Source: a virus. Taken from it: a stretch of DNA of 64,000 nt. The notes below the pieces were generated by a model that had not been told where the DNA came from, ran no database searches, and was given only the letters and a program-made list of their open reading frames with translations. This document shows, in pieces, positions 1-64,000 of this stretch. Positions within the stretch are counted from its first letter, which is position 1; every line of letters starts with the position of its first letter. A program made the position numbers and the translations under genes. The stretch spans positions 114,049 to 178,048 of IMG/VR virus record IMGVR_UViG_3300048672_000512. One strand, given 5' to 3'.

Positions 1-416
1 AGCTTCAGCAATGGAAGCTTTTCGTTTAGAAAAGCCCAGAAGGATGCTGTCATCTTGAACTCGGTTGCGTCCTTCAGAAGGCTTACTTCCGGAACAACAG
101 CAGCTGTAGTTGCACGCAGTTCCACGTTAGACCTTCCTGAGGAAATGACAAGCATGTCATTCTTCAGAGCGTAGGCTACATTTGTTTTCTTGCCAAGAGC
201 AAGTTGCAGAGTATCGTAGGGAACCTGTATGGATTCAGAGCCGGTTAGAAAGGTGACAGGAAAGATGAACTTTGCAGATCCATACAGCGACGACATCGTC
301 ACCATAGTTCCCGACTTGTGACTAGTGAAGATCGCACTTGGAAATGCACCGATTACCTTCTCTACCACCTTGAGGTAGACGTTAAGAGACGGGGCAGAAT
401 CTTTTTTGGTAGCCAT
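1..416 (-). CDS. Sliding-clamp-like protein, 3' part outside the window
   Basis: Reading starts at ATG 416, after an AAGGA ribosome site, and runs off the window edge, leaving 138 codons. The product starts MATKKDSAPSLNVYLKVV. Residues about 30-105 show the pattern of the first domain of a bacterial beta clamp: a hydrophobic strand series, then DMLVISSGRSNVELRAT, close to the family's L-x-I-x-SGRSRF-L strand, then a linker and the start of what may be a second domain. A beta-type clamp would tether the phage polymerase to DNA. The clamp call rests on pattern only. That it is a gene is much surer, because frame, start and ribosome site all agree. It lies downstream of the topoisomerase IB gene, separated by a terminator. 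Confidence 0.6.
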   Translation of the reverse strand, partial: MATKKDSAPSLNVYLKVVEKVIGAFPSAIFTSHKSGTMVTMSSLYGSAKFIFPVTFLTGSESIQVPYDTLQLALGKKTNVAYALKNDMLVISSGRSNVELRATTAAVVPEVSLLKDATEFKMTASFWAFLNEKLPLLK

Positions 417-483
417 TTTTGGTCCTTGCTGGTAAGAAGTGGGTTTACCTATGAACTTCACAGTTTCCACGCGTAAAACGAAA

Positions 484-513
484 ACGGCGAACTCCGTTGA
501 AGAAGCTCGCCGT
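484..513 (-). terminator. Intrinsic terminator after topoisomerase IB gene
   Basis: On the minus strand ACGGCGA pairs with TCGCCGT, followed by TTTTCGTTTTACG. It lies just past the topoisomerase IB stop and before the clamp-like gene. Confidence 0.75.
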
Positions 514-529
514 GTGGTGTTGCTTTGAA

Positions 530-2704
530 TTAAAAGATGGAGTCCAGACCTTCCGTCAGAGCATCCTCCAACAAATGAACATCCAGTTGCGGACCTAGCT
601 CATCCAGGTCTTCATCCGGTATGTATTCATTCTTTGGTTTTTTGCTTTCCTTCTTGACTTCATTCTTGCGCAGATGTGGATTCACTTCTGAAGGAGCATT
701 GTCAGGTTCTTCCTCTGCACTTTCAGACGGATCCTCAGGAGTGGCACCGTCGGGAGTTTCAGGTTGCCTCTTTCCTGCAGGCTTGCGCGGTGCAGTTTCG
801 CTATCCTGTTCCTGACTGTCATCAGTAGGTTCGGCGTCAGCTTCTTCACTGTTGTCATCGGGTTCTTCTGAGCGAACGCGGTCCTTGTTCTTGTCAGAGG
901 AACCTTCAGGTGCTTCATGAGAACGCTCAGTTTCTGTCTGCTTGTCAGGTGGCGTTTCGTGTTCGTCGTCAACAGGATCACCAGTAGGCGCCTCGGCTTC
1001 TGCAAGGACTCTAGAGGACTCGACTCGGTGCTGATTCAGAAGTTTTGCCAGATAGGTTGGCAGCGGCTGTGCGTAGTGTTCAAACACCTTTGCCTGAGCT
1101 TCAGGTGAAATGTAGTTGCTAAGCGCGGTAGCTGGAGTTACTTCCTGACCACCATTGACACGACGCACGTGACCGAGAGTCTTTCCAACTTTCATTGCTG
1201 CAACCTTCACAGCATCAAGCACTTCCGCTGATGTCTTGAAGGTCTTCCTCTTCTCATACAGCTTTTCAACTTCAGCATTGAAAATCTCTGTACCCTTCAG
1301 CGTTCTAACCGAATGGATGGTAAGCGATCCAGCACCGCACTCTCGCCACACTCGATTCACTTCAGACGGAGTAACGTACTTGCGCATTCCGTTTTTCAAC
1401 TGATAAGTGAAAAGATGATCAGCAGGTGCTTTTCCTTCCACCAGAGTACGCAGGCAGCTCATGATGTGCTTTCCTAGCGCGTCTTGTGCTACATATTCGT
1501 GCTTCTGACGAACAGCATCCTTGCCAAGGTAAGATAGAAGGAAGCCGTTTGGTCGCAGCGTCAAGTGTTTTACAAGCAGAGTAGCTAACCCAAAAGTGGG
1601 TTTGCCATCAGCTTCGTTACCCTTTCCACCAATGCGGCAAGAGAACTCATAGACAAGCTCAAGCATCAGCGCTGCTACAGTGTCCTTGTTGCTTTCGTCG
1701 AACCGTTTCAGTAGAGCTAACCAGCGCTGTCTGACTGCTGCAATTCTAGGTGCAAGATCCTGCACCTTTTCAAACTTCTCCTTCTTGTTTTCTGTCTTCT
1801 TCTTGTGCAGATAGAAGTAGCCACCAGCAGTTCCATCCGCCCGGATAGATTGAAAGATCCAGTCACCTCTGTCTGAGTCATTCATGCGAACGGTAGGAAA
1901 CATAGCAGCGCTAGGCACGCCGTCAATCTCGTCACCGTTTGCGTCATACCAGTTAGCAGAGCCGTCAACAAGACCGGTAAAACCTTCTGGCATTGTGTGC
2001 TCGTATCCGGCCTCGTGCAGCTTCTCTACAGCCTCTTCATACGGCATTAGTTTCTGACCGTAGTCGTGAACTATGCTTTGCAGCTTTGCTTTCCAGGAGG
2101 CTGTAAACTCTCGGCGCAGCGCCAGGTACTTTGAATACTCTTCAGGGTTTGCTTTCTTCAGACGTGCAGCCTGCGCTACAGACAGGTTGGATGTCTGCTT
2201 TTTGGTATTCAGATTGCGCGACGCTAGAGCGCTGATGTCCTTGAGGATTTCATCCTGGCTTCTTGTGTCGTTTGCCGTAACAAAAGGCGTTGCTACCCAG
2301 ATAGGAAAAACCTTTGCGGTGCTGTACCTAGAAAGCGTATTCCATGCGGCCTTTGAGTCAGCACGCAAGTACAGACCAAAGGCCGCAAACAGCTGCTCAA
2401 TAGCAGGGTTTCGTTTAGGCCAGGCTTTGTAGGCCTTTACAAAAGCCTTCATTCCGTTGCCCACTGCCGGAGCATCAGACTTCTTGTTTTTTAGAGCTAG
2501 TGCAACTGCGGTTTTCAGGCCTTCAACCTCCTCAAACATAGGTTTGAGCTTGTCAGAAAGCAGTGCGTCCTTTGCTTCAACGTTAAGTTTTACGCCACGA
2601 TTCACGCTTACAACAGCATACAGCGCAAGTGCTAGTGCCTTGAAGTTTGAAGCATTGAGTTCAGCTACTGAAGCAGCTACTCTTCGCTTTGGATAGTCAT
2701 TCAC
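530..2704 (-). CDS. DNA topoisomerase IB with acidic tail
   Basis: 724 residues. The core shows the type IB topoisomerase active site in order: Arg357 in SCRIGGKGNE, followed by TFGLATLLVKHL; Lys395 in YLGKDAV; Arg467 in HSVRTLKGT; His512 in TLGHV; and the nucleophile Tyr531 in TPATALSNYISPEA. The enzyme would nick one strand through a 3'-phosphotyrosine and relax supercoils. Spacing matches the poxvirus/bacterial enzymes except for about ten extra residues between His512 and Tyr531. The N-terminal about 320 residues are not recognised. Residues about 565-710 are acidic, Pro/Ser/Thr-rich and probably disordered. Tyrosine recombinases share the fold, but TPA...SNYISPE and LATLLVKH favour topoisomerase IB. 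Its start overlaps the upstream gene by 8 nt. Confidence 0.85.
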   Translation of the reverse strand: MNDYPKRRVAASVAELNASNFKALALALYAVVSVNRGVKLNVEAKDALLSDKLKPMFEEVEGLKTAVALALKNKKSDAPAVGNGMKAFVKAYKAWPKRNPAIEQLFAAFGLYLRADSKAAWNTLSRYSTAKVFPIWVATPFVTANDTRSQDEILKDISALASRNLNTKKQTSNLSVAQAARLKKANPEEYSKYLALRREFTASWKAKLQSIVHDYGQKLMPYEEAVEKLHEAGYEHTMPEGFTGLVDGSANWYDANGDEIDGVPSAAMFPTVRMNDSDRGDWIFQSIRADGTAGGYFYLHKKKTENKKEKFEKVQDLAPRIAAVRQRWLALLKRFDESNKDTVAALMLELVYEFSCRIGGKGNEADGKPTFGLATLLVKHLTLRPNGFLLSYLGKDAVRQKHEYVAQDALGKHIMSCLRTLVEGKAPADHLFTYQLKNGMRKYVTPSEVNRVWRECGAGSLTIHSVRTLKGTEIFNAEVEKLYEKRKTFKTSAEVLDAVKVAAMKVGKTLGHVRRVNGGQEVTPATALSNYISPEAQAKVFEHYAQPLPTYLAKLLNQHRVESSRVLAEAEAPTGDPVDDEHETPPDKQTETERSHEAPEGSSDKNKDRVRSEEPDDNSEEADAEPTDDSQEQDSETAPRKPAGKRQPETPDGATPEDPSESAEEEPDNAPSEVNPHLRKNEVKKESKKPKNEYIPDEDLDELGPQLDVHLLEDALTEGLDSIF

Positions 2705-3077
2705 TTGTATTTCCTTTTCTGTTGAGAGCCTTGAGGCGCAGACGTTCCAATTCAGCCAGCACGTTTACTTCGCCTGTAAATTCTTTGGTTCCAGAAGCAC
2801 CAGAGGGTTTTCGTATCTCAAGGCGCAAACAGGGAAGGTCTAAGGTATAACGAAGAGTAATAGTTCTAGCCGCACTTGGTGAGGACGCACGCATCGATGA
2901 ATCGTGTGCGGTGAACTGGAAACCTAGAGTTTCAGCCGTGTCCAGAAAAGCCTCTCGCAGCTGTGTAGTTGCGTTTGAGTACAGAGGATTCTCTCGATGC
3001 CGCAGGTTGTTTTTCAAGTCCTCTACAACGCATTTAATTTGATAGCGGCAAGTCTTGTAATTGGACTTTTGATGCAT
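2697..3077 (-). CDS. Hypothetical protein, 126 aa
   Basis: Small basic protein starting MHQKSNYKTCRYQIKCVVED. No domain recognised. Its 3' end overlaps the topoisomerase IB start by 8 nt, so the two are probably translationally coupled. It lies 2 nt after the tail-type gene upstream. Confidence 0.7.
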   Translation of the reverse strand: MHQKSNYKTCRYQIKCVVEDLKNNLRHRENPLYSNATTQLREAFLDTAETLGFQFTAHDSSMRASSPSAARTITLRYTLDLPCLRLEIRKPSGASGTKEFTGEVNVLAELERLRLKALNRKGNTSE

Positions 3078-3079
3078 GC

Positions 3080-3655
3080 TCAGTCAAACCCAACTAATTC
3101 AAATTGAAGACGGTTTACCAAGGACGGCCCAAAACGCCTTAGAAACTTGGTGGTCGATCCTATGGTGTACTCCACATCGTATCTATCTCGCTGCTGTCTG
3201 TAATACAGAACGCCAGCCTTTGTGTAGGCAAAGATGACATCGGAGTTCGTTGTGTAGACGTCACGAGAATCGTCTACACAAATGCGACAACTTGTCACGT
3301 CTGGAAAGCTGCGAGTTGCATACGTGAATGTGAGCGTGTCGTAGTAGTAGAGCTGCGCGTCACCACTCGTAAGTTTCCATGCTATAGCTAGGCCCATGTT
3401 GTTATCAAAGGCTAACGACACGGACTGCACGTTAGCTACTGCAAGCGTGAATGCAGTAGCTCCACCAACAGGATTCACAATTATGTTTCCTCCTGTATAT
3501 GTCACTTCCCAATTCTGATACTCTCTGCCAAGAGATGGGTCACTTACAGCAACACCTCCAGGCGCAACGTGATGCAAAGGCGTGTACGCATTGTCATAAG
3601 GAGGTTTGAAGTCAGCCACCTCTGGGGCGACAGTGAACGTATTAGCCGGTATCAT
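3080..3655 (-). CDS. Hypothetical tail-associated protein, 191 aa
   Basis: Start chosen at ATG 3655, which forms a GGATGA stop/start overlap with the upstream gene; an in-frame TTG at 3667 is less likely. The product is rich in Thr, Tyr and Val with alternating beta-strand patterns and no clear domain. It is the last gene of the run that begins with the baseplate J-like gene, so a fibre or adhesin accessory role is plausible but inferred only from position. Confidence 0.65.
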   Translation of the reverse strand: MIPANTFTVAPEVADFKPPYDNAYTPLHHVAPGGVAVSDPSLGREYQNWEVTYTGGNIIVNPVGGATAFTLAVANVQSVSLAFDNNMGLAIAWKLTSGDAQLYYYDTLTFTYATRSFPDVTSCRICVDDSRDVYTTNSDVIFAYTKAGVLYYRQQRDRYDVEYTIGSTTKFLRRFGPSLVNRLQFELVGFD

Positions 3656-4566
3656 CCGCGTGCCCAACTTAGCCGAATGTTGAGCGTAAGAACCTTGGTA
3701 TTATCTTTCGGAATTGGCGTTGGGAACAGGCATTGGAAATTAGTATCTCCAAACTGACCAAAACCAAAACGAAGCGCGCCGATGCCGCCTGCAGTGTTTC
3801 CTTGCGTAGTACTAAACGATAGCGTGTAGTCTCGATAGTAATTACCATTTGTGTAAGCAGTAGCCGACGGAGTACCGGGGACAGTAGATCCTGCAGGCTG
3901 GGACGTTATTGCTCCTAGAGAAGTTGTGGTAGCTGGATACGCAACAAGGTCATAAGTGTTTGAAATAGCAGTGGTATTGAAGATACCAGTTCTAGCTAAA
4001 AAACTACCAACGACACAAGCGCGCATGGTATAGCTGTAACTGGTGCCGCCAAGCGTTACAGAACCAGTACCGTCCGTGATAGGTGGTGCGATGCGAAGAC
4101 GGTAAAAAACAGTAAGCTGATCTATCGATGTCAGTGTAATAGTTGTCGGAGATCCACCTCCATCAACAATCAGAGCACGACTGAACAGTCCACCGGAAGC
4201 CGACTGCCAACCAACACCAACTTCAGAGATATTACCAACGACAGCTCCTTGTGCAAAAGCGAGCGAGAACGTGTGAGTGGTCCTATAGTTTGGTGAGCCT
4301 TCATTTGTATAAGAGCTAGCTCCACTTATGGACGAGGATGTAGAGGCTAGATAGCTGGAAAGAGACGTCTGCGTGTTAGCTGGCGCGGTGGTTCCGGTTC
4401 CAACCTGTGCGTAGTTGATAACCCCAGTAGCTGCGTTACCTATTTTGTCAAGACCTGCGTCCAGAATGAGGTTGTCAAACCAGCCGGTTTCTGACACTTG
4501 TTGCCCATTGCGAGAAACAACCAAGTTGTACTGACCAGAGATAGATAGGTGTGTAGTCAAGCTCAT
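3652..4566 (-). CDS. Tail fibre/appendage-like structural protein
   Basis: 304 residues, low in charge and rich in Ser, Thr, Gly and Ala, with long beta-rich stretches. The N-terminal GWFDNLILDAGLDKIG is a motif I associate with phage tail appendage proteins. ATG 4566 overlaps the stop of the upstream gene as ATGA. It lies directly downstream of the tail-I-like baseplate gene, where fibre genes usually sit. The function is family-level inference. Confidence 0.6.
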   Translation of the reverse strand: MSLTTHLSISGQYNLVVSRNGQQVSETGWFDNLILDAGLDKIGNAATGVINYAQVGTGTTAPANTQTSLSSYLASTSSSISGASSYTNEGSPNYRTTHTFSLAFAQGAVVGNISEVGVGWQSASGGLFSRALIVDGGGSPTTITLTSIDQLTVFYRLRIAPPITDGTGSVTLGGTSYSYTMRACVVGSFLARTGIFNTTAISNTYDLVAYPATTTSLGAITSQPAGSTVPGTPSATAYTNGNYYRDYTLSFSTTQGNTAGGIGALRFGFGQFGDTNFQCLFPTPIPKDNTKVLTLNIRLSWARG

Positions 4567-5900
4567 ACTAAAGTTCCAGATTGAATTGTGGGAAGGTTAA
4601 CGTGGAAGTCTTCTACCAGTCCGTTGTTGTAATTAACGTAGTTGATGGTAACGTCAAGAGCCCCACTTTGAATTGTGGGAAGGTTAACGTGGAAGTCTTC
4701 TACCAGTCCGTTGTTGTAATTAACGTAGTTGATGGTAACGTCAAGAGCCCCACTTTGAATTGTGGGAAGGTTAACGTGGAAGTCCTCAATAGGTACAGTG
4801 TAGGTTGGCGTTGCTGACGCAACCGTAAGCGTACCGCTGACAATTACTGGCAATGCGATAGTAGCGTCATCTAACGGCAGCCCCCACAGTTGACCCGTCA
4901 GTGCACCGATAGACATTGAGAAGTCATCAATGTACGTGTATGGGTAAATTACCGTGGTGAAATACTGAGAAGTCGGAGCTGGTATCGCTGGGCTTGTTAT
5001 CGTTGGAGAAGCTACGCTTGTATCCGCGTCCACTTCAGTGGCTAAGTAATAGACGTCATGCGTTCCTGAAGAGAGACTGCAGTACGTCAGGGACCATTCG
5101 CCAGTTCCATCAGTCAGTATCGTATCTATCAGCACGTTGTCAACGTAGACACGAATCGTGGTAAACGGCGGTGCTACCTGAGATATGCTCAAACAGGCCT
5201 GAATTTCTGGAGCTACACCAGTGTAGACAACAGAAGCATTTGGAGCACCGTACACCCAAGCTGCAGTTGTGTCTGTTGGCCGAGTACGTAGACTTGTATC
5301 CACATAAACAGAATTCAGAACAACCACATAAGGCGACACTGCTAGAAACAAAGACGTTAGGGCTGTTACTTCATCAGGAGTAAGATCTGAGGGGTAAGCT
5401 ATAGATACATGGGATGTTGGATACCAAGTACCTCCAGAAGAAAAAACCGGCGTGCCAACTTCAGGAGCCTTGTAGCTGTAGAAGTTTGCGTAGTCCTCAG
5501 TCCACAGCGTGTGCACTTCCACATCTGTGTTCAAGACGTAACTCAGGAATCCTTGAATCTTGAAACTTCCCTTTGAATACCAGTAAACTGGCAGGACTTG
5601 GGTCAGCCGCTGAAGCTGCGCGTCCGTGAAGACGGAAGCATTCTCAAGAAGCAAGCCGCTCATTCGCAGCATTTTCAGGTTTGTCTCTCGGTCAAACCAG
5701 TCAACTTCTGAGCTTCGTATCAAGCTTGCATTTTGAACTTTAGCCTCTGCGGCGTCAGTCAATCTGAAGTTGTTACGCAACGCTGCTAGATCGCGTGTTG
5801 GCTTATCTACTGACGCTTGAAAGACAGTGTCTATAACGTCAATAAATTCTAACCAAGCAGGTGACTGCAGATAGTCGGGGAGTATTAGTGAGCGCCCCAT
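4563..5900 (-). CDS. Baseplate/tail protein I-like, with C-terminal repeats
   Basis: Start taken at ATG 5900, giving 445 aa; a TTG at 5909 overlapping the upstream stop is possible. Residues 1-200 resemble P2 gpI-type baseplate periphery proteins: an alpha-helical start, then VDWFDRETNLKMLRMSGLLL and YWYSKGSFKIQGFLSYVLNT. The middle has an Ig-like region. The last about 75 residues are 2.3 tandem copies of a 29-residue unit beginning VEDFHVNLPTIQSG. It lies directly after the gpJ-like gene, in the gpJ-gpI order of contractile phages, and probably links the baseplate to fibres. Confidence 0.65.
   Translation of the reverse strand: MGRSLILPDYLQSPAWLEFIDVIDTVFQASVDKPTRDLAALRNNFRLTDAAEAKVQNASLIRSSEVDWFDRETNLKMLRMSGLLLENASVFTDAQLQRLTQVLPVYWYSKGSFKIQGFLSYVLNTDVEVHTLWTEDYANFYSYKAPEVGTPVFSSGGTWYPTSHVSIAYPSDLTPDEVTALTSLFLAVSPYVVVLNSVYVDTSLRTRPTDTTAAWVYGAPNASVVYTGVAPEIQACLSISQVAPPFTTIRVYVDNVLIDTILTDGTGEWSLTYCSLSSGTHDVYYLATEVDADTSVASPTITSPAIPAPTSQYFTTVIYPYTYIDDFSMSIGALTGQLWGLPLDDATIALPVIVSGTLTVASATPTYTVPIEDFHVNLPTIQSGALDVTINYVNYNNGLVEDFHVNLPTIQSGALDVTINYVNYNNGLVEDFHVNLPTIQSGTLV
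4581..4785. repeat. 87-bp tandem repeat, 2.3 copies, in coding sequence
   Basis: Two adjacent copies (4581-4667 and 4668-4754) appear identical base for base. A third (4755 to about 4785) keeps only the first 30 or so bases before diverging. The unit is 29 codons, so the repeat stays in frame. Confidence 0.95.
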
Positions 5901-5905
5901 AAGCG

Positions 5906-7621
5906 TCAAGCCCTGCGTCCAGAACGCGAAGAGTAGTTTACAGCAATGCTTGTTGTTCCTTGAGCTATGTAGGAGACAGTAGTCTGATCCTGAGGCGGAA
6001 TCGGAATGGTCGTTATGGTGGTGCCATCGTCGGTAAACGAAAGCGTGCTGCTATCCAAAACTGCTATGACGTATAGCCCGTCGTTCTCGCTGCGACCGTA
6101 GACAAAGTAATTTGTCGCTCCAGCAACGGGCGTCCAGGATAGTTGAACGCTTGAACCTCCGGTTGCTACCGTCACTTCTGCAAACGAGTGTGCTGTGACA
6201 ATGCCAGCTGTAATAGCAACGCCGATTCCGTAAACGTAGTTACCGGATGCAAGTGAGCCCGATGACAGTACAGTTGCAGTCGGAGCTGCTACAGCCTGAA
6301 TAGAAGTTATGACATTGGTGCTAGGGCTTACTATCTCGAAGTATTCAACGCCAGAATCAGCAGACCGAATAGCGTAAGCAATGTCACTTGTGTACAGGTC
6401 ATAGCCGATCAACCCGCGTCGTGCCACAAACAGGGCAGCAATGTTGTTCTGCACTTTCTGCTGTATGGATGTGAGGTTTGCCCAGGAATAGCAATACACT
6501 TTCAGGTCAATGTTGACGGACACAGGTGCTGCGTCCTCAAGAAAGAAACGAGAAACATAGACCGCACGATCCTGCAGATAGTCAAGAAACGCTTGCTTCT
6601 TGGTTGCGTTCCAAGGCACTGACGTTAGTAGCACAACGCGTATCAGGTTCATCCATGCCAGTGAATGCGGATTGACTTCGCGCTGCGAGTAGAAAGCGGC
6701 GTCTACAACCTCAGGATAAGAAAGAGCTACATCAAGATGCTGTTGCTTCGTTACAGCAGAACTGAACGATCCAAAAGTCGGAGCACTTACGTTCTTGAAA
6801 ACATAGGCCGGCGTTTCGTCTGTTCCACCCGTACATGCACTGGTGAAGGTAGCAGTCGTGTCAGGAAACGAAGTGCATGTAATGATCTTTCCTGCTGTAG
6901 AGACTTCATTACCTGCAGAGCCCAGTGTTACCGTGTACAGAATAGACAGTGAGTCCACAGTGCTAGGGCGCGTGCCAAGAATCGAAGTACCAAATTCTAT
7001 AGCAAGTCTGCCGTCTGGAAGCGTGCGATCCTTGAATCCAGGCTTACCTCGCAGCGTCCAGATACCATCGGTTACCCTTGGAATCTGATTGCCGTTGAGG
7101 TAGACGATTACGTCAGTGTCACTTACAGCAAACGAGTATTCACGAGAAACGAACCTGGCGTAGTCTTCACCAAGACCTGGAGTAACAACAACCAGAACTT
7201 CACCCTCATGAAGGGTAGCGGTAGTCGTCACGCCAGGCTGCAGAAACAGAGACTCACGATTGAAAAACAGATTTCCGTTTGATTCAAATTGCGTGTACGC
7301 AGGGATGACAACTGCAGTCGTCGTAGTGAATGTTGCAACGGCCGAAGCTGGAAGCTTTCGTGGCAAGCGTATGCCTTGATAGTCTGCTAGCGCGTATGCT
7401 GCGTTATCTGAGATAACCGTGTCAGGAAAGCAATCCTGAACCGAACGGAGAATTGCAACGCGGTCTGCAGTTCCAATAGCTGCAAAGATTTCAGCAAAGG
7501 CCTGAGCTGTCGGTGAAGAGAGGCTGCCTTCCCACAAACCACGCGAAGCAAGCTCTGTCTGAATTTGCTCAAGTATCTGATCATGGTCAGGAGCAAGGGA
7601 CGATAGTTCAAGTGTTGCCAT
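5906..7621 (-). CDS. Baseplate J-like / T4 gp6-like wedge protein
   Basis: 571 residues with the baseplate J layout: helical N-terminus ending in a DYQGIRLPRKLP segment, beta domain with VVIPAYTQFESNGNLFF, then SREVNPHSL-type and VSVNIDLKVYCY segments. It would form the wedge ring that rearranges during sheath contraction. Residues about 450-560 add an Ig/fibronectin-like domain (GNYVYGIGVA, VQLSWTPVAGATNYFVYGR). The same type of domain appears in the sheath gene. The operon context (gp25, hub, spike upstream; tail-I downstream) supports the call. Confidence 0.85.
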   Translation of the reverse strand: MATLELSSLAPDHDQILEQIQTELASRGLWEGSLSSPTAQAFAEIFAAIGTADRVAILRSVQDCFPDTVISDNAAYALADYQGIRLPRKLPASAVATFTTTTAVVIPAYTQFESNGNLFFNRESLFLQPGVTTTATLHEGEVLVVVTPGLGEDYARFVSREYSFAVSDTDVIVYLNGNQIPRVTDGIWTLRGKPGFKDRTLPDGRLAIEFGTSILGTRPSTVDSLSILYTVTLGSAGNEVSTAGKIITCTSFPDTTATFTSACTGGTDETPAYVFKNVSAPTFGSFSSAVTKQQHLDVALSYPEVVDAAFYSQREVNPHSLAWMNLIRVVLLTSVPWNATKKQAFLDYLQDRAVYVSRFFLEDAAPVSVNIDLKVYCYSWANLTSIQQKVQNNIAALFVARRGLIGYDLYTSDIAYAIRSADSGVEYFEIVSPSTNVITSIQAVAAPTATVLSSGSLASGNYVYGIGVAITAGIVTAHSFAEVTVATGGSSVQLSWTPVAGATNYFVYGRSENDGLYVIAVLDSSTLSFTDDGTTITTIPIPPQDQTTVSYIAQGTTSIAVNYSSRSGRRA

Positions 7622-7630
7622 TGTTTACTC

Positions 7631-8740
7631 TCATGATTTATTGAAACCTATTGTAGGACTGAACAGTTCCAACTTTTCATAATAGTTCATGTCGTGGATA
7701 TACACCACGCGTGAAGCTACCCGATAGTTGCCAGAGAAGGCTTCTTGCTTCTTGTTCTTGGAGTCTACAACGACTTCCAGCGTGTCTAGCAGCTTTAGGT
7801 TTGTGTGCATAGGAGTGACAAGCTCCATACGCATGTTGAACAATCCTGTCAGCCTGCGATTCTGATACAGGGCTTTCTCATAAAAGCTGTGTACGTTGCC
7901 AGAGTCCACTGCTGTGAAGTAGACGCGCCCACGAGCTACGCTGCTTACCACAGAATCGTTTACAAGAAGCTTTGTGCTCGCTGGCACAAAAACAGAAACG
8001 TCAGACAACGTCTGTTGCCCTTGAGTGAAGACACTCTGAGCTACTGCGCTTTCCTTATATCCAGAAAAATGGTTCGCGGATCCTGCAGTTGAAGCAGGAA
8101 GAAAATCGCTAGCTAGGTAGTATCCGGGTTTCGGATCACCCACAGAGAAACGCGCAATAGGCTCTGACTTCTCCATGACGTTTGAATACACAAGCGTAGC
8201 TGACAGGTCAAGGCCTAGCTGCATGCAACTATTCGTTGACTTGTACCCACGCTCTGCTAACATACGCGCCCACTCGTGGTTCTGATGATTTCCAGAATAC
8301 CAGACTTGACTATCAGAGGTTGGCGTACCTGAATACTTCAAGCTGCAGGTAGAGGCTAGGTTTTGAAGCGCGTCGTTTGAAGTGCCATGAAACGGCTGCT
8401 TTGTGGTTGCACTCCAGTAAGCAGGTACATCCATGTACGCATCTAGTTCGTACCGGTTACCACCTGGCGAAGACAGTCGATTGAATGAATTTAGACGGAA
8501 CCTATAGGTGTCCGAGGCTTCAGAGGTTCCTACCGTAAGAGCAATCTTGGTTGCGTCTCCAAGAGTCCCCGAGTTTGGAAAGAAGTCCATGTTGTCATAC
8601 AGCACCATGTGCAGCATGGGAACGCCAAGTTTGGTGCTGCATGACATGTGGATGAAGTCAACTGCATTTGCATACTGGAATGGAAATTCCTTGTCGTCAA
8701 AATACAGCTTCAGACTGAGCTGGTTCTTTAACTCATACAT
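7631..8740 (-). CDS. Baseplate hub protein, gp27/gpD-like
   Basis: 369 residues. The middle part (DALQNLASTCSLKYSG, then QVWYSGNHQNHEWARMLAER) follows the gpD/gp27 hub pattern. The C-terminus (LKLLDTLEVVVDSK, then SGNYRVASRVVYIHD) resembles the hub's last beta domain. A trimer would sit between the spike and the tube. Neighbours are the LysM/gp53-like gene upstream and the baseplate J-like gene downstream. Confidence 0.65.
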   Translation of the reverse strand: MYELKNQLSLKLYFDDKEFPFQYANAVDFIHMSCSTKLGVPMLHMVLYDNMDFFPNSGTLGDATKIALTVGTSEASDTYRFRLNSFNRLSSPGGNRYELDAYMDVPAYWSATTKQPFHGTSNDALQNLASTCSLKYSGTPTSDSQVWYSGNHQNHEWARMLAERGYKSTNSCMQLGLDLSATLVYSNVMEKSEPIARFSVGDPKPGYYLASDFLPASTAGSANHFSGYKESAVAQSVFTQGQQTLSDVSVFVPASTKLLVNDSVVSSVARGRVYFTAVDSGNVHSFYEKALYQNRRLTGLFNMRMELVTPMHTNLKLLDTLEVVVDSKNKKQEAFSGNYRVASRVVYIHDMNYYEKLELFSPTIGFNKS

Positions 8741-8743
8741 GAA

Positions 8744-9073
8744 TCAACCCAGAGTTACAACAGTACCATCTTGAGTGGAGAAGTTCAGAGCTGCAAGCAG
8801 GTCGCGCCTATCAGGAATGTTCAGAGTAGTGCCAGGGATAATATCAGCAAACGGGTGCAGTGTGTTGTTGTAGAAAAGAATAACCCACCAGAGCGATTGA
8901 TCGCCCAGGTAGGAATTTGCGATAGCAGGAAGGTTAGCTTCCATTGGTGAGGTAACCACCACTTTTCGCACAGTAGGAATGCGCTGCTTCAGGTTCTTGA
9001 AAGTTGAAGCAAAGATGTCAATAGCCAAACCGTCTTGGGTGACAGCTGCAAAGTTTGAAAGGTTGAATCTCAT
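8744..9073 (-). CDS. LysM/gp53-like baseplate wedge protein
   Basis: 109 residues. YLGDQSLWWVILFYNNTLHP followed by ADIIPGTTLNIPDRRDLLAAL is a LysM-type module as found in T4 gp53-like wedge proteins and hub completion proteins. It lies between the hub-like and tube-initiator-like genes with 3-4 nt gaps. Confidence 0.7.
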   Translation of the reverse strand: MRFNLSNFAAVTQDGLAIDIFASTFKNLKQRIPTVRKVVVTSPMEANLPAIANSYLGDQSLWWVILFYNNTLHPFADIIPGTTLNIPDRRDLLAALNFSTQDGTVVTLG

Positions 9074-9076
9074 TTG

Positions 9077-10081
9077 TTATCCTTGCTGCGGACCAGTGTT
9101 ACTAGAAGCCCCGATGATGTCGTTGATGTCCTGAGACGTAGGAACGAACATGGTTGAAAACGATACGCTTACCTGAACCTGCGAAGGTGTACCGTCTTCT
9201 GTTGTAAGCATCTTGAATTCTGGATCCACACTAGTAACGACAACGGAAGGGAACCACTGAAAGCGGCCAATGCTTAAGGATATTTGACCATCCAGAGAGT
9301 CGCGTACCGCGTTTGGAAACTGCTTCAAGTCCGTAGTGCTCTTAGCCGTTGCTGCGTTTCCATCACCCGACTTCTGCACTGACTGTAATGCGCTAGAACC
9401 CCAGTTTGCGATTGCAGAGCCCGCTTGATCCGCATTCACATTTGTAAACGGAACCTTGACATTGCTGCCAACGACATTCTTTGTGGTGACGTCTGTAGCC
9501 CTACCCGCACCTTGCAATGCGTTGCTACCGATTGCACCAGCAGAACCGATTGTCTGCTTTGTTGCTGCAGTCAGGTTCTTAGTCAGCTTGTCCCAATTGA
9601 ATTGAGGACCAGGAGCCTGCATAAGGGAACCGGCACTGCTCTCATAGGGAAGAACCAACGTCATCAGTTGGCGCAATGGAATGATGACGTCTTCCATAGG
9701 AGAAGACTCGATGTTGAATATGAGAGGCAGCTGAAAGCTGATGTGACTGGATCCACCCCATATCTGAGCCGTAAGAGACTTAGCCATCAGATCCATACCG
9801 AAGGCGTTAGCTACAGTTCTTCCAGAGACACCCTTTACATTCAAAAAGCTGTCTTGGAGTCCATACAACCCCTGAGATATAGAAGGTTCGTATTTAGTAG
9901 CTACGCTGAAACTGAATGTCTCAGGCAGGTCTGCCATGAGAGTGAATCCTTCTCGCTTATCGTTACCAAAGTGCGTAACCGAAGAAGCAATGATGCACAC
10001 CTTGTAATTCGGATTACCACTACGAACCGAGTGCGAAACCTTTTCAGGTTTGAACCGATATTCCTTGTTGGTCAGCCCCAT
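9077..10081 (-). CDS. Putative baseplate tube-initiator protein (gp48/gp54-like)
   Basis: 334 residues. Two beta-rich halves (GGSSHISFQLPLIFNIESS; then SLSIGRFQWFPSVVVTSVD and VQVSVSFSTMFVPTSQDI) flank a Gly/Ala/Asn-rich linker of about 90 residues. The C-terminal F-x-T-x-x-x-PT-x-x-D pattern is like tube-fold baseplate proteins of the gp48/gp54 group, which cap the hub and start tube polymerisation. It sits between the transglycosylase and the LysM-like gene. Confidence 0.5.
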   Translation of the reverse strand: MGLTNKEYRFKPEKVSHSVRSGNPNYKVCIIASSVTHFGNDKREGFTLMADLPETFSFSVATKYEPSISQGLYGLQDSFLNVKGVSGRTVANAFGMDLMAKSLTAQIWGGSSHISFQLPLIFNIESSPMEDVIIPLRQLMTLVLPYESSAGSLMQAPGPQFNWDKLTKNLTAATKQTIGSAGAIGSNALQGAGRATDVTTKNVVGSNVKVPFTNVNADQAGSAIANWGSSALQSVQKSGDGNAATAKSTTDLKQFPNAVRDSLDGQISLSIGRFQWFPSVVVTSVDPEFKMLTTEDGTPSQVQVSVSFSTMFVPTSQDINDIIGASSNTGPQQG

Positions 10082-10090
10082 TGTTTACCT

Positions 10091-11182
10091 TTAGTGTATT
10101 GCCACAAGATGACCCGTGGACGTTTGAACTATGTCTTGAGGTTTCTTTTGAACAGAAGTACTTGCCGGCAGTCTGCTGCTTGCAGGTTTACTCGATGCCG
10201 CTGTAGATGCTTGTGTCTTTTCAGAAGGTGCAGGCGTAGTCGGATTGTTGCTAACAAGTGCTGGCTGCGTTGTTGACTTAGCTATAACACTGGAGGCCGG
10301 TGCATAACTAGTCTTTAGTGCTTTACGGTTTGCGTCTATATACTGACCTACAGTTTCCGCCTTGCCGCCTATGTTGACGCTTATCGCGTACTGCGTATCT
10401 GCTGGCAGGTAGGAAATCTTGTAGTTTGAATCCGAGTCATAAGCGCGTATGACGTTCAGCGTATTAGCTGAACCTATCTGATGTGACAGGTAAAGAAACA
10501 CTGGATCGTTGGCATACTTGCTATCCACCCCTTTATTAATCAGGTACTTCTTGTTCTCGACAGCTAAGCGCATGGTAGCGTCAAGATTCTCTTCTGGATC
10601 AAAGCGGTTGCGCAGACCCATCGCTTTTGCTGTTCTAGCCGTGAACTGACCAAGACCAACAGCACCTGTGCTTGATATAGCGTTTGGATTGCCGCCAGAC
10701 TCCACTGCAATTATTCGTAGCATGTCTTCTGGATTCAGACCGTACTGCTTTGCCTTTTCTCTAATACGCGATTCAAGACTTTCTGATATACCACCGCGAC
10801 CAAAAGATCCTACAGTAACACCCGAGCTTTCAACCTGAGAAGCTGCCGCTACTTCCTCAGAAGACAGTCGAACGTTACGCATGCGCACTTTTGATGGCAC
10901 GTAGCTTTGTTCTCTGTTGCCTTTGATAGTTGGTGTTTGCGCTGAAGAGATAACAGGTTCAATTTCATCCAGCAGGGGTTTCGATTCACCTTTGATGCTA
11001 GCTAGTATGTCAGAAAGCTTTATTTTTCTGACTGAATAAAGCAGAAATGCCCCGCCAGCTATTGCTGCAACGAGGCTAAGAAACTGCATCAGGCTGGAAG
11101 TCTTCAGCGGCTGCGAGACTTCCTCTATGTTTGCTACGTCTGCTTTTGACAGAAGTCTAGTTGAAGGTCGGAAGTCTCGCAT
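10091..11182 (-). CDS. Membrane-anchored lytic transglycosylase (SLT domain)
   Basis: 363 residues. One hydrophobic segment at about 32-50. The SLT domain spans roughly 135-260, with catalytic Glu161 in IIAVESGGNPNAISSTG and the AVGLGQF motif. The C-terminal about 90 residues are Ser/Thr/Pro/Ala-rich linker. It would cleave peptidoglycan glycan strands during entry as a tail-associated enzyme. Its place in the baseplate operon and the absence of a nearby holin argue against a lysis endolysin. Confidence 0.85.
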   Translation of the reverse strand: MRDFRPSTRLLSKADVANIEEVSQPLKTSSLMQFLSLVAAIAGGAFLLYSVRKIKLSDILASIKGESKPLLDEIEPVISSAQTPTIKGNREQSYVPSKVRMRNVRLSSEEVAAASQVESSGVTVGSFGRGGISESLESRIREKAKQYGLNPEDMLRIIAVESGGNPNAISSTGAVGLGQFTARTAKAMGLRNRFDPEENLDATMRLAVENKKYLINKGVDSKYANDPVFLYLSHQIGSANTLNVIRAYDSDSNYKISYLPADTQYAISVNIGGKAETVGQYIDANRKALKTSYAPASSVIAKSTTQPALVSNNPTTPAPSEKTQASTAASSKPASSRLPASTSVQKKPQDIVQTSTGHLVAIH

Positions 11183-11189
11183 TGTGGTT

Positions 11190-11588
11190 TCAGTTCACTA
11201 CCGCCAAGTTGAAGTTGAATGTGTCTCGAAACTCAGTATTGACCGCACCGTAGTTGAGTTGAATTCGATACCCAGGAATCGACACATCTGGAGTCACAAC
11301 GATGTCTCCGTTGGTAACTCGAATTCTAGGTTCTTGCGAACGAATGCAACTCAACATGCCAGCTGTAACCTGAAGTGCTGTAACTTCAGAGATTGGTTCA
11401 CCGAGAGCTTCCAGAAGCTGACCACCCCACGTTGGATTGAAGCTTCGGCTTCGACATCCAGCGTAGGATACAAACAGGCACTTCAGGTTTGCTTTTATGG
11501 AATCAATGCCGGATATGGTGTCTGCCTTTCCGTCTTGCATGTAGAAAGGGTTGATATCCTTGAATAGTGTGCTTATGCTTATTGCCAT
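11190..11588 (-). CDS. Baseplate wedge protein gp25-like
   Basis: 132 residues. IKANLKCLFVSYAGCRSRSF followed by NPTWGGQLLEALGEPISE is the gp25/gpW signature. The protein is sheath-like in fold and seeds sheath assembly in the baseplate. It lies 7 nt upstream of the transglycosylase gene in the same operon. Confidence 0.85.
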   Translation of the reverse strand: MAISISTLFKDINPFYMQDGKADTISGIDSIKANLKCLFVSYAGCRSRSFNPTWGGQLLEALGEPISEVTALQVTAGMLSCIRSQEPRIRVTNGDIVVTPDVSIPGYRIQLNYGAVNTEFRDTFNFNLAVVN

Positions 11589-11591
11589 ATG

Positions 11592-12065
11592 TTAAGATAG
11601 TCCGTGTTTCTTCTTGTACCGAGCTGCCCAGGTAGCGGGGTTTTTGTCTTTTAGAAGCACCTCAGCATACTCGTAGGACTCGTCATCGTCTGCTATAGCT
11701 ATAGTCTCTTCACCTGCTGGAAACCGATCTTTCTTTACATACATAGCATAGTTGAAACAAAAGTTGTCATCGCTAGCTATCAAAGGCTCACCTAGAGGGA
11801 ATGGACGTTTAAGTATTTCGGAAGCATACTTGTATGCGTATTCAGCGTCCTTAGCAATTGCGGCTTCGCCAGCAGGGAAGGGTTTTCTTGAAACACTTGT
11901 AGCATACAAATATGCATAGTAGGTACTGTTAGCCCACAGACTTTCAAGTTTTCTCTTCTCTTCAGGCGTTCTTGCTGCTTCCCAGGCTATCTTTGGTATG
12001 CGCGTTTTGGCAGCTTCGTAACCATCAAGGGTTTCGGGGTGAGTGTGGAATTTGTATAAGTTCAT
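11592..12065 (-). CDS. YA-type helical repeat protein, unknown role
   Basis: 157 residues. Three or four repeats of about 37 residues with the pattern F-P-x-GE-x-x-I-A-x-D-x-x-x-x-x-Y-A (KPFPAGEAAIAKDAEYAYKY, RPFPLGEPLIASDDNFCFNY, DRFPAGEETIA). This resembles the WPEAEPFI...WAYWYA repeats widespread in phage proteins of unknown function. The N-terminus is MNLYKFHTHPETL. It lies between gp25 and the spike gene with short gaps. I do not know its function. Confidence 0.75.
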   Translation of the reverse strand: MNLYKFHTHPETLDGYEAAKTRIPKIAWEAARTPEEKRKLESLWANSTYYAYLYATSVSRKPFPAGEAAIAKDAEYAYKYASEILKRPFPLGEPLIASDDNFCFNYAMYVKKDRFPAGEETIAIADDDESYEYAEVLLKDKNPATWAARYKKKHGLS

Positions 12066-12077
12066 ACTATTTGCTGT

Positions 12078-12848
12078 TTAAGGAATCACAGGAGAAGTTG
12101 TACCTGGGCCACCTTGCACTCCACCGTGCGTATGTGTAGAACCGACGTTGACACCTGCCTGCTTCAAGATTCCAGTCACGCTTACGTTTCCGGTAGCAGT
12201 TGTGTTTCCAGTTATAGACACATTAGCGTTAGCGGTAACGTCCTGAGTAACCGTTAGCTTCTTATCTAACAGTGTGTCACCTGTCACTTCAGTGTTTGGC
12301 GTGTCAAGTGTTATCTTTGTGGTAGCTTTCAACTTTATGTTTGGAGCTTCCATGTTTATATCCTTGACCGCCTTCACTTGCACGGTGCCATCCGCAAGTA
12401 TTGTCAGCTCGGTTCCGCTCTTGTGCTTGAAGTAGACAGTCTCGGAGCCTTCTTTGTTGTCCACATAAAAAATGTTCCCGGACGGATCCACAAAGCCACG
12501 TCGGTCCGGATAGTTAGTTGCAAGAGGCTCCGGAACTGCAGTTGTTTCCAAATGCACATAACCTTCAAATACTGGAAAGTGCACGTCACCGCCCTGAAAG
12601 GAAACAAGAAGCTTGCTTCCAATTGCTGGTACAGACACCGTAACGGCACTATCCGTAACGCCAAAGGAGGAAGCTACTCTTGGAAGAATCCAAGGTAGGT
12701 CTTCAGCCTTCTCAGCATCAATCACATTAGGAATTCTAATACGGACACGCTGCTGTTTCTTCTTGTCGTTGTTGTCAACCACAGTTGCAAGAAACAGACC
12801 GTCGTAACTGGACGTCGCTAGCTGCCTTGAATTGTTGAATGCTGCCAT
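12078..12848 (-). CDS. Baseplate central spike, gp5/gpV-like
   Basis: 256 residues. An OB-fold start (DGLFLATVVDNNDKKKQQRV, then RIRIPNVID) is followed by a triple beta-helix region with VTGDTLLDKKLTVT-type repeats. The tip is STHTHGGVQGGPGTTSP, whose HxH pair matches the metal-binding apex of P2 gpV-type spikes. The trimer would pierce the outer membrane. There is no lysozyme domain, in line with a separate transglycosylase gene in the operon. Confidence 0.88.
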   Translation of the reverse strand: MAAFNNSRQLATSSYDGLFLATVVDNNDKKKQQRVRIRIPNVIDAEKAEDLPWILPRVASSFGVTDSAVTVSVPAIGSKLLVSFQGGDVHFPVFEGYVHLETTAVPEPLATNYPDRRGFVDPSGNIFYVDNKEGSETVYFKHKSGTELTILADGTVQVKAVKDINMEAPNIKLKATTKITLDTPNTEVTGDTLLDKKLTVTQDVTANANVSITGNTTATGNVSVTGILKQAGVNVGSTHTHGGVQGGPGTTSPVIP

Positions 12849-15518
12849 TTATCTTGCAAGATGTCCAAGGTTTGCGAAGAAGAAACCACCATCCATCCAG
12901 GAGAAAGTAGGAATGGACAGAACGCTATTTGCCTGACTGCTACCAGCTGGTTGTGACTGTGCTGCGGGTTTGCTTTCCGTCTGCGCTGCTGGTGCAGGCA
13001 CCGCTTTCTGCATACTAGGTGCTTGAGTATTTACAAGCTTCGGTTGCGTTGCCGGAGTTGAGGACTTGCCAAGACCGGAAGCAACACTACTGTTTGACGG
13101 ATACAGAGGCGTTCCGTCTGCATTGGTAACGCGACCACTTGCAGTGCGCTGCGCTTTGCTGTCAATCGGCCTTGTATCTAGTGTGGCGTTGTAGTCAGTG
13201 AGGCGTTCAAGAAGACTACGGGTTGCTGACGGGTAGGACTTGCGTACGTTTGCGTCACGGATTGCGGTCGGAGACGTTCTTACGAATCCACTGTCAGCTA
13301 ACAGTCCAGACTTCTCCATATCGTTTATAGTTGTTGATGGCATGGTTATTGAGTAACCGTCATCACTTATGCTATGTACGTCCGGAGTGTTGAAGCCTAG
13401 ATTCTGTACGTGTGTAAGAAGGTTGGAAAACTTGCTCTTTGTTGTTGGAGCAAGTTTGTCCAGGTTAACGCCAAGAGCTGTTACTTTTCCGCTTTCAGTA
13501 AGCGCTGTAGTTGTTGGCTTAAGATACCTATCAACAGAGTCTAGCGCTTTCTTACTGAAATAGCTTTCTACGCTATCGTAAACCCAAGTTCCTATTTTGG
13601 AAGCCAGCTCAGCAGCCCAGGAAACAAATTGCTTGCCAACTTCAGTGTTTAGCACTTTCACTACTAAAGTTCCCAGGCCGGCAATTCCAGCAGTAAGCTC
13701 TGCTCCGTCTATCAACCCTTTGATAACCGGATTTTCAAGAAGCATATCAAGAAGAGTTCCGAAAGAGTCTCTTGGCCTTCTTGCGTTCTCTGCAATCACG
13801 TGCAAGTCTGCAGTTTGCGACTCACGCATGCGACGGTCTTCAACTTCAGCGACAGCGTTTGCAGCCTGCTGCGTTTCAGAAGTCATACCATAGGAGGGTT
13901 CTATGCGTTGTTGCATAGCCTTCTTGTTTGAAGGAAGAGAAAGCAGCTGCACTATAGACTGAACTAATGGCTTCAACTGTATCTCTTTGAGCGCAGAGTA
14001 CGTGCGACTCATGATGGTGCTGGTGTTCTGTGCTACAGGCTGCACAATCTCAGCAGGCATGTTGCCTACTTTAGACTGCAGAGTTCTTACATCTGCAGTC
14101 AGCACCGTCAGCATCTCAATTATTGTCTTGTAGTTCTTAGCATGCTGAACGCGTTTACTCTGCTCTGCCTTTTCAGGCTTCTTGTTTTTGCGCTCCCACT
14201 CGCCAACAGCGCTGGTGTCAGGAACATCAGAAGTTAATCCTGTGTCTGTTGGAGTTGCAGCTGTCTGCGTTGTGATTGACTCCTGTGCAACCGACTCTTC
14301 TTGAGACTTTGCTAGAAGCCTAGTGTCACGTAAGGATCTGCGAAGCTTGCGGCTGCTAAGAACCGCAGCTTTTCTCAGTGCCCTGCCAACAGCATTCGAG
14401 TCTTTGCTTCGCAGGCTTTTAGCCGCACGTTTCAGAATGCTTGCAGTTGCCTTTGAAGCCGCGTTACCCGCCAACTTACTAGCGGCCTTTGCACCTTGCA
14501 ACGTCTTTCTGCCCGCCCAACCTAAACCCTTTCCTGCTGCGTCTCCAGCACGACGAACAGAATAGGGAAGCGCTTGCGCTGCTAGGTTGTGGATGTCACG
14601 GAGGTTAGACAGCCCCTCACGCAGATAGGATGGAACATTCTGAAGCACTCGCTTTGTGCTACGTCCGACTCGATAAGTGCCTCGAATGAGTCGAAAGGCG
14701 TTGTACAGGTTTACACCCTTTATACCTATGAACTTGCCAACGGAAGCTGACGTCTTGTTGAGTTTGTCAACAGCATTCTGACGCTTCTCTTCAAGGAAGT
14801 CTGCAGCCTGAAACACGTCATCAAGCTGCGCAACAACAGGCTGACTAAGCTCAACGCCACGTGCTGTATGCAGATACTGATAGTTTTCGATTCGACGCTT
14901 CAGAAGCTTGTAAGTCTCAAGCTGACCACGCTCGATAGACGTCAGAAGTTTCTGTACATCTTTGGCTAGAACAAGAAGCAGCTCTTTATCATTGCGTGTC
15001 TGTTCATCATGTCCATACTGAATAGCATACAGACGTTGCACACCCGTGTTGATAAACGAGTACCTGCGCAACAGGCTCGGCATGTCATTCAACAACTCGG
15101 TACGCGTTTCGCGCAGCTGCGATTCTCGATACCGAAGAACCGTTCGGCCAGTAAACGTCTGTCTCTGCTGAAGCGCAGATGTGAGTGCAATTTCCAGGCT
15201 TCGAGTTCTTGCATCGATTGAGCGAAGCGCCTGCAGCGAGTCTGCGTTTTCAGGCGAGCCTTGAAGCGCTTCAAGTTCAGCGTACAGGTCGCTCAGCTGT
15301 GCAATGAAAGAATCGATTGCTAGCTTGTCTGGCAACACCTTTGTTGCTACGTAGTCCAGTTCGATTCGACGCTTCAGAGAAGAGAACATCAGTTCTCCCT
15401 CTGCGTCGCGGTTGAACTTTGGAAAAGACACATTGCTGCGCACGATCGCCTGAGCAGCCTTTGTATCTCTTATTTTCGGAAGTCCTTTTACTTTGTGCAG
15501 AGGCGTCGTGATTGGCAT
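12849..15518 (-). CDS. Putative tape measure protein
   Basis: 889 residues, mostly helical, with basic Ala/Lys/Arg-rich stretches around 330-420, a hydrophobic patch near 640-665 (AELTAGIAGLGTLVVKVL) and a low-complexity Pro/Ala/Ser/Gln tail. It is the longest tail gene, directly after the chaperone-like gene (stop and start one base apart, TAACATG) and before the spike, as expected for a tape measure. At about 0.15 nm per residue the length suggests a tail near 130 nm. No specific domain was recognised, so the call is by position, length and composition. Confidence 0.55.
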   Translation of the reverse strand: MPITTPLHKVKGLPKIRDTKAAQAIVRSNVSFPKFNRDAEGELMFSSLKRRIELDYVATKVLPDKLAIDSFIAQLSDLYAELEALQGSPENADSLQALRSIDARTRSLEIALTSALQQRQTFTGRTVLRYRESQLRETRTELLNDMPSLLRRYSFINTGVQRLYAIQYGHDEQTRNDKELLLVLAKDVQKLLTSIERGQLETYKLLKRRIENYQYLHTARGVELSQPVVAQLDDVFQAADFLEEKRQNAVDKLNKTSASVGKFIGIKGVNLYNAFRLIRGTYRVGRSTKRVLQNVPSYLREGLSNLRDIHNLAAQALPYSVRRAGDAAGKGLGWAGRKTLQGAKAASKLAGNAASKATASILKRAAKSLRSKDSNAVGRALRKAAVLSSRKLRRSLRDTRLLAKSQEESVAQESITTQTAATPTDTGLTSDVPDTSAVGEWERKNKKPEKAEQSKRVQHAKNYKTIIEMLTVLTADVRTLQSKVGNMPAEIVQPVAQNTSTIMSRTYSALKEIQLKPLVQSIVQLLSLPSNKKAMQQRIEPSYGMTSETQQAANAVAEVEDRRMRESQTADLHVIAENARRPRDSFGTLLDMLLENPVIKGLIDGAELTAGIAGLGTLVVKVLNTEVGKQFVSWAAELASKIGTWVYDSVESYFSKKALDSVDRYLKPTTTALTESGKVTALGVNLDKLAPTTKSKFSNLLTHVQNLGFNTPDVHSISDDGYSITMPSTTINDMEKSGLLADSGFVRTSPTAIRDANVRKSYPSATRSLLERLTDYNATLDTRPIDSKAQRTASGRVTNADGTPLYPSNSSVASGLGKSSTPATQPKLVNTQAPSMQKAVPAPAAQTESKPAAQSQPAGSSQANSVLSIPTFSWMDGGFFFANLGHLAR

Positions 15519-15519
15519 G

Positions 15520-15663
15520 TTAAGTCTTTTGAGTTCGCTTGTTAAGAGCCGAAGAATTCATGAAAAGCAACTGCTTCAAAGGAACATCAAGGCTCAAGAA
15601 TACTCCGAACTCTTCTGCAATAAGAGCCTGCGCTTCATACAGAAACTGTTCGGAGTAGAAGTT
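15520..15663 (-). CDS. Probable +1-frame extension of the chaperone-like gene
   Basis: 47 codons, from AAC 15663 to the TAA ending at 15520, in the +1 frame of the gene ending at 15662. The extension starts NFYSEQFLYEAQALIAEEFG and is helical. It ends one base before the tape-measure ATG. The site read is CTT TAA C. Slippage of the CTT-bound tRNA onto TTT would join the frames, giving about 359 residues. Independent initiation at ATG 15714 or 15696 inside the upstream gene is possible but lacks a good ribosome site. Confidence 0.55.
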   Translation of the reverse strand, partial: NFYSEQFLYEAQALIAEEFGVFLSLDVPLKQLLFMNSSALNKRTQKT

Positions 15664-16600
15664 AAAGAAACGAGTGTGCCGCGATGGAGATTTCATTCTC
15701 CACAGCAGCACCACACTCCTTGCATGTAAACTTCACTTGTTCGATCACGCCATAGTCTTGAACGTGATCACGATAGTCACACACCGTTTCGAGTTCATCG
15801 ACGGTAAGTGACTGCACCAACTCAATTCGGTCTTTCAACGAAACCTGAACTTGACTTGCATCTTCTCCGTTGTACTTCAGATAGCTAGCAATGTCTGCAA
15901 GGTAGTCGATCTCTCGCGTTATGTCTGGCGAAGTGTCAACGATGTCCTCAAGCTCAAGCAGATCACGAACCGTTGCCGGATGAAAAGCAAAAGGCGTAGA
16001 CTCAAGAGCACTGCCGTTTTGCGCTACAAACTCTGCAACAGGTCCGTAGTCAAATTCGTTTTCTGTCAGTGTCGTTCGATTGATAGTGACAATCGTCTTG
16101 AGCGTTTCTGGCTTGAGTTCTCCAGACTTGATCTTCTTGAGGTGATCAGGGTTGTTGCAGAAACCAACGTGCGTAAGCGGGCTTCGTGTGTAGTGGTTGA
16201 TTCGCAACCAATACAGCAACCAGTAGTAGTCTGGAATCGTCAGGTCAAGCGTGGAAACAGGAAGGCCGTCAGCGGTATGCAGAAGTGTAGAGACAGCTTC
16301 TGCCATGTGACGGTGGTTCTTCTCTGCAGCTGCTCGCGCAAACTTTGCTTGGTGGTAACCAAGAAGCGGAGAAACCGTCAGTGTCTTGAAATCGTAGAAG
16401 TAGAATTTGCTAGGCAGTTGAACGCTGACCACTTTCGGATTGACTGTTGCGGCATCCGAAGTTGCAGCAATATCAGTTCGAGCAACTGTATTGAACTTCG
16501 GGATCTGCACTTGCGCAGGTGCTGTAGTTTCCTGCACCTGAACTGTCGGACGTCGAACTTGAACGCTGACTCGGTTGTTAGAAGAATTTTGCTTTGACAT
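15662..16600 (-). CDS. gp26-like tail/baseplate assembly protein (frameshift donor)
   Basis: 312 residues from ATG 16600 (AAGAG upstream; a GTG at 16612 is the alternative). The N-terminal 60 residues are polar and low-complexity. The core has LDLTIPDYYWLLYWLRINHY, then a C-terminal half zinc-knuckle FTCKECGAAVENEIS. The layout (IPDYYWLLYWLR, CxxC near the end, place just upstream of the tape measure) recalls T4 gp26-type hub/assembly proteins. The frame stops at CTT TAA C, but the +1 frame stays open to the next gene. It overlaps the upstream tube-like gene by 23 nt. Confidence 0.65.
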   Translation of the reverse strand: MSKQNSSNNRVSVQVRRPTVQVQETTAPAQVQIPKFNTVARTDIAATSDAATVNPKVVSVQLPSKFYFYDFKTLTVSPLLGYHQAKFARAAAEKNHRHMAEAVSTLLHTADGLPVSTLDLTIPDYYWLLYWLRINHYTRSPLTHVGFCNNPDHLKKIKSGELKPETLKTIVTINRTTLTENEFDYGPVAEFVAQNGSALESTPFAFHPATVRDLLELEDIVDTSPDITREIDYLADIASYLKYNGEDASQVQVSLKDRIELVQSLTVDELETVCDYRDHVQDYGVIEQVKFTCKECGAAVENEISIAAHSFL

Positions 16601-17564
16601 AGTCTCTTGCACTTGCTGGCGTGAATGAAGGAATTCCTGATGCTAACAGGGACGTAGGTAGTTTCGGCCCGCTAGGACCGCCCTGATCATTATTCACATT
16701 ATCCAGCATGCCGCTTTCAACTGAAATGTGATCTACAGAAAGCTGCATTGTGGTAGTAAGGGGTTCAGAGGAACTGCCATTCATCGCATAGGAGTCCCAT
16801 GAGACAGGAAAGCAACCTATGAAGGTGAACTTCACCAAGGCATTGCGCCTAGCATCATGCACAATGCAGACAACGTTCCTCTTGTACTGCGACGGCATTC
16901 TATAGTTGCCAGTCTTGCTGTCAAACACTGAGTCAAACCAGGAACTAGCAAACTGAAACGCCTGAGCTGTTGTATCCGTGAAGAAGGTTATTGCAATACC
17001 ATCACACGAAAAAGCACCAGCGTAATTCTTAGCCTTGCCTTCTCGAAACACGGTGTGCACATCGAAGCTAAGGTGTGGCGTTTGTAGCGTCTCAATGTAG
17101 ATTGGATCTATGATTGAATCGTTCTCACTCACCACTGGATTGACAAAGGCAACCCACTCGAATGAAAGCAGCGGATCACCACGAGCCTGCATCTTCTTCT
17201 TGAAGTCTGCTTTCGTTTCCGGTGTTGCGTATGGTCCAAAGGCTGCAGTTTCAAAGGAGTTCAACCCACCCAAGTTTATGCCAAGAGCGGAACCTACATC
17301 CTTGAAAAGGTTTGCAGCTTTCTGCGCAGACACCAGAGCTTTGTTAGCAGAACCCACAACCTGATTGACGCGACCCATTACGCGACCGGCACCTTGCGAA
17401 GCTGTATTAGTGACTCGATCCGCAAAGTTGCTAACCTTGTCTGCTGATACCGTTACGCGATCAACTACCTTGCCTGCAAAGCGAACAGGTTGCTGCGCTT
17501 GTTGTAGCTGAACCTTTGGTTGAAAGATGGATAGGCCTGTGGGTGGTCTTGGAATGAATGCCAT
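16578..17564 (-). CDS. Second tube-like/baseplate protein
   Basis: 328 residues. About 110 residues of Ala/Val/Asn-rich N-terminal helix are followed by a beta-rich domain (DPLLSFEWVAFVNPVVSEND, TLQTPHLSFDVHTVFREGKA, VCIVHDARRNALVKFTFIGC, FPVSWDSY, TTTMQLSVDHISVE). The latter part resembles the gp19 tube fold, as in tube-terminating or tube-adaptor proteins. It is separated from the main tube gene by 447 non-coding bases. The start has a good AAGGAC ribosome site. Confidence 0.55.
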   Translation of the reverse strand: MAFIPRPPTGLSIFQPKVQLQQAQQPVRFAGKVVDRVTVSADKVSNFADRVTNTASQGAGRVMGRVNQVVGSANKALVSAQKAANLFKDVGSALGINLGGLNSFETAAFGPYATPETKADFKKKMQARGDPLLSFEWVAFVNPVVSENDSIIDPIYIETLQTPHLSFDVHTVFREGKAKNYAGAFSCDGIAITFFTDTTAQAFQFASSWFDSVFDSKTGNYRMPSQYKRNVVCIVHDARRNALVKFTFIGCFPVSWDSYAMNGSSSEPLTTTMQLSVDHISVESGMLDNVNNDQGGPSGPKLPTSLLASGIPSFTPASARDYVKAKFF

Positions 17565-17831
17565 ATATTGTCCTTATTACCAGCACCCACAAGATGGCTG
17601 CTGTTCGAGCGCGATGGCTCCGGTTCAAATACTGTGAACGAGCGATAGCGAGTTAGGTGTTACCCCACCCCACCCTACGATACCTCCCCTGAGAGATTAA
17701 CCTAACATACGTAATTAACCTGACGAGCGCAAGCGAGGAAAGGTTGGATCGTCTACCGAAGCGAAGCGTAGGTAGCGAGCCCACAGGAATGCAGACACAG
17801 CCCCTTCCGTGAGATTGCCAAGCGGAAAAAC

Positions 17832-17866
17832 AAAACCCCCGGAGACAGCACGTTTCCGGGGGTTTT
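17832..17866. terminator. Bidirectional intrinsic terminator
   Basis: AAAACCCCCGGA pairs with TCCGGGGGTTTT, a 12-bp stem. A T-run follows on both strands (TTTTT on plus, TTTTGTTTTT on minus). Confidence 0.85.
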
Positions 17867-17924
17867 TCGCTTCTGCACCCGAAACTACGGTAGGGCAGGG
17901 AAACTGCAGTTTCCGATCGTTTTC

Positions 17925-17980
17925 GTAATGAAAAAACAGCAGGAAACAGTGGTTTCCGTGCCGAGACGTGTATCTGGGTG
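17925..17980 (-). repeat. 56-bp element, copy 1 (minus sense)
   Basis: Matches 43711-43766 in inverted orientation at about 50 of 56 positions. Read in the direction of its own operon (minus), it starts CACCCAGATACACGTCTCGG and ends TGCTGTTTTTTCATTAC. Here it contains the hairpin GGAAAC/GTTTCC before the T-run, so it may act as a terminator after the tube gene. Confidence 0.9.
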
Positions 17981-18011
17981 TGTGGTCAGAAAACACGTAA
18001 AAACCACTGTT

Positions 18012-18809
18012 TTAGCCTTCGCTGTAATCGAAGCTGAACTGAATGCTGTAGCGCACGATGTCGCCAGTTTGATCCAGCTGCACGTCATCGATAGACGTCG
18101 GAAACACACCAAACAGTTTGATCTCACGAACTACTTGCGGCAGATCGTCATAAAGCTCAAGACTCACAGTGGTTGAGTAGATAGACTTGTAGCTACCGGC
18201 ATTTGCTTTCCAGCTACGTGCAAGTTCTTGCCAAGCTAGAAAGGCGTCACGCGTAGACGAGTCTCGCGTTTCCACCAGCGTCACATTCCAGGTTCCATCC
18301 CACTGACGGCGACCTGCAAAGTTCAGCTTGATGCCATGAGCTTCAAGTCCAACTTGCTCCAGCTTTGAACCCGGAATAGAAGTGCTCAGCGCCTTGTAGC
18401 TGACCTCTCGTGAAAGACTGGATCCGGGAATGTTTGGAATCGTCAAATTCCAGTTCCACATTTGTAACGGCGTTTTGTTATCGCTTTGGCATTTAACCAA
18501 AGCCTCTTTATCTTTCGATAAAGACCAGACTATATCATCGGTCTAACGTGACCGTCGCGCGCTCGTGGGTGGAGTATTGTTTCCTCACCACCTAGTCGTT
18601 GAACCCACTCTCTTCTCTCGCTTTACGCTACTTAAGAGGCTTGGCTGCTGATTGTCCAATGCTTGATGTTTTTAGCGTTCACGTTCACTCTCACGAGTCT
18701 CGTTGTAGCCATCAAGCCTCTAAGGATGTTCCAGCAATTCACGCGATTTACCCTGGACCTGAAGTTAATCCAGCACACTCATCATTTCTTGAAGACCAGG
18801 ACGTGCCAT
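18012..18809 (-). CDS. Tail tube protein gp19-like, split by a group I intron
   Basis: Two exons: 18768-18809 (14 codons, MARPGLQEMMSVLD, after an AAAGGA ribosome site) and 18012-18497. Splicing out 270 nt joins them in frame to give 175 residues. The body (WNWNLTIPNIPGSSLSREVS, RRQWDGTWNVTLVETRD, VSLELYD, VREIKLFGVFPTSIDDVQLD) has the tube-protein pattern of T4 gp19. It would form the inner tube of the tail. It follows the sheath gene by 11 nt, the usual sheath-tube order. Without splicing, exon 1 meets a TAA at once, and exon 2 has only a TTG or an internal ATG at 18461. Confidence 0.85.
18498..18767 (-). ncRNA. Group I self-splicing intron (ORF-less, 270 nt)
   Basis: Minus strand. All four conserved core elements are visible in order: P (AATTGCTGGAA, 18729-18739), Q (AATCAGCAGCCAAGC, 18639-18653), R (GTTCAACGACTA, 18593-18604) and S (GATATAGTC, 18528-18536). 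GACTA in R pairs with TAGTC in S (P7). P1 forms between exon CTGGAT and intron GTCCAG, with a U-G wobble at the 5' splice site. The intron ends in G at 18498. Its first bases TAAC can pair with exon-2 GTTA (P10). P9 is a 7-bp hairpin with a GAAA tetraloop (18506-18523). No endonuclease ORF is present. Confidence 0.9.
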
Positions 18810-18820
18810 GTCTGTTTCCT

Positions 18821-20758
18821 TTAAGCAGACGCAATGGTCTGTTCATCAACGGTAAGACCTTGCTTGGAAATGAACAGCGTAAGCTGAACTTCACGAACGG
18901 CAAGGATCGGAGTGATAACAATAGACACTGCAAGAATGCCACTGTTCACAAGAGCAGCAGTGTTGTTGGTGTCGTCAATAACAACTCGATACGAGCTGAT
19001 ACCGCGACCTGCCTGAACACTTGTCAGATACTCTTCAAGAGCAAACTGCACCTGCTTGCGCAGAATGTCATCGTTCGGTTCTTGCAGTTGATAGATCAGG
19101 TAGTTGTAGCAACTACGCTTGATGATGTTGCAGAGAACACGAATGTTGATGAACTGCAACGCGCTGTTGGCACTGTACAGTGTGTTCTGTTCCCAAAACA
19201 CAATACCGCGTCCAACGAACTTGCGAATGTAGCTGATGTTTGAAGTAGTGACCAGCGTAGCTTCGCTATCCGTGTACGTGTTGCGAACGTCAACAACGTT
19301 GCCAAGAATCTGACCGCGATTCAAACCAGCAGTAGAGAACCACGGTTGGAACGCCCGGAAGGTGCGAGCAAGCAGACCTGCAATAACACCAGACGGCGGA
19401 ACGTACAGAAGCTTGCCATTGATCGGATCGGTTTCACGAACGTCCTGAGCAATCAGAGCTGCATACGAAGAGTTGACATTCAACGTCAGATTCTTGAAGT
19501 CAACGACGCTCTGTGCTGTTTGATTACTCGACGGTGCGTCAAGGTAGGCAATACAGTCAGAGCGATTTTCCGCAAGCGTTGTCATGTGCTGTTGCACAGA
19601 CGCAACCGTGCGGCCAGCGTTGATCAGAACATCAATCGCATACAGTTCACGATTGCTGAACTTGTCCCATGCAGCATTCACGTCTGCCGACGTGGGCGCA
19701 GCACCAGAAGTACCACCTGCAAGCGCCACGTAAGTAGCCGTAGTGGAAAGAACCGGAGTAGTCAGCAGCGAGGTGACGTTCGATTCAACGCGAATGTACT
19801 TAGAGTACGGATTGACGCGTTGCGTGATTTCCATCTGCGAGCCAGTCTCGTCAACCTGCTCAGTGACAGAACAAGTAAACGTTTCAACCGGCGTGACGCT
19901 AGAAAACGTCAGGTCAAAGACTTGCAACTTGAAAACAGGGCTTGGAGTGTTCGTGCCTGCAACAAGGATAGGCTGCGCACCTGCATCCGGAACAATGGAG
20001 CCGGTATCAATGTACGAAACAGCGGAGCCACCAACCTGAGCAATCAGACCGAGGCTTCCAGAAACACGACCGTAGATACGATAGCCAATTGCGTTCTCTA
20101 CTTTGTTCCACGAGAGGTTGACAGAGTTTGTCGTAGTGACAGAACCAATGACAACCGTGAAAGTAGCAGAGGCAACCGTCTCTGTGCCATCCTTTGCAAT
20201 AGATGCAATCTGGTACGTGTAAGTAGCCGGACTGAGCGAGCCACCCGTCGTTGACGAACCTGCTGCAGTGTTCGACGGAGCAGCAATGTTGTCAGAAATG
20301 ATGCGAACAGCAAGGTTGTTTCCGTAGGAACCAGGACCACGATTACTCGTGATCTGATAAACGGCTGTCTCTCCGCCACTGACGTTAACACCAAAGTCAG
20401 GAGACGTAGGAACAGCAACACCCGAAGAGATACCTTGAATTACAGTGGCACCGGAACCATCGATCTTTACCGATGCGCCGGAGCGCTTGTGACCAGTGCC
20501 AGGAGCACGCACGGCCCACAGGCTGTTGCCCTCAAGAAGAAAGTCAAGAGCGCAGTAGTGATCAAAAGAAACCGAAGCCTTCGGATCGCCGTAGTGAAAA
20601 CGGAAGTTGTCAGCAGAGCTGAAGAAGCGAGGAGTGTCATCGCCTTGCGAGCCAACGACCACAATAGCTGCCGTGCAGCCGCTCACTCCAGTAAGCGAGC
20701 TAGACAGGTCAACTTCAGAAATGCGTACGTCAGAAGCACGCTTGGAAAGATTAGCCAT
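18821..20758 (-). CDS. Tail sheath protein
   Basis: 645 residues, contractile-sheath type, starting MANLSKRASDVRISEVDLSS. It has the early VVGSQGDDTPRFFSS segment, a long middle, and a C-terminal LAVSIVITPILAVREVQLTL motif as in sheath C-termini. Residues about 175-275 add an Ig-like domain (SPATYTYQIASIAKDGTETV, VNLSWNKVENAIGYRIYGR). The sheath polymerises round the tube and contracts to drive injection. It lies directly upstream of the tube gene. Codons are more GC-ending than in neighbours, as expected for an abundant product. Confidence 0.85.
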   Translation of the reverse strand: MANLSKRASDVRISEVDLSSSLTGVSGCTAAIVVVGSQGDDTPRFFSSADNFRFHYGDPKASVSFDHYCALDFLLEGNSLWAVRAPGTGHKRSGASVKIDGSGATVIQGISSGVAVPTSPDFGVNVSGGETAVYQITSNRGPGSYGNNLAVRIISDNIAAPSNTAAGSSTTGGSLSPATYTYQIASIAKDGTETVASATFTVVIGSVTTTNSVNLSWNKVENAIGYRIYGRVSGSLGLIAQVGGSAVSYIDTGSIVPDAGAQPILVAGTNTPSPVFKLQVFDLTFSSVTPVETFTCSVTEQVDETGSQMEITQRVNPYSKYIRVESNVTSLLTTPVLSTTATYVALAGGTSGAAPTSADVNAAWDKFSNRELYAIDVLINAGRTVASVQQHMTTLAENRSDCIAYLDAPSSNQTAQSVVDFKNLTLNVNSSYAALIAQDVRETDPINGKLLYVPPSGVIAGLLARTFRAFQPWFSTAGLNRGQILGNVVDVRNTYTDSEATLVTTSNISYIRKFVGRGIVFWEQNTLYSANSALQFINIRVLCNIIKRSCYNYLIYQLQEPNDDILRKQVQFALEEYLTSVQAGRGISSYRVVIDDTNNTAALVNSGILAVSIVITPILAVREVQLTLFISKQGLTVDEQTIASA

Positions 20759-20775
20759 ACGCAGCTTCTCCTATA

Positions 20776-20964
20776 TCAGTTTTGCAGAGTGTGCGACTTG
20801 ACGCTAGGATTCTGAGCAGACCACTGTGTGTCCATTTCAAATCCTGCGGGAAGCTTGGCACGACTTTTCGGTTGAATGAAGACTTCAGTGCGTTGACCCG
20901 TTTCCGCATTCACGATAGTAGGCTGCACTTGAACGTCTGAGGTGTTGACAAGTAGAATTTCCAT
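20776..20964 (-). CDS. Hypothetical small protein, 62 aa
   Basis: MEILLVNTSDVQVQPTIVNA then a polar tail. Beta-rich, no domain recognised. It lies 17 nt upstream of the sheath gene and 8 nt downstream of the next gene, consistent with membership of the virion operon. Confidence 0.65.
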   Translation of the reverse strand: MEILLVNTSDVQVQPTIVNAETGQRTEVFIQPKSRAKLPAGFEMDTQWSAQNPSVKSHTLQN

Positions 20965-20972
20965 TTTCTGTT

Positions 20973-21341
20973 TCAGGCTTGAATAATGAGAACTTGAACT
21001 ATCTGAGAAACACTAGGATTGGTTATCACTACCTGTGACACAGATCGATCTACAAGATGCATCTTTTGCACAACCAGTTCATAACTGAGAGTTCCATCGT
21101 TGAACGTGAAGCTACAGTCAAGGTTGCCAGTTGTGTTTATCAGTGTAACTGCAGAAGGATTCAAGGACGACGGTGTGGTCCAAGTTTGTGTTTCACCTGG
21201 GTTGATAGTGAGGTAGCTATTTACCTGACCAGCAGTTGCCGAGGTATAGTTCAGGGACAACGTAGCGATGTTACGTCGAATGTTGTTGTCAGCTAAAAAG
21301 CAGCCGACATTGAATATCACAGCTTTTGTAGCTGACGGCAT
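20973..21341 (-). CDS. Hypothetical beta-rich protein, 122 aa
   Basis: Thr/Ser/Asn-rich, beta-strand pattern throughout, starting MPSATKAVIFNVGCFLADNN. No family recognised. It lies in the head/tail virion operon, so it may be a minor virion component. It has an AGGAGAG ribosome site. Confidence 0.65.
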   Translation of the reverse strand: MPSATKAVIFNVGCFLADNNIRRNIATLSLNYTSATAGQVNSYLTINPGETQTWTTPSSLNPSAVTLINTTGNLDCSFTFNDGTLSYELVVQKMHLVDRSVSQVVITNPSVSQIVQVLIIQA

Positions 21342-21368
21342 CGTTCTCTCCTAATTAAAAATGAAGAA

Positions 21369-21932
21369 TCACTTCATCGAATACGTTCCAGCTGCACCGA
21401 CGCCAAGAGTGATCTGAATTACAACGTCAGTACTTTGCAGCATCCAAGTGTTTTCAGTAGTAACGGCTTCAACAAGTGTCAGGCTACCAACCGAAGGACC
21501 GGAGTAGACGCTTACGGTTCCTGCAGTAGGTTTGACAGTAAGCTGCGTCAGGCCGGTGTTCGTGGTGTCAATAGTGACACCAGAAGTGATTGCAGTGCGA
21601 ACAATAGCAATTGCCGGAATTGCACCCTGACTTGACAGAACGCTCTGCTGCGTAGTAAGGCCACCAGCACCAGCACCCGGATCAACGAGCTGTTCGTTTA
21701 CAACGATAGCGCCGTAAACTGCGTCGTAAACGGTAATCGTGTAAGTGCGATCATCAGCAAGATAAACAGAAAGCGAACCCGTGCTGTCAAGATTGACTTC
21801 ACCTGTTGCAGAGAAAACAGCAGTGCCTTGCGCATTTGCGTAAACACGCGCACGGTTACCAGCCGTATCCTTGATGACGCAGTGACCGAGAGGGTAAGAA
21901 GAATAGCTTCGAGCGACAAGGGAAAGAGCCAT
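21369..21932 (-). CDS. Hypothetical virion-type protein, 187 aa
   Basis: Start set at ATG 21932 (AAAGGTGA upstream); a GTG at 21941 is in frame. The first about 90 residues look like a carboxypeptidase-regulatory or collar-type beta domain (GHCVIKDTAGNRARVYANAQ, LSVYLADDRTYTITVYD). The second half is Val/Thr-rich. It may be a neck or decoration protein; no firm homologue is recognised. Confidence 0.6.
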   Translation of the reverse strand: MALSLVARSYSSYPLGHCVIKDTAGNRARVYANAQGTAVFSATGEVNLDSTGSLSVYLADDRTYTITVYDAVYGAIVVNEQLVDPGAGAGGLTTQQSVLSSQGAIPAIAIVRTAITSGVTIDTTNTGLTQLTVKPTAGTVSVYSGPSVGSLTLVEAVTTENTWMLQSTDVVIQITLGVGAAGTYSMK

Positions 21933-21937
21933 TTGTA

Positions 21938-22666
21938 TCACCTTTGAGAAGATGGGAAGTTTGGAGAAGCAACCGTACTCACGGGAAATGAGTCGGCACT
22001 ATTGAAAGACCAGAACACCTGACCTGAGCTTGTAGAACCCAGATCATTAAGAGTTGAGTCAACTTGTATCGAGTCCGCTACCTGACCTTCAAGTAGCGTA
22101 GCCTTTGACAAGAAGCCGTACAGCGTAAGCGTTGTTTCCAGCGTGTATTCCTGAACGTTGTCCAGATCGGCTTCTCGAAGGGGCAGATCGACGTGGTCTT
22201 CCAACAGTGTGCCTATTGAAAATGCCGTCTTGCCGTAGTCAATATCAAACTTCAGAGCACCATCTTGACCTGAGAACATCCAGGTATTTGCAAACGTCAG
22301 AAGGTCTGTGTGTTTGTTGGTAACGTAGGTTACCCCTATGACAATGTCAACAGGCAGATACACAACTCGAAAGGTTCGCTTCTCGTCTGTTGTCACTATA
22401 GACACTCGGCCGCGAGAAGAGGACGCTTTGTTCGAGCCACGGTCTGTTGACTTCGTATAGCTTTGTAGCGATAGAACAGCATACGGGTATTCAACTGTAC
22501 CGCTGAATAGCTGTTGAATAGCTCGCACCTTATCGGTAGATGTAGTCCAGGCAACAGGACATCGAAACATGCGCTGAAAGTTTGTCTCCAGACCGTTGAA
22601 TATGAAGTACTCAACTGGCTTCAGCTTCAAGTTCAGGCCGCTTGCTTGACCGTTAGTAGCCGCCAT
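21938..22666 (-). CDS. Hypothetical structural protein, 242 aa
   Basis: Starts MAATNGQASGLNLKLKPVEY. Residues 40-200 are beta-rich (AVLSLQSYTKSTDRGSN, TFRVVYLPVDIVIGVTYVTN, TLYGFLSK), the kind of sequence seen in tail-completion or neck proteins. I do not recognise the family. It lies 1 nt downstream of the ART-like gene and 5 nt upstream of the next. Confidence 0.6.
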   Translation of the reverse strand: MAATNGQASGLNLKLKPVEYFIFNGLETNFQRMFRCPVAWTTSTDKVRAIQQLFSGTVEYPYAVLSLQSYTKSTDRGSNKASSSRGRVSIVTTDEKRTFRVVYLPVDIVIGVTYVTNKHTDLLTFANTWMFSGQDGALKFDIDYGKTAFSIGTLLEDHVDLPLREADLDNVQEYTLETTLTLYGFLSKATLLEGQVADSIQVDSTLNDLGSTSSGQVFWSFNSADSFPVSTVASPNFPSSQR

Positions 22667-22667
22667 A

Positions 22668-23399
22668 TCAGTATATCCTTTCTACATAAGCATGGAGTGG
22701 CTTCATGTCTTCATGGTACACGATCACTTCATACTCTTGTTCAAAAGGAGCTACCATCAAGCTGTGAGTCGCCCATAAGAGATGCTGCCTTTGCATTTCT
22801 AGTCTATCTTCAACTTCATGGAAGTCGTGCAATTCCATAGGGCTGGAAACACCTATGACTTTCAGCACCTCTTTGAAGTCTTCCCGCATTGCCGCGCCAG
22901 TCTTGTAAGTCCAGACAACATCCTTCGGATTCGGCTTTATGCTGAAAAGAATGTCGCAGTGCCCTGCGTCACGTGCTGGTATTTTTATCGTTCGCAAGTC
23001 TGTGTATGACAAGCATGACTTGTGTGGAGTAACCGCTATGGTATCGCCTACTTCCAAACCCTCTGGACGCTCTCGTATGTCATGAACACGGTACACAACT
23101 TTGGGTGTATATAACTCTTTTCTATACAAAACTCTACCAAAGTAAGCAAGCAGGTTCATGCCACGTTGATAGCTCTTGTTTGAACCTAGGTGCGCTGCTA
23201 GGTCTATCTGAGCGTCTAACACCGTTTCTGCTCCCATGTAGACAGAGCCAAACCAGTGTGTTGCTGCAGTAAACGTGTTTACGTAAGTAAGAAGCTCGTT
23301 GGGATTATCGGAGGCAAGGAGCTTTGAAAGAAAGGCGCCGAACCGATTAACTTTTGCAATGGATGCTATTCCAGCATTCCAGTCGATAGGTTGCGTCAT
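22668..23399 (-). CDS. ADP-ribosyltransferase-like protein 1
   Basis: 243 residues. Three spaced elements fit the R-S-E class of ADP-ribosyltransferases: KVVYRVHDIRE (Arg), then GDTIAVTPHKSCLSYTDL (a Ser-x-Ser/Thr strand), then FEQEYEVIVYHEDMKP near the C-terminus (a Glu-x-Glu before a final strand). Such enzymes transfer ADP-ribose from NAD+ to host proteins and are sometimes packaged in phage heads. It is clearly related to the next gene upstream. It overlaps that gene by 4 nt (ATGA). The enzyme call is pattern-based and not certain. Confidence 0.5.
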   Translation of the reverse strand: MTQPIDWNAGIASIAKVNRFGAFLSKLLASDNPNELLTYVNTFTAATHWFGSVYMGAETVLDAQIDLAAHLGSNKSYQRGMNLLAYFGRVLYRKELYTPKVVYRVHDIRERPEGLEVGDTIAVTPHKSCLSYTDLRTIKIPARDAGHCDILFSIKPNPKDVVWTYKTGAAMREDFKEVLKVIGVSSPMELHDFHEVEDRLEMQRQHLLWATHSLMVAPFEQEYEVIVYHEDMKPLHAYVERIY

Positions 23400-24283
23400 G
23401 AGCCTTCCTCTTCGTCCTCTTCCCTTTTCATTATGGAAGACAGCTTAGCTTCAAACGGTTTCATTCCGGTGTGCACTATGACTTCAGCCTCTTCAAAGAG
23501 TGGCATATAGCTTAGCTTTGTAAGCAGGTTAGCTACAATGTAGAACAGTGCTAGATTGGTTTTGAAACCGTATCGAATGCTTTGTAGATCGCAAGTGCGT
23601 TCTAAGTTATAGACGCTACTGTAGCTAGCTACCGATGGGTCTTCTAAAGCTCTAGTGTTGCCCAACTTTGCAGCATACTCGTCATACAGTCTGTTTTCTT
23701 TTGTCAGAAAGTTTACGCAGTCAGTGTTCCACAGGATAGCGGCGGCTGCAAAGCCGGATTCAAGAACAACATCAAAATTGCCTTCTGTCCTACCGGGTAC
23801 TTCTTTGATGTTGCGCTTGGAAAACGAGAGGCATGACTTGTGTGGCTTCACGGAAACCATGTCACCTACTCTAGGCTGAAATCTGGACCCTTCAAGAGCA
23901 AGATCGTGCAGTCGATATAGCTTAGGTTCGTCCTTGATAACTGGGTGTAGCTGCAGCTTTTTCAGCGTTGCAAACATGGAAACCGAATCTTTGTAGTTCC
24001 ACATGCTAGATTCAAGAACCACTGGATCCGCTGAGTAGTCTTCGCTTCCACTGTACAGCTCGCCAAACCATTCTTTTGCAGCGTACAGGGCTAGCAACCA
24101 TCTCTTAGGATCACGCCGGCAAGCCTTATAGAATTTGCCTGCAGTTGAAACTTGCAGCTTTTCAGGAAGATTCTCATGAAAAGCTAGTATCTCTTCTTCT
24201 GAAGGTAACATGACTGTAGCGTTTTCAACGGGACAAAGAAAAACGGGGAGCTGGATTAGCTCCATCTCCCCGTGTGCGTACAT
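23396..24283 (-). CDS. ADP-ribosyltransferase-like protein 2
   Basis: 295 residues, related to the next gene along the same three elements: KLYRLHDLALEG, GDMVSVKPHKSCLSFSKRN and LFEEAEVIVHTGMKPFEAKL. They fit Arg, Ser-x-Ser and Glu-x-Glu of the ART fold. The C-terminus is a run of acidic residues. The start is uncertain: ATG 24283 and ATG 24265 both lie in a hairpin terminator (24243-24273), and ATG 24229 lies after it without a clear ribosome site. It sits between capsid and tail genes, so it may be virion-packaged. Confidence 0.5.
   Translation of the reverse strand: MYAHGEMELIQLPVFLCPVENATVMLPSEEEILAFHENLPEKLQVSTAGKFYKACRRDPKRWLLALYAAKEWFGELYSGSEDYSADPVVLESSMWNYKDSVSMFATLKKLQLHPVIKDEPKLYRLHDLALEGSRFQPRVGDMVSVKPHKSCLSFSKRNIKEVPGRTEGNFDVVLESGFAAAAILWNTDCVNFLTKENRLYDEYAAKLGNTRALEDPSVASYSSVYNLERTCDLQSIRYGFKTNLALFYIVANLLTKLSYMPLFEEAEVIVHTGMKPFEAKLSSIMKREEDEEEGS
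24243..24273 (-). terminator. Intrinsic terminator overlapping a gene start
   Basis: ACGGGGAG pairs with CTCCCCGT around an inner TGGA/TCCA helix. On the minus strand it is followed by TTTTTCTTTG. It lies at the end of the capsid operon but within the first codons annotated for the ART-like gene. Confidence 0.7.
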
Positions 24284-24314
24284 AGCTGCGATATACGAAA
24301 GTGCATAGCAAGCG

Positions 24315-24764
24315 TTAACGCTTGCGGTTAGCAGCTTGAATGTTAGCCAGTGCCTTGCTAAGAGTCGAAACTCTAGCCGCTGCTATTTCCTCTTGCTGCT
24401 TATTGAGGCTGACGTCTACCGGAGCAGCACCATCCTCATACATGTCTTCCTCTGCTATACCGCCAACGTCTTCATCGTTAGCATCTGCCTTGATTGGAAG
24501 TTTGCTGAATCGAAGTTGGGACGCCTGCAGTTGTTTCATGAAGTCAGCCTTTGTAGCTTTCTTCCGATTAACTTTAGGTTCCGTGTCTGTCTTTTCAACA
24601 GGGGCTTTCAAACGAGCAGCTGACGGCTTCAAGATACCCGGAGACGCAGCTGTTACGGTTAGCGCCTCGCTGGCAAGCTCAGCAAAAAGCGCGGCTGCTT
24701 CTACTGTCTTGTTAGCGTGGTACAGTGCAATCGCTGCCTCTACTTTTCGATAATTAACTTTCAT
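24315..24764 (-). CDS. Hypothetical protein, 149 aa
   Basis: Alanine-rich helical N-terminus, Lys/Pro-rich middle and an acidic patch (DEDVGGIAEEDMYEDG) before a helical end. No domain recognised. It directly follows the capsid gene, so a head accessory role is possible. GAGGTAGGCG upstream of ATG 24764 serves as ribosome site. Confidence 0.65.
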   Translation of the reverse strand: MKVNYRKVEAAIALYHANKTVEAAALFAELASEALTVTAASPGILKPSAARLKAPVEKTDTEPKVNRKKATKADFMKQLQASQLRFSKLPIKADANDEDVGGIAEEDMYEDGAAPVDVSLNKQQEEIAAARVSTLSKALANIQAANRKR

Positions 24765-24783
24765 CGCCTACCTCGAAAGTAGA

Positions 24784-24804
24784 GGGGCGGGATCATCCCG
24801 CCCC
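24784..24804 (-). terminator. GC-rich hairpin after the capsid gene
   Basis: GGGGCGGGA and TCCCGCCCC form a 9-bp perfect stem with a 3-nt loop just past the capsid stop. The downstream T-run is weak (TCTACTTT), so it may be a partial terminator or an mRNA 3'-end stabiliser. Confidence 0.6.
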
Positions 24805-24809
24805 CTGTA

Positions 24810-25880
24810 TTAGACGCGCTTACCAGCAGCAACCGTGCGAGTGTTGCAAACGCTCATTGCAAGCGATTCGCTAAGCAGCCAGCCGCGACCGATCATCTTT
24901 TCAGTGGTGCCGTCAATCGGTTGACTGTCAACACCGCCACGATCAGCATAGGCGCCGTGGAAAGCCGGATCGCTCAGAACGAAGAATTCGCCAGCGTTCA
25001 TGACCTTGTGTTCCGGGTGACGATACGATTCCGAAACCAGAGTCATACCGTACAGCACGCCGAGTTCACCAGTCATGATAAGTTCATGCTTAGCAACCGG
25101 TTCAATGGCTTGAATGAACGAAGCGTCACCGACGATGTCAACAAACAGATCCGAAGCCATCAGGCAGTACATAGCCTTCATGCCCCACTGAACAACGTTC
25201 TGACGAACGGCCATCAGCGTCGAAGGCGACATCGTGCCGCTGATCAGCGACAGGTTGTTGTCAACACCGATTGCGTTGCGCAACAGGTTGGTGTACATGC
25301 GGTCTTCAGTGACCATCACACCTTCCAGAGCTTCAACGTGCTTTTCTTCCAGCACATCGGTGTTGCTTTGGTTGATTTCGTTCTGCGGAACGAAGATGCG
25401 ACTCACAACCTGAAATTCCGGCGGAGTGAACCACTTGTCAGTCAGGACTTGAGTTTCAACCTTCGTCGGGCCAGTAACGGTAATAGCCGAAGCGTTCTTG
25501 CGACGAACCGGGAAGCGAGCGATGTCACCTTGACGCAGGTCGATCCGATTAAGGAAACGACGCATGTAACCCTTACGGTTTGCAGTCATGTAGACTTCAT
25601 TCGCCATCTTTTCACCGAGAATGCGGTGAGCAGTCGGATCATCAAAAGCAGCTTGAATCAGAACGCGGTTGCGTGCAGAAATCTCAGCAGCTTCTTCGGC
25701 TTGACTTGCGGTGATGACGCCGCCATCGGCAGCAGCGGTCATGAGCTGCATAGCGTTAGCAAGCAGATCTTTCTTGGACGAAGCATTGACTTCGCCGTTA
25801 TTACCGATAGCGCGTTCGCTACGGCCACTAAAGCGCAGATCGGTTGCAACAACGGGTTGCTTCGAGGACTTGATAGTCAT
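24810..25880 (-). CDS. Major capsid protein, HK97-fold type
   Basis: 356 residues. Features typical of large-phage capsid proteins: a polar N-terminal about 60 residues, NEVYMTANRKGYMRRFLNRI, FTPPEFQVVSRIFVPQNEIN, VTEDRMYTNLLRNAIG, and a C-terminal GRGWLLSESLAMSVCNTRTV segment. It forms the icosahedral shell. Codon choice is strongly GC-ending, unlike the small early genes, as expected for the most abundant virion protein. It is flanked upstream by a candidate decoration gene and the acidic scaffold-like gene, and downstream by a GC-rich hairpin. Confidence 0.8.
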   Translation of the reverse strand: MTIKSSKQPVVATDLRFSGRSERAIGNNGEVNASSKKDLLANAMQLMTAAADGGVITASQAEEAAEISARNRVLIQAAFDDPTAHRILGEKMANEVYMTANRKGYMRRFLNRIDLRQGDIARFPVRRKNASAITVTGPTKVETQVLTDKWFTPPEFQVVSRIFVPQNEINQSNTDVLEEKHVEALEGVMVTEDRMYTNLLRNAIGVDNNLSLISGTMSPSTLMAVRQNVVQWGMKAMYCLMASDLFVDIVGDASFIQAIEPVAKHELIMTGELGVLYGMTLVSESYRHPEHKVMNAGEFFVLSDPAFHGAYADRGGVDSQPIDGTTEKMIGRGWLLSESLAMSVCNTRTVAAGKRV

Positions 25881-25911
25881 ACTTTTCTCTTTAATGGGTT
25901 GTGTTCAAAGA

Positions 25912-26589
25912 TTAGGCGGCAGCGTTAAAGCTGATGCCCAGGTACGGATAGTCGGCCGACGGAGCTTGCACGATGGTTCCAGGAATTGCGGAACCCGAGC
26001 CAGCCTGATTGGTGATTTGACCGTTAGCTGCAAGCTTCAGACCAGTTGCGGTGAACCAGTTAACCGAAGAATCAAACTGATCAGTGAACACAATGCCGGT
26101 TTGCACAACCGAAACCGAACCAAAGATGTTGCCAGTGAAACCACCGGGTTGCACGTTACCAGCAATCGACTGTGCGTCCGAGACGCTCAGCGTGGTGCGG
26201 TAGTAAACGGTGACAGTGAGGCCAACTGCAGTGGTCAGCGTGACGGCGTTACCTGTGGTGCTTGCAATAACAATCGAACTGTTGTCAGCGTTATTGACAG
26301 CGACCAGCGTACCAGTGACCGGAGTCTTGGCAAGAGTAACGACGTTACCGGCCGGCACAACAAAAGTTTCTGCTTTGACCGTCGTGGTCGGCAGGAACGG
26401 TGCAGCCGAAGTTTGAACAAAGCTGATACCAGCAAAGACTTCAGTACCCGAACCGGTAGCCGGCTTGACGGTACGAACGCCGTTGGTGGTGGTAGCAACC
26501 ATTGCCTGACCGTCAGCGGTCAGGACAGTACCGGTAGCCAGCAGAATTTCGGTGGCACGGTTGAAATTGGAAAAAGGACCGTAGATCAT
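25912..26589 (-). CDS. Putative head decoration/virion protein
   Basis: 225 residues, almost free of Lys/Arg and rich in Thr, Val, Ala and Gly, with beta-strand alternation (TGTVLTADGQAMVATTTNG, FVVPAGNVVTLAKTPVTG). This resembles capsid decoration or head-fibre proteins. It lies just upstream of the capsid gene (31-nt gap) and shares its GC-ending codons. No named family recognised. Confidence 0.6.
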   Translation of the reverse strand: MIYGPFSNFNRATEILLATGTVLTADGQAMVATTTNGVRTVKPATGSGTEVFAGISFVQTSAAPFLPTTTVKAETFVVPAGNVVTLAKTPVTGTLVAVNNADNSSIVIASTTGNAVTLTTAVGLTVTVYYRTTLSVSDAQSIAGNVQPGGFTGNIFGSVSVVQTGIVFTDQFDSSVNWFTATGLKLAANGQITNQAGSGSAIPGTIVQAPSADYPYLGISFNAAA

Positions 26590-26624
26590 TTGTTACCTTT
26601 GAAGGTGAATTGATTCTGAGAGAA

Positions 26625-28673
26625 TTACATGCTGCTGCTGAAACGCAGCGGAGCATTGCCTGCAAGAATAGCTTGTGCAGCTTCAACAGCGGAGCTAGTC
26701 TTTGCAGCTGCAGTAACCATACGACCAGAGATGCCACGTTGAGGGCGCAGCAAAGCAGGCGTAGCCGAAGCTGTTGTCATCAGTCGAGACTCAACAGACT
26801 GAAGTTCATCCGAGATGCCATCCGAGCTTTCGTCGGAATCAAAGTCAGATTCAATCTCTTCAGGTTCTTGAGTCATGTCAAGAGAAGCGCGCATATCCTC
26901 ACGGGTCTGCACACTCATTGCTTGCAACTTGGCAGCAACTTCAACGAGGTTACGCGTGTACTCAACACTGCTCTTTTCAAACAAAGCAGCAGCAACGCGT
27001 TGAGGATTCCGAACGCCAACACGTGCAAGTTCCGTTTCAACGGAAGCACGCAGCGGATTCTTATAACCCTTCCAGAAGTCACGAGCAAGACCCGCAGCAG
27101 ACAGAGCAAGACTTTCGGCGAGGATTCGCTTATTAGCCTTTTCCTGCATAGAAGCTTCGAGCTTGATTTCGCGTGCCTTCTTGTTAACAGCAGCCTGAGT
27201 GACAACCGGAACCGTAAGCATACGGAAGCCAAGTTGATTCAAGCCCTTGCGCATACCAGACTTTGCAACCACGCGAGAGGCAGCACGCTGATAAGCACCG
27301 CTTTCAAAGTCAAGATCAGACGAAGCCTGAATCTTGTTGGTAAGCACAGCAATGCTGTTGCAACCCTTGAAAGCAACGATCTTGTTAGCAATGACAGCAA
27401 AAGTAAGATCTTCTTCGCTGTCATCCATGTCCATTGCGTCTGCAATGGTGTCATGCGTCGAATCTTCGTCTTCGATGGTTTCTTCGACCTTTTCGTTTTC
27501 GCTTTCCGGCTCAGAGCTTTCGTCCGAGTCATCAAGGCAAATATCGTCGCCAGAAACAGCATCAGAATTCGATGCAAGATTCACGTCATCATCGTCATCG
27601 GAAATACCAGAAGCGCCGTCAGCGTCTTCAAGTTCACGAGCAACTTCGTCATCAGAGACATCGTCAGATTCAGACGATTCATCGTCATCTTCAACGCCAG
27701 CTTCGATTTCTTCCATTCCTTCAGGAAGGGCGAAAATAAAGTCGTCGTCCGCAGCCGCTTCGATTTCTTCGTTTTCAGTTTCTTCGTCGCAGTCTACGGA
27801 GGCTTCAATATCCTCCATACCTTCCGGCAAAGCAAAAATGAACGAGTCTTCAGCGGCTTCAATGGCATAGCTGCTAATTTGCTTTTGCAGCTGATCGCGT
27901 TCTTGAGCTTGCTTGCGCTCAAGAGCGTGCATCTTGTTCAGGTGTTCTTGATCTTCGTGCTGGTGCTGTTCAAGGTTCTCACCATCTTCGACGCCAGCCT
28001 CAATCTCTTCCATTCCTTCAGGAAGAGCAAAGATGAAGTCATCATCAGCAGCCGCTTCAATCTCTTCGTTTTCAGTTTCGGTTGCGTCTGCGGTGGTGTC
28101 AAACGGCCAGTCAAAGTCACTAGTAGCTTGGACTTTCATCGGGTTCTCACTTTCTACGGTTGCTTGGACATTGTCCAGCAGATCAGTGTCTGCGTTAAGC
28201 GGTTCGACTGAAATGTCGCTGCTATCAAACATATTGCGTCCAGCTGTGATAACCGGAAGCTTTAGTTCGGATCCGCAAACAGAACAGTGGAGTTCACTGG
28301 AAGCTTTAACGTAGCTCTTGTCGATTGTGTTGTGAGAATCACAACTTGAACAATGAACTGCGATAAGCGATGCGTCTGTTACGGACGGAAGTGGCAGGTG
28401 TTGTTCTGTATTTGTTTCTACGTCAGCTGAACCGCAGGTCACGCAAAACGGAGATGAATCCGCAGATGCTGTGATGTGCGTTCCGCAGGAATTGCATTGA
28501 AAGGCGTCTAGCGGGTGGGCCAGAATCGCTTTCGCAGCGTTTTCCTGCTTCAGGAACGACGGGTCACTTGATGCAAAAACAAAGACTGGACTTCCCACCG
28601 ACTTCTCCGCAGCAGCACGAATGCGCAAAGCCTTTTGGCTATTGCTATTCGATTTCCTTGCAGAAAAAGGCAT
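26625..28673 (-). CDS. Acidic repeat protein with two zinc ribbons, possible scaffold
   Basis: 682 residues from ATG 28673 (CTGGAG upstream; a TTG at 28691 is in frame). Two CxxC...CxxC ribbons lie at the N-terminus (FQCNSCGTHI...FCVTCGSAD; VHCSSCDSHN...LHCSVCGSE). The middle is highly acidic, with three copies of FIFALPEGMEEIEAGVED-type repeats and long Asp/Glu runs. The last about 270 residues are helical and Ala-rich, ending in a basic, Ser-rich tail. It is the first gene of the head operon, two genes before the capsid gene. An internal scaffold or core role is plausible by position and charge but is not shown. Confidence 0.6.
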   Translation of the reverse strand: MPFSARKSNSNSQKALRIRAAAEKSVGSPVFVFASSDPSFLKQENAAKAILAHPLDAFQCNSCGTHITASADSSPFCVTCGSADVETNTEQHLPLPSVTDASLIAVHCSSCDSHNTIDKSYVKASSELHCSVCGSELKLPVITAGRNMFDSSDISVEPLNADTDLLDNVQATVESENPMKVQATSDFDWPFDTTADATETENEEIEAAADDDFIFALPEGMEEIEAGVEDGENLEQHQHEDQEHLNKMHALERKQAQERDQLQKQISSYAIEAAEDSFIFALPEGMEDIEASVDCDEETENEEIEAAADDDFIFALPEGMEEIEAGVEDDDESSESDDVSDDEVARELEDADGASGISDDDDDVNLASNSDAVSGDDICLDDSDESSEPESENEKVEETIEDEDSTHDTIADAMDMDDSEEDLTFAVIANKIVAFKGCNSIAVLTNKIQASSDLDFESGAYQRAASRVVAKSGMRKGLNQLGFRMLTVPVVTQAAVNKKAREIKLEASMQEKANKRILAESLALSAAGLARDFWKGYKNPLRASVETELARVGVRNPQRVAAALFEKSSVEYTRNLVEVAAKLQAMSVQTREDMRASLDMTQEPEEIESDFDSDESSDGISDELQSVESRLMTTASATPALLRPQRGISGRMVTAAAKTSSAVEAAQAILAGNAPLRFSSSM

Positions 28674-28709
28674 GAAACAATTCTCCAGCAATAAGCGTTT
28701 TGAAACAAA

Positions 28710-28739
28710 GGAACCCAGTTAGCTGTCTAACTGGGTTCC
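28710..28739. other. Perfect hairpin in the divergent intergenic region
   Basis: GGAACCCAGTTAG pairs with CTAACTGGGTTCC, 13 bp with a 4-nt loop. On the minus strand it is followed by TTTGTTTC. It lies between two divergent operons, so it may insulate them or form part of a leader. Promoters for the two operons must lie near it, but I saw no clear pair of boxes. Confidence 0.8.
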
Positions 28740-28822
28740 GTATGAAAAATGAAGTGCCCACAAACAATGTGAAAGTCACTAGTGTGGACACTAAAGTCAA
28801 CGCAACTACTGGAGATATTGAT

Positions 28823-29257
28823 ATGACTGTTATTGCATGGGACGGAGAAACACTAGCGGCAGACAGAATGGCACTAGTTGGTAACGTCGGAATGCCGACT
28901 TGCAAAATTGAAGTGTTTCAAGGTGACCTACTTGCTATCACCGGTGACATAGCTTATTGCAATTCAGTAAAACGCTGGTACAAAAGCGATGGTGCGATAT
29001 CTGACTACCCAAGACCGGTAGATGCAGATTCCACAGGGAGACTTATAGTGATACGTAAGGAAGGAGTCTATGAGTATGAGTCAGGACCAGATCCAACCGT
29101 CTTGCGTACTTCTAGATATGCTAGAGGCTCTGGCAGAGACTTTGCACTTACGGCAATGCACCTCGGTAAAAGCGCAGAAGATGCTGTGCGTATAACTTGC
29201 GAACTGTGTACCGACTGTGGTCTGGGTGTGGACTCTATCCGCGCTCCGTGGCTCTGA
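28823..29257 (+). CDS. Proteasome-like Ntn hydrolase
   Basis: 144 residues. Start chosen at ATG 28823 (ACTGGAG upstream), which puts Thr2 next to Met1: MTVIAWDGETLAADRMALVG. This matches proteasome-beta/HslV-like phage proteins, where Thr is the nucleophile after Met removal. Further family marks are KIEVFQGDLLAITGDI (GD loop), GSGRDFALTAMHLGKSAEDA and VRITCELCTDCG. It may be a peptidase or an inactive fold relative; substrate unknown. An in-frame ATG at 28700 would bury the Thr and lies in the hairpin region. Confidence 0.75.
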   Translation: MTVIAWDGETLAADRMALVGNVGMPTCKIEVFQGDLLAITGDIAYCNSVKRWYKSDGAISDYPRPVDADSTGRLIVIRKEGVYEYESGPDPTVLRTSRYARGSGRDFALTAMHLGKSAEDAVRITCELCTDCGLGVDSIRAPWL

Positions 29258-29287
29258 TTTTTTACTTAAACTACTGGAGATATTGAA

Positions 29288-29857
29288 ATGGAATTTGTCA
29301 GCAACGCAGCACGTACCCCACGAGTCTTTCGCATTCATCAGCGTACGAAAGAAAACAGCGCCATGTGTGTAGAAGTTGTCTACAACAAGGGTGAAGAACG
29401 TCAGGTTGACCGGCTGGTGGAAAGCAGAGAAGCCCCGACCTTGGAAGAAGTTCTGGAATGGGCGGTGCAGCAACGCGCAATTCTTGTCGGCCGTTCTGCA
29501 AAGACACCGTCTCAAGTTCGAGAACTTGAGTTTCAGTTGCCGATTGGCAAGTATCCGTTCTCTCTTGAGCGAACTTCTCACTATGTGACAGCTGCAATTC
29601 AGAACTTCTATCCTCACGTTTTTGAGCAGCGTCAGTATCGAATTCGCATTCGACTTCAAGCGTCAAAAGATTCCAACGGACCTGCTACCGTGCTTTTCAA
29701 TCATGACAACTATCAGGAGCAACTGGAGGCCGAAGTTACAGGTGTAACAAAACCTCTTGGGCGTCGCTATCGTGATGCTGCAAAGTACGTGGAGGAACGC
29801 ACGTTGTGGGGCGTTCCTGTATCGGTTTGCACTCTAGATACTGGAAGCCTCAAGTAA
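29288..29857 (+). CDS. Hypothetical protein, 189 aa
   Basis: Starts MEFVSNAARTPRVFRIHQRT; mixed alpha/beta with basic stretches, no domain recognised. Its leader CTACTGGAGATATTGA also precedes the Ntn hydrolase gene. A terminator follows 22 nt after its stop, so the two genes form a short operon. Confidence 0.75.
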   Translation: MEFVSNAARTPRVFRIHQRTKENSAMCVEVVYNKGEERQVDRLVESREAPTLEEVLEWAVQQRAILVGRSAKTPSQVRELEFQLPIGKYPFSLERTSHYVTAAIQNFYPHVFEQRQYRIRIRLQASKDSNGPATVLFNHDNYQEQLEAEVTGVTKPLGRRYRDAAKYVEERTLWGVPVSVCTLDTGSLK

Positions 29858-29879
29858 GAAACGCACCCATGCTACGGTC

Positions 29880-29903
29880 ACAACCCCCTGAATAGGGGGT
29901 TGT
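29880..29903 (+). terminator. Intrinsic terminator
   Basis: ACAACCCCCT pairs with AGGGGGTTGT around GAAT. The T-run is weak. The -35 box of the next promoter overlaps its right arm. Confidence 0.65.
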
Positions 29904-29958
29904 TCGGTTATGTGTAACATGGGTAAACTGAAGGTGCGGGTAGCAAACTACCCGGCAC
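29900..29958 (+). promoter_or_regulatory. Phage promoter with 5' leader stem-loop (1)
   Basis: TTGTTC, 18-nt spacer, TAAACT, then GAAGGTGCGGGTAG. The expected transcript begins near a hairpin GGGTAG-caaa-CTACCC (29938-29953). It drives the secreted-protein gene at 30098. Confidence 0.6.
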
Positions 29959-30017
29959 ACGAAGCCCCAAACAGAACTTGCTGGTTTGCGGGCTGCTCTT
30001 ACCAAGTAAAGCGAGTG

Positions 30018-30056
30018 CATCGCCTGAGGGTTTCAGAAAAGGAACCCTTTGCGATG
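30018..30056 (+). ncRNA. 39-nt two-helix RNA element, copy 1
   Basis: Outer helix CATCGC/GCGATG, asymmetric loop CTG against TT, inner helix AGGGTTTC/GGAACCCT, hexaloop AGAAAA. The same architecture at 35158-35196 has a different but paired outer helix. It lies in the leader of the secreted-protein gene. Confidence 0.7.
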
Positions 30057-30097
30057 TGTTTGATAGCACATCCTTTGTAGTTTAATCGGGGATTTTC

Positions 30098-30808
30098 ATG
30101 AAGACTCTTTTCGTCTCTAGCGTTGTTCTTTTTGCGGCTTCGGTTTCGGCTGCACCGACGATGAATGGAAATGCAGTGAACAAGGCTTACGTCAGCGGTA
30201 ATTCTTCTGCACACGCAGCAACTAGCGGACCTAGCGGTTTCAGCTACAGCCTTGCGGAAGGCAGGAACGCAGCAACCGCAAACGGAAGTCTTGCCGTTTC
30301 AGAAGTTGGCGGTGTCGGTGGTATCGACTTTTCTGGAAACGTCAAAACCAGCAGCAGCGGTTACGCATTCAACATCGCATCGGAGGGAAGCACAGGTAGT
30401 GCATCACTGACCGGATTGTCAACCGGCTACGTGAAGCTCGGAACTGAATACTATGGTGATGGTCAATGGGTGATCGGCGGTGGATCTGCGGATGCTGGCT
30501 ACTACAGCAACACGAAAGGTGCAACGGTCAACATTGCTGCACAGATGAATAGTGGAGGTCAAGCAAGCGCAGAAGGAGAATTCAAATTCTCAGGTACGGG
30601 TCGCGTAGCTGGAAACTACACAAACCCGACGGGAACAAACCTGACTTCTCAAGTGACAGGAACAGTTGACACTTCGCACAGCTCAGCTGCTACCGTGAAC
30701 ACCGGAACGGTTACGGTTGACAGCAAGCAGCTGACAGCTGCGCAAACGCTGACATCGGTAAGCGACGGGGTTGCACAGGCATGGGCTGAACTGGACGATC
30801 CGCGCTAA
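30098..30808 (+). CDS. Secreted Gly/Ser/Ala-rich protein
   Basis: 236 residues with a clear signal peptide: MKT, a hydrophobic core and a likely cleavage after VSA at residue 18. The mature part is rich in Gly, Ser, Ala, Thr and Asn with short beta repeats (GSLAVSEVGGVGGIDFSGNV and similar), resembling a surface or periplasmic beta-repeat protein. It has its own leader with promoter and structured RNA element, and is followed by an exported OmpA-domain gene under a separate promoter. Export from infected cells points to envelope modification, for instance superinfection exclusion. That role is inference. Confidence 0.7.
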   Translation: MKTLFVSSVVLFAASVSAAPTMNGNAVNKAYVSGNSSAHAATSGPSGFSYSLAEGRNAATANGSLAVSEVGGVGGIDFSGNVKTSSSGYAFNIASEGSTGSASLTGLSTGYVKLGTEYYGDGQWVIGGGSADAGYYSNTKGATVNIAAQMNSGGQASAEGEFKFSGTGRVAGNYTNPTGTNLTSQVTGTVDTSHSSAATVNTGTVTVDSKQLTAAQTLTSVSDGVAQAWAELDDPR

Positions 30809-30826
30809 GACATAGCTTAGCAAGTT

Positions 30827-30909
30827 GTTACAAACTGTTACACTTTAGTTCTTGACAGAACGGGTGTAACAGTTTTAGACTGAAATCGCGGGTAGCGCGA
30901 TTCGCTACC
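30827..30909 (+). promoter_or_regulatory. Phage promoter with dyad and leader stem-loop (2)
   Basis: Upstream box GTTACAAACTGTTACAC, TTGACA at 30852-30857, 18-nt spacer, TAGACT at 30876-30881. CTGTTACAC and GTGTAACAG form a dyad spanning the -35 box. A leader hairpin GGTAGCG/CGCTACC follows at 30891-30909. It drives the OmpA-domain gene. Confidence 0.75.
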
Positions 30910-30940
30910 AAAACGCTTAAAGCGCCTTGAGGTAATATCC

Positions 30941-31870
30941 ATGAACTCGAAGATCATTGCAGCGGCTGTCCTTTCTCTGTTTGCGGTTTCTGCTTATGCT
31001 GCAGATACGCTTTCCAACGGGACAGCTGTTGACAGTAAGGGTGAAGCAACCGCGAACAACACCGGAGTTGAGAACGGTCTGACGCAGAATTCACGTTCAA
31101 CCACCAACATGTTCAACTTTCCGCAAGCTGTGCAACCTGGCATGGTTGCAGGAAACACGCGATGCACAAATCATGGAGTCAATTCGTACGGGATTTTGTG
31201 GAATCTGGTTTCCTTTTCCAACCCGGAACACTTGAAGGACGCGGACTGCGATGTCGGCGAAGATATCAAGTACCTGACTATCACCTGCCAATTCAAGACA
31301 GCTGCAGACCTGTTGACGCTGCACCTCAACAAGAAGTATCCAGACTTGCATGCAGTGACTGCAGACGGTTCTACAAACCTGAAGTTGGAAGACTGCTTCA
31401 AGAAACAGGTTGCAGTACCGCAAGCGCCGATCACGGTCGCGCCGCAACCAGAAGCAAAGATTGAAGTTCGCAAGGAAACGGTGGTGGAGCGCATTGTTTC
31501 CAAGACAATAATGCTGGATGCTGGTGCGATGTTTCATTCGGCCAAAGACACGCTACAACCTGAAGCTGTGTCATATCTGAAAAGCAAGCTTGCCGTTCTT
31601 GCAAACTTGAAGAATGTGAAGGTTGTACGTATTCATGGGCATACCGACGATGTCGGTTCTCTGCAATACAATCAGAAACTCTCGGAGCGTCGAGCGCAAA
31701 CGGCCGCTGCAATTCTTCGCAGCCTGGGTTTTGAAGTGTCACCCGAAGTAGTTGTCGGCTACGGAAAAACGCGTCCAGTCGTCACCAACGACTCTGAAAC
31801 GGGTCGCGCAATGAATCGGCGTGTCGAGATAGAAGTGACTGGTTCCGAAACGGTGTCGGAAACCAAGTAA
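30941..31870 (+). CDS. Exported protein with C-terminal OmpA domain
   Basis: 309 residues. The signal peptide ends after AYA at residue 20. Residues 25-165 are unrecognised, with five Cys in the mature part. A Val/Pro/Glu hinge leads to an OmpA-C domain from about 185: MLDAGAMFHSAKDTLQ, then VVRIHGHTDDVGSLQYNQKL, SERRAQTAAAILRSLG, and the end motif AMNRRVEIEV. OmpA-C domains bind peptidoglycan in the periplasm. Phage-encoded versions are uncommon. It may stabilise or remodel the envelope of the infected cell. A terminator follows directly. Confidence 0.85.
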   Translation: MNSKIIAAAVLSLFAVSAYAADTLSNGTAVDSKGEATANNTGVENGLTQNSRSTTNMFNFPQAVQPGMVAGNTRCTNHGVNSYGILWNLVSFSNPEHLKDADCDVGEDIKYLTITCQFKTAADLLTLHLNKKYPDLHAVTADGSTNLKLEDCFKKQVAVPQAPITVAPQPEAKIEVRKETVVERIVSKTIMLDAGAMFHSAKDTLQPEAVSYLKSKLAVLANLKNVKVVRIHGHTDDVGSLQYNQKLSERRAQTAAAILRSLGFEVSPEVVVGYGKTRPVVTNDSETGRAMNRRVEIEVTGSETVSETK

Positions 31871-31878
31871 GGAAACCA

Positions 31879-31900
31879 ACGGGGACTCTAGAGTCCCCGT
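31879..31900 (+). terminator. Intrinsic terminator
   Basis: ACGGGGACTC pairs with GAGTCCCCGT, followed by TCTCTTT. It lies 8 nt after the OmpA-domain stop. The next gene starts only 18 nt later, so it may be a leaky or regulated stop. Confidence 0.75.
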
Positions 31901-31917
31901 TCTCTTTAGGAGTACAA

Positions 31918-32133
31918 ATGGCAAAGCAACAAGAGCTTCCCGGTGATATTGAAATCAGTATCAAGCTTACCGGCAACCTTTCTGCCTTCAACTACATTCG
32001 TGATGCCTTAGCTGAGCGCCCGTATAGAGAAGTAAAGCTTCTGGTGGCAGCGCTTGAAGCCTCCATTCAGGAGGGAATTGCAAAAGCAACGTCCAAGACA
32101 GCAGATCAAATCTTTGGTGAAGGTGCACAATGA
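31918..32133 (+). CDS. Hypothetical protein, 71 aa
   Basis: Starts MAKQQELPGDIEISIKLTGN after AGGAG. One beta strand pair then a helical, Ala-rich end. Overlaps the next start by 4 nt (ATGA). Unknown. Confidence 0.7.
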   Translation: MAKQQELPGDIEISIKLTGNLSAFNYIRDALAERPYREVKLLVAALEASIQEGIAKATSKTADQIFGEGAQ

Positions 32134-32324
32134 AAGCTTCAGTCAGCATCAGCATTGAATTCCGCGAACTTCCAATGGAAAAGGAAAGGGCTGCCGAGAT
32201 CATCATGCGTACCCTGCAGCAACTAGCAGGAGGTGTGAACTCGCAAAACGAACACCTGAAGATTCGTTCTCTTTCTCGCATTGAAGTCTTGCGCCAATTG
32301 GAGCTGCACGGCAAGGGCGACTGA
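32130..32324 (+). CDS. Hypothetical protein, 64 aa
   Basis: Starts MKASVSISIEFRELPMEKER. Like the previous gene it opens with a short beta segment then helices. The ATGA overlap suggests coupled translation and perhaps a complex. Unknown. Confidence 0.65.
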   Translation: MKASVSISIEFRELPMEKERAAEIIMRTLQQLAGGVNSQNEHLKIRSLSRIEVLRQLELHGKGD

Positions 32325-32367
32325 CACGGTGTCAGCAAGTTAGCAGAGCAACCTGAGGAAATACATC

Positions 32368-32937
32368 ATGAAGATTATTGAGAACTGCAAGCTTCCGTCA
32401 CTGAAGCGACTGCAGAAGGGTGCAATGTTTCAGGAAATCAATGCTGCGTTCAAGGAAGATCCTGTTTGGAAGACTCATGGAGCTGCAGGTCACATAGCAG
32501 TCACAAGACGCAAGGATCCATTGGTTGCCAAGATACTTGCACGCTTGCCTTCTTGGTGTCATGACGTTACGTGCATGCTGGTTGCGGACTTTGCCTGGCC
32601 GCATACAGACCTCTTCTGGAAAGACAAGTATATCTTTACACTGGTGCTTGAAGGAAACCACCAATTCATTGATGCGAAGTACAACCTTGCAGAGAGTAAA
32701 GGTACGCAGCCGAGTGTATGGGCAAACGGCTGCAGCACAGACAGGGGCTCTATCTTTGTTGTAGACCCAAGAGTCATGCATTGGCTAAAGCCGATAGACT
32801 CTATGGTAGACGACATCTTTGTGTCTCTGCAGTGGGAGGTTGACAGAAAGAATGCAGCGGAGTTTGCACGCAACCTATTGCAGGCTTGTGGTGGAACACA
32901 CTGCGAGAACTCACGGTATTCAAAGTGGTTTGAGTAA
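32368..32937 (+). CDS. Possible 2OG-Fe(II) oxygenase-like protein
   Basis: 189 residues. FAWPHTDLFWKDKYIFTLVL supplies an H79-x-D81 pair and SIFVVDPRVMHWLKP a distal H138 (with Arg135), the metal-binding pattern of the double-stranded beta-helix oxygenases. Between them are beta strands and LEGNHQFIDAKYN. The helical N-terminus is unrecognised. If active it would hydroxylate a substrate using 2-oxoglutarate and iron. The match is short, so this is tentative. Ribosome site CTGAGGAAA. Confidence 0.5.
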   Translation: MKIIENCKLPSLKRLQKGAMFQEINAAFKEDPVWKTHGAAGHIAVTRRKDPLVAKILARLPSWCHDVTCMLVADFAWPHTDLFWKDKYIFTLVLEGNHQFIDAKYNLAESKGTQPSVWANGCSTDRGSIFVVDPRVMHWLKPIDSMVDDIFVSLQWEVDRKNAAEFARNLLQACGGTHCENSRYSKWFE

Positions 32938-32948
32938 AGGAGAAAGCT

Positions 32949-33200
32949 ATGAAAGCGAAGAGAAGGACAGACGACGCGCAACGGCTGGAAGCACCAATTC
33001 TAAAACCGATTCCGGTAATGCGACCGTATCGAGTTGTTGTCTACATGAAGCATGAAGACAAACAACGTGTTGAGCTTATGCACTGTCACCCGACAGTGTT
33101 TTATTCAAAGCTTGAAATGAGCCTTGTAGCTATCGGCTATACCAAGCAAATGGCAGCTGAAGCTTACGAGAAAATCTCTGAAGAACTTGTTGGAGATTGA
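32949..33200 (+). CDS. Hypothetical protein, 83 aa
   Basis: Starts MKAKRRTDDAQRLEAPILKP after AAAGGAGAAAG. Basic N-terminus, then a small alpha/beta part (RVVVYMKHEDKQRVELMH). Unknown. The next gene starts 2 nt on. Confidence 0.65.
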   Translation: MKAKRRTDDAQRLEAPILKPIPVMRPYRVVVYMKHEDKQRVELMHCHPTVFYSKLEMSLVAIGYTKQMAAEAYEKISEELVGD

Positions 33201-33201
33201 A

Positions 33202-33474
33202 ATGTCTTTCCTACGCCTGATCGAACTTGCAGAACGCAACATTGAAGAGCTGGAGTCTCACGCTATTGCACACATGCCCACCATGAAGGCTGGTGTCAGC
33301 CATAGCGTGCTTATCAGCAATCAGAAGCAAATTCTGCAAGAGTTGAAGCAAAAGCTGACGGCTCTTGTTGACAGTGCAGAAGTAGCAACCGTCGCTACGC
33401 AACAGGAACCGAAAGTTGATCAGCAGAACTTCGAGCTTATTGATGAACAACTCACAGAAGAAGTCCACCCGTAA
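33202..33474 (+). CDS. Hypothetical helical protein, 90 aa
   Basis: Start set at ATG 33202 (TTGGAGATTGAA upstream) rather than an in-frame start inside the previous gene. Mostly helical, Glu/Gln-rich, likely coiled coil (IELAERNIEELESHAIAHMP; QKQILQELKQKLTALVD). Unknown. Confidence 0.65.
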   Translation: MSFLRLIELAERNIEELESHAIAHMPTMKAGVSHSVLISNQKQILQELKQKLTALVDSAEVATVATQQEPKVDQQNFELIDEQLTEEVHP

Positions 33475-33655
33475 GCGTTCAAAGATTCCAGAGTACATCA
33501 TGCCATTCGACAAGCGTGTGTTCTACTTCGGAGTCTTTGAATCGCAAATTGTACAGCGGCGTGTTGACGCGTCTGACAAGTCGGTTCCTCAATTGCACAA
33601 CCATGTGCGTGCGCCGAACTCGGTGTTTGACCAAGAAAGAATGACATGCGTGTAA
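33443..33655 (+). CDS. Hypothetical small protein, about 70 aa
   Basis: Start uncertain: ATG 33443 overlaps the previous gene by 32 nt; ATG 33500 would give 51 residues. KRVFYFGVFESQIVQRRVD followed by a polar end. No strong ribosome site for either start. It overlaps the next gene by 10 nt. Unknown. Confidence 0.5.
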   Translation: MNNSQKKSTRKRSKIPEYIMPFDKRVFYFGVFESQIVQRRVDASDKSVPQLHNHVRAPNSVFDQERMTCV

Positions 33656-33918
33656 ACCAAGCAGAAGGTATTGCAACCGACACAAACTTTCAATACCTGA
33701 ATCCACTTACGCATACACCGCCGCTCGGCGTCAAGATAAACATTCTGACAATCGGCGGCGTGAACATTCAGGGGATGTGGCCTTCAGCATGGAAGGAAGC
33801 CACATCCCCTGAAATCGCTTGGGCGCCTCTTCTTTCTACACCAGCGTGGGCAAAGAAGAAGATATATGATCGTTATGTCAACAGCGAGAAGAAATCATGT
33901 CAGTCTCAATGCGAGTAG
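33646..33918 (+). CDS. Hypothetical protein, 90 aa
   Basis: Starts MRVNQAEGIATDTNFQYLNP. Contains a Trp/Pro-rich middle (GMWPSAWKEATSPEIAWAPL). The coding sequence includes a hairpin (CAGGGGATGTGGCC against GGCCACATCCCCTG, about 33770-33811). It overlaps the next gene by 22 nt. Unknown. Confidence 0.55.
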   Translation: MRVNQAEGIATDTNFQYLNPLTHTPPLGVKINILTIGGVNIQGMWPSAWKEATSPEIAWAPLLSTPAWAKKKIYDRYVNSEKKSCQSQCE

Positions 33919-34547
33919 GTATCGACTTCAACTGCAACCTGTACATGAATCTGGCGGGTGACGACTCTAGTATTAGTCTTGTTGGCTACCAGTTTCCGCT
34001 TCCTTTTGCAGTGCAAGAGGCTATTCTGTGCTATAAAGACCTTTCGACGATTGTTGTGTCAAGGGTACTTGATATTCTCAAGGAGGACATGGGTATCGTA
34101 AGCGCGGACAGTGACCACAAAGCAGACGAACCTGAGGCTGCCGGTTTTGAACTAGGCGAGTGGTTGAAGCTAAATAGAGAGGAACTTCTTTTCTGTGCCA
34201 AGGAACTCAGTAGCATTGCTGTTGACGGAAAGCTGGAAACTGCAGCGCTTGAGTCGGAATGCGATTCATGCTGTTCTGAAGTGATGCAGGACATACGAAC
34301 GCTTAGTTCCCATGTTCGCAACAATGACGGCAGTCCTAATGTTGTCTTTCCGAACGCGGTAGCAGAGTACCAGCGGCTACTAAACAGGCTCAACCGCTGG
34401 CAAGAACTTGTAATGGAGCTTGGTAAGTTGGAGGGTAAAGTTCATCAAGACAATCGCGCCTTTCAAATCAGACTACTAAGTGTAGCTAGTGACAGGCTTA
34501 TCGAACTTCGCTCAATCATGCGTATTACAGAAGGAGAAACAAAATGA
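33897..34547 (+). CDS. Hypothetical protein, 216 aa
   Basis: Starts MSVSMRVGIDFNCNLYMNLA. Alpha-rich, with a Cys cluster (ESECDSCCSEV, residues about 119-129) and helical C-terminal half. Overlaps the next start by 4 nt (ATGA). An in-frame ATG four codons on is also possible. No domain recognised. Confidence 0.65.
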   Translation: MSVSMRVGIDFNCNLYMNLAGDDSSISLVGYQFPLPFAVQEAILCYKDLSTIVVSRVLDILKEDMGIVSADSDHKADEPEAAGFELGEWLKLNREELLFCAKELSSIAVDGKLETAALESECDSCCSEVMQDIRTLSSHVRNNDGSPNVVFPNAVAEYQRLLNRLNRWQELVMELGKLEGKVHQDNRAFQIRLLSVASDRLIELRSIMRITEGETK

Positions 34548-34771
34548 CACCAGAAGAGCGTATGCAACTCATTGATCAGTTGAATCGATCTTTTGAGGCT
34601 GCCCCGCAGTGGGTTAAGGTAGCTGCAAAACATGCAATCGGTTACCCAGAGGCGAACCCGGAAACCGGGAAGCCATTCGGAAGCTTCAAAGAAGTTCTTG
34701 AAGCTGCTGCGGATAGCACACTAGAAATGCTGCGTGACGACTTTGACGACAATGGTGACTTGATTTACTAG
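34544..34771 (+). CDS. Hypothetical acidic protein, 75 aa
   Basis: MTPEERMQLIDQLNRSFEAA with an acidic C-terminus (LRDDFDDNGDLIY). Preceded by GAAGGAGAAAC. Last gene before a strong terminator. Unknown. Confidence 0.7.
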   Translation: MTPEERMQLIDQLNRSFEAAPQWVKVAAKHAIGYPEANPETGKPFGSFKEVLEAAADSTLEMLRDDFDDNGDLIY

Positions 34772-34777
34772 TCAGTA

Positions 34778-34815
34778 CAAACCCCACTATCTACTTGCTA
34801 GGTACGTGGGGTTTG
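34778..34815 (+). terminator. Intrinsic terminator
   Basis: CAAACCCCAC pairs with GTGGGGTTTG across an 18-nt loop; GTCGCTTCTGC follows, a tail also seen after the terminators at 17855 and 43688. Confidence 0.75.
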
Positions 34816-34825
34816 TCGCTTCTGC

Positions 34826-34902
34826 GTTACAAACTGTTACACTTTAGTTCTTGACAGAGAGTTTGTAACAGGAGTAAACTGAAGGTGTGGACACTGTTGT
34901 CC
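34826..34902 (+). promoter_or_regulatory. Phage promoter with dyad and leader stem-loop (3)
   Basis: Box GTTACAAACTGTTACAC, TTGACA at 34851-34856, 18-nt spacer, TAAACT at 34875-34880. CTGTTACA and TGTAACAG form a dyad. The leader hairpin here is GGACA/TGTCC (34889-34902), a different sequence that still pairs. Confidence 0.8.
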
Positions 34903-34921
34903 GAACGAACTGGAGATAGAC

Positions 34922-35152
34922 ATGACACGCGACGTTGACACTTTCGTTGCTCAGAACGTTAGCAACTTCCAAGCTAACGAAGACTTTGACGGCGCCGGCA
35001 TTCTTGAGTTTGAAGAGTTTGCGGGGTCTTCAATAAATGTGGACTACGCAGATAACATCGGCGGCATGCTTATCTATTACTCTGGTCAAAACGGCGAACT
35101 GGTTGCTTGGTACGACTACGAAAACGGCGACGGGTTTGCTCCTGTGAAGTAA
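34922..35152 (+). CDS. Hypothetical acidic protein, 76 aa
   Basis: MTRDVDTFVAQNVSNFQANE, then acidic beta-rich sequence (YYSGQNGELVAWYDYENGDG). CTGGAGATAGAC is the ribosome site. First gene after promoter 3, so probably strongly made early. Unknown function. Confidence 0.75.
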   Translation: MTRDVDTFVAQNVSNFQANEDFDGAGILEFEEFAGSSINVDYADNIGGMLIYYSGQNGELVAWYDYENGDGFAPVK

Positions 35153-35157
35153 GAATC

Positions 35158-35196
35158 TACAGCCTGAGGGTTTCTTTTCAGGAACCCTTTGCTGTA
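35158..35196 (+). ncRNA. 39-nt two-helix RNA element, copy 2
   Basis: Outer helix TACAGC/GCTGTA, CTG against TT loop, inner helix AGGGTTTC/GGAACCCT identical to copy 1, hexaloop TTTTCA. It starts 5 nt after a stop and lies 23 nt before the next ATG. No U-run follows, so it is not a standard terminator. Confidence 0.7.
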
Positions 35197-35218
35197 TGTT
35201 CCAGCGAGTGAGGATGCA

Positions 35219-35572
35219 ATGCTGAAGACTGTTGTTCAAACCAGTCACGTTTCAACCGTGAATCTTGTCGTCAAGACGACGCTTTCTAGCCGTGAGATTG
35301 AAGGTTGCTTTCTTCTGTACTTTGATCGCGCCGAAGAAGCGCGTTTGCTGCGTCAGAACAGCTCTTCTGATCACTGGCCGGAAATCAACAAGTCAATGGT
35401 GAAGTATGTCACCACGTGGGCGCTGTTCAACTTTGGAATTCTGGAAATTCAAAGCGCAGCAAGCGTAAACACCGTGCACAAGGTTGTGTCTAGCGACACG
35501 CTGCTTTCTCGTCAGGAAATCCTGCGTTGGGTTTCCAAGTTTGTCAAAACTGAAGCAAGGAGATTCAAATGA
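35219..35572 (+). CDS. Hypothetical protein, 117 aa
   Basis: Start set at ATG 35219 (GTGAGGATGCA upstream), after the RNA element; an earlier in-frame start falls inside that element. Alpha/beta, MLKTVVQTSHVSTVNLVVKT. Unknown. Overlaps the next gene by 4 nt. Confidence 0.65.
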   Translation: MLKTVVQTSHVSTVNLVVKTTLSSREIEGCFLLYFDRAEEARLLRQNSSSDHWPEINKSMVKYVTTWALFNFGILEIQSAASVNTVHKVVSSDTLLSRQEILRWVSKFVKTEARRFK

Positions 35573-35856
35573 GTAACAAGTACGCAAACCGCGACTTCAC
35601 TCCGATGTGGCTGTACCATCTTCCTTTCCATACGTACCTGTCCTTCTGCGCTGCTGACTACATCACGGACGACTTCGGACGCTCTGTCGAAAGCAACTCG
35701 GCTGTCTACGGGATTGAAGACGACGATGCAGTCAACAGTTTTGTTGAAGAGGCTTACGGCCACATTCTCTATCCTGAGTATCGTGTTGTTGACAAGCCTG
35801 AGGTTATGAGCTGCACTGAGCATACGCAGTACCCTGAATACCGCGTGATTCGTTAA
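35569..35856 (+). CDS. Hypothetical protein, 95 aa
   Basis: MSNKYANRDFTPMWLYHLPF; Tyr/Asp-rich. Contains a near-repeat YPEYRVVDK / YPEYRVIR at the C-terminus. ATGA start overlap with AAGGAG ribosome site. Unknown. Confidence 0.7.
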   Translation: MSNKYANRDFTPMWLYHLPFHTYLSFCAADYITDDFGRSVESNSAVYGIEDDDAVNSFVEEAYGHILYPEYRVVDKPEVMSCTEHTQYPEYRVIR

Positions 35857-35865
35857 TCGTGTTTC

Positions 35866-35894
35866 TGCGTGGTTGCTAAACCAGCAACCACGCA
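35866..35894 (+). other. 12-bp intercistronic hairpin
   Basis: TGCGTGGTTGCT pairs with AGCAACCACGCA, loop AAACC. No T-run follows, so more likely an mRNA stability or processing element than a terminator. Confidence 0.7.
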
Positions 35895-35916
35895 CCTTTC
35901 CATCAAGGAGAAAATC

Positions 35917-36252
35917 ATGTCGTATTTCATCATCACAGTCACACGCAAGGAAAACGGTTTTGATGTGACGCAGTATCTTGAAAAAGGAGAGTGGACTGAG
36001 TTTGACTGGTCTAGCTCTATCAAGAACGCATTAGAGTTCTCAACTCAAAGCGAAGCGCGGGAAACTTTGAACTTGGTATTAGGTCAAAGTCGTGAGTTCG
36101 ACGGAAGATACCCGTCAAGTCTTATACACAGCGGCTTGGGGCTTAACCGCGCAAAGCCTACTGGCAAAGCTACATTCAAAATCCTTCTGTGCACAGATCC
36201 TGTCGAAGTACACGCACAAGAGCATGCTGATGTAATCCACTTTGATGTATAA
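35917..36252 (+). CDS. Hypothetical protein, 111 aa
   Basis: Start set at ATG 35917 (AAGGAGAAAATC upstream), just after the hairpin; an earlier in-frame ATG lies inside that hairpin. MSYFIITVTRKENGFDVTQY. Unknown. Confidence 0.7.
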   Translation: MSYFIITVTRKENGFDVTQYLEKGEWTEFDWSSSIKNALEFSTQSEARETLNLVLGQSREFDGRYPSSLIHSGLGLNRAKPTGKATFKILLCTDPVEVHAQEHADVIHFDV

Positions 36253-36263
36253 AGGAATGCATC

Positions 36264-36500
36264 ATGAAGATGATAACTGAACACTTTGAGTACCTGAAGC
36301 AGGCTGTTGAAGGCCTTGACACTGAAAATACTCGTGCCAGGTACATCGCCTCAGGGCTGACAACAAAGCGTTATCAATGGGACATTGTCCGAGAGGCTAA
36401 CTTGACTCCGTGGGTCTGCAAAGTTTTGTATGTGTACCTTGACGACACGCACATACAAACAGCACTAGACCGCGTCATTCCACCGCTTCAAGCCTCCTGA
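36264..36500 (+). CDS. Hypothetical protein, 78 aa
   Basis: MKMITEHFEYLKQAVEGLDT; helical with a Trp in the middle (TPWVCKVLYVYLDDTH). AAAGGAATGCATC upstream. Unknown. Confidence 0.65.
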   Translation: MKMITEHFEYLKQAVEGLDTENTRARYIASGLTTKRYQWDIVREANLTPWVCKVLYVYLDDTHIQTALDRVIPPLQAS

Positions 36501-36517
36501 GCCAAAAGGTACGAATC

Positions 36518-36817
36518 ATGAAAACAGAAAACTCCCTTCAGTATGCTTTTCGCAAGGTTGGGCTTGCAAGTTCAGAGAAGGCGACTGAAACGCAGCAACC
36601 TAAAAAGAAGGTAGCTAGGCAGTACAGGTACAGAAACCTGCCATGTTCTATTCGACCCGACAACCAGCTGTGGTGCGTTAGCGGCTACGATACCAAGTCT
36701 GGAGCTAGCGGGATTCTGGAATGGTGCTACGACGAAATCGACGCAAACTTTGTAATGAACACCATGTTGACGTGCGGTCACTTTGCAGACCTCAAAGCAG
36801 AAAAGTATGCATCATGA
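36518..36817 (+). CDS. Hypothetical protein, 99 aa
   Basis: Basic N-terminal third with PKKKVARQYRYR, then a small alpha/beta end (LWCVSGYDTKSGASGILEWC). Could bind nucleic acid by charge. Unknown family. Confidence 0.65.
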   Translation: MKTENSLQYAFRKVGLASSEKATETQQPKKKVARQYRYRNLPCSIRPDNQLWCVSGYDTKSGASGILEWCYDEIDANFVMNTMLTCGHFADLKAEKYAS

Positions 36818-36826
36818 AAGACTAGG

Positions 36827-37012
36827 ATGCACTGGATACGAAAACGCGGAAGCCGGAGTCGGCTTCTACGCAGAACCAACAAAACGAGCATTCTAGTGCG
36901 AGGTAGCTTTGCAGCACCAATAAAGCGCGCAGGCGAACACAAAGGTGGAATGCGTTTGCTGACGCATTACCGAATACAACCCTGGGAAACATGGAAGTCT
37001 GACAAGGAATAA
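36827..37012 (+). CDS. Questionable small basic ORF, 61 aa
   Basis: MHWIRKRGSRSRLLRRTNKT, very Arg/Lys-rich, with no clear ribosome site. It fills the gap between two better-supported genes. The unusual composition suggests it may be spurious or a remnant; other frames of the same stretch are broken by stops. Confidence 0.3.
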   Translation: MHWIRKRGSRSRLLRRTNKTSILVRGSFAAPIKRAGEHKGGMRLLTHYRIQPWETWKSDKE

Positions 37013-37015
37013 ATC

Positions 37016-37600
37016 ATGAACTACGCAACGATTGAAATGCCGAGACACAAGGACCATCCTCCTGTCTTCGAGCAAGAAGTAGAACCGTCCTATAACCAAG
37101 TAGCTTCTCAGATTGGCAATCCGATTCAGGTAGCGCTGTGGTCGGCAAACCGATTCGAGTTCACAAGCAGCGTTCAGCGCAGCTTCTACTTTTCGTTGCG
37201 TAGTTGTCTGCCTCTGTTCTATCTGCTTGGCTTTCTTCTGAGCCTGTACATTCTAGCCTCGACCACCAAGGAATCGCTGGCGCTTCTGTTTGCTGCAATA
37301 CGCGGTTTCTGGTTAGCCTGCTGGATGAACTTTGACCCCAGCTGGCAGGAGTGGTTTGTTTCTGCCTGCGGTGCTGTCGCTAGGTTCTTCTTTGGTGTCA
37401 TCGGCTCGATTGCAATTGTGCTGTTCATGGTTGCAATGATGGGTCTACTTTGTTGGGGTGTGAGCGTAATGACGGGTCAGGCAATCTTTGTGCTGCTCAC
37501 AACGGCAACAAGCCTTGCATGCACACTTGCAGACAATCTGCTAGCTCTGCTGCGCTGGATGCTACGCAAGAGTTACAAACTGTTACACTTTAGTTCTTGA
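37016..37600 (+). CDS. Multi-pass membrane protein, 194 aa
   Basis: After a polar 55-residue start there are three to four hydrophobic segments (about 62-82, 84-102, 118-145, 149-172). No signature of a known holin class. Its last codons (KSYKLLHFSS) are encoded by the upstream box of promoter 4, and its TGA overlaps the -35 hexamer. Might act in the inner membrane during takeover. Unknown. Confidence 0.65.
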   Translation: MNYATIEMPRHKDHPPVFEQEVEPSYNQVASQIGNPIQVALWSANRFEFTSSVQRSFYFSLRSCLPLFYLLGFLLSLYILASTTKESLALLFAAIRGFWLACWMNFDPSWQEWFVSACGAVARFFFGVIGSIAIVLFMVAMMGLLCWGVSVMTGQAIFVLLTTATSLACTLADNLLALLRWMLRKSYKLLHFSS

Positions 37601-37652
37601 CAACCGGTTTGTAACAGAGGTAAACTGAAGGTGCGGGTAGCGAAAACCTACC
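37572..37652 (+). promoter_or_regulatory. Phage promoter with dyad and leader stem-loop (4)
   Basis: GTTACAAACTGTTACAC box, TTGACA at 37597-37602, 18-nt spacer, TAAACT at 37621-37626. CTGTTACA/TGTAACAG dyad. Leader hairpin GGTAG-cgaaaac-CTACC (37636-37652). Confidence 0.8.
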
Positions 37653-37671
37653 GTAACCAAAGGAGTTGATC

Positions 37672-37806
37672 ATGAGGGTCTGGACTTCCAAAGAAAGAAA
37701 AGCGAAGTTCTCAAACTGCAGAATGTCAACGCATATAATGCAAGATCTTGCATGGGCTATCGTTCTTGTTTTACTCGCAGCTGGAACGGCTGTCTTCTGG
37801 AGATAA
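37672..37806 (+). CDS. Small single-pass membrane protein, 44 aa
   Basis: MRVWTSKERKAKFSNCRMST, then a hydrophobic helix (WAIVLVLLAAGTAVFW) at the C-terminus. AGGAG 6 nt upstream of ATG 37672. First gene after promoter 4; the next gene starts 2 nt after its stop. Unknown. Confidence 0.65.
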   Translation: MRVWTSKERKAKFSNCRMSTHIMQDLAWAIVLVLLAAGTAVFWR

Positions 37807-37808
37807 GA

Positions 37809-38027
37809 ATGCAAAAGAAGTTTGCCCGCAACGCTTCTGTCATTGTGCTGCTGACGATTTTTATTGTCACGGGGCAGACAGCAGAGAACAGCAACAGTGA
37901 AGAGGCGCGAGTTACAGAACGCGAAGCACAAATCGGATACCTGATGGAAGTGGCCCGCGAAACCACAGACCCGTCCACGCGCATGCAAATTCAGGCAATG
38001 GTGCGCGATCTTGAAGCCCAACGTTAA
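37809..38027 (+). CDS. Small membrane-anchored protein, 72 aa
   Basis: Start set at ATG 37809 (GGAGATAAGA upstream). N-terminal basic residues then a hydrophobic segment (NASVIVLLTIFIVTG) as signal anchor, and a helical Glu/Arg-rich C-terminal part probably outside the membrane. Pairs with the previous small membrane gene. The arrangement recalls two-component envelope proteins, but no spanin signature is visible. Confidence 0.6.
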   Translation: MQKKFARNASVIVLLTIFIVTGQTAENSNSEEARVTEREAQIGYLMEVARETTDPSTRMQIQAMVRDLEAQR

Positions 38028-38037
38028 GGAGAATGAA

Positions 38038-38202
38038 ATGAGCAAAAACACGGTTTTGGTAGATTGCACAAAGCGCATCCTTGAACTAGAAGTCAAGGTT
38101 GACAAGCTATATAACTACTACTGCGCAGTAGACGCAAAGGAGTCAGACGTTTGTGATGAAGAGTATGAAGATGCCGAAGGAGAATGTAATGAGCAACCAT
38201 GA
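38038..38202 (+). CDS. Hypothetical acidic protein, 54 aa
   Basis: Start set at ATG 38038 (AAGGAGAATGAA). MSKNTVLVDCTKRILELEVK, then an acidic Cys/Tyr tail (DVCDEEYEDAEGECNEQP). Overlaps the next gene by 14 nt. Unknown. Confidence 0.6.
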   Translation: MSKNTVLVDCTKRILELEVKVDKLYNYYCAVDAKESDVCDEEYEDAEGECNEQP

Positions 38203-38656
38203 AACGTCAGTTAAGACCAGCATCAAGCTGGAAGTTGGAAAGACGTATAAAGACGTCAACGGCAATGTCTTTGAAGTCAAGGAAAAGCGCGGTACAGATA
38301 TGTCATTCTTCTGTACCGGACATGTTCGCGATGTTTGGTTCAATGAAGATGGAACCTCGTTTGATGGAATTCCTCCACTGATTGAAGAAGTAGGAGTCTT
38401 CGACCCACGCAAACCTGCAGCAACGTTCGATGGCAGGCTTGCAAAGATCGTTGCGCATCGACCGGAGCTAGCACCGAATGAAACGATAGTTGCGGTGGTG
38501 GACGGGAAGTTTCTGTTTTTCTTTGAAAACGGAAGGTATAACAAGGACAGCGTGTGCAGCACTGATCTTGTCAACATTGATGAAGTTCCTGTGAGCATAC
38601 GCGGGGTTACCTACCTTGTGACACTGGAACCGAAATTGAGTATTCGCAAGATGTAG
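38189..38656 (+). CDS. Hypothetical protein, 155 aa
   Basis: Start set at ATG 38189 (AAGGAGAATGTA). KLEVGKTYKDVNGNVFEVKE is a small beta-barrel-like pattern common in phage proteins of unknown function. Rest alpha/beta. Unknown. Confidence 0.7.
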   Translation: MSNHETSVKTSIKLEVGKTYKDVNGNVFEVKEKRGTDMSFFCTGHVRDVWFNEDGTSFDGIPPLIEEVGVFDPRKPAATFDGRLAKIVAHRPELAPNETIVAVVDGKFLFFFENGRYNKDSVCSTDLVNIDEVPVSIRGVTYLVTLEPKLSIRKM

Positions 38657-38665
38657 TTTTGCAAA

Positions 38666-38730
38666 AGGTTCATTGATTTTGGGCGTAGCTGAAAACTGCG
38701 CCCAAAGGCGATGCAACCCGCATCGAGCGG
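38666..38730 (+). other. Two adjacent hairpins in a gene gap
   Basis: TTTGGGCG...CGCCCAAA (about 38678-38705, with an inner AG/CT), then CGATGC/GCATCG (about 38709-38725). No T-run. They lie in the 111-nt leader before the gene at 38768, so they may be processing or regulatory structures. Confidence 0.5.
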
Positions 38731-38767
38731 ACACGCATGTTCCGCGCTAACCAATGAAAGTCATGCC

Positions 38768-39199
38768 ATGAAGACTCAAGTCAACACCGTCAATCTGCCT
38801 ACTTCCAAGACGCTTCCGCGTTCCTCGTGGGTTGCTTACCAGCTGATTGCTGCTGAGCTGACCTCGGTTGTCAAGCAGTGTCAAGCTTCTGAAGATCAGT
38901 TCAAGACTCGCCATGGTTGCACTAAGGCCGGCGCAATTGCAGACTGCACCCTTGTGCTTACCCTGATCCTGAATGATGCCGTGGAAGTCGAACCTTCAAC
39001 ACACTTCGGTGGGTACGACCACAAACCCGCCTTTGAACTCCTGGAAGCTTGGATTGAAGTCCGTAAGCCTGAAGTTGCTGCAGAGCAAAAGCGCATCAAG
39101 GAAGCAAAGCGCGAAGCGGCTATCCGCAGGCAGCACCATGAAATGTATGGCCTGGGGGCGCGTCTTCACATGCCGAACGGCAGTCCTGCCAAGCTGTGA
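38768..39199 (+). CDS. Hypothetical protein, 143 aa
   Basis: Start set at ATG 38768; an earlier in-frame ATG lies in a hairpin. MKTQVNTVNLPTSKTLPRSS, then a helical body with basic coiled-coil segment (EVAAEQKRIKEAKREAAIRR). Codons more GC-ending than neighbours. Unknown. Confidence 0.65.
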   Translation: MKTQVNTVNLPTSKTLPRSSWVAYQLIAAELTSVVKQCQASEDQFKTRHGCTKAGAIADCTLVLTLILNDAVEVEPSTHFGGYDHKPAFELLEAWIEVRKPEVAAEQKRIKEAKREAAIRRQHHEMYGLGARLHMPNGSPAKL

Positions 39200-39552
39200 T
39201 CCAAAAACAAATTGGAAGCGTTAGCTTGTACGTGCTCAGGGATCGAACTTGGCAACTGTACAAACGCTTCCAGATTGAAGTAAGAAAGAACCACGGGTTT
39301 GTTGTGGAAGATCTGATTCCACTTGATGCTCGTGGTTCTCGTCCTCTGTGCGACCTGTTGATTTCCATGTTCGTCAAGTCTGAAAAGCCGATGACGCTGC
39401 AAGAAAAGATTGCGTCTGGAGCTTCAAAGCTGAAGGTAGAGCTGGAGATTGACGGGCGCCCCGTACCGTCAAACATCACGCCAAAGAATTTGCAGAACAT
39501 TCTGCTTGGTGTGTATCGAAGCTTTAACGAAACTGGAGTAACCGAATCCTGA
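39196..39552 (+). CDS. Hypothetical protein, 118 aa
   Basis: GTG start overlapping the previous stop (GTGA). VSLYVLRDRTWQLYKRFQIE, then a helical/beta mix. Unknown. The following gene begins about 14 nt on. Confidence 0.6.
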   Translation: MIQKQIGSVSLYVLRDRTWQLYKRFQIEVRKNHGFVVEDLIPLDARGSRPLCDLLISMFVKSEKPMTLQEKIASGASKLKVELEIDGRPVPSNITPKNLQNILLGVYRSFNETGVTES

Positions 39553-39566
39553 CAACGTACACAATC

Positions 39567-39983
39567 GTGTGGCAGGCTCAAGGTGAATACGTCTATCAAG
39601 AATGCGACAGTGGCTCCTGCACTGTTGGTTACATTCGCGGTGACCTGGAAATCGAGTATTTCAAGGACGCGGACTATAACGGCAACGCCCGAGAGGAAGC
39701 GCTCTTGCGCTTTGCTAATCTCGGTTATGAAGGAGACGCAAAAGCGACGCTGACCCTTCTCATTGACGGTCGGGATCACTGGGACACAAACCAAGCTGAT
39801 GCTATTGAGGCAGACCTCTTACCTATACGAGTTGCTGCAAAGAAGGCAAAAGAACAGCGTCTAGCAGAAGAGCGTGAAGCTGCTGCTAACGCTGCTCTTG
39901 CAAAGGCTAAGCGTATTGCTGACCGGATGCGCAGAGAAAAGGAACAGCAGTTTGAGGTGCTGCGCCAAGAGCTTGGAAAGTAA
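39567..39983 (+). CDS. Hypothetical protein with basic helical tail, 138 aa
   Basis: GTG start at 39567; the frame stays open and natural-looking back to the previous stop (TTYTIVWQAQGEY), so initiation at a rare CTG coupled to that stop is possible. C-terminal half is a charged coiled coil (AKKAKEQRLAEEREAAANAA). Unknown. Confidence 0.6.
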   Translation: MWQAQGEYVYQECDSGSCTVGYIRGDLEIEYFKDADYNGNAREEALLRFANLGYEGDAKATLTLLIDGRDHWDTNQADAIEADLLPIRVAAKKAKEQRLAEEREAAANAALAKAKRIADRMRREKEQQFEVLRQELGK

Positions 39984-40008
39984 CTCTTTACATACTTGGA
40001 GAACGAAA

Positions 40009-40275
40009 GTGACATCACTGCAGGATAACAGCATCGAAACTGACAAACGCTGGCTAGTGGAGATTCACCTCAAGGACTGGGTTCCGGACTTAAAATCTGG
40101 TGGCAGGACGTTGACCTATGTTGAAGTCCTAGCTAGTAGCAACGTGACTGCTAGGTTTGCTGGATACGACGAATTTGTTAAGTTGACAAAATACGTTCCG
40201 GCTTTCAAGAAAATGCTTGAAAGCAACGGGTTGACGCTGCAAGAAATTTGCGCACCTGACGCAGTTGACCTTTAA
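40009..40275 (+). CDS. Hypothetical protein, 88 aa
   Basis: GTG start at 40009 after TTGGAGAACGAAA; the longer ATG frame begins inside the previous gene and is rejected. MTSLQDNSIETDKRWLVEIH. Ends CTT TAA C, but the +1 frame closes after two codons, so no frameshift is proposed here. Confidence 0.65.
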   Translation: MTSLQDNSIETDKRWLVEIHLKDWVPDLKSGGRTLTYVEVLASSNVTARFAGYDEFVKLTKYVPAFKKMLESNGLTLQEICAPDAVDL

Positions 40276-40292
40276 CGCCTAGAGAAATCCAA

Positions 40293-40574
40293 ATGGAAAC
40301 TAGCAAGGTTGGTCGCCTCTGCGATGGTGATGTTGGTCTTCAATACTTTGATTGCGGCGTAGGCTACTACGATCGTAGTATGTATGTTTACGTCACTGAT
40401 GACTTTGGCAATTCAACTCTTCTTAGCTTTGAAGCAGAAGAAAGTCTTGTGCACTACGTAGGAGTGTTCCGAAACGCTACTAGATTAGTAATACCGTACG
40501 TTGACGGTTGGGGTTCTAGGTACGAAAACTTTCAGCATGCAATTGAAAGTCCAACCTCTTACCTCTGGCATTGA
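40293..40574 (+). CDS. Hypothetical protein, 93 aa
   Basis: METSKVGRLCDGDVGLQYFD; Tyr/Val-rich beta pattern (YYDRSMYVYVTDDFGNSTLL). AGAGAAATCCAA upstream. Unknown. Confidence 0.65.
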   Translation: METSKVGRLCDGDVGLQYFDCGVGYYDRSMYVYVTDDFGNSTLLSFEAEESLVHYVGVFRNATRLVIPYVDGWGSRYENFQHAIESPTSYLWH

Positions 40575-40587
40575 CTTGGGGATAACC

Positions 40588-40809
40588 ATGTTTTCTGACG
40601 ATGTTGATCTTGACACTCGCGACGTCTACCAACCAGACGAGTTTATTGAAGGTACAAACGACTACGGCTACCCTCAGGTGTTCCAATATACAGGGCAGGG
40701 TTACATGCCAGTGTGTGCGCAGTGCAATGCCGCCGTAACGCCGAATCGAGGTGGTGGAATGCTATGTGATACGTGTGAATTTGATGATGAATACAATGAT
40801 GACTACTGA
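40588..40809 (+). CDS. Small zinc-ribbon protein, 73 aa
   Basis: Start set at ATG 40588 (TTGGGGATAACC upstream). Acidic N-terminal half, then PVCAQCNAAVTPNRGGGMLC and DTCE, a CxxC...CxxC ribbon that should bind zinc, and an acidic tail. Possible nucleic-acid or protein adaptor; family unknown. Confidence 0.65.
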   Translation: MFSDDVDLDTRDVYQPDEFIEGTNDYGYPQVFQYTGQGYMPVCAQCNAAVTPNRGGGMLCDTCEFDDEYNDDY

Positions 40810-40822
40810 CAGGAGCATGTAA

Positions 40823-41014
40823 ATGGCAAACCACATCCTTGTTAGCATTGAGAGCTTTCCGCAAGACTGCAAGGCAAGCGCAGAGTTGATTGCTGACGTG
40901 GTCAGCAAGATGCTTGAATTGCTAGGAGCAGAGTTTACGGTTGAGTTGCTGACCGACTCTGACATGCTAGGTTTGCTTGAACCTGGTTCTGATTGCAATA
41001 CACTTGACCTGTAA
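40823..41014 (+). CDS. Hypothetical protein, 63 aa
   Basis: MANHILVSIESFPQDCKASA after ACAGGAGCATGTAA. Hydrophobic/acidic helical body. Unknown. Confidence 0.65.
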   Translation: MANHILVSIESFPQDCKASAELIADVVSKMLELLGAEFTVELLTDSDMLGLLEPGSDCNTLDL

Positions 41015-41024
41015 GGAGTTCTCC

Positions 41025-41162
41025 ATGATCAACGATACCTTTGTTTTTTTCGGCCTTCTGGCAACAACCCTTTTCTCAGGGTTTGCTATGGGCTATATCT
41101 ATAAGTCAATAGAAGACATAAAGAACGCGGCGCGTAGTAACCAACGCCAATCAGGAGAATGA
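41025..41162 (+). CDS. Small single-pass membrane protein, 45 aa
   Basis: Start set at ATG 41025 (AAGGAGTTCTCC). MINDTFVFFGLLATTLFSGF forms one N-terminal membrane helix; the rest is basic and cytoplasmic by the positive-inside rule. Unknown. Confidence 0.6.
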   Translation: MINDTFVFFGLLATTLFSGFAMGYIYKSIEDIKNAARSNQRQSGE

Positions 41163-41163
41163 A

Positions 41164-41532
41164 ATGAGCATCGAAACTGCAGTCAAGGCAATTGACGAGT
41201 ATTACCAGTCAGCAAACGAAGTGCCGGTTACCGTTGCCCGTATTCCGGTGGAACTTTGGAGTGCACTGAAGAGTGAGATTGAGAAGCAGCATACGGCAAG
41301 CCGCGCTTCTCTTCTTGACTACTACATGAAGCGCTCCGGTCAGCGTGCACACATGACGCTTGCCAACTGGTTCTGCGCAGCTACAGGTCACAAGGATGCC
41401 GTTCTGCAGAACATTGTCAATGCACGAACCGCTATCGATTACATTCTGAGCAACCACCTGACGTTTGATAGCTTGCAATTGCAGAGCTACAACGTCTCCG
41501 AGTCTCGTAACCCCAACTTCAGCCGCAGCTAA
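41164..41532 (+). CDS. Hypothetical protein, 122 aa
   Basis: MSIETAVKAIDEYYQSANEV after CAGGAGAATGAA. Helical with a conserved-looking GQRAHMTLANWFCAATGHKD segment. Unknown. Confidence 0.65.
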   Translation: MSIETAVKAIDEYYQSANEVPVTVARIPVELWSALKSEIEKQHTASRASLLDYYMKRSGQRAHMTLANWFCAATGHKDAVLQNIVNARTAIDYILSNHLTFDSLQLQSYNVSESRNPNFSRS

Positions 41533-41547
41533 TTTCAGGAGAAAATC

Positions 41548-41973
41548 ATGCACATCTATCTAGTTCAACGCGGTGCCGTCAAGTCTAAAGTAGCTAAAAA
41601 CAAGATCAGCGATTCCATAGACCTTGACTACATGGGAAGTGCGGAGTTTGAGTTTGGCGCTTTGCCGAAGTCACTTCGCGCAATTGAAGCTATCGGCGTT
41701 GATAAACACGTCAAGACCAGCTTTGTGCACAAGAACGAAGTTTTCTATGCAGTTGGCTGGTGCTCACCTGAAGAACTCACTACCTACACTGAAAAGTTCA
41801 CGCAGGCTCTGGACGGAAAAATCCGCCTGAAGGAAGGCATTCGTAGGAAAAATACTGACTTCTGGTGGGACATACAGAATCACGTCTTTGTGACTACGGA
41901 CGCAATGACAGCAAAGCGCACTCCGTTGTGGATTGCGAACAGCCTCAAGTTCATGAACAGTATCGAGGATTAA
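41548..41973 (+). CDS. Conserved phage protein with YMGSAEFE motif
   Basis: 141 residues. SIDLDYMGSAEFEFGALPKS is a motif I recognise from many unrelated phage genomes in proteins without known function. Followed by alpha/beta sequence ending in IANSLKFMNSIED. ATTTCAGGAGAAAATC precedes the ATG. Role unknown; the wide spread suggests an early host-takeover or nucleotide-related job, but that is a guess. Confidence 0.75.
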   Translation: MHIYLVQRGAVKSKVAKNKISDSIDLDYMGSAEFEFGALPKSLRAIEAIGVDKHVKTSFVHKNEVFYAVGWCSPEELTTYTEKFTQALDGKIRLKEGIRRKNTDFWWDIQNHVFVTTDAMTAKRTPLWIANSLKFMNSIED

Positions 41974-41975
41974 TC

Positions 41976-42416
41976 ATGATCGTCGTTCCCGACTTCAATG
42001 CACCTCGCGCTGTCAGCTTCCTAACTGGCTTCAATCCTAGCAAGCAGTCTTGGAAGGTCAACAGTTCTCGCTTCTGCGAGTATGCAGAAGCAACCGCAAG
42101 AAGTGAAATGCCTTGTTTCAAACTGTTTGAATACATTCACTTTGATGGAGAAGACCCAGACCCAGACCTGGACACGGATCCGTTCCTTGAAGTGCCAGCG
42201 CGACTGGTACAAAGTATTGTCAACGACTACATTGAGTTGGTGAACTCACCAACTCGGTACTTTGCCGTGTTTGTTTTCCCCTCCTTAACAGGTGGAGGCC
42301 TACCTGCAGAGGTAGGCGAGGTATTTCACGCTACGGTGCTTGAACTGGCAGAGTCTGAAGTTGACGACTTTGAAAATCAGGTTCTTGCTCTGAACAGCAA
42401 CAAGTTCGAGAACTGA
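41976..42416 (+). CDS. Hypothetical acidic protein, 146 aa
   Basis: Start set at ATG 41976, 2 nt after the previous stop (GAGGATTAATC). MIVVPDFNAPRAVSFLTGFN; the middle has DGEDPDPDLDTDPFLEVP. Unknown. The next gene begins GTG right after its TGA. Confidence 0.65.
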   Translation: MIVVPDFNAPRAVSFLTGFNPSKQSWKVNSSRFCEYAEATARSEMPCFKLFEYIHFDGEDPDPDLDTDPFLEVPARLVQSIVNDYIELVNSPTRYFAVFVFPSLTGGGLPAEVGEVFHATVLELAESEVDDFENQVLALNSNKFEN

Positions 42417-42813
42417 GTGTCCACAGAGTTCAAGTTGCTAGAGTCGCAAAGCGACGAAGTGGTTCTTGTTGAAAGTTCCTGCTTGTTTTCGCTATTGGTT
42501 ACTAGCAACAGTAAACCAGAAGAGGTGGATGCAGATCGGACCATGCTTGATACTGAGCGATTTACACCAGAGCAAATTGCAATGGCTGGGATACGCATGA
42601 TACAGGCAGCAGCGTACAACATGGAAGACGCTGAAGGTTTCTATCGAACCACTCTCAAACCAAAGCTGGCAGCAGCCCTCGGCGTGCGGGTGGAAATCCT
42701 TTGACACCGGCATCATTGGTGTGCGAGACATTGCTTTGCATGTGCACTCTGCAAACCCAGTGGGTGCTAAAAACATGCAGCAACTTTGGGCTAACTTTCT
42801 AAGGTACACATGA
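42417..42813 (+). CDS. Hypothetical protein, probable +1 frameshift (131 aa)
   Basis: GTG start at 42417 directly after the previous stop. The zero frame runs 95 codons to TGA 42702-42704. The stop context is GTGGAAATC CTT TGA C, with the same CTT TGA C core as the release factor 2 frameshift site. In the +1 frame 36 further codons (DTGIIGVRDIALHVHSANPV and on to FLRYT) end at TGA 42811-42813, which overlaps the next ATG as ATGA, the usual junction in this operon. The 131-residue fusion is therefore likely the real product; a 95-residue form may also be made. No domain recognised. Confidence 0.55.
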
Positions 42814-43205
42814 AGTCACTGTTTCCGATATATCTGAATGCACAGGAGGTGACAACGGAGGTGCTGCGGGACTTCCGTGTTCACAACCCTAGGCTTGCGA
42901 CAATGGTCTGGGGGCGCGTTAGACCACCAAACCTTACTTGGTATGCTCTGAATTGCACTGTCTCAAACGTTCGGTGCATTACCATTCGGGTGTATGACAT
43001 GGATCACGGAATGCGTTATGGCGCCGTAGGAAAGAAAATACACACTGTTACTGTGACAGAGTTCACCGAGGATGAAGAAAAGCTTCTCGATGAAGCCATT
43101 GAAAGTCATGCGTCTGAACTAGCAGCAGAAGAAGTTGCGCGTCTGGAAAGAGCAGACTACCATGCAAAGATTCTTGCCAAGCGCAAGGAAATGTTCAACC
43201 TTTGA
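42810..43205 (+). CDS. Hypothetical protein, 131 aa
   Basis: MKSLFPIYLNAQEVTTEVLR; beta-rich middle, charged helical end (LAAEEVARLERADYHAKILA). ATG overlaps the stop of the frameshifted reading frame upstream. Unknown. Confidence 0.7.
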   Translation: MKSLFPIYLNAQEVTTEVLRDFRVHNPRLATMVWGRVRPPNLTWYALNCTVSNVRCITIRVYDMDHGMRYGAVGKKIHTVTVTEFTEDEEKLLDEAIESHASELAAEEVARLERADYHAKILAKRKEMFNL

Positions 43206-43219
43206 ACTTGGAGATCAAA

Positions 43220-43648
43220 ATGCTGTTTGATTTTGCAAAGTACGTTTACCGTGAAGCACGTCCGCACCCGAGTGAATACAACACGGTTTACTACTATCGC
43301 CAAGGTGTGGTTGTAGCTAAGAGTGTGGGTAGCGGTGATATTGAGTACTTTACCCATGCGCACCCAACCACCACCGGCTGCGTAACCGACCGGTCTTTAG
43401 ATCAGTTAGCTTTGCAGCTGGCACGAAAAGAGTGGGAGGCGAAACGCAATGAACTGAAACAGCTCTTTATTCAAGACCTTCTTGAAGATCTGAACATTGC
43501 AGATCACCTTAAGAAGAAACGCTTTCTGGATACAGTAGAAGCTCTTGTAAGCGAGGAACTTGAAGACGGCTCAGAGGCCTACTACAGGGACTTCTACCGG
43601 ATTGCAGAAAAGATGGTTGATTTTGGCTGGATGGGTCTGAATACATGA
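43220..43648 (+). CDS. Hypothetical protein, 142 aa
   Basis: Start set at ATG 43220 (TTGGAGATCAAA). MLFDFAKYVYREARPHPSEY, then helical, acidic sequence. Last gene before a strong terminator. Unknown. Confidence 0.7.
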   Translation: MLFDFAKYVYREARPHPSEYNTVYYYRQGVVVAKSVGSGDIEYFTHAHPTTTGCVTDRSLDQLALQLARKEWEAKRNELKQLFIQDLLEDLNIADHLKKKRFLDTVEALVSEELEDGSEAYYRDFYRIAEKMVDFGWMGLNT

Positions 43649-43667
43649 CGGAAACAGACCACTAAAC

Positions 43668-43702
43668 AAACCCCTGAAAACACGCAGTTTTCAGGGGTTT
43701 TT
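43668..43702 (+). terminator. Intrinsic terminator
   Basis: AAACCCCTGAAAA pairs with TTTTCAGGGGTTT, 13 bp, loop CACGCAG, then TTTTTCGCTTCTGC. Confidence 0.88.
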
Positions 43703-43710
43703 CGCTTCTG

Positions 43711-43766
43711 CACCCAGATACACGTCTCGGGCTACAAACCCCTGTTTCCTGCTGTTTTTTCATTAC
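43711..43766 (+). repeat. 56-bp element, copy 2 (plus sense)
   Basis: CACCCAGATACACGTCTCGG at its start and TGCTGTTTTTTCATTAC at its end match 17925-17980 in inverted orientation. Relative to local transcription both copies read the same way, after an operon end. Confidence 0.9.
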
Positions 43767-43973
43767 AGAATCGACCGGAAACATGGTGCAGTCGAAGACT
43801 GAGAAAGGTTCGGTTTCCGCCGGTTTCTGACGTGACTAGCACGCAGCTGACGTAGGGGAGTGCGTAGACAGGAGCAAAACCCCTAATAACCATATAGCAA
43901 CTGTAACCAGTACACCACCCAACACAGCAGGCATGATGCAGACAGAAGATACGCGCTTAAGAGCCCCAGCAAC

Positions 43974-44017
43974 CAGGTGGGTAAAAATTGTAGTCCCATA
44001 CAATTTTTACCCACCTG
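43974..44017. repeat. Perfect 19-bp inverted repeat, loop GTCCCA
   Basis: CAGGTGGGTAAAAATTGTA pairs with TACAATTTTTACCCACCTG. It lies 86 nt before the chosen start of the Rep-like gene. It may be an operator, a replication-origin hairpin or a leader structure. Confidence 0.95.
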
Positions 44018-44103
44018 TAGTACCCACCCCCCATACGAGTGCAGACTGTGAAGTAGCAGCACAGGAGCACTGCTCCATTAGGCTAAACACACAGAAAGGT
44101 GCT

Positions 44104-45606
44104 ATGGCATCGATAGTAGACAACAAGGCAATGCCGATCATCGACTACGCAATGTCCTCTGCAGAACTACAGTTCGGTAACGAGGATTCTTCCATAGCTT
44201 TGGATCTATCTGGAAAAGAGTACAAGCATGCATACACAACGCTGCTGAAGCTTAGCAGGAAGTACGCTACTGGATTCAGAGGAAAATTCACTGGTGGTGT
44301 AGTGTGTTATGAAAATCGAGCTTCTGCAGACTACCTTGAGATTGATCTATGGCGGTTTATGGAAAACGAAAAACCGCTAGGTAAAGCACGCTTCTACCTG
44401 AACCATTCAGGAGAAAAGTTCTACCTGAACTACGCTGGAAATCCAACGAAGTTTGCACTGTTGCCTAGCATGCCGGAAATGCAAGGACAGAACGTGCGTG
44501 CTATATCCTGCAGAAGCAAGCGCACGTCATCAGTAATCATAAGTGTCTTTCAAGCGCTGCATGCTGGAATTCTGAAGGATATCGGAGTAGCGATATTCTC
44601 TGCGGCTACCATAGAGAGAATAAGCCGTGGAGATCTGCGTATTCAGAAGCTGGATCTAGCATACTGGCTCTTTCCAAAAGTAAACTCTGCGCCGAAAGTG
44701 CGACTGTTCATGGATCATGTAAGAGCAATGTACGGGTCTGTTCGCTATTCGTCAGGAGCTAGACTTTCACTAGCTGAACTGGTTGGTGTTCGCTTCAAGG
44801 ATCTTGGAAGCGAAGGTAAGGGTTTCAGCTTGGTTAGGCTGACAACAAGAAAGAACAACAGGCCAGACGAAAAGTTTCGAGTAACATTCTACGACAAGGA
44901 ATCTGAAGTCAAGGAAACCAAGTCTCAACCAGTAGCAGCTGAAGACGTAGACACATGCGGTGTTAGGTGGGATCTGAGAATAGATGGAAAGCAGTTGCTT
45001 TCCAAGTCAAAGCAGATTCTCTCTGAAATGTCAGGAGAGTTCAAGGTGTGTTCTCTCGACGTGCTGTTTCCATCGGATGTTTCCGTAACGCTAGATGCTT
45101 GCCGAAAGCTGACCGAGCTGATTCTGGAAGACCTAGCCTGGGACTTCATTGCTACTCCTATGAGTGTAGAAACTGTAGACAGTAGAGTAAGCCTTGACGA
45201 AACTGGTGTGCTGAAAAAGTGGAAGGATGAAAGCGCAGATGCAGACTACTGGCTAGATAAGTATAGCAGCGTGAACAGCTGGTGGTATGGGCTGATTGAT
45301 GCAAGAAAAAGTCACATACCAAGACACGTCAGCAGAATAAAGAAACAGCACGGAATAGACATTCGCTATCCATATTGCGCATACATAGCTTTGTGGCTAG
45401 CGTTTACAGACAACATGAAGTCGTTAGCCGACAAACTGACTCTTGAAAGTTTCATGTATCGTCTGCCGGCAATGAATGAAAAGGAATTCATGCAAGAGTT
45501 CAAGCACCTGAAGACAATAGCACGAAATCTGCAAGTGAGTGAAAGAGAGAAGCTGAGCTTTCTAAAAGCTCTATCTTTGGAAAACGCAACCTACGTAGAG
45601 GAGTGA
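44104..45606 (+). CDS. Rolling-circle replication initiator-like protein (tentative)
   Basis: 500 residues from ATG 44104 (GAAAGGTGCT upstream). Three spaced segments recall filamentous phage gpII / plasmid Rep proteins: LRIQKLDLAYWLFPK (like RxD-type strand), EKFRVTFYDKESEVKE and CGVRWDLRIDGKQLLS (like YDK...E then FE-L-R). The catalytic Tyr cannot be assigned with confidence. The C-terminal third is helical and basic. Codon use is richer in ATA, AGA, AGG and CTA than the operons around it, suggesting separate origin. The perfect hairpin upstream is the kind of structure such proteins nick. The function is an inference. Confidence 0.4.
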   Translation: MASIVDNKAMPIIDYAMSSAELQFGNEDSSIALDLSGKEYKHAYTTLLKLSRKYATGFRGKFTGGVVCYENRASADYLEIDLWRFMENEKPLGKARFYLNHSGEKFYLNYAGNPTKFALLPSMPEMQGQNVRAISCRSKRTSSVIISVFQALHAGILKDIGVAIFSAATIERISRGDLRIQKLDLAYWLFPKVNSAPKVRLFMDHVRAMYGSVRYSSGARLSLAELVGVRFKDLGSEGKGFSLVRLTTRKNNRPDEKFRVTFYDKESEVKETKSQPVAAEDVDTCGVRWDLRIDGKQLLSKSKQILSEMSGEFKVCSLDVLFPSDVSVTLDACRKLTELILEDLAWDFIATPMSVETVDSRVSLDETGVLKKWKDESADADYWLDKYSSVNSWWYGLIDARKSHIPRHVSRIKKQHGIDIRYPYCAYIALWLAFTDNMKSLADKLTLESFMYRLPAMNEKEFMQEFKHLKTIARNLQVSEREKLSFLKALSLENATYVEE

Positions 45607-45609
45607 ATC

Positions 45610-45756
45610 ATGAGTGTGGAAATCAACTATTGGATATTTGCATTACGTGTGTTAATTCTTTTGCTACCCGCTATTGTCTTGTGGATTCTGGATCTCGCAG
45701 CAGCCGCGCATAGTGTAGTTTACCGATTCATGGGTTGGCTTGCTGACAACGACTAA
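45610..45756 (+). CDS. Small membrane protein, 48 aa
   Basis: MSVEINYWIFALRVLILLLP then AIVLWILDLAAAAH: one long hydrophobic segment, polar short end. Starts 3 nt after the Rep-like stop with GAGGAGTGAATC as ribosome site. Unknown. Confidence 0.6.
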   Translation: MSVEINYWIFALRVLILLLPAIVLWILDLAAAAHSVVYRFMGWLADND

Positions 45757-45793
45757 TTTAACATGAAGGTCCACTGTGAGTAAGGATAAAACC

Positions 45794-46084
45794 ATGCCAA
45801 ATTCCTGTCATGACTACAGGTTTGTTTACGCAAATGGTAGCGGTAGCAAACAGAAGACTTCAAGGCTGAAGTCTGGTGACATGTTCAAAAGCCCGAACAA
45901 CGAGGTTCGCCTCAAGGTGATAGTGCCGTCCTGTGACGATGAATATGGACTTGTAAAGGTAACCAAGGCACCAAAGGGTTTTGTTCTGACAACAGAGAGC
46001 CGACGTCGGCTTCTATGTGACGGGTGTTCACCTGATAAACAATCCGCAGTGGGTGAAAGCCTGACGCCTTGGCGAATTTCATAA
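45794..46084 (+). CDS. Hypothetical protein, 96 aa
   Basis: Start taken at ATG 45794 (TAAGGATAAAACC); GTG 45776 is an in-frame alternative. MPNSCHDYRFVYANGSGSKQ, then LKVIVPSCDDEYGLVKVTKA. A palindrome GAGCCGACGTCGGCTTC lies in the coding sequence. Unknown. Confidence 0.6.
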   Translation: MPNSCHDYRFVYANGSGSKQKTSRLKSGDMFKSPNNEVRLKVIVPSCDDEYGLVKVTKAPKGFVLTTESRRRLLCDGCSPDKQSAVGESLTPWRIS

Positions 46085-46121
46085 ACAATGTGAATGCCTG
46101 TAGCAAACAAGGAGAACTGAA

Positions 46122-46382
46122 ATGAAGATGCGCGTACTACTGAAAGCAGGTGAAATTCTACTAGGTTCAACGGTAACCAAGCGTACAGGAGAACAGGAGT
46201 TCACGTTACGCGACTCAATAACCATCTACACAGAACCAAAGCAGGTTATAAAGGCATTAGCCTATGCGCGCTTTCTTGTAAGCTCTAAAGGAGACATAAG
46301 CGTGGTAGCTATGGAGACAGAATTGCTGTGGGTAGCTTCTGATCATGAGCTACTAGAATTTCTTGAAGGAAAACCTAAGTAA
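46122..46382 (+). CDS. Hypothetical protein, 86 aa
   Basis: MKMRVLLKAGEILLGSTVTK. Small alpha/beta protein. Its 26-nt leader-start stretch (46105-46130) is identical to that of the next gene (46381-46406). Unknown. Confidence 0.7.
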   Translation: MKMRVLLKAGEILLGSTVTKRTGEQEFTLRDSITIYTEPKQVIKALAYARFLVSSKGDISVVAMETELLWVASDHELLEFLEGKPK

Positions 46383-46397
46383 ACAAGGAGAACTGAA

Positions 46398-46751
46398 ATG
46401 AAGATGAAGCTAACCGATGGTGCACGCCGACTGCTTGAGTTTGTTCTTGAAAAAGAAAGCGTGTATGCACTAGCGGACGGGGACACTAGCAACCTATATG
46501 ACTGCCGAGACGCGTGTCAGGTAATAAATGCCTGTAGAGACGCAGTCTACGTTGACTCTGGACGAACGGACATTGACCGTGAGACTAGATTGAATATCCG
46601 AACTGTTCTTGAAAACACTATAAGCTGCAGAAACGTGCATCTTGTTAACGAGCTGCTAAAAGCTGGCGTCTTACTCCTAGAAGCAGCTGACCTAGCGGCT
46701 ATGGATTATCGAGAAGAGAACGGCGTCTCCTATCTGAAAATCACTACCTGA
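46398..46751 (+). CDS. Hypothetical helical protein, 117 aa
   Basis: MKMKLTDGARRLLEFVLEKE; helical with three Cys in the middle. Shares its ribosome-site region with the gene before. Unknown. Confidence 0.7.
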   Translation: MKMKLTDGARRLLEFVLEKESVYALADGDTSNLYDCRDACQVINACRDAVYVDSGRTDIDRETRLNIRTVLENTISCRNVHLVNELLKAGVLLLEAADLAAMDYREENGVSYLKITT

Positions 46752-46766
46752 GCAAGGAGAATTGAA

Positions 46767-47087
46767 ATGACTGAAGTCGAGCATCTTCAAGTAGAAGGTA
46801 ACGAGCATCTGATTCCTGCAGGTTGCAAACCGTGGTCATATCCGGGGTTTACGCTTTATAGCGGATATAACACGCAGATTGCAAACCTTGCAGAGGGTGA
46901 TGCCGTCTACGTCGATGCTGTGAAAAAGATCAATTCACCTTACTTGGTGCTGTGTCCGTTTTCTTCATATTGTGGCAGGTGGATAGATCAAAGCGATAAC
47001 CTAGCAGGATCTGTTCATTACACCGGTCCGGAAAAACTTCGAGGTGAGGTTGTGAGTCAGTTCTGGAATGCTAGATGGGGTGACTAA
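46767..47087 (+). CDS. Hypothetical protein, 106 aa
   Basis: MTEVEHLQVEGNEHLIPAGC; Tyr/Trp-rich beta pattern (YPGFTLYSGYNTQIANLAEG). CAAGGAGAATTGAA upstream. Unknown. Confidence 0.7.
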   Translation: MTEVEHLQVEGNEHLIPAGCKPWSYPGFTLYSGYNTQIANLAEGDAVYVDAVKKINSPYLVLCPFSSYCGRWIDQSDNLAGSVHYTGPEKLRGEVVSQFWNARWGD

Positions 47088-47108
47088 GTTCAAACAAGGA
47101 AGCATAGT

Positions 47109-47417
47109 GTGAAAAGAAGTCATGTCGCAAGAGAGTACAGTCTCCACGAAGAGGAACGCCTTCCTGTTGTAGAATACTGGAATCGAGTAAGCGCAAGGTG
47201 CGACTTGCGGTTCTTCTTCAACGGAAGCAAGTCCAAGTGGCAAGTGAATCGATTGAACGCTGAAGACAAGAATATCATTGAAGAAACGTGGTTGATTTCA
47301 AGTCTGGAAGTCATGACGTTTACGTATTCAACGGTGGACGAAAAGCACAGGCACTGCCTAGGCGCTTTTGGTACAATGCATTTGGGAATGAACGGTGAAG
47401 GAAAGATCAATGTATGA
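47109..47417 (+). CDS. Hypothetical protein, 102 aa
   Basis: GTG start at 47109 after ACAAGGAAGCATAGT. MKRSHVAREYSLHEEERLPV; mixed alpha/beta. Overlaps the next start by 8 nt. Unknown. Confidence 0.6.
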   Translation: MKRSHVAREYSLHEEERLPVVEYWNRVSARCDLRFFFNGSKSKWQVNRLNAEDKNIIEETWLISSLEVMTFTYSTVDEKHRHCLGAFGTMHLGMNGEGKINV

Positions 47418-47868
47418 CGCCGCAGGAGAACCTGTTTTTGTTTTCAACTTTCCTGTCAGCGAAGACCTGCTAGCTAGGCTTGCAGAGGACGCTAACGGAA
47501 AACGGTGGTTGATCAATAAGCTGCGTAGCTTGCTGTTTCTAAACTACACACTGAAGGAAGTAGTTGACGGTACGTATCACATTCTAGGTAGTGCACTTGA
47601 GTACCTTGTACAGCAGCCAAGATCTGAATGGTCCCTAGCTGACTTTCAAGCTGAGCTGGAAAACTCGCTTCTGTCTACCCGCGAGTCTTTTGTTTCGCAT
47701 CGAGTCTACGGCAATGACGCGGTAGCAAGGTTCTCCGCTAAGAATCTCTACCTGCTGTCTGTGTTCTTCTCAACCTGGATCACATCGAATAGCAAAGACG
47801 TAATGCTTCTGTGCGGATACCTGACCTGCACGCCAACAAAAGTCAAGTACGTAGCATACAAGATCTAA
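47410..47868 (+). CDS. Hypothetical protein, 152 aa
   Basis: Start set at ATG 47410 (GAAGGAAAGATCA). MYDAAGEPVFVFNFPVSEDL; helical with hydrophobic patches near the C-terminus (LYLLSVFFSTWI). Unknown. Confidence 0.65.
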   Translation: MYDAAGEPVFVFNFPVSEDLLARLAEDANGKRWLINKLRSLLFLNYTLKEVVDGTYHILGSALEYLVQQPRSEWSLADFQAELENSLLSTRESFVSHRVYGNDAVARFSAKNLYLLSVFFSTWITSNSKDVMLLCGYLTCTPTKVKYVAYKI

Positions 47869-47895
47869 TCAGTCAACACGTCAAAGGAACCAACC

Positions 47896-48246
47896 ATGAA
47901 CACCACTGCTACCAACTCAAAGGCTTCGGAACAAACCGCTCTGGAGATTCTGCAGAAGGCAACGCCTTCAAACGTTTCGTCTTCTCCTAATGGCGATCAG
48001 ACGCTTCGCGTCTATGACACCAAGAAAAGCTTCACTGCAATTCTGGTCAACAACGAAGTTCCGTACTCAAAGAAGAAGCACGTTGTAGCTTTCGTTCAAG
48101 CCAAGTACGAGAAGAAAGACGGAATGCAAATTGTCAAAGCTGTCTTTACTACAAAGAATGAAGAGTACAAGGCAGCAGCGCTAAAGGTCGTTGAAGCACA
48201 TGCTGCGTACCGTAACAAGAAGCTTGATGCCGGTGTTATGGTCTAG
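47896..48246 (+). CDS. Hypothetical protein, 116 aa
   Basis: MNTTATNSKASEQTALEILQ; basic, alpha/beta (KKSFTAILVNNEVPYSKKKH). Codons more GC-ending than neighbours. Unknown. Confidence 0.7.
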   Translation: MNTTATNSKASEQTALEILQKATPSNVSSSPNGDQTLRVYDTKKSFTAILVNNEVPYSKKKHVVAFVQAKYEKKDGMQIVKAVFTTKNEEYKAAALKVVEAHAAYRNKKLDAGVMV

Positions 48247-48288
48247 TTGTAAAGCCAGCAACATCTAACCTGAAAAGGAAACGCGGCA

Positions 48289-48585
48289 ATGAAACTAAGT
48301 AATTGGAGTTGGCCTAAGTCCGCTATCGGTCCACTTTGCCGCGTGCCCAACCTGTTTGTTGGACCCGGAGTGCATGGTTTGAACTTGATTGTGTGGGTCA
48401 ACATTCACGAGGTTACCAAGTCAGGAAGCGTTAGATTGATGGAGAATCCGCCAGAAACAATATCTAGCAGTGAAGAACTGGAAGCTCTGAAGTCTGCAGA
48501 CGGTTGGAAGATCTGTTCTGTGCAGGAGCTGGACCCTGCTATAGGTGTCTCGCTGCGTGGCTACCTTACAGGATGCGGTTACTAA
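48289..48585 (+). CDS. Hypothetical protein, 98 aa
   Basis: MKLSNWSWPKSAIGPLCRVP after AAAAGGAAACGCGGCA. Its stop merges with the upstream box of promoter 5. Unknown. Confidence 0.65.
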   Translation: MKLSNWSWPKSAIGPLCRVPNLFVGPGVHGLNLIVWVNIHEVTKSGSVRLMENPPETISSSEELEALKSADGWKICSVQELDPAIGVSLRGYLTGCGY

Positions 48586-48657
48586 CTGTTACACTTTAGT
48601 TCTTGACCGCGTCTTGAACCTGTGGTAAACTGAAAGTGCAGGTAGTGAAAGCCTACC
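48586..48657 (+). promoter_or_regulatory. Phage promoter with leader stem-loop (5)
   Basis: CTGTTACACTTTAGTTC box, TTGACC at 48603-48608, 17-nt spacer, TAAACT at 48626-48631, leader hairpin GGTAG-tgaaagc-CTACC (48641-48657). The second dyad arm seen in promoters 2-4 is missing here. Confidence 0.75.
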
Positions 48658-48689
48658 AAGCAACCCGAAACAACCCTGAAGGAATAGCA

Positions 48690-48968
48690 ATGAGCACCCA
48701 GACCACTCAACAGAATTTTGCTAGCTATGTGTTTAATGCAGACTACGTCTACAGTGGAAACAAGATTCTTGCTGTGTACGCTACGGAAGAAGACATGAAA
48801 ACAAATGAATACGCTATCTGTGTAAAACCTGTTGTCAACGGTAAGGTTGACATGGATGCGGATGAGGTTGAAATTCAACTTGCTGACGTGGTTGCGGTAT
48901 GGGGTGGAAAACGCGCACCTTTGAACTTTGATGAAACCTCCAAGCTTTGGATTGTCAGGTCCAAGTAA
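48690..48968 (+). CDS. Hypothetical protein, 92 aa, paralogue of next gene
   Basis: Start set at ATG 48690 (GAAGGAATAGCA). MSTQTTQQNFASYVFNADYV. Its C-terminus DVVAVWGGKRAPLNFDETSK then WIVRSK parallels YVTAIWKGKYKPMRFNEANE then WIMRNK in the next gene. Followed by a terminator. Unknown function. Confidence 0.7.
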   Translation: MSTQTTQQNFASYVFNADYVYSGNKILAVYATEEDMKTNEYAICVKPVVNGKVDMDADEVEIQLADVVAVWGGKRAPLNFDETSKLWIVRSK

Positions 48969-48989
48969 CATCAAAGCTAGTACTCTAGA

Positions 48990-49013
48990 AAGGCTCCTAA
49001 ATACAGGAGCCTT
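48990..49013 (+). terminator. Intrinsic terminator
   Basis: AAGGCTCCT pairs with AGGAGCCTT around AAATAC; TTGTTGC follows. Confidence 0.8.
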
Positions 49014-49046
49014 TTGTTGCTACAAACCAAACTGAAGGAATAGAGC

Positions 49047-49565
49047 ATGAGCACGCAAGTTAGCAATGAAGTGTTTGACACGCTACTGGAAAACAGCGTA
49101 GACAGATACGTTGTGCTGGATTCTCAGACTATTGGAAAGGTATCTCGCTGTGACGCCTCGCACGTGGAAACAAAACACGCAAACGGTGTAACCGAAACTA
49201 GATTGCATGAATACGTGACTGCAATCTGGAAGGGGAAGTACAAGCCAATGCGCTTCAACGAGGCAAACGAAAACTGGATCATGCGCAACAAGCCGGCTGA
49301 AGTCATCGAAGTAGCAACCGAAAAGGCGCCGAAAAAGAAGAGGAATAAAGCAAAGCATGCGCGTGTCAATCGTGACAACTGGGATGGTGATGCAGTTATT
49401 CGTTTCCTGAAGAAACGCACAGGCGCAGACACCGTTTCAGAAACTGAAGTCGAAGCGCTTCGACTGCTGGAAGAAGCAAACAATGTGATTTACCGACTCA
49501 CTGAAAAGCTGCAAAGTGTAGACTACATCCTGGGAGCAGCGCGGAAAGTCTGCAAGTCAAAATAA
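49047..49565 (+). CDS. Hypothetical protein, 172 aa, paralogue of previous gene
   Basis: MSTQVSNEVFDTLLENSVDR. Residues 1-82 match the previous protein's plan, ending in the shared W-x-GK-x-x-P-x-x-F-x-E...WI-x-R-x-K motif. A basic linker (KAPKKKRNKAKHARVNRD) leads to a helical C-terminal domain absent from the paralogue. Could bind nucleic acid. Unknown. Confidence 0.7.
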   Translation: MSTQVSNEVFDTLLENSVDRYVVLDSQTIGKVSRCDASHVETKHANGVTETRLHEYVTAIWKGKYKPMRFNEANENWIMRNKPAEVIEVATEKAPKKKRNKAKHARVNRDNWDGDAVIRFLKKRTGADTVSETEVEALRLLEEANNVIYRLTEKLQSVDYILGAARKVCKSK

Positions 49566-49578
49566 GAGCCTATTGGTC

Positions 49579-49609
49579 AAGCGCACTTGGTTCCCTGCTG
49601 AGTGCGCTT
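49579..49609 (+). terminator. Intrinsic terminator
   Basis: AAGCGCACT pairs with AGTGCGCTT; TTC and a later TTTTTAG follow. Confidence 0.75.
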
Positions 49610-49646
49610 TTCAATACGTTTTTAGTCTTCAACCGGAGTGACAATC

Positions 49647-50219
49647 ATGTCTGCTGCATCAAAGCTGAATCTGTCTTTCGTCAGCCTTTGCGAACGTACT
49701 CGCAAGATCACGATTCGCTGCACACGTGAATTCGCAGAAGCCCTGCGTTCTCGCTATCAAGGCGACGACTTCTTCTTTGGCGTTGAAGCGCTCGGTCAAG
49801 GTCAGGGCTACTATCACCTGTACCCGCGTTCTTGGGATCTTCAAACCAAGAATCCTATTTCCAGACTTGCCATTCTGTGCCTGCTGCACAATGCGATGCG
49901 CGAGCTTGAAAAGCTTTGGGCTCGCATGCAAAAGGCTGACTTTACTGAAATTCCTGTGAAGGTTGTCGGAGAAAAGCAGCAACTGCATAACGGCCCTGTT
50001 GAAATGGTTGTCACTGGACGCCTCAGCACCGCACAACACAACTCGCAACCGATGCAGGTAACTGTTAGCAAGAGCACCACTTCAGCAGCTGCCGACGCCG
50101 CAACTGTAAATCAGCGTGTTGTTAACCGTTCGCATCGGCCCGTGATAACCATTCCGAAAAAGCCGGCATCTAACATTCTGTTGAGTGCTTTGATGCAGAA
50201 GTTTTCAACCTATAGATAG
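49647..50219 (+). CDS. Hypothetical protein, 190 aa
   Basis: Start set at ATG 49647 (ACCGGAGTGACAATC). MSAASKLNLSFVSLCERTRK; residues 1-110 look globular (FAEALRSRYQGDDFFFGVEA), the rest is Ser/Thr/Val-rich then basic. Codons fairly GC-ending. Unknown. Confidence 0.7.
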   Translation: MSAASKLNLSFVSLCERTRKITIRCTREFAEALRSRYQGDDFFFGVEALGQGQGYYHLYPRSWDLQTKNPISRLAILCLLHNAMRELEKLWARMQKADFTEIPVKVVGEKQQLHNGPVEMVVTGRLSTAQHNSQPMQVTVSKSTTSAAADAATVNQRVVNRSHRPVITIPKKPASNILLSALMQKFSTYR

Positions 50220-50227
50220 GCGGCATA

Positions 50228-50664
50228 ATGTACGCACGCATTCTTGAAGAGAGCTACGCTTGCACCAAAACGTTTGAAGGGGAAATAAGTAGGTTAAGCT
50301 ACTTGAGTCGCCACATCTTCAATTTTACTACCTACGATGACACGATGTTTTCTTTGCCAAGAAGGCTTTGGAAGTATGTAGCTGCATTACAAGTGGTACT
50401 ACCTTTCGCTACATAGATACTGAAGAGAACTATCTTTGGTATCTAACTATGGTTAATATGCCTTTCTTTGCACAAAGGCTGAACTGGGGCAGTTCCGTGC
50501 GTGGTGCTTGGTGGGAAGCACATAATGGAATTATTCAGTTGTCTAGCGGATGTCTATGGCAGGATGGCACTCAGGTGTGCTGCATGGAGTTTACAAAAGA
50601 TCAGTGGTCTGACTTTATAACCGCCGTAGTACTGTTTGGTGCTAAAGACGACTCTAAAACATGA
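50228..50664 (+). pseudogene. Frameshift-split hypothetical gene
   Basis: An open frame from ATG 50228 stops at TAG 50416. A second frame, open through 50368-50664, continues the sequence naturally: RLWKYVAALQ joins SGTTFRYIDTEENYLWYLTM if one A were added near 50390 (TTACAAGTGG). The second part has no good ribosome site of its own and its stop overlaps the next ATG (ATGA). So this is one gene of about 145 residues broken by a deletion, a sequencing error or an unusual -1 frameshift. Function unknown. Confidence 0.55.
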
Positions 50665-50954
50665 CTGGCAACCAGAAGTTTCTTGTTGTGCTAAGGAGGA
50701 GAATTCAGGCGCGTATTCTTAACGAGCCTACAGAAGGTCTGCTTGCAGTTCAACTCTGTGAACTACACAAAAGCAGTTCAACACACATGTCAAGGAGCGT
50801 CCTGTCTCGTGCAGTGCGAGACGCATTTAATATGCACTGGAAGACCCGCGCTCTAAAAGGCAATTCACTGAAAGGAGTTTGGCCCATAGACGAAGAACAC
50901 GCAATGCAGAAACTTGTGAATGATATATGCAAGGAGATTGACGCAAAGGAATAG
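50661..50954 (+). CDS. Hypothetical protein, 97 aa
   Basis: MTGNQKFLVVLRRRIQARIL; helical and basic, with MSRSVLSRAVRDAFNMHWKT. Might bind nucleic acid. ATGA overlap with the split gene upstream. Unknown. Confidence 0.7.
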   Translation: MTGNQKFLVVLRRRIQARILNEPTEGLLAVQLCELHKSSSTHMSRSVLSRAVRDAFNMHWKTRALKGNSLKGVWPIDEEHAMQKLVNDICKEIDAKE

Positions 50955-51006
50955 CAATAAAGGTTGCTCAATTTTGGTAAGTTCACTTTAATCGAAAGAA
51001 CATAGT

Positions 51007-51684
51007 ATGGCACTCAAACCCTCTGCTACTACAAAGCCGGTTGCAAAGCCTGCATCAAAGAAGCCGGTAGCCGCTGCACCAGCACAGTCAAAAGCGGTTC
51101 AAGCGATGGCTGCTGCGCGAGCAGCAAAAGCTACAGGAAAACCTGCTGTCAAGAAAACAACAGCAGCGACACCTGCAACTACGCGAGTTCAGGCACCGAA
51201 AGCAATTGCGCCGGCAGACTTCAAGCCTTTCTTTTTGGAAGTGAAATTTGAAGTCAGCGGTGACGGTCTGCTGGATCCGAGCAAGTTCAATGCCTTTCGA
51301 GTGAAAGGCCGGTGGGACAATCCGGACAATCGTCGGTACGATCTTCGTGAATACGATGTTGACTCTTTGCTTGGCATCGCAGCTCGCATTTCCTCGGCAA
51401 CGTACGCTCCGAACTTTGAACGTCGGCTGCCTGCAGGTTCGCAATGGATTCTGATCTTCCGCGTTGCCAAGTCATCGGTTGACGGTACGCTGCGCGCAGC
51501 TCTCAAAGTCATCACTGTGAAGTTAGCAGGCAAGCGGTCGCGGCTTCTTGGTGAAGACAAGACAGACTTGCTGTATCGAAAGATTCGCAAAGTGAATCGA
51601 ATTGCCGGATCTGCATTTGTCAATGTGCAACTTCCTCCGGCTGGACGCCGACCGAAGCAGGCAGCAGAAGAAGACGCAGACTGA
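51007..51684 (+). CDS. Hypothetical protein with Ala/Lys/Pro-rich N-tail
   Basis: 225 residues. Residues 1-65 are a histone-H1-like Ala/Lys/Pro/Thr tail (KPVAKPASKKPVAAAPAQSK). Residues 70-210 form a beta-rich domain (FFLEVKFEVSGDGLLDPSKF, WILIFRVAKSSVDGTLRAAL) that I do not recognise. The C-terminus is acidic. GC-ending codons. The tail suggests DNA binding or phase behaviour; unproven. Confidence 0.65.
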   Translation: MALKPSATTKPVAKPASKKPVAAAPAQSKAVQAMAAARAAKATGKPAVKKTTAATPATTRVQAPKAIAPADFKPFFLEVKFEVSGDGLLDPSKFNAFRVKGRWDNPDNRRYDLREYDVDSLLGIAARISSATYAPNFERRLPAGSQWILIFRVAKSSVDGTLRAALKVITVKLAGKRSRLLGEDKTDLLYRKIRKVNRIAGSAFVNVQLPPAGRRPKQAAEEDAD

Positions 51685-51791
51685 TAGCATTTACTGGCCG
51701 CAAAACGCAATACTGTGAATGCATTGTGAGAAGCTAGACACGTAACTAGCCTCACGTAAACAAGCCCTACCAATCAGACAAGGACTGTCAA

Positions 51792-52517
51792 ATGACCTAC
51801 ATCGTTCAAATCATCGCTCAGAACTCGGTTCGTGTTGTCGAAGCTCCGACAAAGCCGGAAGACGCAGCTACCAATGACCTTCGTATCAGCGGCACTGCAA
51901 TGGTTCCGAAGGACCAAGTGATTCTTACTGACTCCACCGGCATGGCGATGATTGCTGGTCCGTTCACTACCGTGCTGCGCGCTTCTGAAGTCACGCTTTC
52001 GCCGAAGGGCTACTACACGGTAGTTTCTGAAGATGGCGTTCAATCGAAGCTGTATCCGAATCCGAACATCATCATCACAGTGACTGACGAGTCGGAATTC
52101 CTGCCTCAAGCGGAAGAAGCGGAAGAAGCTGAGGAGGAAGAAGAGGAAATTGAAGAAAAGCCGGCCAAGCGCACCAAGAAGGTTGTCGAACCGGATCCGG
52201 AAGAAGAGGAAGAAGAGGATTTCGTTCCGCCGAAGCGCAAGGCAAAACCGGCAGCTAGCAAGAAGAAGGTTGTCGAGCCGGATCCGGAAGAAGATGAAGA
52301 TGACGAGGAAGAAGAGGAATTTATTCCTCCGAAGCGCAATGCAAAGGCCGCTGCAAAACCGGCAGCTAGCAAGAAGAAGGTTGTAGAACCTGACGAAGAC
52401 GACGACGAAGAAGACGAAGAGGAAGATGATGAACTTCCGGTGCGTGCAAAGCCGGCAGCCAAGTCTGCTCGCAAGCCGGTACGCACCGCTTCGATCGACT
52501 TTGACGACGAAGACTGA
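51792..52517 (+). CDS. Hypothetical protein with acidic/basic repeat tail
   Basis: 241 residues. Residues 1-105 are a small beta-rich domain (TYIVQIIAQNSVRVVEAPTK, VILTDSTGMAMIAGPFTTVL). From 106 on, long Glu/Asp runs alternate with three copies of a KKKVVEPDPEE-type block. The tail is surely disordered. No family recognised. It lies among genes just upstream of the topoisomerase operon. Confidence 0.65.
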   Translation: MTYIVQIIAQNSVRVVEAPTKPEDAATNDLRISGTAMVPKDQVILTDSTGMAMIAGPFTTVLRASEVTLSPKGYYTVVSEDGVQSKLYPNPNIIITVTDESEFLPQAEEAEEAEEEEEEIEEKPAKRTKKVVEPDPEEEEEEDFVPPKRKAKPAASKKKVVEPDPEEDEDDEEEEEFIPPKRNAKAAAKPAASKKKVVEPDEDDDEEDEEEDDELPVRAKPAAKSARKPVRTASIDFDDED

Positions 52518-52578
52518 TTCGCTGAAGACATAAACCGAAGGGTGGCAATCATGTCACCTTTCTCCACTGGAGAAAATC

Positions 52579-53007
52579 ATGCACATCGAAAACTCGCAAA
52601 ATCCGTTTGAGCCTGAAATCGTGCAAGAGGTAGCCGACGAACTGCAAGGTGCAAGCGAAGAATCTCGCAGCTTCACCTTGCCGTCTATCGTCGATATCGA
52701 TGGCAATGACAAGCTCGTCATTCATATCTACGCAGAAGGTTGCCTGTCCTGCGGGCACCTTTTTCCGTCGCTTCCGGAAGATGACTACCCGAAGAACTCT
52801 CGTTGCCACTTCACTGCTGGTAACGAATTCTGCCCGGCAAAGAGTCTCAGTTTCATTCCTACGGGTCACCTTCGTCAGACGGCTTCGCGCCTCGCAAAAG
52901 CGCGAGCCGATGCCGACACTGCAAAGCTGATCAGTCTCATGAAGAAGCTGGAAGACCTCACAGAAAGCGAACGACAATTTGTTCTCAGCCAATCTGGTCT
53001 GATCTGA
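52579..53007 (+). CDS. Hypothetical protein with possible zinc site, 142 aa
   Basis: MHIENSQNPFEPEIVQEVAD. EGCLSCGHLFPSLPED followed by Cys in NSRCHF and EFCPAK gives four Cys plus His that could bind zinc. Helical C-terminus. GC-ending codons. Unknown. Confidence 0.65.
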   Translation: MHIENSQNPFEPEIVQEVADELQGASEESRSFTLPSIVDIDGNDKLVIHIYAEGCLSCGHLFPSLPEDDYPKNSRCHFTAGNEFCPAKSLSFIPTGHLRQTASRLAKARADADTAKLISLMKKLEDLTESERQFVLSQSGLI

Positions 53008-53011
53008 CACA

Positions 53012-53051
53012 AGTAAATACCCTGGTAGTGTAAATGCTATCGGGGTATTTA
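53012..53051 (+). terminator. Hairpin, probable terminator
   Basis: GTAAATACCC pairs with GGGTATTTAC across a 20-nt loop. No T-run follows (GCTTTGG), so efficiency is doubtful. Confidence 0.5.
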
Positions 53052-53083
53052 CGCTTTGGAACTAGCTTTTTGAAGGTACAACC

Positions 53084-53803
53084 ATGTCTGCAGCTGCTAC
53101 AAAACGCGCAACAATAACATTGGTGTCTTACAAGGGTGAATACTTCCCGTTCAAGATCGCTGACCTTGCTACGCTGAAGCAGAAGTATGTGTTTGTTTTT
53201 CGGATAAAGCAATCGCTTCTTGACACTCTCAGGCCTACTCTTTTGAAGGGTGTCAATATAGAAGTCATTGACTGGCAGGATCTTTATCCTAGCGTGCTTG
53301 CCGCTTTTCTATCTTCCATTGAAAACACAGCAGAATACTCCGAGGTTGGCAACAAGGTTGACATGCGCTATGCCTCTGACGAAGAATCAGTGCGCGAGAT
53401 CAACGCAAGAATTGACAAGTTCGTAAATCATCTTGGGCGTTGGGGGTTCAAGGTACGCAGAGAGAACAAGCCCGAACAGAAGTCTGGTGGTGCACGACTG
53501 CTGACACGCCTGACAATTCTTGCAGACGAGAACATCAATCCGTCATACTTCTTTGGTAGCACGCTTAGTGCAGACACCAAGCCAAAGATTTCAGCTATTC
53601 ATCTTTCCAGCTCGGCAAAACTTGAACTGGAAGTGTCGGCGTCAACAATGCGCGCTGGTGCTACGATTCTTTCTATTCGGTTCTGCGACAAGGTCGGTGA
53701 CGACTGGGTTCCATCGTTGCAACGCGCCTTTGATACGTCTTCCGTGAAAGAAGATGATCTGATGAACACCGTCAAGCTGCTGCTTGCTTTAATACCTCAA
53801 TAA
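53084..53803 (+). CDS. Hypothetical protein next to topoisomerase operon, 239 aa
   Basis: MSAAATKRATITLVSYKGEY; alpha/beta, with PSVLAAFLSSIENTAEYSEV and a C-terminal beta part (AKLELEVSASTMRAGATILS). Ends 4 nt before the topoisomerase large-subunit start, so cotranscribed with it. No domain recognised; a replication accessory role is only suggested by position. Confidence 0.65.
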   Translation: MSAAATKRATITLVSYKGEYFPFKIADLATLKQKYVFVFRIKQSLLDTLRPTLLKGVNIEVIDWQDLYPSVLAAFLSSIENTAEYSEVGNKVDMRYASDEESVREINARIDKFVNHLGRWGFKVRRENKPEQKSGGARLLTRLTILADENINPSYFFGSTLSADTKPKISAIHLSSSAKLELEVSASTMRAGATILSIRFCDKVGDDWVPSLQRAFDTSSVKEDDLMNTVKLLLALIPQ

Positions 53804-53807
53804 CATC

Positions 53808-56800
53808 ATGGCAACAAAGAAACTGAAAGATTACGACGCAAGTGCAATTCAGCATCTTGACTACGTTGATTCTGTGCGCAAGAAGCCGCAAATGTACATC
53901 GGACCTACCGATGGGGCCGGCATCTTCACGATTCTGCGTGAGGTCATGGACAACGCACGCGATGAATCGCTAGCTGGTTTCTGCTCTTCAGTTGAAACGT
54001 ACATCGATGACGATGGGTCTTACTGGGTTCTGGACGACGGGCGCGGAATGCCAGTGCAGCCGAAGAAGATCAAAGATCCTGTTTCTGGTAGTGAGCATTC
54101 CATGCCGGCTATTCAGGCCATTACTTCTCTTCTTCATGCAGGTGGAAAGTTTTCAAAGGAAGGTTCCTACAACAACACGGTTGGTTGCTTTACTGGAGAT
54201 ACAAGAATTCGACTGCTGGATGGTCGCGTTCTTTCTATGGAGGAACTGCATGCACATTGGACAAAGACAGGAAAGAACCTTCCAGTTCTTTCTTACAGCA
54301 CGCGCAAGCAGCGACTTGAGCCGTCTGAGATTTCGTTTTCACAACTGACCAAGAAAACGCGAGACTTGGTTGAAGTAACACTGGATAACGGCAACACGCT
54401 TCGCTGTACACCAGAGCATCCGTTTTACGTAAGGAGAGGTGGCTCCATAAAGCGAGTGCAAGCGCAGTATCTGCGGTTTGAAGACTCTCTAGTTACCACC
54501 TATTACTACAGCGATCGGCACGCTAGGGCTAACGATACTGAACACGGACCTCACGACTACTACAGTGTAACTGACAACGGCGTAGGTAAACCACTGCATC
54601 GACTTGTAGGCTCCTTTGATACAGAGAAGCGTGTGTTTGATGATCTGCGCGGACAGTCGATTGACATTCATCATAAGAACAAAAAAGTTCAGGATAACCG
54701 CCAGGATAACCTTGAACGCTTGTTCATGTCGGACCACCATCGTGAGCATGCAGAAGACCGGTCCGCGTTAGCCAGAGACAAGATTCTTGAAACTCAGGCT
54801 GACCTTAGAGCAGAAAACTCTAGTCGGTTTACGCGTCAGAACACACAAGAATGGCATAAGATTCAGTCGGGTCAGAAAAAAGCTCTAAAGATAGCGGCCC
54901 GAGCAATAGAAACCTACGGCGTATTCAACGCAGTCACTTACAGCGAATCTCGTAGAGGAACTGACGCAAAGTATTCAGTTGCAGTTTCCTACTTTGAATC
55001 GGAAGCAGATTTCGCTAAGGAAGCTAATAAGTTCTATAAAGACCTTGTCCAGAGAGTTGGCCGATCCTACCTTGCAGAGGACACTCTGTCTGGGTCTAAC
55101 GCTTCGCAAAAGACGCTGCAAGAAGTTGCAAAGGAAAAGAGCGACCTTGCTAGGTTTGACCTGTGGAAAAAGAAGCTTCTGAGCTTCAAGAACCCAAACA
55201 CCGTTACGCCTCAAGAGTGGAACGCACGTCGCTCTAGCGACTATAAGATGGGAACATCTGCCTATGCTTTACTTGCTAGTGTTACGACACTAGCTGCTCT
55301 GAAGCGCCATGTTCTGAATGGTGAAGCTCTGGTATGCTATGAGGACATGTCAGAAGAAGCAGTGACAATGCGCCGAGCAATTGCGGAGTATCGGGTTGCT
55401 ACTGAGCAGAAGCGCTACAGTTTTCTGAACTACAGCATTAGGCGACTCAGGTCTTCTCTTGGCGAGCGTTCTTACAGTACTGACCTGCATAGAAGCCTTC
55501 TTCGCAAGAGCCGCAACCTTCCTGACGAGATGATGTTCAAGATGTTTGCTTCCAAGCATCTGGGCCTTGAATTTGAAGACTGTACTGATGACGAAATTGA
55601 CACATTGATTCAATCATGGAACCATACTGTACTTGGCGTCAGAAAGTTGAAGCTACAGAATGCGGTTCCAGTGTATGACATAACTGTTGACCACACGCAC
55701 ACCTTCTTTGTTGAAGCTGGTGTTGGTGTTCATAAACCAAAGAACGGGAAACCTGACATTGACTGCTTCGCTTCAGGTGTTTTGGTTTCGAATAGCCACG
55801 GAGTTGGCATCAAGGCGACAAACTTTCTAAGTGAGTACTTTGAAGTCTACACTTTCAACGCTGGAGCATGGTGGTTTCTTGACTATGAATTTGGTCGCCT
55901 GTCAACTCCACTGAAGAAGGTCAAGGCACCGCTCAAGCCTGGAAGCAATTCAACGCTCAAGAAAGGTACGCTTGTACACTTCAAGCCAGACCTGTCGATT
56001 TTTAGCGAACCTGTGTTTCCGTCGATTCTTCTTACCGACTGGTCGCGCATTGCTTCGTACTTCACCCCAGGTTTCAAGATCACTCTTTCGCATCACTCTG
56101 GAAAGGTGCGAGAGTTTCAAGCTGACGGCCCTGCTCAGTATGTGGTGGACCGTCTAGCAAAGCTGCAAGCTACGCCATTGATTGACGTTGAACCCTTCAA
56201 CTTTGAATCTGGTTTGGTGTCTTGCGTGCTGCAGTTCACCGGTCACGATGGTTGTGACTTTGCACCATTCACCAATGGTCTGTACAACGCTGAAAAGGGT
56301 GTTCACTTCAATGCTTTCTTTCAAGCACTGATTGCAGCGTTGCAGCCTTTTGTGAAACGCAAGCAGGAGTTTTCAGCAACTGAACTTCGAGAAGGCATAG
56401 TTGGCCTGCTTAACGTCAAGCTTGAGGCTCCAAAGTTCTCAAGTCAGACCAAGGAAAAGCTGGTTGACGATCGTGCTGCTGAACCAGTCAAGGAATTGAT
56501 TCTTGAAGCCCTGACAGCATTCTTCAAGAAGAACAGGGCTCTAGCTGAAGCTGTGTGCGAACGCGCAGCAAAGCTCAAGGAACTGCGCAATCAGTTCACT
56601 GCTAGCAAGGCCGTGCTATCTACGCTTCGCAAGATTGCAAAGAAGGGGCTGCCCCTGAAAGCATGCACTGCCTACGACTGCAAACCTGAGGATAGAGAAC
56701 TGTATCTTGTTGAAGGGGACTCCGCAGCTGGCTGTTTTCTTGGTGACACAAAGGTTCGACTTATAAATGGTGTTTCGATGTCGTTTGAAGAAATGGTGCG

Positions 56801-57701
56801 TCAAAGCGAAGCTGGTAAGAAGCTGTACGGTTACGCCTACAACTTGAAAGAGTCTTGCACAGAAGTTATTGAATTTGACACACCGAGAATAACGAAGCAC
56901 GTAACTTCGTACGTTGAAGTAGAACTTTCAAACGGGGAAATTCTGCGTTGCACAGAGAATCATCCGTTCTTGTTGCGGTCAGGGGTCTATAAGGCAGCAG
57001 AGAAACTGGAACCTGGCGACTCGTTGATGACGCACGCAGAAGAGATACATGCAAAAGTAAGCGGTTTTAGCTCCGGAATAAAGCGCAGAGTAGCTATAGC
57101 ACCTGGAAAGAAGAATGGTGTTGGCACTATGGTGTATAAGAAAGCTGTTCTTCTTAACCGGAAAGAACGTCGCAAGCTAGCTACTGGAATGCACATACAT
57201 CATAAGGATAACGACAGCTTGAACGACGATCCAAGCAACCTTGAAGTATTGACGCAAGAAGACCATGTAAGAGAGCACTCAAATTCACCGGGTGCAGTTG
57301 TAGCTAGAGCTAACTTCGGTAAGTTGCATGCGGAAAGAATGAAGACAGACTTCTCTTATAAAGAAAAGTCTATTAAGAATACAACAGAAGTATTTCAGGA
57401 ATACTGGAGCGACGCATCCAACCGGAAACTGCAATCAAAAGCAGTAACCTACTACTTTAAGAATCTAGAAAATAGAAAGAAAACGGCAGAGGCTACTCGC
57501 ATAGGCATGCGCAAGTTGTGGCTCAGCATAGCTAGTCACGCTGTAGCAATCAAACTGGATCCTTTTACCGATGCCGGATTCGACGCGGCAAAGCAAAGAC
57601 TTGATTGCAAAACACCGATGAAGGCAAAGTCCTGGCAGAAGTTCTTTGATACAAAGAGCGCTGCTGTGAAGAGCGTAAAATCCTGGAAGGAAGTCAAATG
57701 A
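53808..57701 (+). CDS. Topoisomerase II ATPase subunit, N part, with intein 1 and intein 2-N
   Basis: 1297 residues: extein 1-126, intein 127-662, extein 663-975, N-half of a split intein 976-1297. The GyrB/ParE-type GHKL site shows Glu45 and Asn49 in EVMDNARDE, DDGRGMP at 76-82, and the HGVG loop restored by splicing (NNTVG joined to SHGVGIKATN). The TOPRIM start LVEGDSAAG ends at 975. T4-type phages also split this subunit, but into plain genes. Stop 57699-57701 overlaps the next ATG. Active enzyme needs intein 1 removed in cis and the second half joined in trans. It would relax or untangle replicating phage DNA. Confidence 0.9.
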   Translation: MATKKLKDYDASAIQHLDYVDSVRKKPQMYIGPTDGAGIFTILREVMDNARDESLAGFCSSVETYIDDDGSYWVLDDGRGMPVQPKKIKDPVSGSEHSMPAIQAITSLLHAGGKFSKEGSYNNTVGCFTGDTRIRLLDGRVLSMEELHAHWTKTGKNLPVLSYSTRKQRLEPSEISFSQLTKKTRDLVEVTLDNGNTLRCTPEHPFYVRRGGSIKRVQAQYLRFEDSLVTTYYYSDRHARANDTEHGPHDYYSVTDNGVGKPLHRLVGSFDTEKRVFDDLRGQSIDIHHKNKKVQDNRQDNLERLFMSDHHREHAEDRSALARDKILETQADLRAENSSRFTRQNTQEWHKIQSGQKKALKIAARAIETYGVFNAVTYSESRRGTDAKYSVAVSYFESEADFAKEANKFYKDLVQRVGRSYLAEDTLSGSNASQKTLQEVAKEKSDLARFDLWKKKLLSFKNPNTVTPQEWNARRSSDYKMGTSAYALLASVTTLAALKRHVLNGEALVCYEDMSEEAVTMRRAIAEYRVATEQKRYSFLNYSIRRLRSSLGERSYSTDLHRSLLRKSRNLPDEMMFKMFASKHLGLEFEDCTDDEIDTLIQSWNHTVLGVRKLKLQNAVPVYDITVDHTHTFFVEAGVGVHKPKNGKPDIDCFASGVLVSNSHGVGIKATNFLSEYFEVYTFNAGAWWFLDYEFGRLSTPLKKVKAPLKPGSNSTLKKGTLVHFKPDLSIFSEPVFPSILLTDWSRIASYFTPGFKITLSHHSGKVREFQADGPAQYVVDRLAKLQATPLIDVEPFNFESGLVSCVLQFTGHDGCDFAPFTNGLYNAEKGVHFNAFFQALIAALQPFVKRKQEFSATELREGIVGLLNVKLEAPKFSSQTKEKLVDDRAAEPVKELILEALTAFFKKNRALAEAVCERAAKLKELRNQFTASKAVLSTLRKIAKKGLPLKACTAYDCKPEDRELYLVEGDSAAGCFLGDTKVRLINGVSMSFEEMVRQSEAGKKLYGYAYNLKESCTEVIEFDTPRITKHVTSYVEVELSNGEILRCTENHPFLLRSGVYKAAEKLEPGDSLMTHAEEIHAKVSGFSSGIKRRVAIAPGKKNGVGTMVYKKAVLLNRKERRKLATGMHIHHKDNDSLNDDPSNLEVLTQEDHVREHSNSPGAVVARANFGKLHAERMKTDFSYKEKSIKNTTEVFQEYWSDASNRKLQSKAVTYYFKNLENRKKTAEATRIGMRKLWLSIASHAVAIKLDPFTDAGFDAAKQRLDCKTPMKAKSWQKFFDTKSAAVKSVKSWKEVK
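54186..55793 (+). mobile_element. Intein 1 (536 aa, HNH) in the GHKL ATP-binding loop
   Basis: Starts CFTGDTRIRLLDGR (Cys1); block B is NTLRCTPEHPFYV. The HNH endonuclease region has SIDIHHKNKKVQDNRQDNLE and DHHREH. Near the end, PVYDITVDHTHTFFVEAG is block F; the C-terminus is ASGVLVSN before Ser, with Ser instead of His in the penultimate place. The insertion separates NNTVG from SHGVG. Confidence 0.9.
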
Positions 57702-57931
57702 AAAAGTCGTCGTGTGAAAAGCTCACACTGTCTAAGGAAGACAGGCTGCGCCTTAAGAATTCAAAGGCTACAGGGAAGAGAACTAGGCGTTCTTTGCATC
57801 AGGGTGTTGTTACTAATACTATTACAGTAAAGTCTGTGAGGAAGGTCACATGCGATCCTATTCCAGTTTATGACGCTACGGTTCCGAAGTACCACAACTA
57901 TGCATTAGACGCTGGCATCTTTGTTCACAAC
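56733..57931 (+). mobile_element. Intein 2, split across two genes, in TOPRIM EGDSAAG
   Basis: N-half, 322 aa (56733-57701): CFLGDTKVRLING, block B EILRCTENHPFLLR, HNH region MHIHHKDNDSLNDDPSNLEV and DHVREH. C-half, 78 aa (57698-57931): starts MKKSSCEKLTL, with VYDATVPKYHNYALDAG (block F) and IFVHN before Thr. The halves meet at an ATGA overlap with a strong AAGGAAG ribosome site, so the C-half is started separately. Confidence 0.85.
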
Positions 57932-59872
57932 ACGGCAAAAGGCGCTAGAGACAAGCGATATCAAGAACTGCTTCCATTGCGAGGCAAGTTCCTGAACGCA
58001 TACAAAGCACCGATAGAAAAGCTTCTTGCGTCAGAAGAGGTTCTGAACATCCTTGCAACAATGGGTTTCGATCCTAAGGCAGAAGATCCTTACAAGAGTC
58101 TGCGAGTGAATCGACTGATCGCATTGGCTGATGCCGATGTTGACGGACCCTTGGGCCGTCATACTCCTGTAAAGCTTTGCGATGGAACCACCAAGACAAT
58201 GGAGCAATTAGCTTCCATGTGGGAGGAGGCTCCAGACGCACCTATTTGGGTATGGGGTGTTAACAAAAAACGCGAGCTAGTACCAGCTAGGGCTTACATG
58301 CCATCAGTGACAACTACCAGTAGTAGTTATATGAAAATCACTTTTGATGATGGCTCTGTAATAAGGTGTACAAACGGGCATGCGTGGCCGGTTAATAATC
58401 TGGAACGTAGCCGCACTAAAAAGACACATAAAGGGTTCAATTACTGTCTTGCAAAGAATCTGGTAGTTGGTGACTCGATACCCGACGTAACTTTCACCTT
58501 TAAGAATCACGACAACTACGATGGGTACAAGTCTTATATAGCACCTGATGGTAGCTACCGTCTTCTGCATAGAACCGTAATGCAAAACGTGAAATCAAAA
58601 CAGTATGCAAAGTACGCTGCAGCAAACACTGGTGTACACGGTGGCGCGATACACGTCCACCATAAAGACGAAAACAAGCTCAACAATTCACCCGAGAATC
58701 TAGAGTTTTTATCTCGCTATGAGCACTCCAGGTTGCATATTTCTGCATACGCAAAGGAGTACAACGGATCTGAGCGGCATATACAAGACTTGAATCGGTT
58801 CTGGGAAAACAACCCACAGGCTCGCGTCAAGGCTGCAGACAGAATCACGGCGTATAACAAGTCAGAAGCGCATCGTAAAGTTGTTTCTAGTATGAATGCT
58901 GACCCTGAAGTTAAGAGGAAGCAGGCCTTGGGGTCGCTGGCGCGGTTTTTTTTGGGACTTAAGGATGCAGGTGTTTCATTCAGTAAGCATGCAGGGTATC
59001 GGTTTGTCACTGGTAACTCGTATCGCGGAGCTGAACCCTCAATGAGCAAGTTTGATATCTCCATAGCGGATGTGACTGCGTTTATCAAAGAGCGGGGACT
59101 GAAACTTTCTGACGGGTACAAAGTACTACCTGTTTCTCAGACCGCAGGTAAACCCTATGCTAAGACTAAGCCTTCGCAGGAGGCCGCTCTTAAGAAGTTC
59201 CTCATACACTGCAAAAGAACAAGTTTGAAGTATGGCGTCCTCAATGAGGAGAAATATGAAGAGTACAGGATCGGAAGGTTTAGTAGATACCCGCGCTGGA
59301 ACTTAGGAAAAGATATTTTCAAGCAGGAGTATGGTTCTTTTTCAACGAGTCTACTGAAGAAAAAATTCCAGGCTGTCAATCACACAGTTGTTGCTGTAGA
59401 GCAAGTCACAAGTAAGACACCCCGAGACTTCTACTGCATGGCGGTTCCAGATACAGGAAACTTTCTGATAGAGGACAAAGATGGAAATGGGATTGTTACA
59501 GGTAACTGCCATATTAACATCCTGATTCTTTCACTGCTTCAAAAGCTGCTTCCGGACTTGTTTGCGCAGAAGCGTGTTTACTATGTAAAAGCGCCGGAGT
59601 ACTATGCAACCACAAAGTCCGGAGCGGTGTACGGATATACTAAGGAAGAAGTTCAAGCGCAGCTTGTTGCGCTCAAGGCTACGTCTGCTCAGATAAGCCA
59701 CATCAAGGGGTGGGGTGAAATCAATGCCGACATGTTGAAAGAACTAGCATTCAATCCTGAAACGCGCCGACTGGTTCTGATTGACTCTGACATGAGTGGA
59801 ACTGAAGAAGAGGCACTGTCTTTTCTGATGTCCAAGGACGTTTCTGCACGCAAGCAACTTCTGGGGATATAA
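57698..59872 (+). CDS. Topoisomerase II ATPase subunit, C part, with intein 2-C and intein 3
   Basis: 724 residues: intein 2 C-half 1-78, extein 79-150 (TAKGARDKRYQELLPLRGKF to LADADVDG, the second TOPRIM motif with Asp145, Asp147, Asp149), intein 3 at 151-603, extein 604-724 (CHINILILSLLQKLLPDLFA, YYVKAPEYYATTKSG). ATG 57698 has AAGGAAGTCAA upstream. After trans- and cis-splicing the whole subunit has about 632 extein residues, close to ParE size. Without splicing the TOPRIM site is not formed, so splicing gates topoisomerase activity. Confidence 0.9.
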   Translation: MKKSSCEKLTLSKEDRLRLKNSKATGKRTRRSLHQGVVTNTITVKSVRKVTCDPIPVYDATVPKYHNYALDAGIFVHNTAKGARDKRYQELLPLRGKFLNAYKAPIEKLLASEEVLNILATMGFDPKAEDPYKSLRVNRLIALADADVDGPLGRHTPVKLCDGTTKTMEQLASMWEEAPDAPIWVWGVNKKRELVPARAYMPSVTTTSSSYMKITFDDGSVIRCTNGHAWPVNNLERSRTKKTHKGFNYCLAKNLVVGDSIPDVTFTFKNHDNYDGYKSYIAPDGSYRLLHRTVMQNVKSKQYAKYAAANTGVHGGAIHVHHKDENKLNNSPENLEFLSRYEHSRLHISAYAKEYNGSERHIQDLNRFWENNPQARVKAADRITAYNKSEAHRKVVSSMNADPEVKRKQALGSLARFFLGLKDAGVSFSKHAGYRFVTGNSYRGAEPSMSKFDISIADVTAFIKERGLKLSDGYKVLPVSQTAGKPYAKTKPSQEAALKKFLIHCKRTSLKYGVLNEEKYEEYRIGRFSRYPRWNLGKDIFKQEYGSFSTSLLKKKFQAVNHTVVAVEQVTSKTPRDFYCMAVPDTGNFLIEDKDGNGIVTGNCHINILILSLLQKLLPDLFAQKRVYYVKAPEYYATTKSGAVYGYTKEEVQAQLVALKATSAQISHIKGWGEINADMLKELAFNPETRRLVLIDSDMSGTEEEALSFLMSKDVSARKQLLGI
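58148..59506 (+). mobile_element. Intein 3 (453 aa, HNH), class 3 type, in TOPRIM DADVDG
   Basis: Begins PLGRHTPVKLCDG, with Pro rather than Cys/Ser at position 1. Block B is CTNGHAWPV (Trp two after His), block F DFYCMAVPDTGNFLIE (Cys at the fourth place), block G NGIVTGN before Cys (Thr two before the final Asn). This Trp-Cys-Thr set marks class 3 inteins. HNH region: IHVHHKDENKLNNSPENLEF, YEHSRLH. Confidence 0.85.
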
Positions 59873-60415
59873 GTGGAAAACCAAAATCTTTTCAGTATGG
59901 ATTGTCTGACAGCATTCTATCAAACAACTCTGCAGTTGATAGAAACGCAGAACGCACTACGCCAGTCTTCGGGCTTTAAGCAAGTGTCAGGGCTCTTCAA
60001 TGCAGACCTGATTCCAAACGAATTGCATTACGTGGAGTATGAATGTAGAAACAAGACTCTGCGCTCAAGGCGAGCTACGCCGGTTCAGACATACGGTGTC
60101 ATAAACGATGTTGTGACTCTGACAATAGAAGCACCTGACGCTGCACTGCGTCTGACGCTATCTGCAAATTCAGTGCTGAATGTTGTCACTCTTGGAAATG
60201 GCCCGACAGACTACGGAGTACCAAAGCAAAAGAGTATTAGAGCTGCAAAGCTTCGAGCCGGAGACATGCTGCCAACTGTCAATCCAAACATTAATGCAAA
60301 AATTGTGAAGGTGGAACACAAGAAAGAAGACACGCAAGTGTTTGCTTTTCCTCTTGATCTTAACAACGTGGTCAGCTACTACGGCGGTGTCATTATAAAC
60401 AGTGGATTCGACTAA
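59873..60415 (+). CDS. Hint-like domain protein between topoisomerase genes
   Basis: 180 residues from GTG 59873, directly after the previous stop (CTGGGGATATAA as ribosome site). An unrecognised helical N-terminal 55 residues is followed by a part that follows the Hint/intein fold in outline: ALRLTLSANSVLNVV, SIRAAKLRAGDMLPTV, and KIVKVEHKKEDTQVFAFPLD to VVSYYGGVIINSG. The nucleophile, block B His and terminal Asn are not in place, so splicing is unlikely. It may be a degenerate intein relic or a domesticated partner of the topoisomerase. Tentative. Confidence 0.5.
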   Translation: MENQNLFSMDCLTAFYQTTLQLIETQNALRQSSGFKQVSGLFNADLIPNELHYVEYECRNKTLRSRRATPVQTYGVINDVVTLTIEAPDAALRLTLSANSVLNVVTLGNGPTDYGVPKQKSIRAAKLRAGDMLPTVNPNINAKIVKVEHKKEDTQVFAFPLDLNNVVSYYGGVIINSGFD

Positions 60416-63226
60416 ATGGCGACACGAAGAAAGCAAGCTGTAAACGCTGCTGACGTAGCACCTATTGCCACGCAGCAGTTGATACCTAGCGTAAAGACCT
60501 GGTTAACTCAGTACGGACAAGAAGTTAACGAAGAGCGCTCCATTCCAGACTTTAGAGACGGTCTGAAGCCTGTGCATCGTCGTTCTCTGTGGGCAATGCA
60601 GCAAGTTGTCACTTCTCAGAATAGGCTTATCAAGTCTGCTCGCGTAGTTGGCAATACTATTGGTCAGCTGCATCCGCACGGAGACACTGCGTGTCTCCGA
60701 GGAAACACACTGGTACCATTGCTTAGCGGAACCAATGTAACTATAAAGGAACTAGCTGACAAGAAGTCCGGACCTAAGTGGGTTCTTTCTTACGATGAAG
60801 AAACAAAGTCACTGGTACCGGCACTAGCGCATTCTTGGCGCAAGGCAAAGGTTACTAGGAAGATGTTGCGTATTCACCTGACGTCAGGTGAAGTTATTGA
60901 AGTTACACCTGAACATAAGCTGATAAGTAGCGACCGAGGTTGGCAAGAAGCAAAAGACCTATCAATTGGAGACACCCTAATTGGTGGGGCGCTGATAGAC
61001 ACGGACGGCTACAAAGAAGTGACTCTCAATACCAAGTTCCGTAAAAAGGTGCACATGCTAGTTGGTGACGCCAAGTACGGAGGCAGAGAGGATGACGAGG
61101 TATATCATCATATCGATGAAAATACGCAAAACAATCGCCCTTCTAATCTGCAACTACTTTCAAGAGCAGAGCACGCAATAGCGCATGAAGATAACTACTT
61201 AGACGGGTTGAGCCTAGGTAGAAAACGCATGTTTGCTGAAGACTCATCACTGCGTACTGCAATCCGAAAAAAGAATAGCACTCTCACTAAGGAGGTTAGT
61301 GCGCACCATGGCATACTGATAGCTCTTAAGGCTATTCGCACCCTGCAAGCTAGTAACATTGAGGTAACAGAGGATAATTACGAAAAGCTGCGCCCATGCG
61401 TCTATAATCTTACAAGGCTAGAGACGCTGTATAAAAAAGGTCATAGCTTCGACGAACTATGCTCTCTTGCAAAGGACTTCAAGCTTGACACTAATAAGGC
61501 TAAAGGTTTCACCTCAAAAATAAAAAAAGCACGGAAAGGCACTAGAGTACAAGTGCCTTCTAAGAGCAAGGATCCAAATGGTTTACTGTACGCTAGGCTT
61601 GGTAGCGTGCTGGGAAAACTTCTTGCTATTCACGGAAGTCTGAACTCTGTTGACTGGGATACTTATACAGCGTATGTTAGACGTGAGCCTAGCATGAGCG
61701 CAAACTTTAATAGAGTAGCTTACTCAAAACCGGAAAGGCTTAAGTCGCTTTTTAGTATCAATACAGTTGCAGAGTTAGCTGCTAAGATACCGACATGGTG
61801 TCTAAATGCCGTGGCTAGATTGGAGTATGTTACTCTAGAAGCTAAAGAGACATTCTACGACTTTACCGTTGACAACTATGAAAACATGATTGTGTTTTCA
61901 TCAAACGGTCAAAAGTCTGGAAACTTCTTAGTGGTTCACAACTGCTATAACGCCATAGTTACACTCACTACCTCGTTTGCACCCGTTATTCAAGGTGAAG
62001 GTAACTGGGGTACGCAGATAGACAGCGCAGCCGCCTACCGATATACAAACTGCAACCTCACTGAGCTTGGAAAGCTAAACTTTCACCATTACTTTCTTCC
62101 GTGCGCAGATCTGATTCCTAACTTTGACGGTTCTTCAAAGGAACCGTTAGTGCTTCCTGCTCTGCTACCGCAGTTGCTTTTCAACGGAAGCTCAGGTATC
62201 GGTGTTGGTGTGACAACGTCTATTCCAAGCTTTGAGCCAGCATCCGTTTTGAAAATAATGATTCGACTGCTCAACGGCGAGTCATTATCAACAGAGGACT
62301 ACGCAAAGGGTCTGAAGTTTCAAGAAGTGTATGGTGGTCAACCTATCAAGTCGAAAGAGAATGCAGAAGCGATTCGTGCTTTCTTTGAGGGTCACAAAGG
62401 CTACGTTGACTGGAACAGCGAAATAGAGATAGACAGGGACAGCAAGACAGTGACCATCCTTGCATTCGCGCCAGGTATCTCGCCGCTGAACTTTCTTGAA
62501 AACAAAGTAAAGCCCAGAGACGAAGTGCAGAATGTGTCAGCAGGCGACGTTGGAATGTCATTTGTTATTCGCTGCAAGAAAACGCTGAACTACAATGACT
62601 TTGACAAGTTCGTTCTCTTTCTCAAGAAAGGACTGACCTGCAGAAATCACTACGAAGTGTACGTGACGGAACGTCTTCTAGACGAAGGGTCCGGCGACAA
62701 CTATCACGTCAACTTCTTTGCTATCTCTATACCGAACTTGATAGTTCGTTGGTTGAAGTGGCGATGCAAGCTGGAAGCGCGCTCGCTAGACTTCCGAATC
62801 GAGAAAACGCAAAGTCAGATCGCGTTCACTGAACTGATGATCCTAGCTTGCGACAACCTGCAGATCATCATGGATGCTTTGCGACGCGAAGACACTGCAG
62901 ACTACATTGCAAAGAAGTTGAAGATCAGCATTGAACAGGCAAACGTGATCCTTGATCGAAAGGTTCGCAACCTGTCAAAGCTTGACAACAGCAAGTTGAG
63001 GCTCAGAGTCAAAGAGTTGAAGTCTCTGTTAGCTAGCCTGAAGACGAAGCGCAAGAAGCCCTCGATTGAAGTCAAAGCTTTCCTAGAGTCAACGATTGAC
63101 CGGTTCAAACTTGCCGAAAAGTGGATCGGTACTAGACAGTACAGGCTGCAAGCCGGAACTGCTAACGTCGTGTACACGGACCCCTTACTAGATAGTCAAC
63201 CGTCAGACTTAGAGGCAGCACCCTGA
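60416..63226 (+). CDS. Topoisomerase II cleavage subunit (GyrA/ParC-like) with intein 4
   Basis: 936 residues: extein 1-92, intein 93-509, extein 510-936, together 519 residues, nearer to T4 gp52 than to full GyrA. Family marks: IPDFRDGLKPVHRRSLWAM, LHPHGDTA joined to CYNAIVTLT, GEGNWGTQIDSAAAYRYTNC with catalytic Tyr543 after Arg542, and a helical tower region near 820-900. The beta-pinwheel of bacterial GyrA is missing, so relaxation and decatenation rather than supercoiling are likely. Starts directly after the Hint-like gene (TAAATG). Confidence 0.92.
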   Translation: MATRRKQAVNAADVAPIATQQLIPSVKTWLTQYGQEVNEERSIPDFRDGLKPVHRRSLWAMQQVVTSQNRLIKSARVVGNTIGQLHPHGDTACLRGNTLVPLLSGTNVTIKELADKKSGPKWVLSYDEETKSLVPALAHSWRKAKVTRKMLRIHLTSGEVIEVTPEHKLISSDRGWQEAKDLSIGDTLIGGALIDTDGYKEVTLNTKFRKKVHMLVGDAKYGGREDDEVYHHIDENTQNNRPSNLQLLSRAEHAIAHEDNYLDGLSLGRKRMFAEDSSLRTAIRKKNSTLTKEVSAHHGILIALKAIRTLQASNIEVTEDNYEKLRPCVYNLTRLETLYKKGHSFDELCSLAKDFKLDTNKAKGFTSKIKKARKGTRVQVPSKSKDPNGLLYARLGSVLGKLLAIHGSLNSVDWDTYTAYVRREPSMSANFNRVAYSKPERLKSLFSINTVAELAAKIPTWCLNAVARLEYVTLEAKETFYDFTVDNYENMIVFSSNGQKSGNFLVVHNCYNAIVTLTTSFAPVIQGEGNWGTQIDSAAAYRYTNCNLTELGKLNFHHYFLPCADLIPNFDGSSKEPLVLPALLPQLLFNGSSGIGVGVTTSIPSFEPASVLKIMIRLLNGESLSTEDYAKGLKFQEVYGGQPIKSKENAEAIRAFFEGHKGYVDWNSEIEIDRDSKTVTILAFAPGISPLNFLENKVKPRDEVQNVSAGDVGMSFVIRCKKTLNYNDFDKFVLFLKKGLTCRNHYEVYVTERLLDEGSGDNYHVNFFAISIPNLIVRWLKWRCKLEARSLDFRIEKTQSQIAFTELMILACDNLQIIMDALRREDTADYIAKKLKISIEQANVILDRKVRNLSKLDNSKLRLRVKELKSLLASLKTKRKKPSIEVKAFLESTIDRFKLAEKWIGTRQYRLQAGTANVVYTDPLLDSQPSDLEAAP
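60692..61942 (+). mobile_element. Intein 4 (417 aa, HNH) in the GyrA HPHGD motif
   Basis: Starts CLRGNTLVPLLSGTNVTIKE; block B is EVIEVTPEHKLIS. HNH-type region VYHHIDENTQNNRPSNLQLL and AEHAIAHE. End: ETFYDFTVDNYENMIVFSSN, then FLVVHN before Cys510. Insertion between HPHGDTA and CYNAIV. Confidence 0.92.
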
Positions 63227-63231
63227 CGGTT

Positions 63232-63338
63232 GCAAACTGTTACAACTTTCTTTCGCTAACCCTATTGCATTCCGCCGAAAACGGTGTACAATGGGAACCA
63301 TGGGCAGGCTAGAAAGCGGACCAAGACAGCCTGACCAC
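63232..63338 (+). promoter_or_regulatory. Strong sigma-70-like promoter with leader stem-loop (6)
   Basis: TTGCAT at 63265-63270, 16-nt spacer, TACAAT at 63287-63292. Upstream GTTGCAAACTGTTACAACTTTC resembles the box of the other promoters. A leader hairpin CAGGCT/AGCCTG lies at about 63305-63335. It drives the Lys/Ala/Pro-rich gene. Confidence 0.7.
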
Positions 63339-63382
63339 TAAACACCCCGGTCCTAAACCCTGACACTCTGGAGATTCACACC

Positions 63383-63886
63383 ATGGCTACCTCTAAGCAA
63401 GTTACCCGCACCGCCCTGAAGCTTGCCGACGCCGCTGCAAACATCGCTACCCTCGCCGCGTCGCTGGTGTCGATGCTGAACGAAGGTGCTGCCGAAGCCC
63501 CTGCAGCTGCCCCGAAGGCTACCCGTACCCCGAAGGCTGCCCCGGCCGCTCCGGTCAAGACTGCAAAGCGCGCTACCGTCAAGCCGGACGCCGACGAGCC
63601 CGAAGTTCGTACGCTTTCCAAGAAGGCCTACCTCGAACTCAAGGCACGCCGTGGTCGCAAGTCTGCAGTGGACAAGGCTGCAATGGAAGCCTACGAAGCA
63701 GCGCACGGCATCGGCGAAGCCCCTGCAGCTGCCCCGGTCAAGGCTACCCGTGCCACGAAGGTGAACGCAGCTGCAGCCGCACCGAAGGCAGGCAAGAAGG
63801 CAGCAGCTCCGGCCCCGGCTGCAAAGAAGGCCGGCAAGAAGGTGGACACGAAGGGCTTCAGCTTCGACGATGGTGATGACCGCTGA
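63383..63886 (+). CDS. Basic Lys/Ala/Pro-rich histone-like protein
   Basis: 167 residues. A helical N-terminus (VTRTALKLADAAANIATLAA) is followed by two Ala/Pro/Lys-rich tracts flanking a short globular part (TLSKKAYLELKARRGRKSAV), and an acidic end (FSFDDGDDR). Composition resembles histone H1/AlgP-like tails, so DNA binding or condensation is likely. Codons are markedly GC-rich compared with the rest of the window, and a strong promoter precedes it; expect high expression. CTGGAGATTCACACC is the ribosome site. Confidence 0.7.
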   Translation: MATSKQVTRTALKLADAAANIATLAASLVSMLNEGAAEAPAAAPKATRTPKAAPAAPVKTAKRATVKPDADEPEVRTLSKKAYLELKARRGRKSAVDKAAMEAYEAAHGIGEAPAAAPVKATRATKVNAAAAAPKAGKKAAAPAPAAKKAGKKVDTKGFSFDDGDDR

Positions 63887-63907
63887 TCCCAAATGACATG
63901 TAGAAAA

Positions 63908-63966
63908 GTGCACGGCTTGTCCGTGCAAAACCAAAGAAACCCGAATTAGGAAACTAACTCGGGTTT
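63908..63966 (+). terminator. Two hairpins ending the last transcript
   Basis: TGCACGG/CCGTGCA (63909-63927), then AAACCCGA/TCGGGTTT (63937-63944 with 63959-63966) followed by CTGCGTTTCTG. The second may be a terminator although its T-run is short. Confidence 0.6.
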
Positions 63967-64000
63967 CTGCGTTTCTGGGGGGGGGGTCTTTTTCCCGGGA

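What the first reader, a model, noticed from the sequence alone, without database searches (positions are those of the whole stretch)
56733..57931. Natural split intein dividing a topoisomerase at its TOPRIM active site
The sequence shows a Cys1 intein start after EGDSAAG, an HNH domain, then a stop overlapping a well-placed ATG. The second gene begins with an intein C-half (block F, IFVHN) before TAKGARDKR, which continues the TOPRIM domain. Known split inteins (DnaE, some phage-type ones) splice in trans. Here functional topoisomerase can only form by trans-splicing, and the endonuclease remains on the N-half. Split inteins that keep their endonuclease are unusual.
Basis: partly seen in the sequence, partly recalled or inferred. 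Interest (0 to 1): 0.85.

Follow-up and report, generated by a model that had tools for sequence, protein, structure and literature searches.

The report
Phage split intein keeping its endonuclease
A large phage makes one subunit of its DNA topoisomerase from two genes whose products carry the two halves of a self-splicing intein that should join them, and unlike the natural split inteins we found at this site it still carries its homing endonuclease on one half, so it may show how split inteins arise.

Summary
A GyrB-type topoisomerase gene is broken inside the TOPRIM motif EGDSAAG/TAKGARDK. ORF1 (53808-57701) ends with a Cys1 intein N-half plus an HNH domain. ORF2 (57698-59872) starts at an ATGA overlap and opens with an intein C-half. 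All class 1 splicing residues are present. Removing the inteins leaves a 632-aa GyrB that is colinear with Burkholderia phage BcepSaruman GyrB, with no gap at the junction. At this same site IMG/VR holds five canonical split inteins (four with a free-standing gene between the halves, one with none), continuous inteins with and without HNH, and empty alleles. The window intein is the only split one there with an in-frame HNH. Outgroup-rooted trees place it beside the canonical split clade (88/87). A sequencing indel is unlikely but not excluded: the ATG has an AAGGA ribosome site, simulated deletions rarely give this layout, codon usage switches frame at the ATG, and eight other inteins in the record are unbroken. 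Without reads or a second genome, a recent frameshift stays possible. The N-half lacks the strong negative charge of canonical split relatives, suggesting a young split. Trans-splicing is inferred. "Only by trans-splicing" is too strong: T4 topoisomerase works from unjoined pieces.

The parts
53808..57701 (+). ORF1: N-terminal part of type IIA topoisomerase large subunit (GyrB-like), containing cis intein A and ending with the N-half of intein B
54186..55793 (+). Intein A (536 aa, cis, contiguous) in the ATPase domain, TVG/C...VLVSN/SHGVG
56712..56732 (+). TOPRIM motif EGDSAAG, end of N-extein at the split site
56733..57698 (+). Intein B N-half (322 aa): Hint-N blocks A and B (about 100 aa), then HNH domain and helical tail
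57186..57272 (+). HNH_3 homing endonuclease domain (HHKDND..LNDDPSNLEVL..DHVREH) inside the N-half
   Evidence: Pfam PF13392 E 3.3e-7; PHROG HNH families
57687..57691 (+). Shine-Dalgarno-like AAGGA, 6 nt before the ORF2 start
57698..57701 (+). ATGA: start of ORF2 overlapping the TGA stop of ORF1
57698..59872 (+). ORF2: C-terminal part of the topoisomerase large subunit, beginning with the C-half of intein B and containing cis intein C
57698..57931 (+). Intein B C-half (78 aa): basic leader of about 40 aa, then Int-C core TITVKSVRKV...PVYDATVPKYHNYALDAGIFVHN
   Evidence: TIGR01443 E 4.6e-11; alignment A2
57932..58147 (+). C-extein, rest of TOPRIM: TAKGARDKR...DADVDG
58148..59506 (+). Intein C (453 aa, cis, contiguous), class 3 signature (Pro1; Trp in block B GHAWPV; Cys in block F FYCMAV; Thr in block G VTGN) with HNH
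60416..63226 (+). Partner subunit, GyrA-like, with cis intein D at 60692-61942

Best explanation
Intein B is a natural, trans-splicing, class 1 split intein. Inferred steps: ORF1 and ORF2 are translated from one message, ORF2 by termination-reinitiation at ATGA with its own ribosome site. The Hint N-half (first ~100 aa after Cys1) and the Int-C core (last ~38 aa of the C-half) associate, and the intein joins EGDSAAG to TAKGARDK, restoring the TOPRIM domain. The HNH domain and its helical tail hang on the N-half and leave with it. They would act as the homing endonuclease that cuts intein-less topoisomerase genes and copies the whole two-gene insertion. The split probably arose from a continuous HNH intein of the kind still found at this site, by a break just after the endonuclease's tail. 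Shown here: sequence anatomy, splicing residues, homologous split, continuous and empty alleles, colinearity of the joined extein. Not shown: splicing, cleavage, translation of ORF2.
For: All class 1 residues are present: Cys1, TxxH (T-E-N-H), block F Asp and His, VHN end, +1 Thr. Profile hits for both halves. Ligated exteins align without a gap at the junction to BcepSaruman GyrB, 40% over 547 aa. The same insertion site carries split inteins in five other large-phage contigs, whose halves are up to 50-53% identical to these, continuous HNH inteins (L061, L062), continuous inteins without a recognised endonuclease (L003, L136, L137) and empty sites (L019 and others). The ORF2 start has AAGGA at 6 nt; only about 2% of internal ATGs have a match that long. 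Single deletions simulated in this phage's genes gave ATGA with a match of 4 or more in 0.7% and of 5 or more in 4 of 36,796. The codon-usage switch point fits 57696-57698 best. Eight other inteins in the record lie in unbroken frames. With outgroups the window intein is sister to the canonical split clade, 88/87.
Against: One genome only; no second phage with the same break was found. The N-half net charge is -3, like the continuous relatives (+1 to -4) and unlike the canonical splits (-7 to -11), so the usual charge pairing of evolved split inteins is weak, apart from a +9 leader on the C-half. The codon-usage optimum is shallow; a switch at 57666-57680 scores almost as well. The outgroup tree rests on 137 columns and long outgroup branches. 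AlphaFold models are of low confidence.
Confidence: 0.78

Rival explanations
1. Assembly or sequencing indel: the real gene is one continuous HNH intein, and one base is missing in the contig between about 57650 and 57698.
For: Continuous HNH inteins exist at the same site (L061, L062); N-half charge is like those; both frames are open over about 50 nt; no second example.
Against: AAGGA + ATGA layout is rare among simulated deletions. Several very long frames in the record are unbroken, including eight other inteins. In continuous homologues (SP-15, L061) the endonuclease tail runs within about 14-18 residues into the Int-C strand, whereas here about 40 extra residues follow the break. A probable frameshift elsewhere (L086, terminase intein) has no ATG or ribosome site near the break.
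Confidence: 0.11
2. A real but recent frameshift: the phage carries a broken intein, and splicing is poor or absent (decay, or a passing mutant).
For: Low charge segregation; unique case; long basic leader on the C-half.
Against: All splicing residues and the extein motifs are kept; the leader reads as coding in its own frame; the gene is a core replication gene.
Confidence: 0.06
3. The two products assemble without being joined, as T4 gp39 + gp60 do; the intein halves are inert.
For: T4 topoisomerase large subunit is split in a critical region and works (PMC2988022).
Against: Splicing residues are intact on both edges; the break is inside EGDSAAG/TAKG itself and would leave 322 + 78 foreign residues in the TOPRIM core.
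Confidence: 0.03
4. Programmed -1 frameshifting makes a full-length cis precursor alongside ORF1.
For: The frames overlap by about 50 nt and differ by -1.
Against: Reading the sequence, there is no slippery heptamer before the TGA (GTC AAA TGA); the ORF2 start has its own ribosome site.
Confidence: 0.02

Closest known systems
Canonical split inteins at the same GyrB site (L005-L009 in this study)
   Same: Same insertion point, homologous Hint halves (up to 50-53% identity), C-half on its own ORF
   Different: Their N-half stops about 101-105 aa after Cys1 with no endonuclease; four have a free-standing convergent gene between the halves (DUF7487/TnsA-like where tested), L005 has none
Fractured genes (Dassa et al. 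2009; known here only from citations and memory) and AceL NrdHF (PMC7891396), MIJ3 PolB (PMC6892783)
   Same: Phage replication gene broken by a split intein, endonuclease at the break
   Different: There the endonuclease is a separate gene between the halves; here it is fused in frame to the N-half and the two ORFs overlap by 4 nt
Continuous HNH inteins (L061, L062, Bacillus phage SP-15 SP15_022 gene)
   Same: Same order: Hint-N, HNH, helical tail, Int-C
   Different: One reading frame; no leader between tail and Int-C
Npu/Ssp DnaE split inteins
   Same: Class 1 trans-splicing architecture, split between blocks B and F
   Different: No endonuclease; the two genes are far apart in the genome (from memory)
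T4 topoisomerase gp39/gp60 with mobA
   Same: Phage topoisomerase large subunit split by a homing-endonuclease event
   Different: No intein, no ligation

Membership tests
Class 1 intein | Nucleophile Cys1/Ser1, block B TxxH, block F Asp and His, C-terminal HN, +1 Cys/Ser/Thr | tested here: met
Class 1 intein | Catalyses protein splicing | not testable with these tools
   needs expression
Natural split intein | Halves on separate ORFs, split between blocks B and F | tested here: met
   indel not fully excluded
Natural split intein | Acidic N-half and basic C-half (charge segregation, PMC11923092) | tested here: inconclusive
   N-half -3 vs -7 to -11 in canonical splits; C-half core +1, leader +9
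Natural split intein (usual form) | No endonuclease domain in either half | tested here: not met
   HNH_3 in the N-half
Fractured gene (Dassa type) | Free-standing endonuclease gene between the halves | tested here: not met
   halves overlap by 4 nt; met in L006, L007, L009
HNH homing endonuclease | HNH_3 motif with His-His, Asn, His | tested here: met
HNH homing endonuclease | Cleaves the empty allele | not testable with these tools
   needs a cleavage assay
Type IIA topoisomerase large subunit | GHKL ATPase, transducer and TOPRIM with E and DxD after joining | tested here: met

The most novel reading that the evidence does not exclude
A natural split intein that still carries its in-frame homing endonuclease: an intermediate between continuous HNH inteins and the endonuclease-free split inteins at the same site. 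It would show that a split can form first, downstream of the endonuclease, and that the endonuclease is lost or replaced by a free-standing one afterwards.
Probability: 0.5. Interest if true: 0.72.

Novelty: new variant of a known kind. Interest (0 to 1): 0.6.

Why it matters
How continuous inteins become split ones is open. The fractured-gene route has a free-standing endonuclease inserted at the break. This locus suggests a second route, in which the intein splits while its own endonuclease stays in frame. One insertion site now offers empty, continuous, continuous + HNH, split + HNH, split + free-standing endonuclease and plain split alleles in related phages, so the order of steps can be tested. 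It would also be a split intein whose N-half is a mobile element in its own right, and a replication enzyme needing one trans- and two cis-splicing events to become active.

Tried and rejected
DNA-level relatives in the phage collection: none. Single-protein search of viral contigs for ORF2: one empty-allele relative only. C-junction DNA pattern: none. A second N-junction pattern added only chance matches in unrelated sequence. L004 starts at the motif and loses the intein after 42 aa in unrelated sequence, so it was set aside. L010/L025 has HNH but runs off the contig end. L086 looked like a second HNH-fused split (terminase intein), but has no ATG or ribosome site near the break and was rejected as a probable frameshift. 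A NUMOD3-like reading of the ORF2 leader got no Pfam support. Virus kin cannot be drawn by the genome search. Dassa 2009 and Aranko 2014 are not held. AlphaFold models of the halves: Hint-N is convincing (block pLDDT mostly 76-88), the rest is low confidence, so no fold search was made.

Full report
WHAT IS THERE. The window is the last 64 kb of a 178,048-bp IMG/VR virus record. Its baseplate and GyrB proteins are closest, among isolates listed, to the jumbo myoviruses BcepSaruman/BcepSauron (30-42% identity). A GyrB-type topoisomerase large subunit is encoded by two overlapping ORFs, 53808-57701 and 57698-59872; a 180-aa ORF and the GyrA-like subunit follow. Three inteins interrupt the large subunit. 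A (54186-55793) is continuous in the ATPase domain; B is split at EGDSAAG/TAKGARDK; C (58148-59506) is continuous after DADVDG and has the class 3 signature. The partner subunit carries a fourth intein (60692-61942).

THE SPLIT INTEIN. The N-half of B is 322 aa. Residues 1-100 are a Hint N-part with blocks A and B. An HNH_3 domain follows at ORF1 residues 1127-1155 (E 3e-7), then a helical tail. The tail ends in a motif (SWQKFF) matching the end of the endonuclease part of the Bacillus phage SP-15 intein (NWKKLF). The stop comes 17 codons later, about where homologues pass into the Int-C strand. The C-half is 78 aa: a basic leader of about 40 aa (+9) and an Int-C core of 38 aa ending VHN/T. 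Removing inteins A, B and C leaves 632 aa that align to BcepSaruman GyrB (40% over 547 aa, then 38% over the last 121 aa) with no gap at the B junction. AlphaFold gives a convincing Hint-N fold; the rest is of low confidence.

IS THE BREAK REAL? The ORF2 frame is closed at 57647, so both frames are open only over about 57650-57701. The ATG at 57698 has AAGGA at 6 nt. Of 537 internal ATGs in this phage's genes about 2% have a match of 5 or more. Simulated single deletions gave an ATGA junction in 6.4%, with a match of 4 or more in 0.7%, and of 5 or more in 4 of 36,796 cases. Codon usage favours the ORF1 frame up to the stop and the ORF2 frame from the ATG on (best switch 57696-57698), though a switch at 57666-57680 scores almost as well. 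The record holds nine inteins; all but B lie in single frames of roughly 740-2046 codons, so the assembly is not indel-ridden. A probable frameshift in a terminase intein (L086) shows the contrast: no ATG or ribosome site near the break. I judge the split real at about 0.85, but no reads and no second genome confirm it.

RELATIVES AT THE SAME SITE. Degenerate pattern and profile scans of IMG/VR and GTDB contigs gave an allelic series at exactly this site. Empty: L019, L031, L044 and many others. Continuous, no recognised endonuclease: L003, L136, L137 (L011 longer). Continuous with HNH: L061, L062. Split, no endonuclease gene between: L005. Split with a convergent free-standing gene between the halves: L006, L007, L009, and L008 as far as read; the three tested in full are DUF7487 with a TnsA-like nuclease. 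The window is the only split one with an in-frame endonuclease. In the Hint tree the five canonical split inteins form one clade (100/99) and the six continuous ones another (100/99), with the window between. Adding three outgroup inteins makes the window sister to the split clade (88/87); grouping it with the continuous ones instead costs 14 log units, p-AU 0.075, not a rejection. The extein tree is discordant (the window groups with L005 and the empty L044), as expected for a mobile element.

CHARGE. Canonical split N-halves here carry -7 to -11, continuous ones +1 to -4, the window -3. Evolved split inteins use opposite charges to find each other (PMC11923092). The window N-half looks like that of a continuous intein; only the added leader is strongly basic. 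This fits a young split, and is also what an indel artefact of a continuous intein would look like, so it is the main point against.

MECHANISM. Most likely: ORF2 initiates by termination-reinitiation; the halves associate; class 1 trans-splicing joins the TOPRIM motif; the HNH domain, leaving with the N-half, serves homing into empty alleles. Splicing, cleavage and translation are inferred.

KNOWN VERSUS NEW. Split inteins in phage replication genes with an endonuclease at the break are known: fractured genes, AceL NrdHF with a GIY-YIG gene (PMC7891396), MIJ3 PolB with a free-standing HNH ORF (PMC6892783). In those two the endonuclease is its own gene between the halves. A review classes inteins as full-length with endonuclease, mini, or split (PMC7765530). 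I found no report of a natural split intein with an in-frame endonuclease on one half, in a library that lacks Dassa 2009 and most subscription papers. Lactococcus phage 949 NrdD, with endonuclease remnants and an intein in one of two gene pieces, is the nearest hint; that gene is broken by an intron, not by the intein (PMC3653736). Filed as a new variant of a known kind.

Noticed in passing
G000:C1 26132, 27707, 36837, 96354(-), 103801(-), 168234, 170781, 172208, 174740: Nine inteins in one 178-kb phage record: two in ribonucleotide reductase, one in an SNF2-type helicase, one in a probable portal protein, one in a probable terminase large subunit, three in GyrB, one in GyrA (portal and terminase named from reading the sequence only).
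   Followed up: partly
window 58148-59506: Intein C looks like a class 3 intein (Pro1, Trp in block B, Cys in block F, Thr in block G) with an HNH domain; class 3 inteins mostly carry LAGLIDADG (PMC7891396). BcepSaruman GyrB and L005 have shorter Pro1 inteins with the block F Cys at the same DxD site.
   Followed up: partly
window 55680-55793: Intein A has an odd C-terminus: a block-G-like GVGVHK is followed by 18 more residues ending VLVSN/S.
   Followed up: no
window 59873-60415: 180-aa ORF packed between GyrB and GyrA without any family or phage match; in BcepSaruman the two genes directly adjoin.
   Followed up: partly
L006, L007, L009 (and the end of L008), between the halves: Free-standing convergent genes with DUF7487 repeats and a TnsA-like nuclease domain lie in the split GyrB inteins (L008 not run through Pfam).
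   Followed up: partly
L066 2865 onward: Another canonical split intein in a different phage protein (N-half 94 aa, C-half ending HNSKDVADA), found in the survey.
   Followed up: no
L086 near 3110: Terminase-type HNH intein with an apparent frameshift and no start codon near the break; probable sequencing error or pseudogene.
   Followed up: partly
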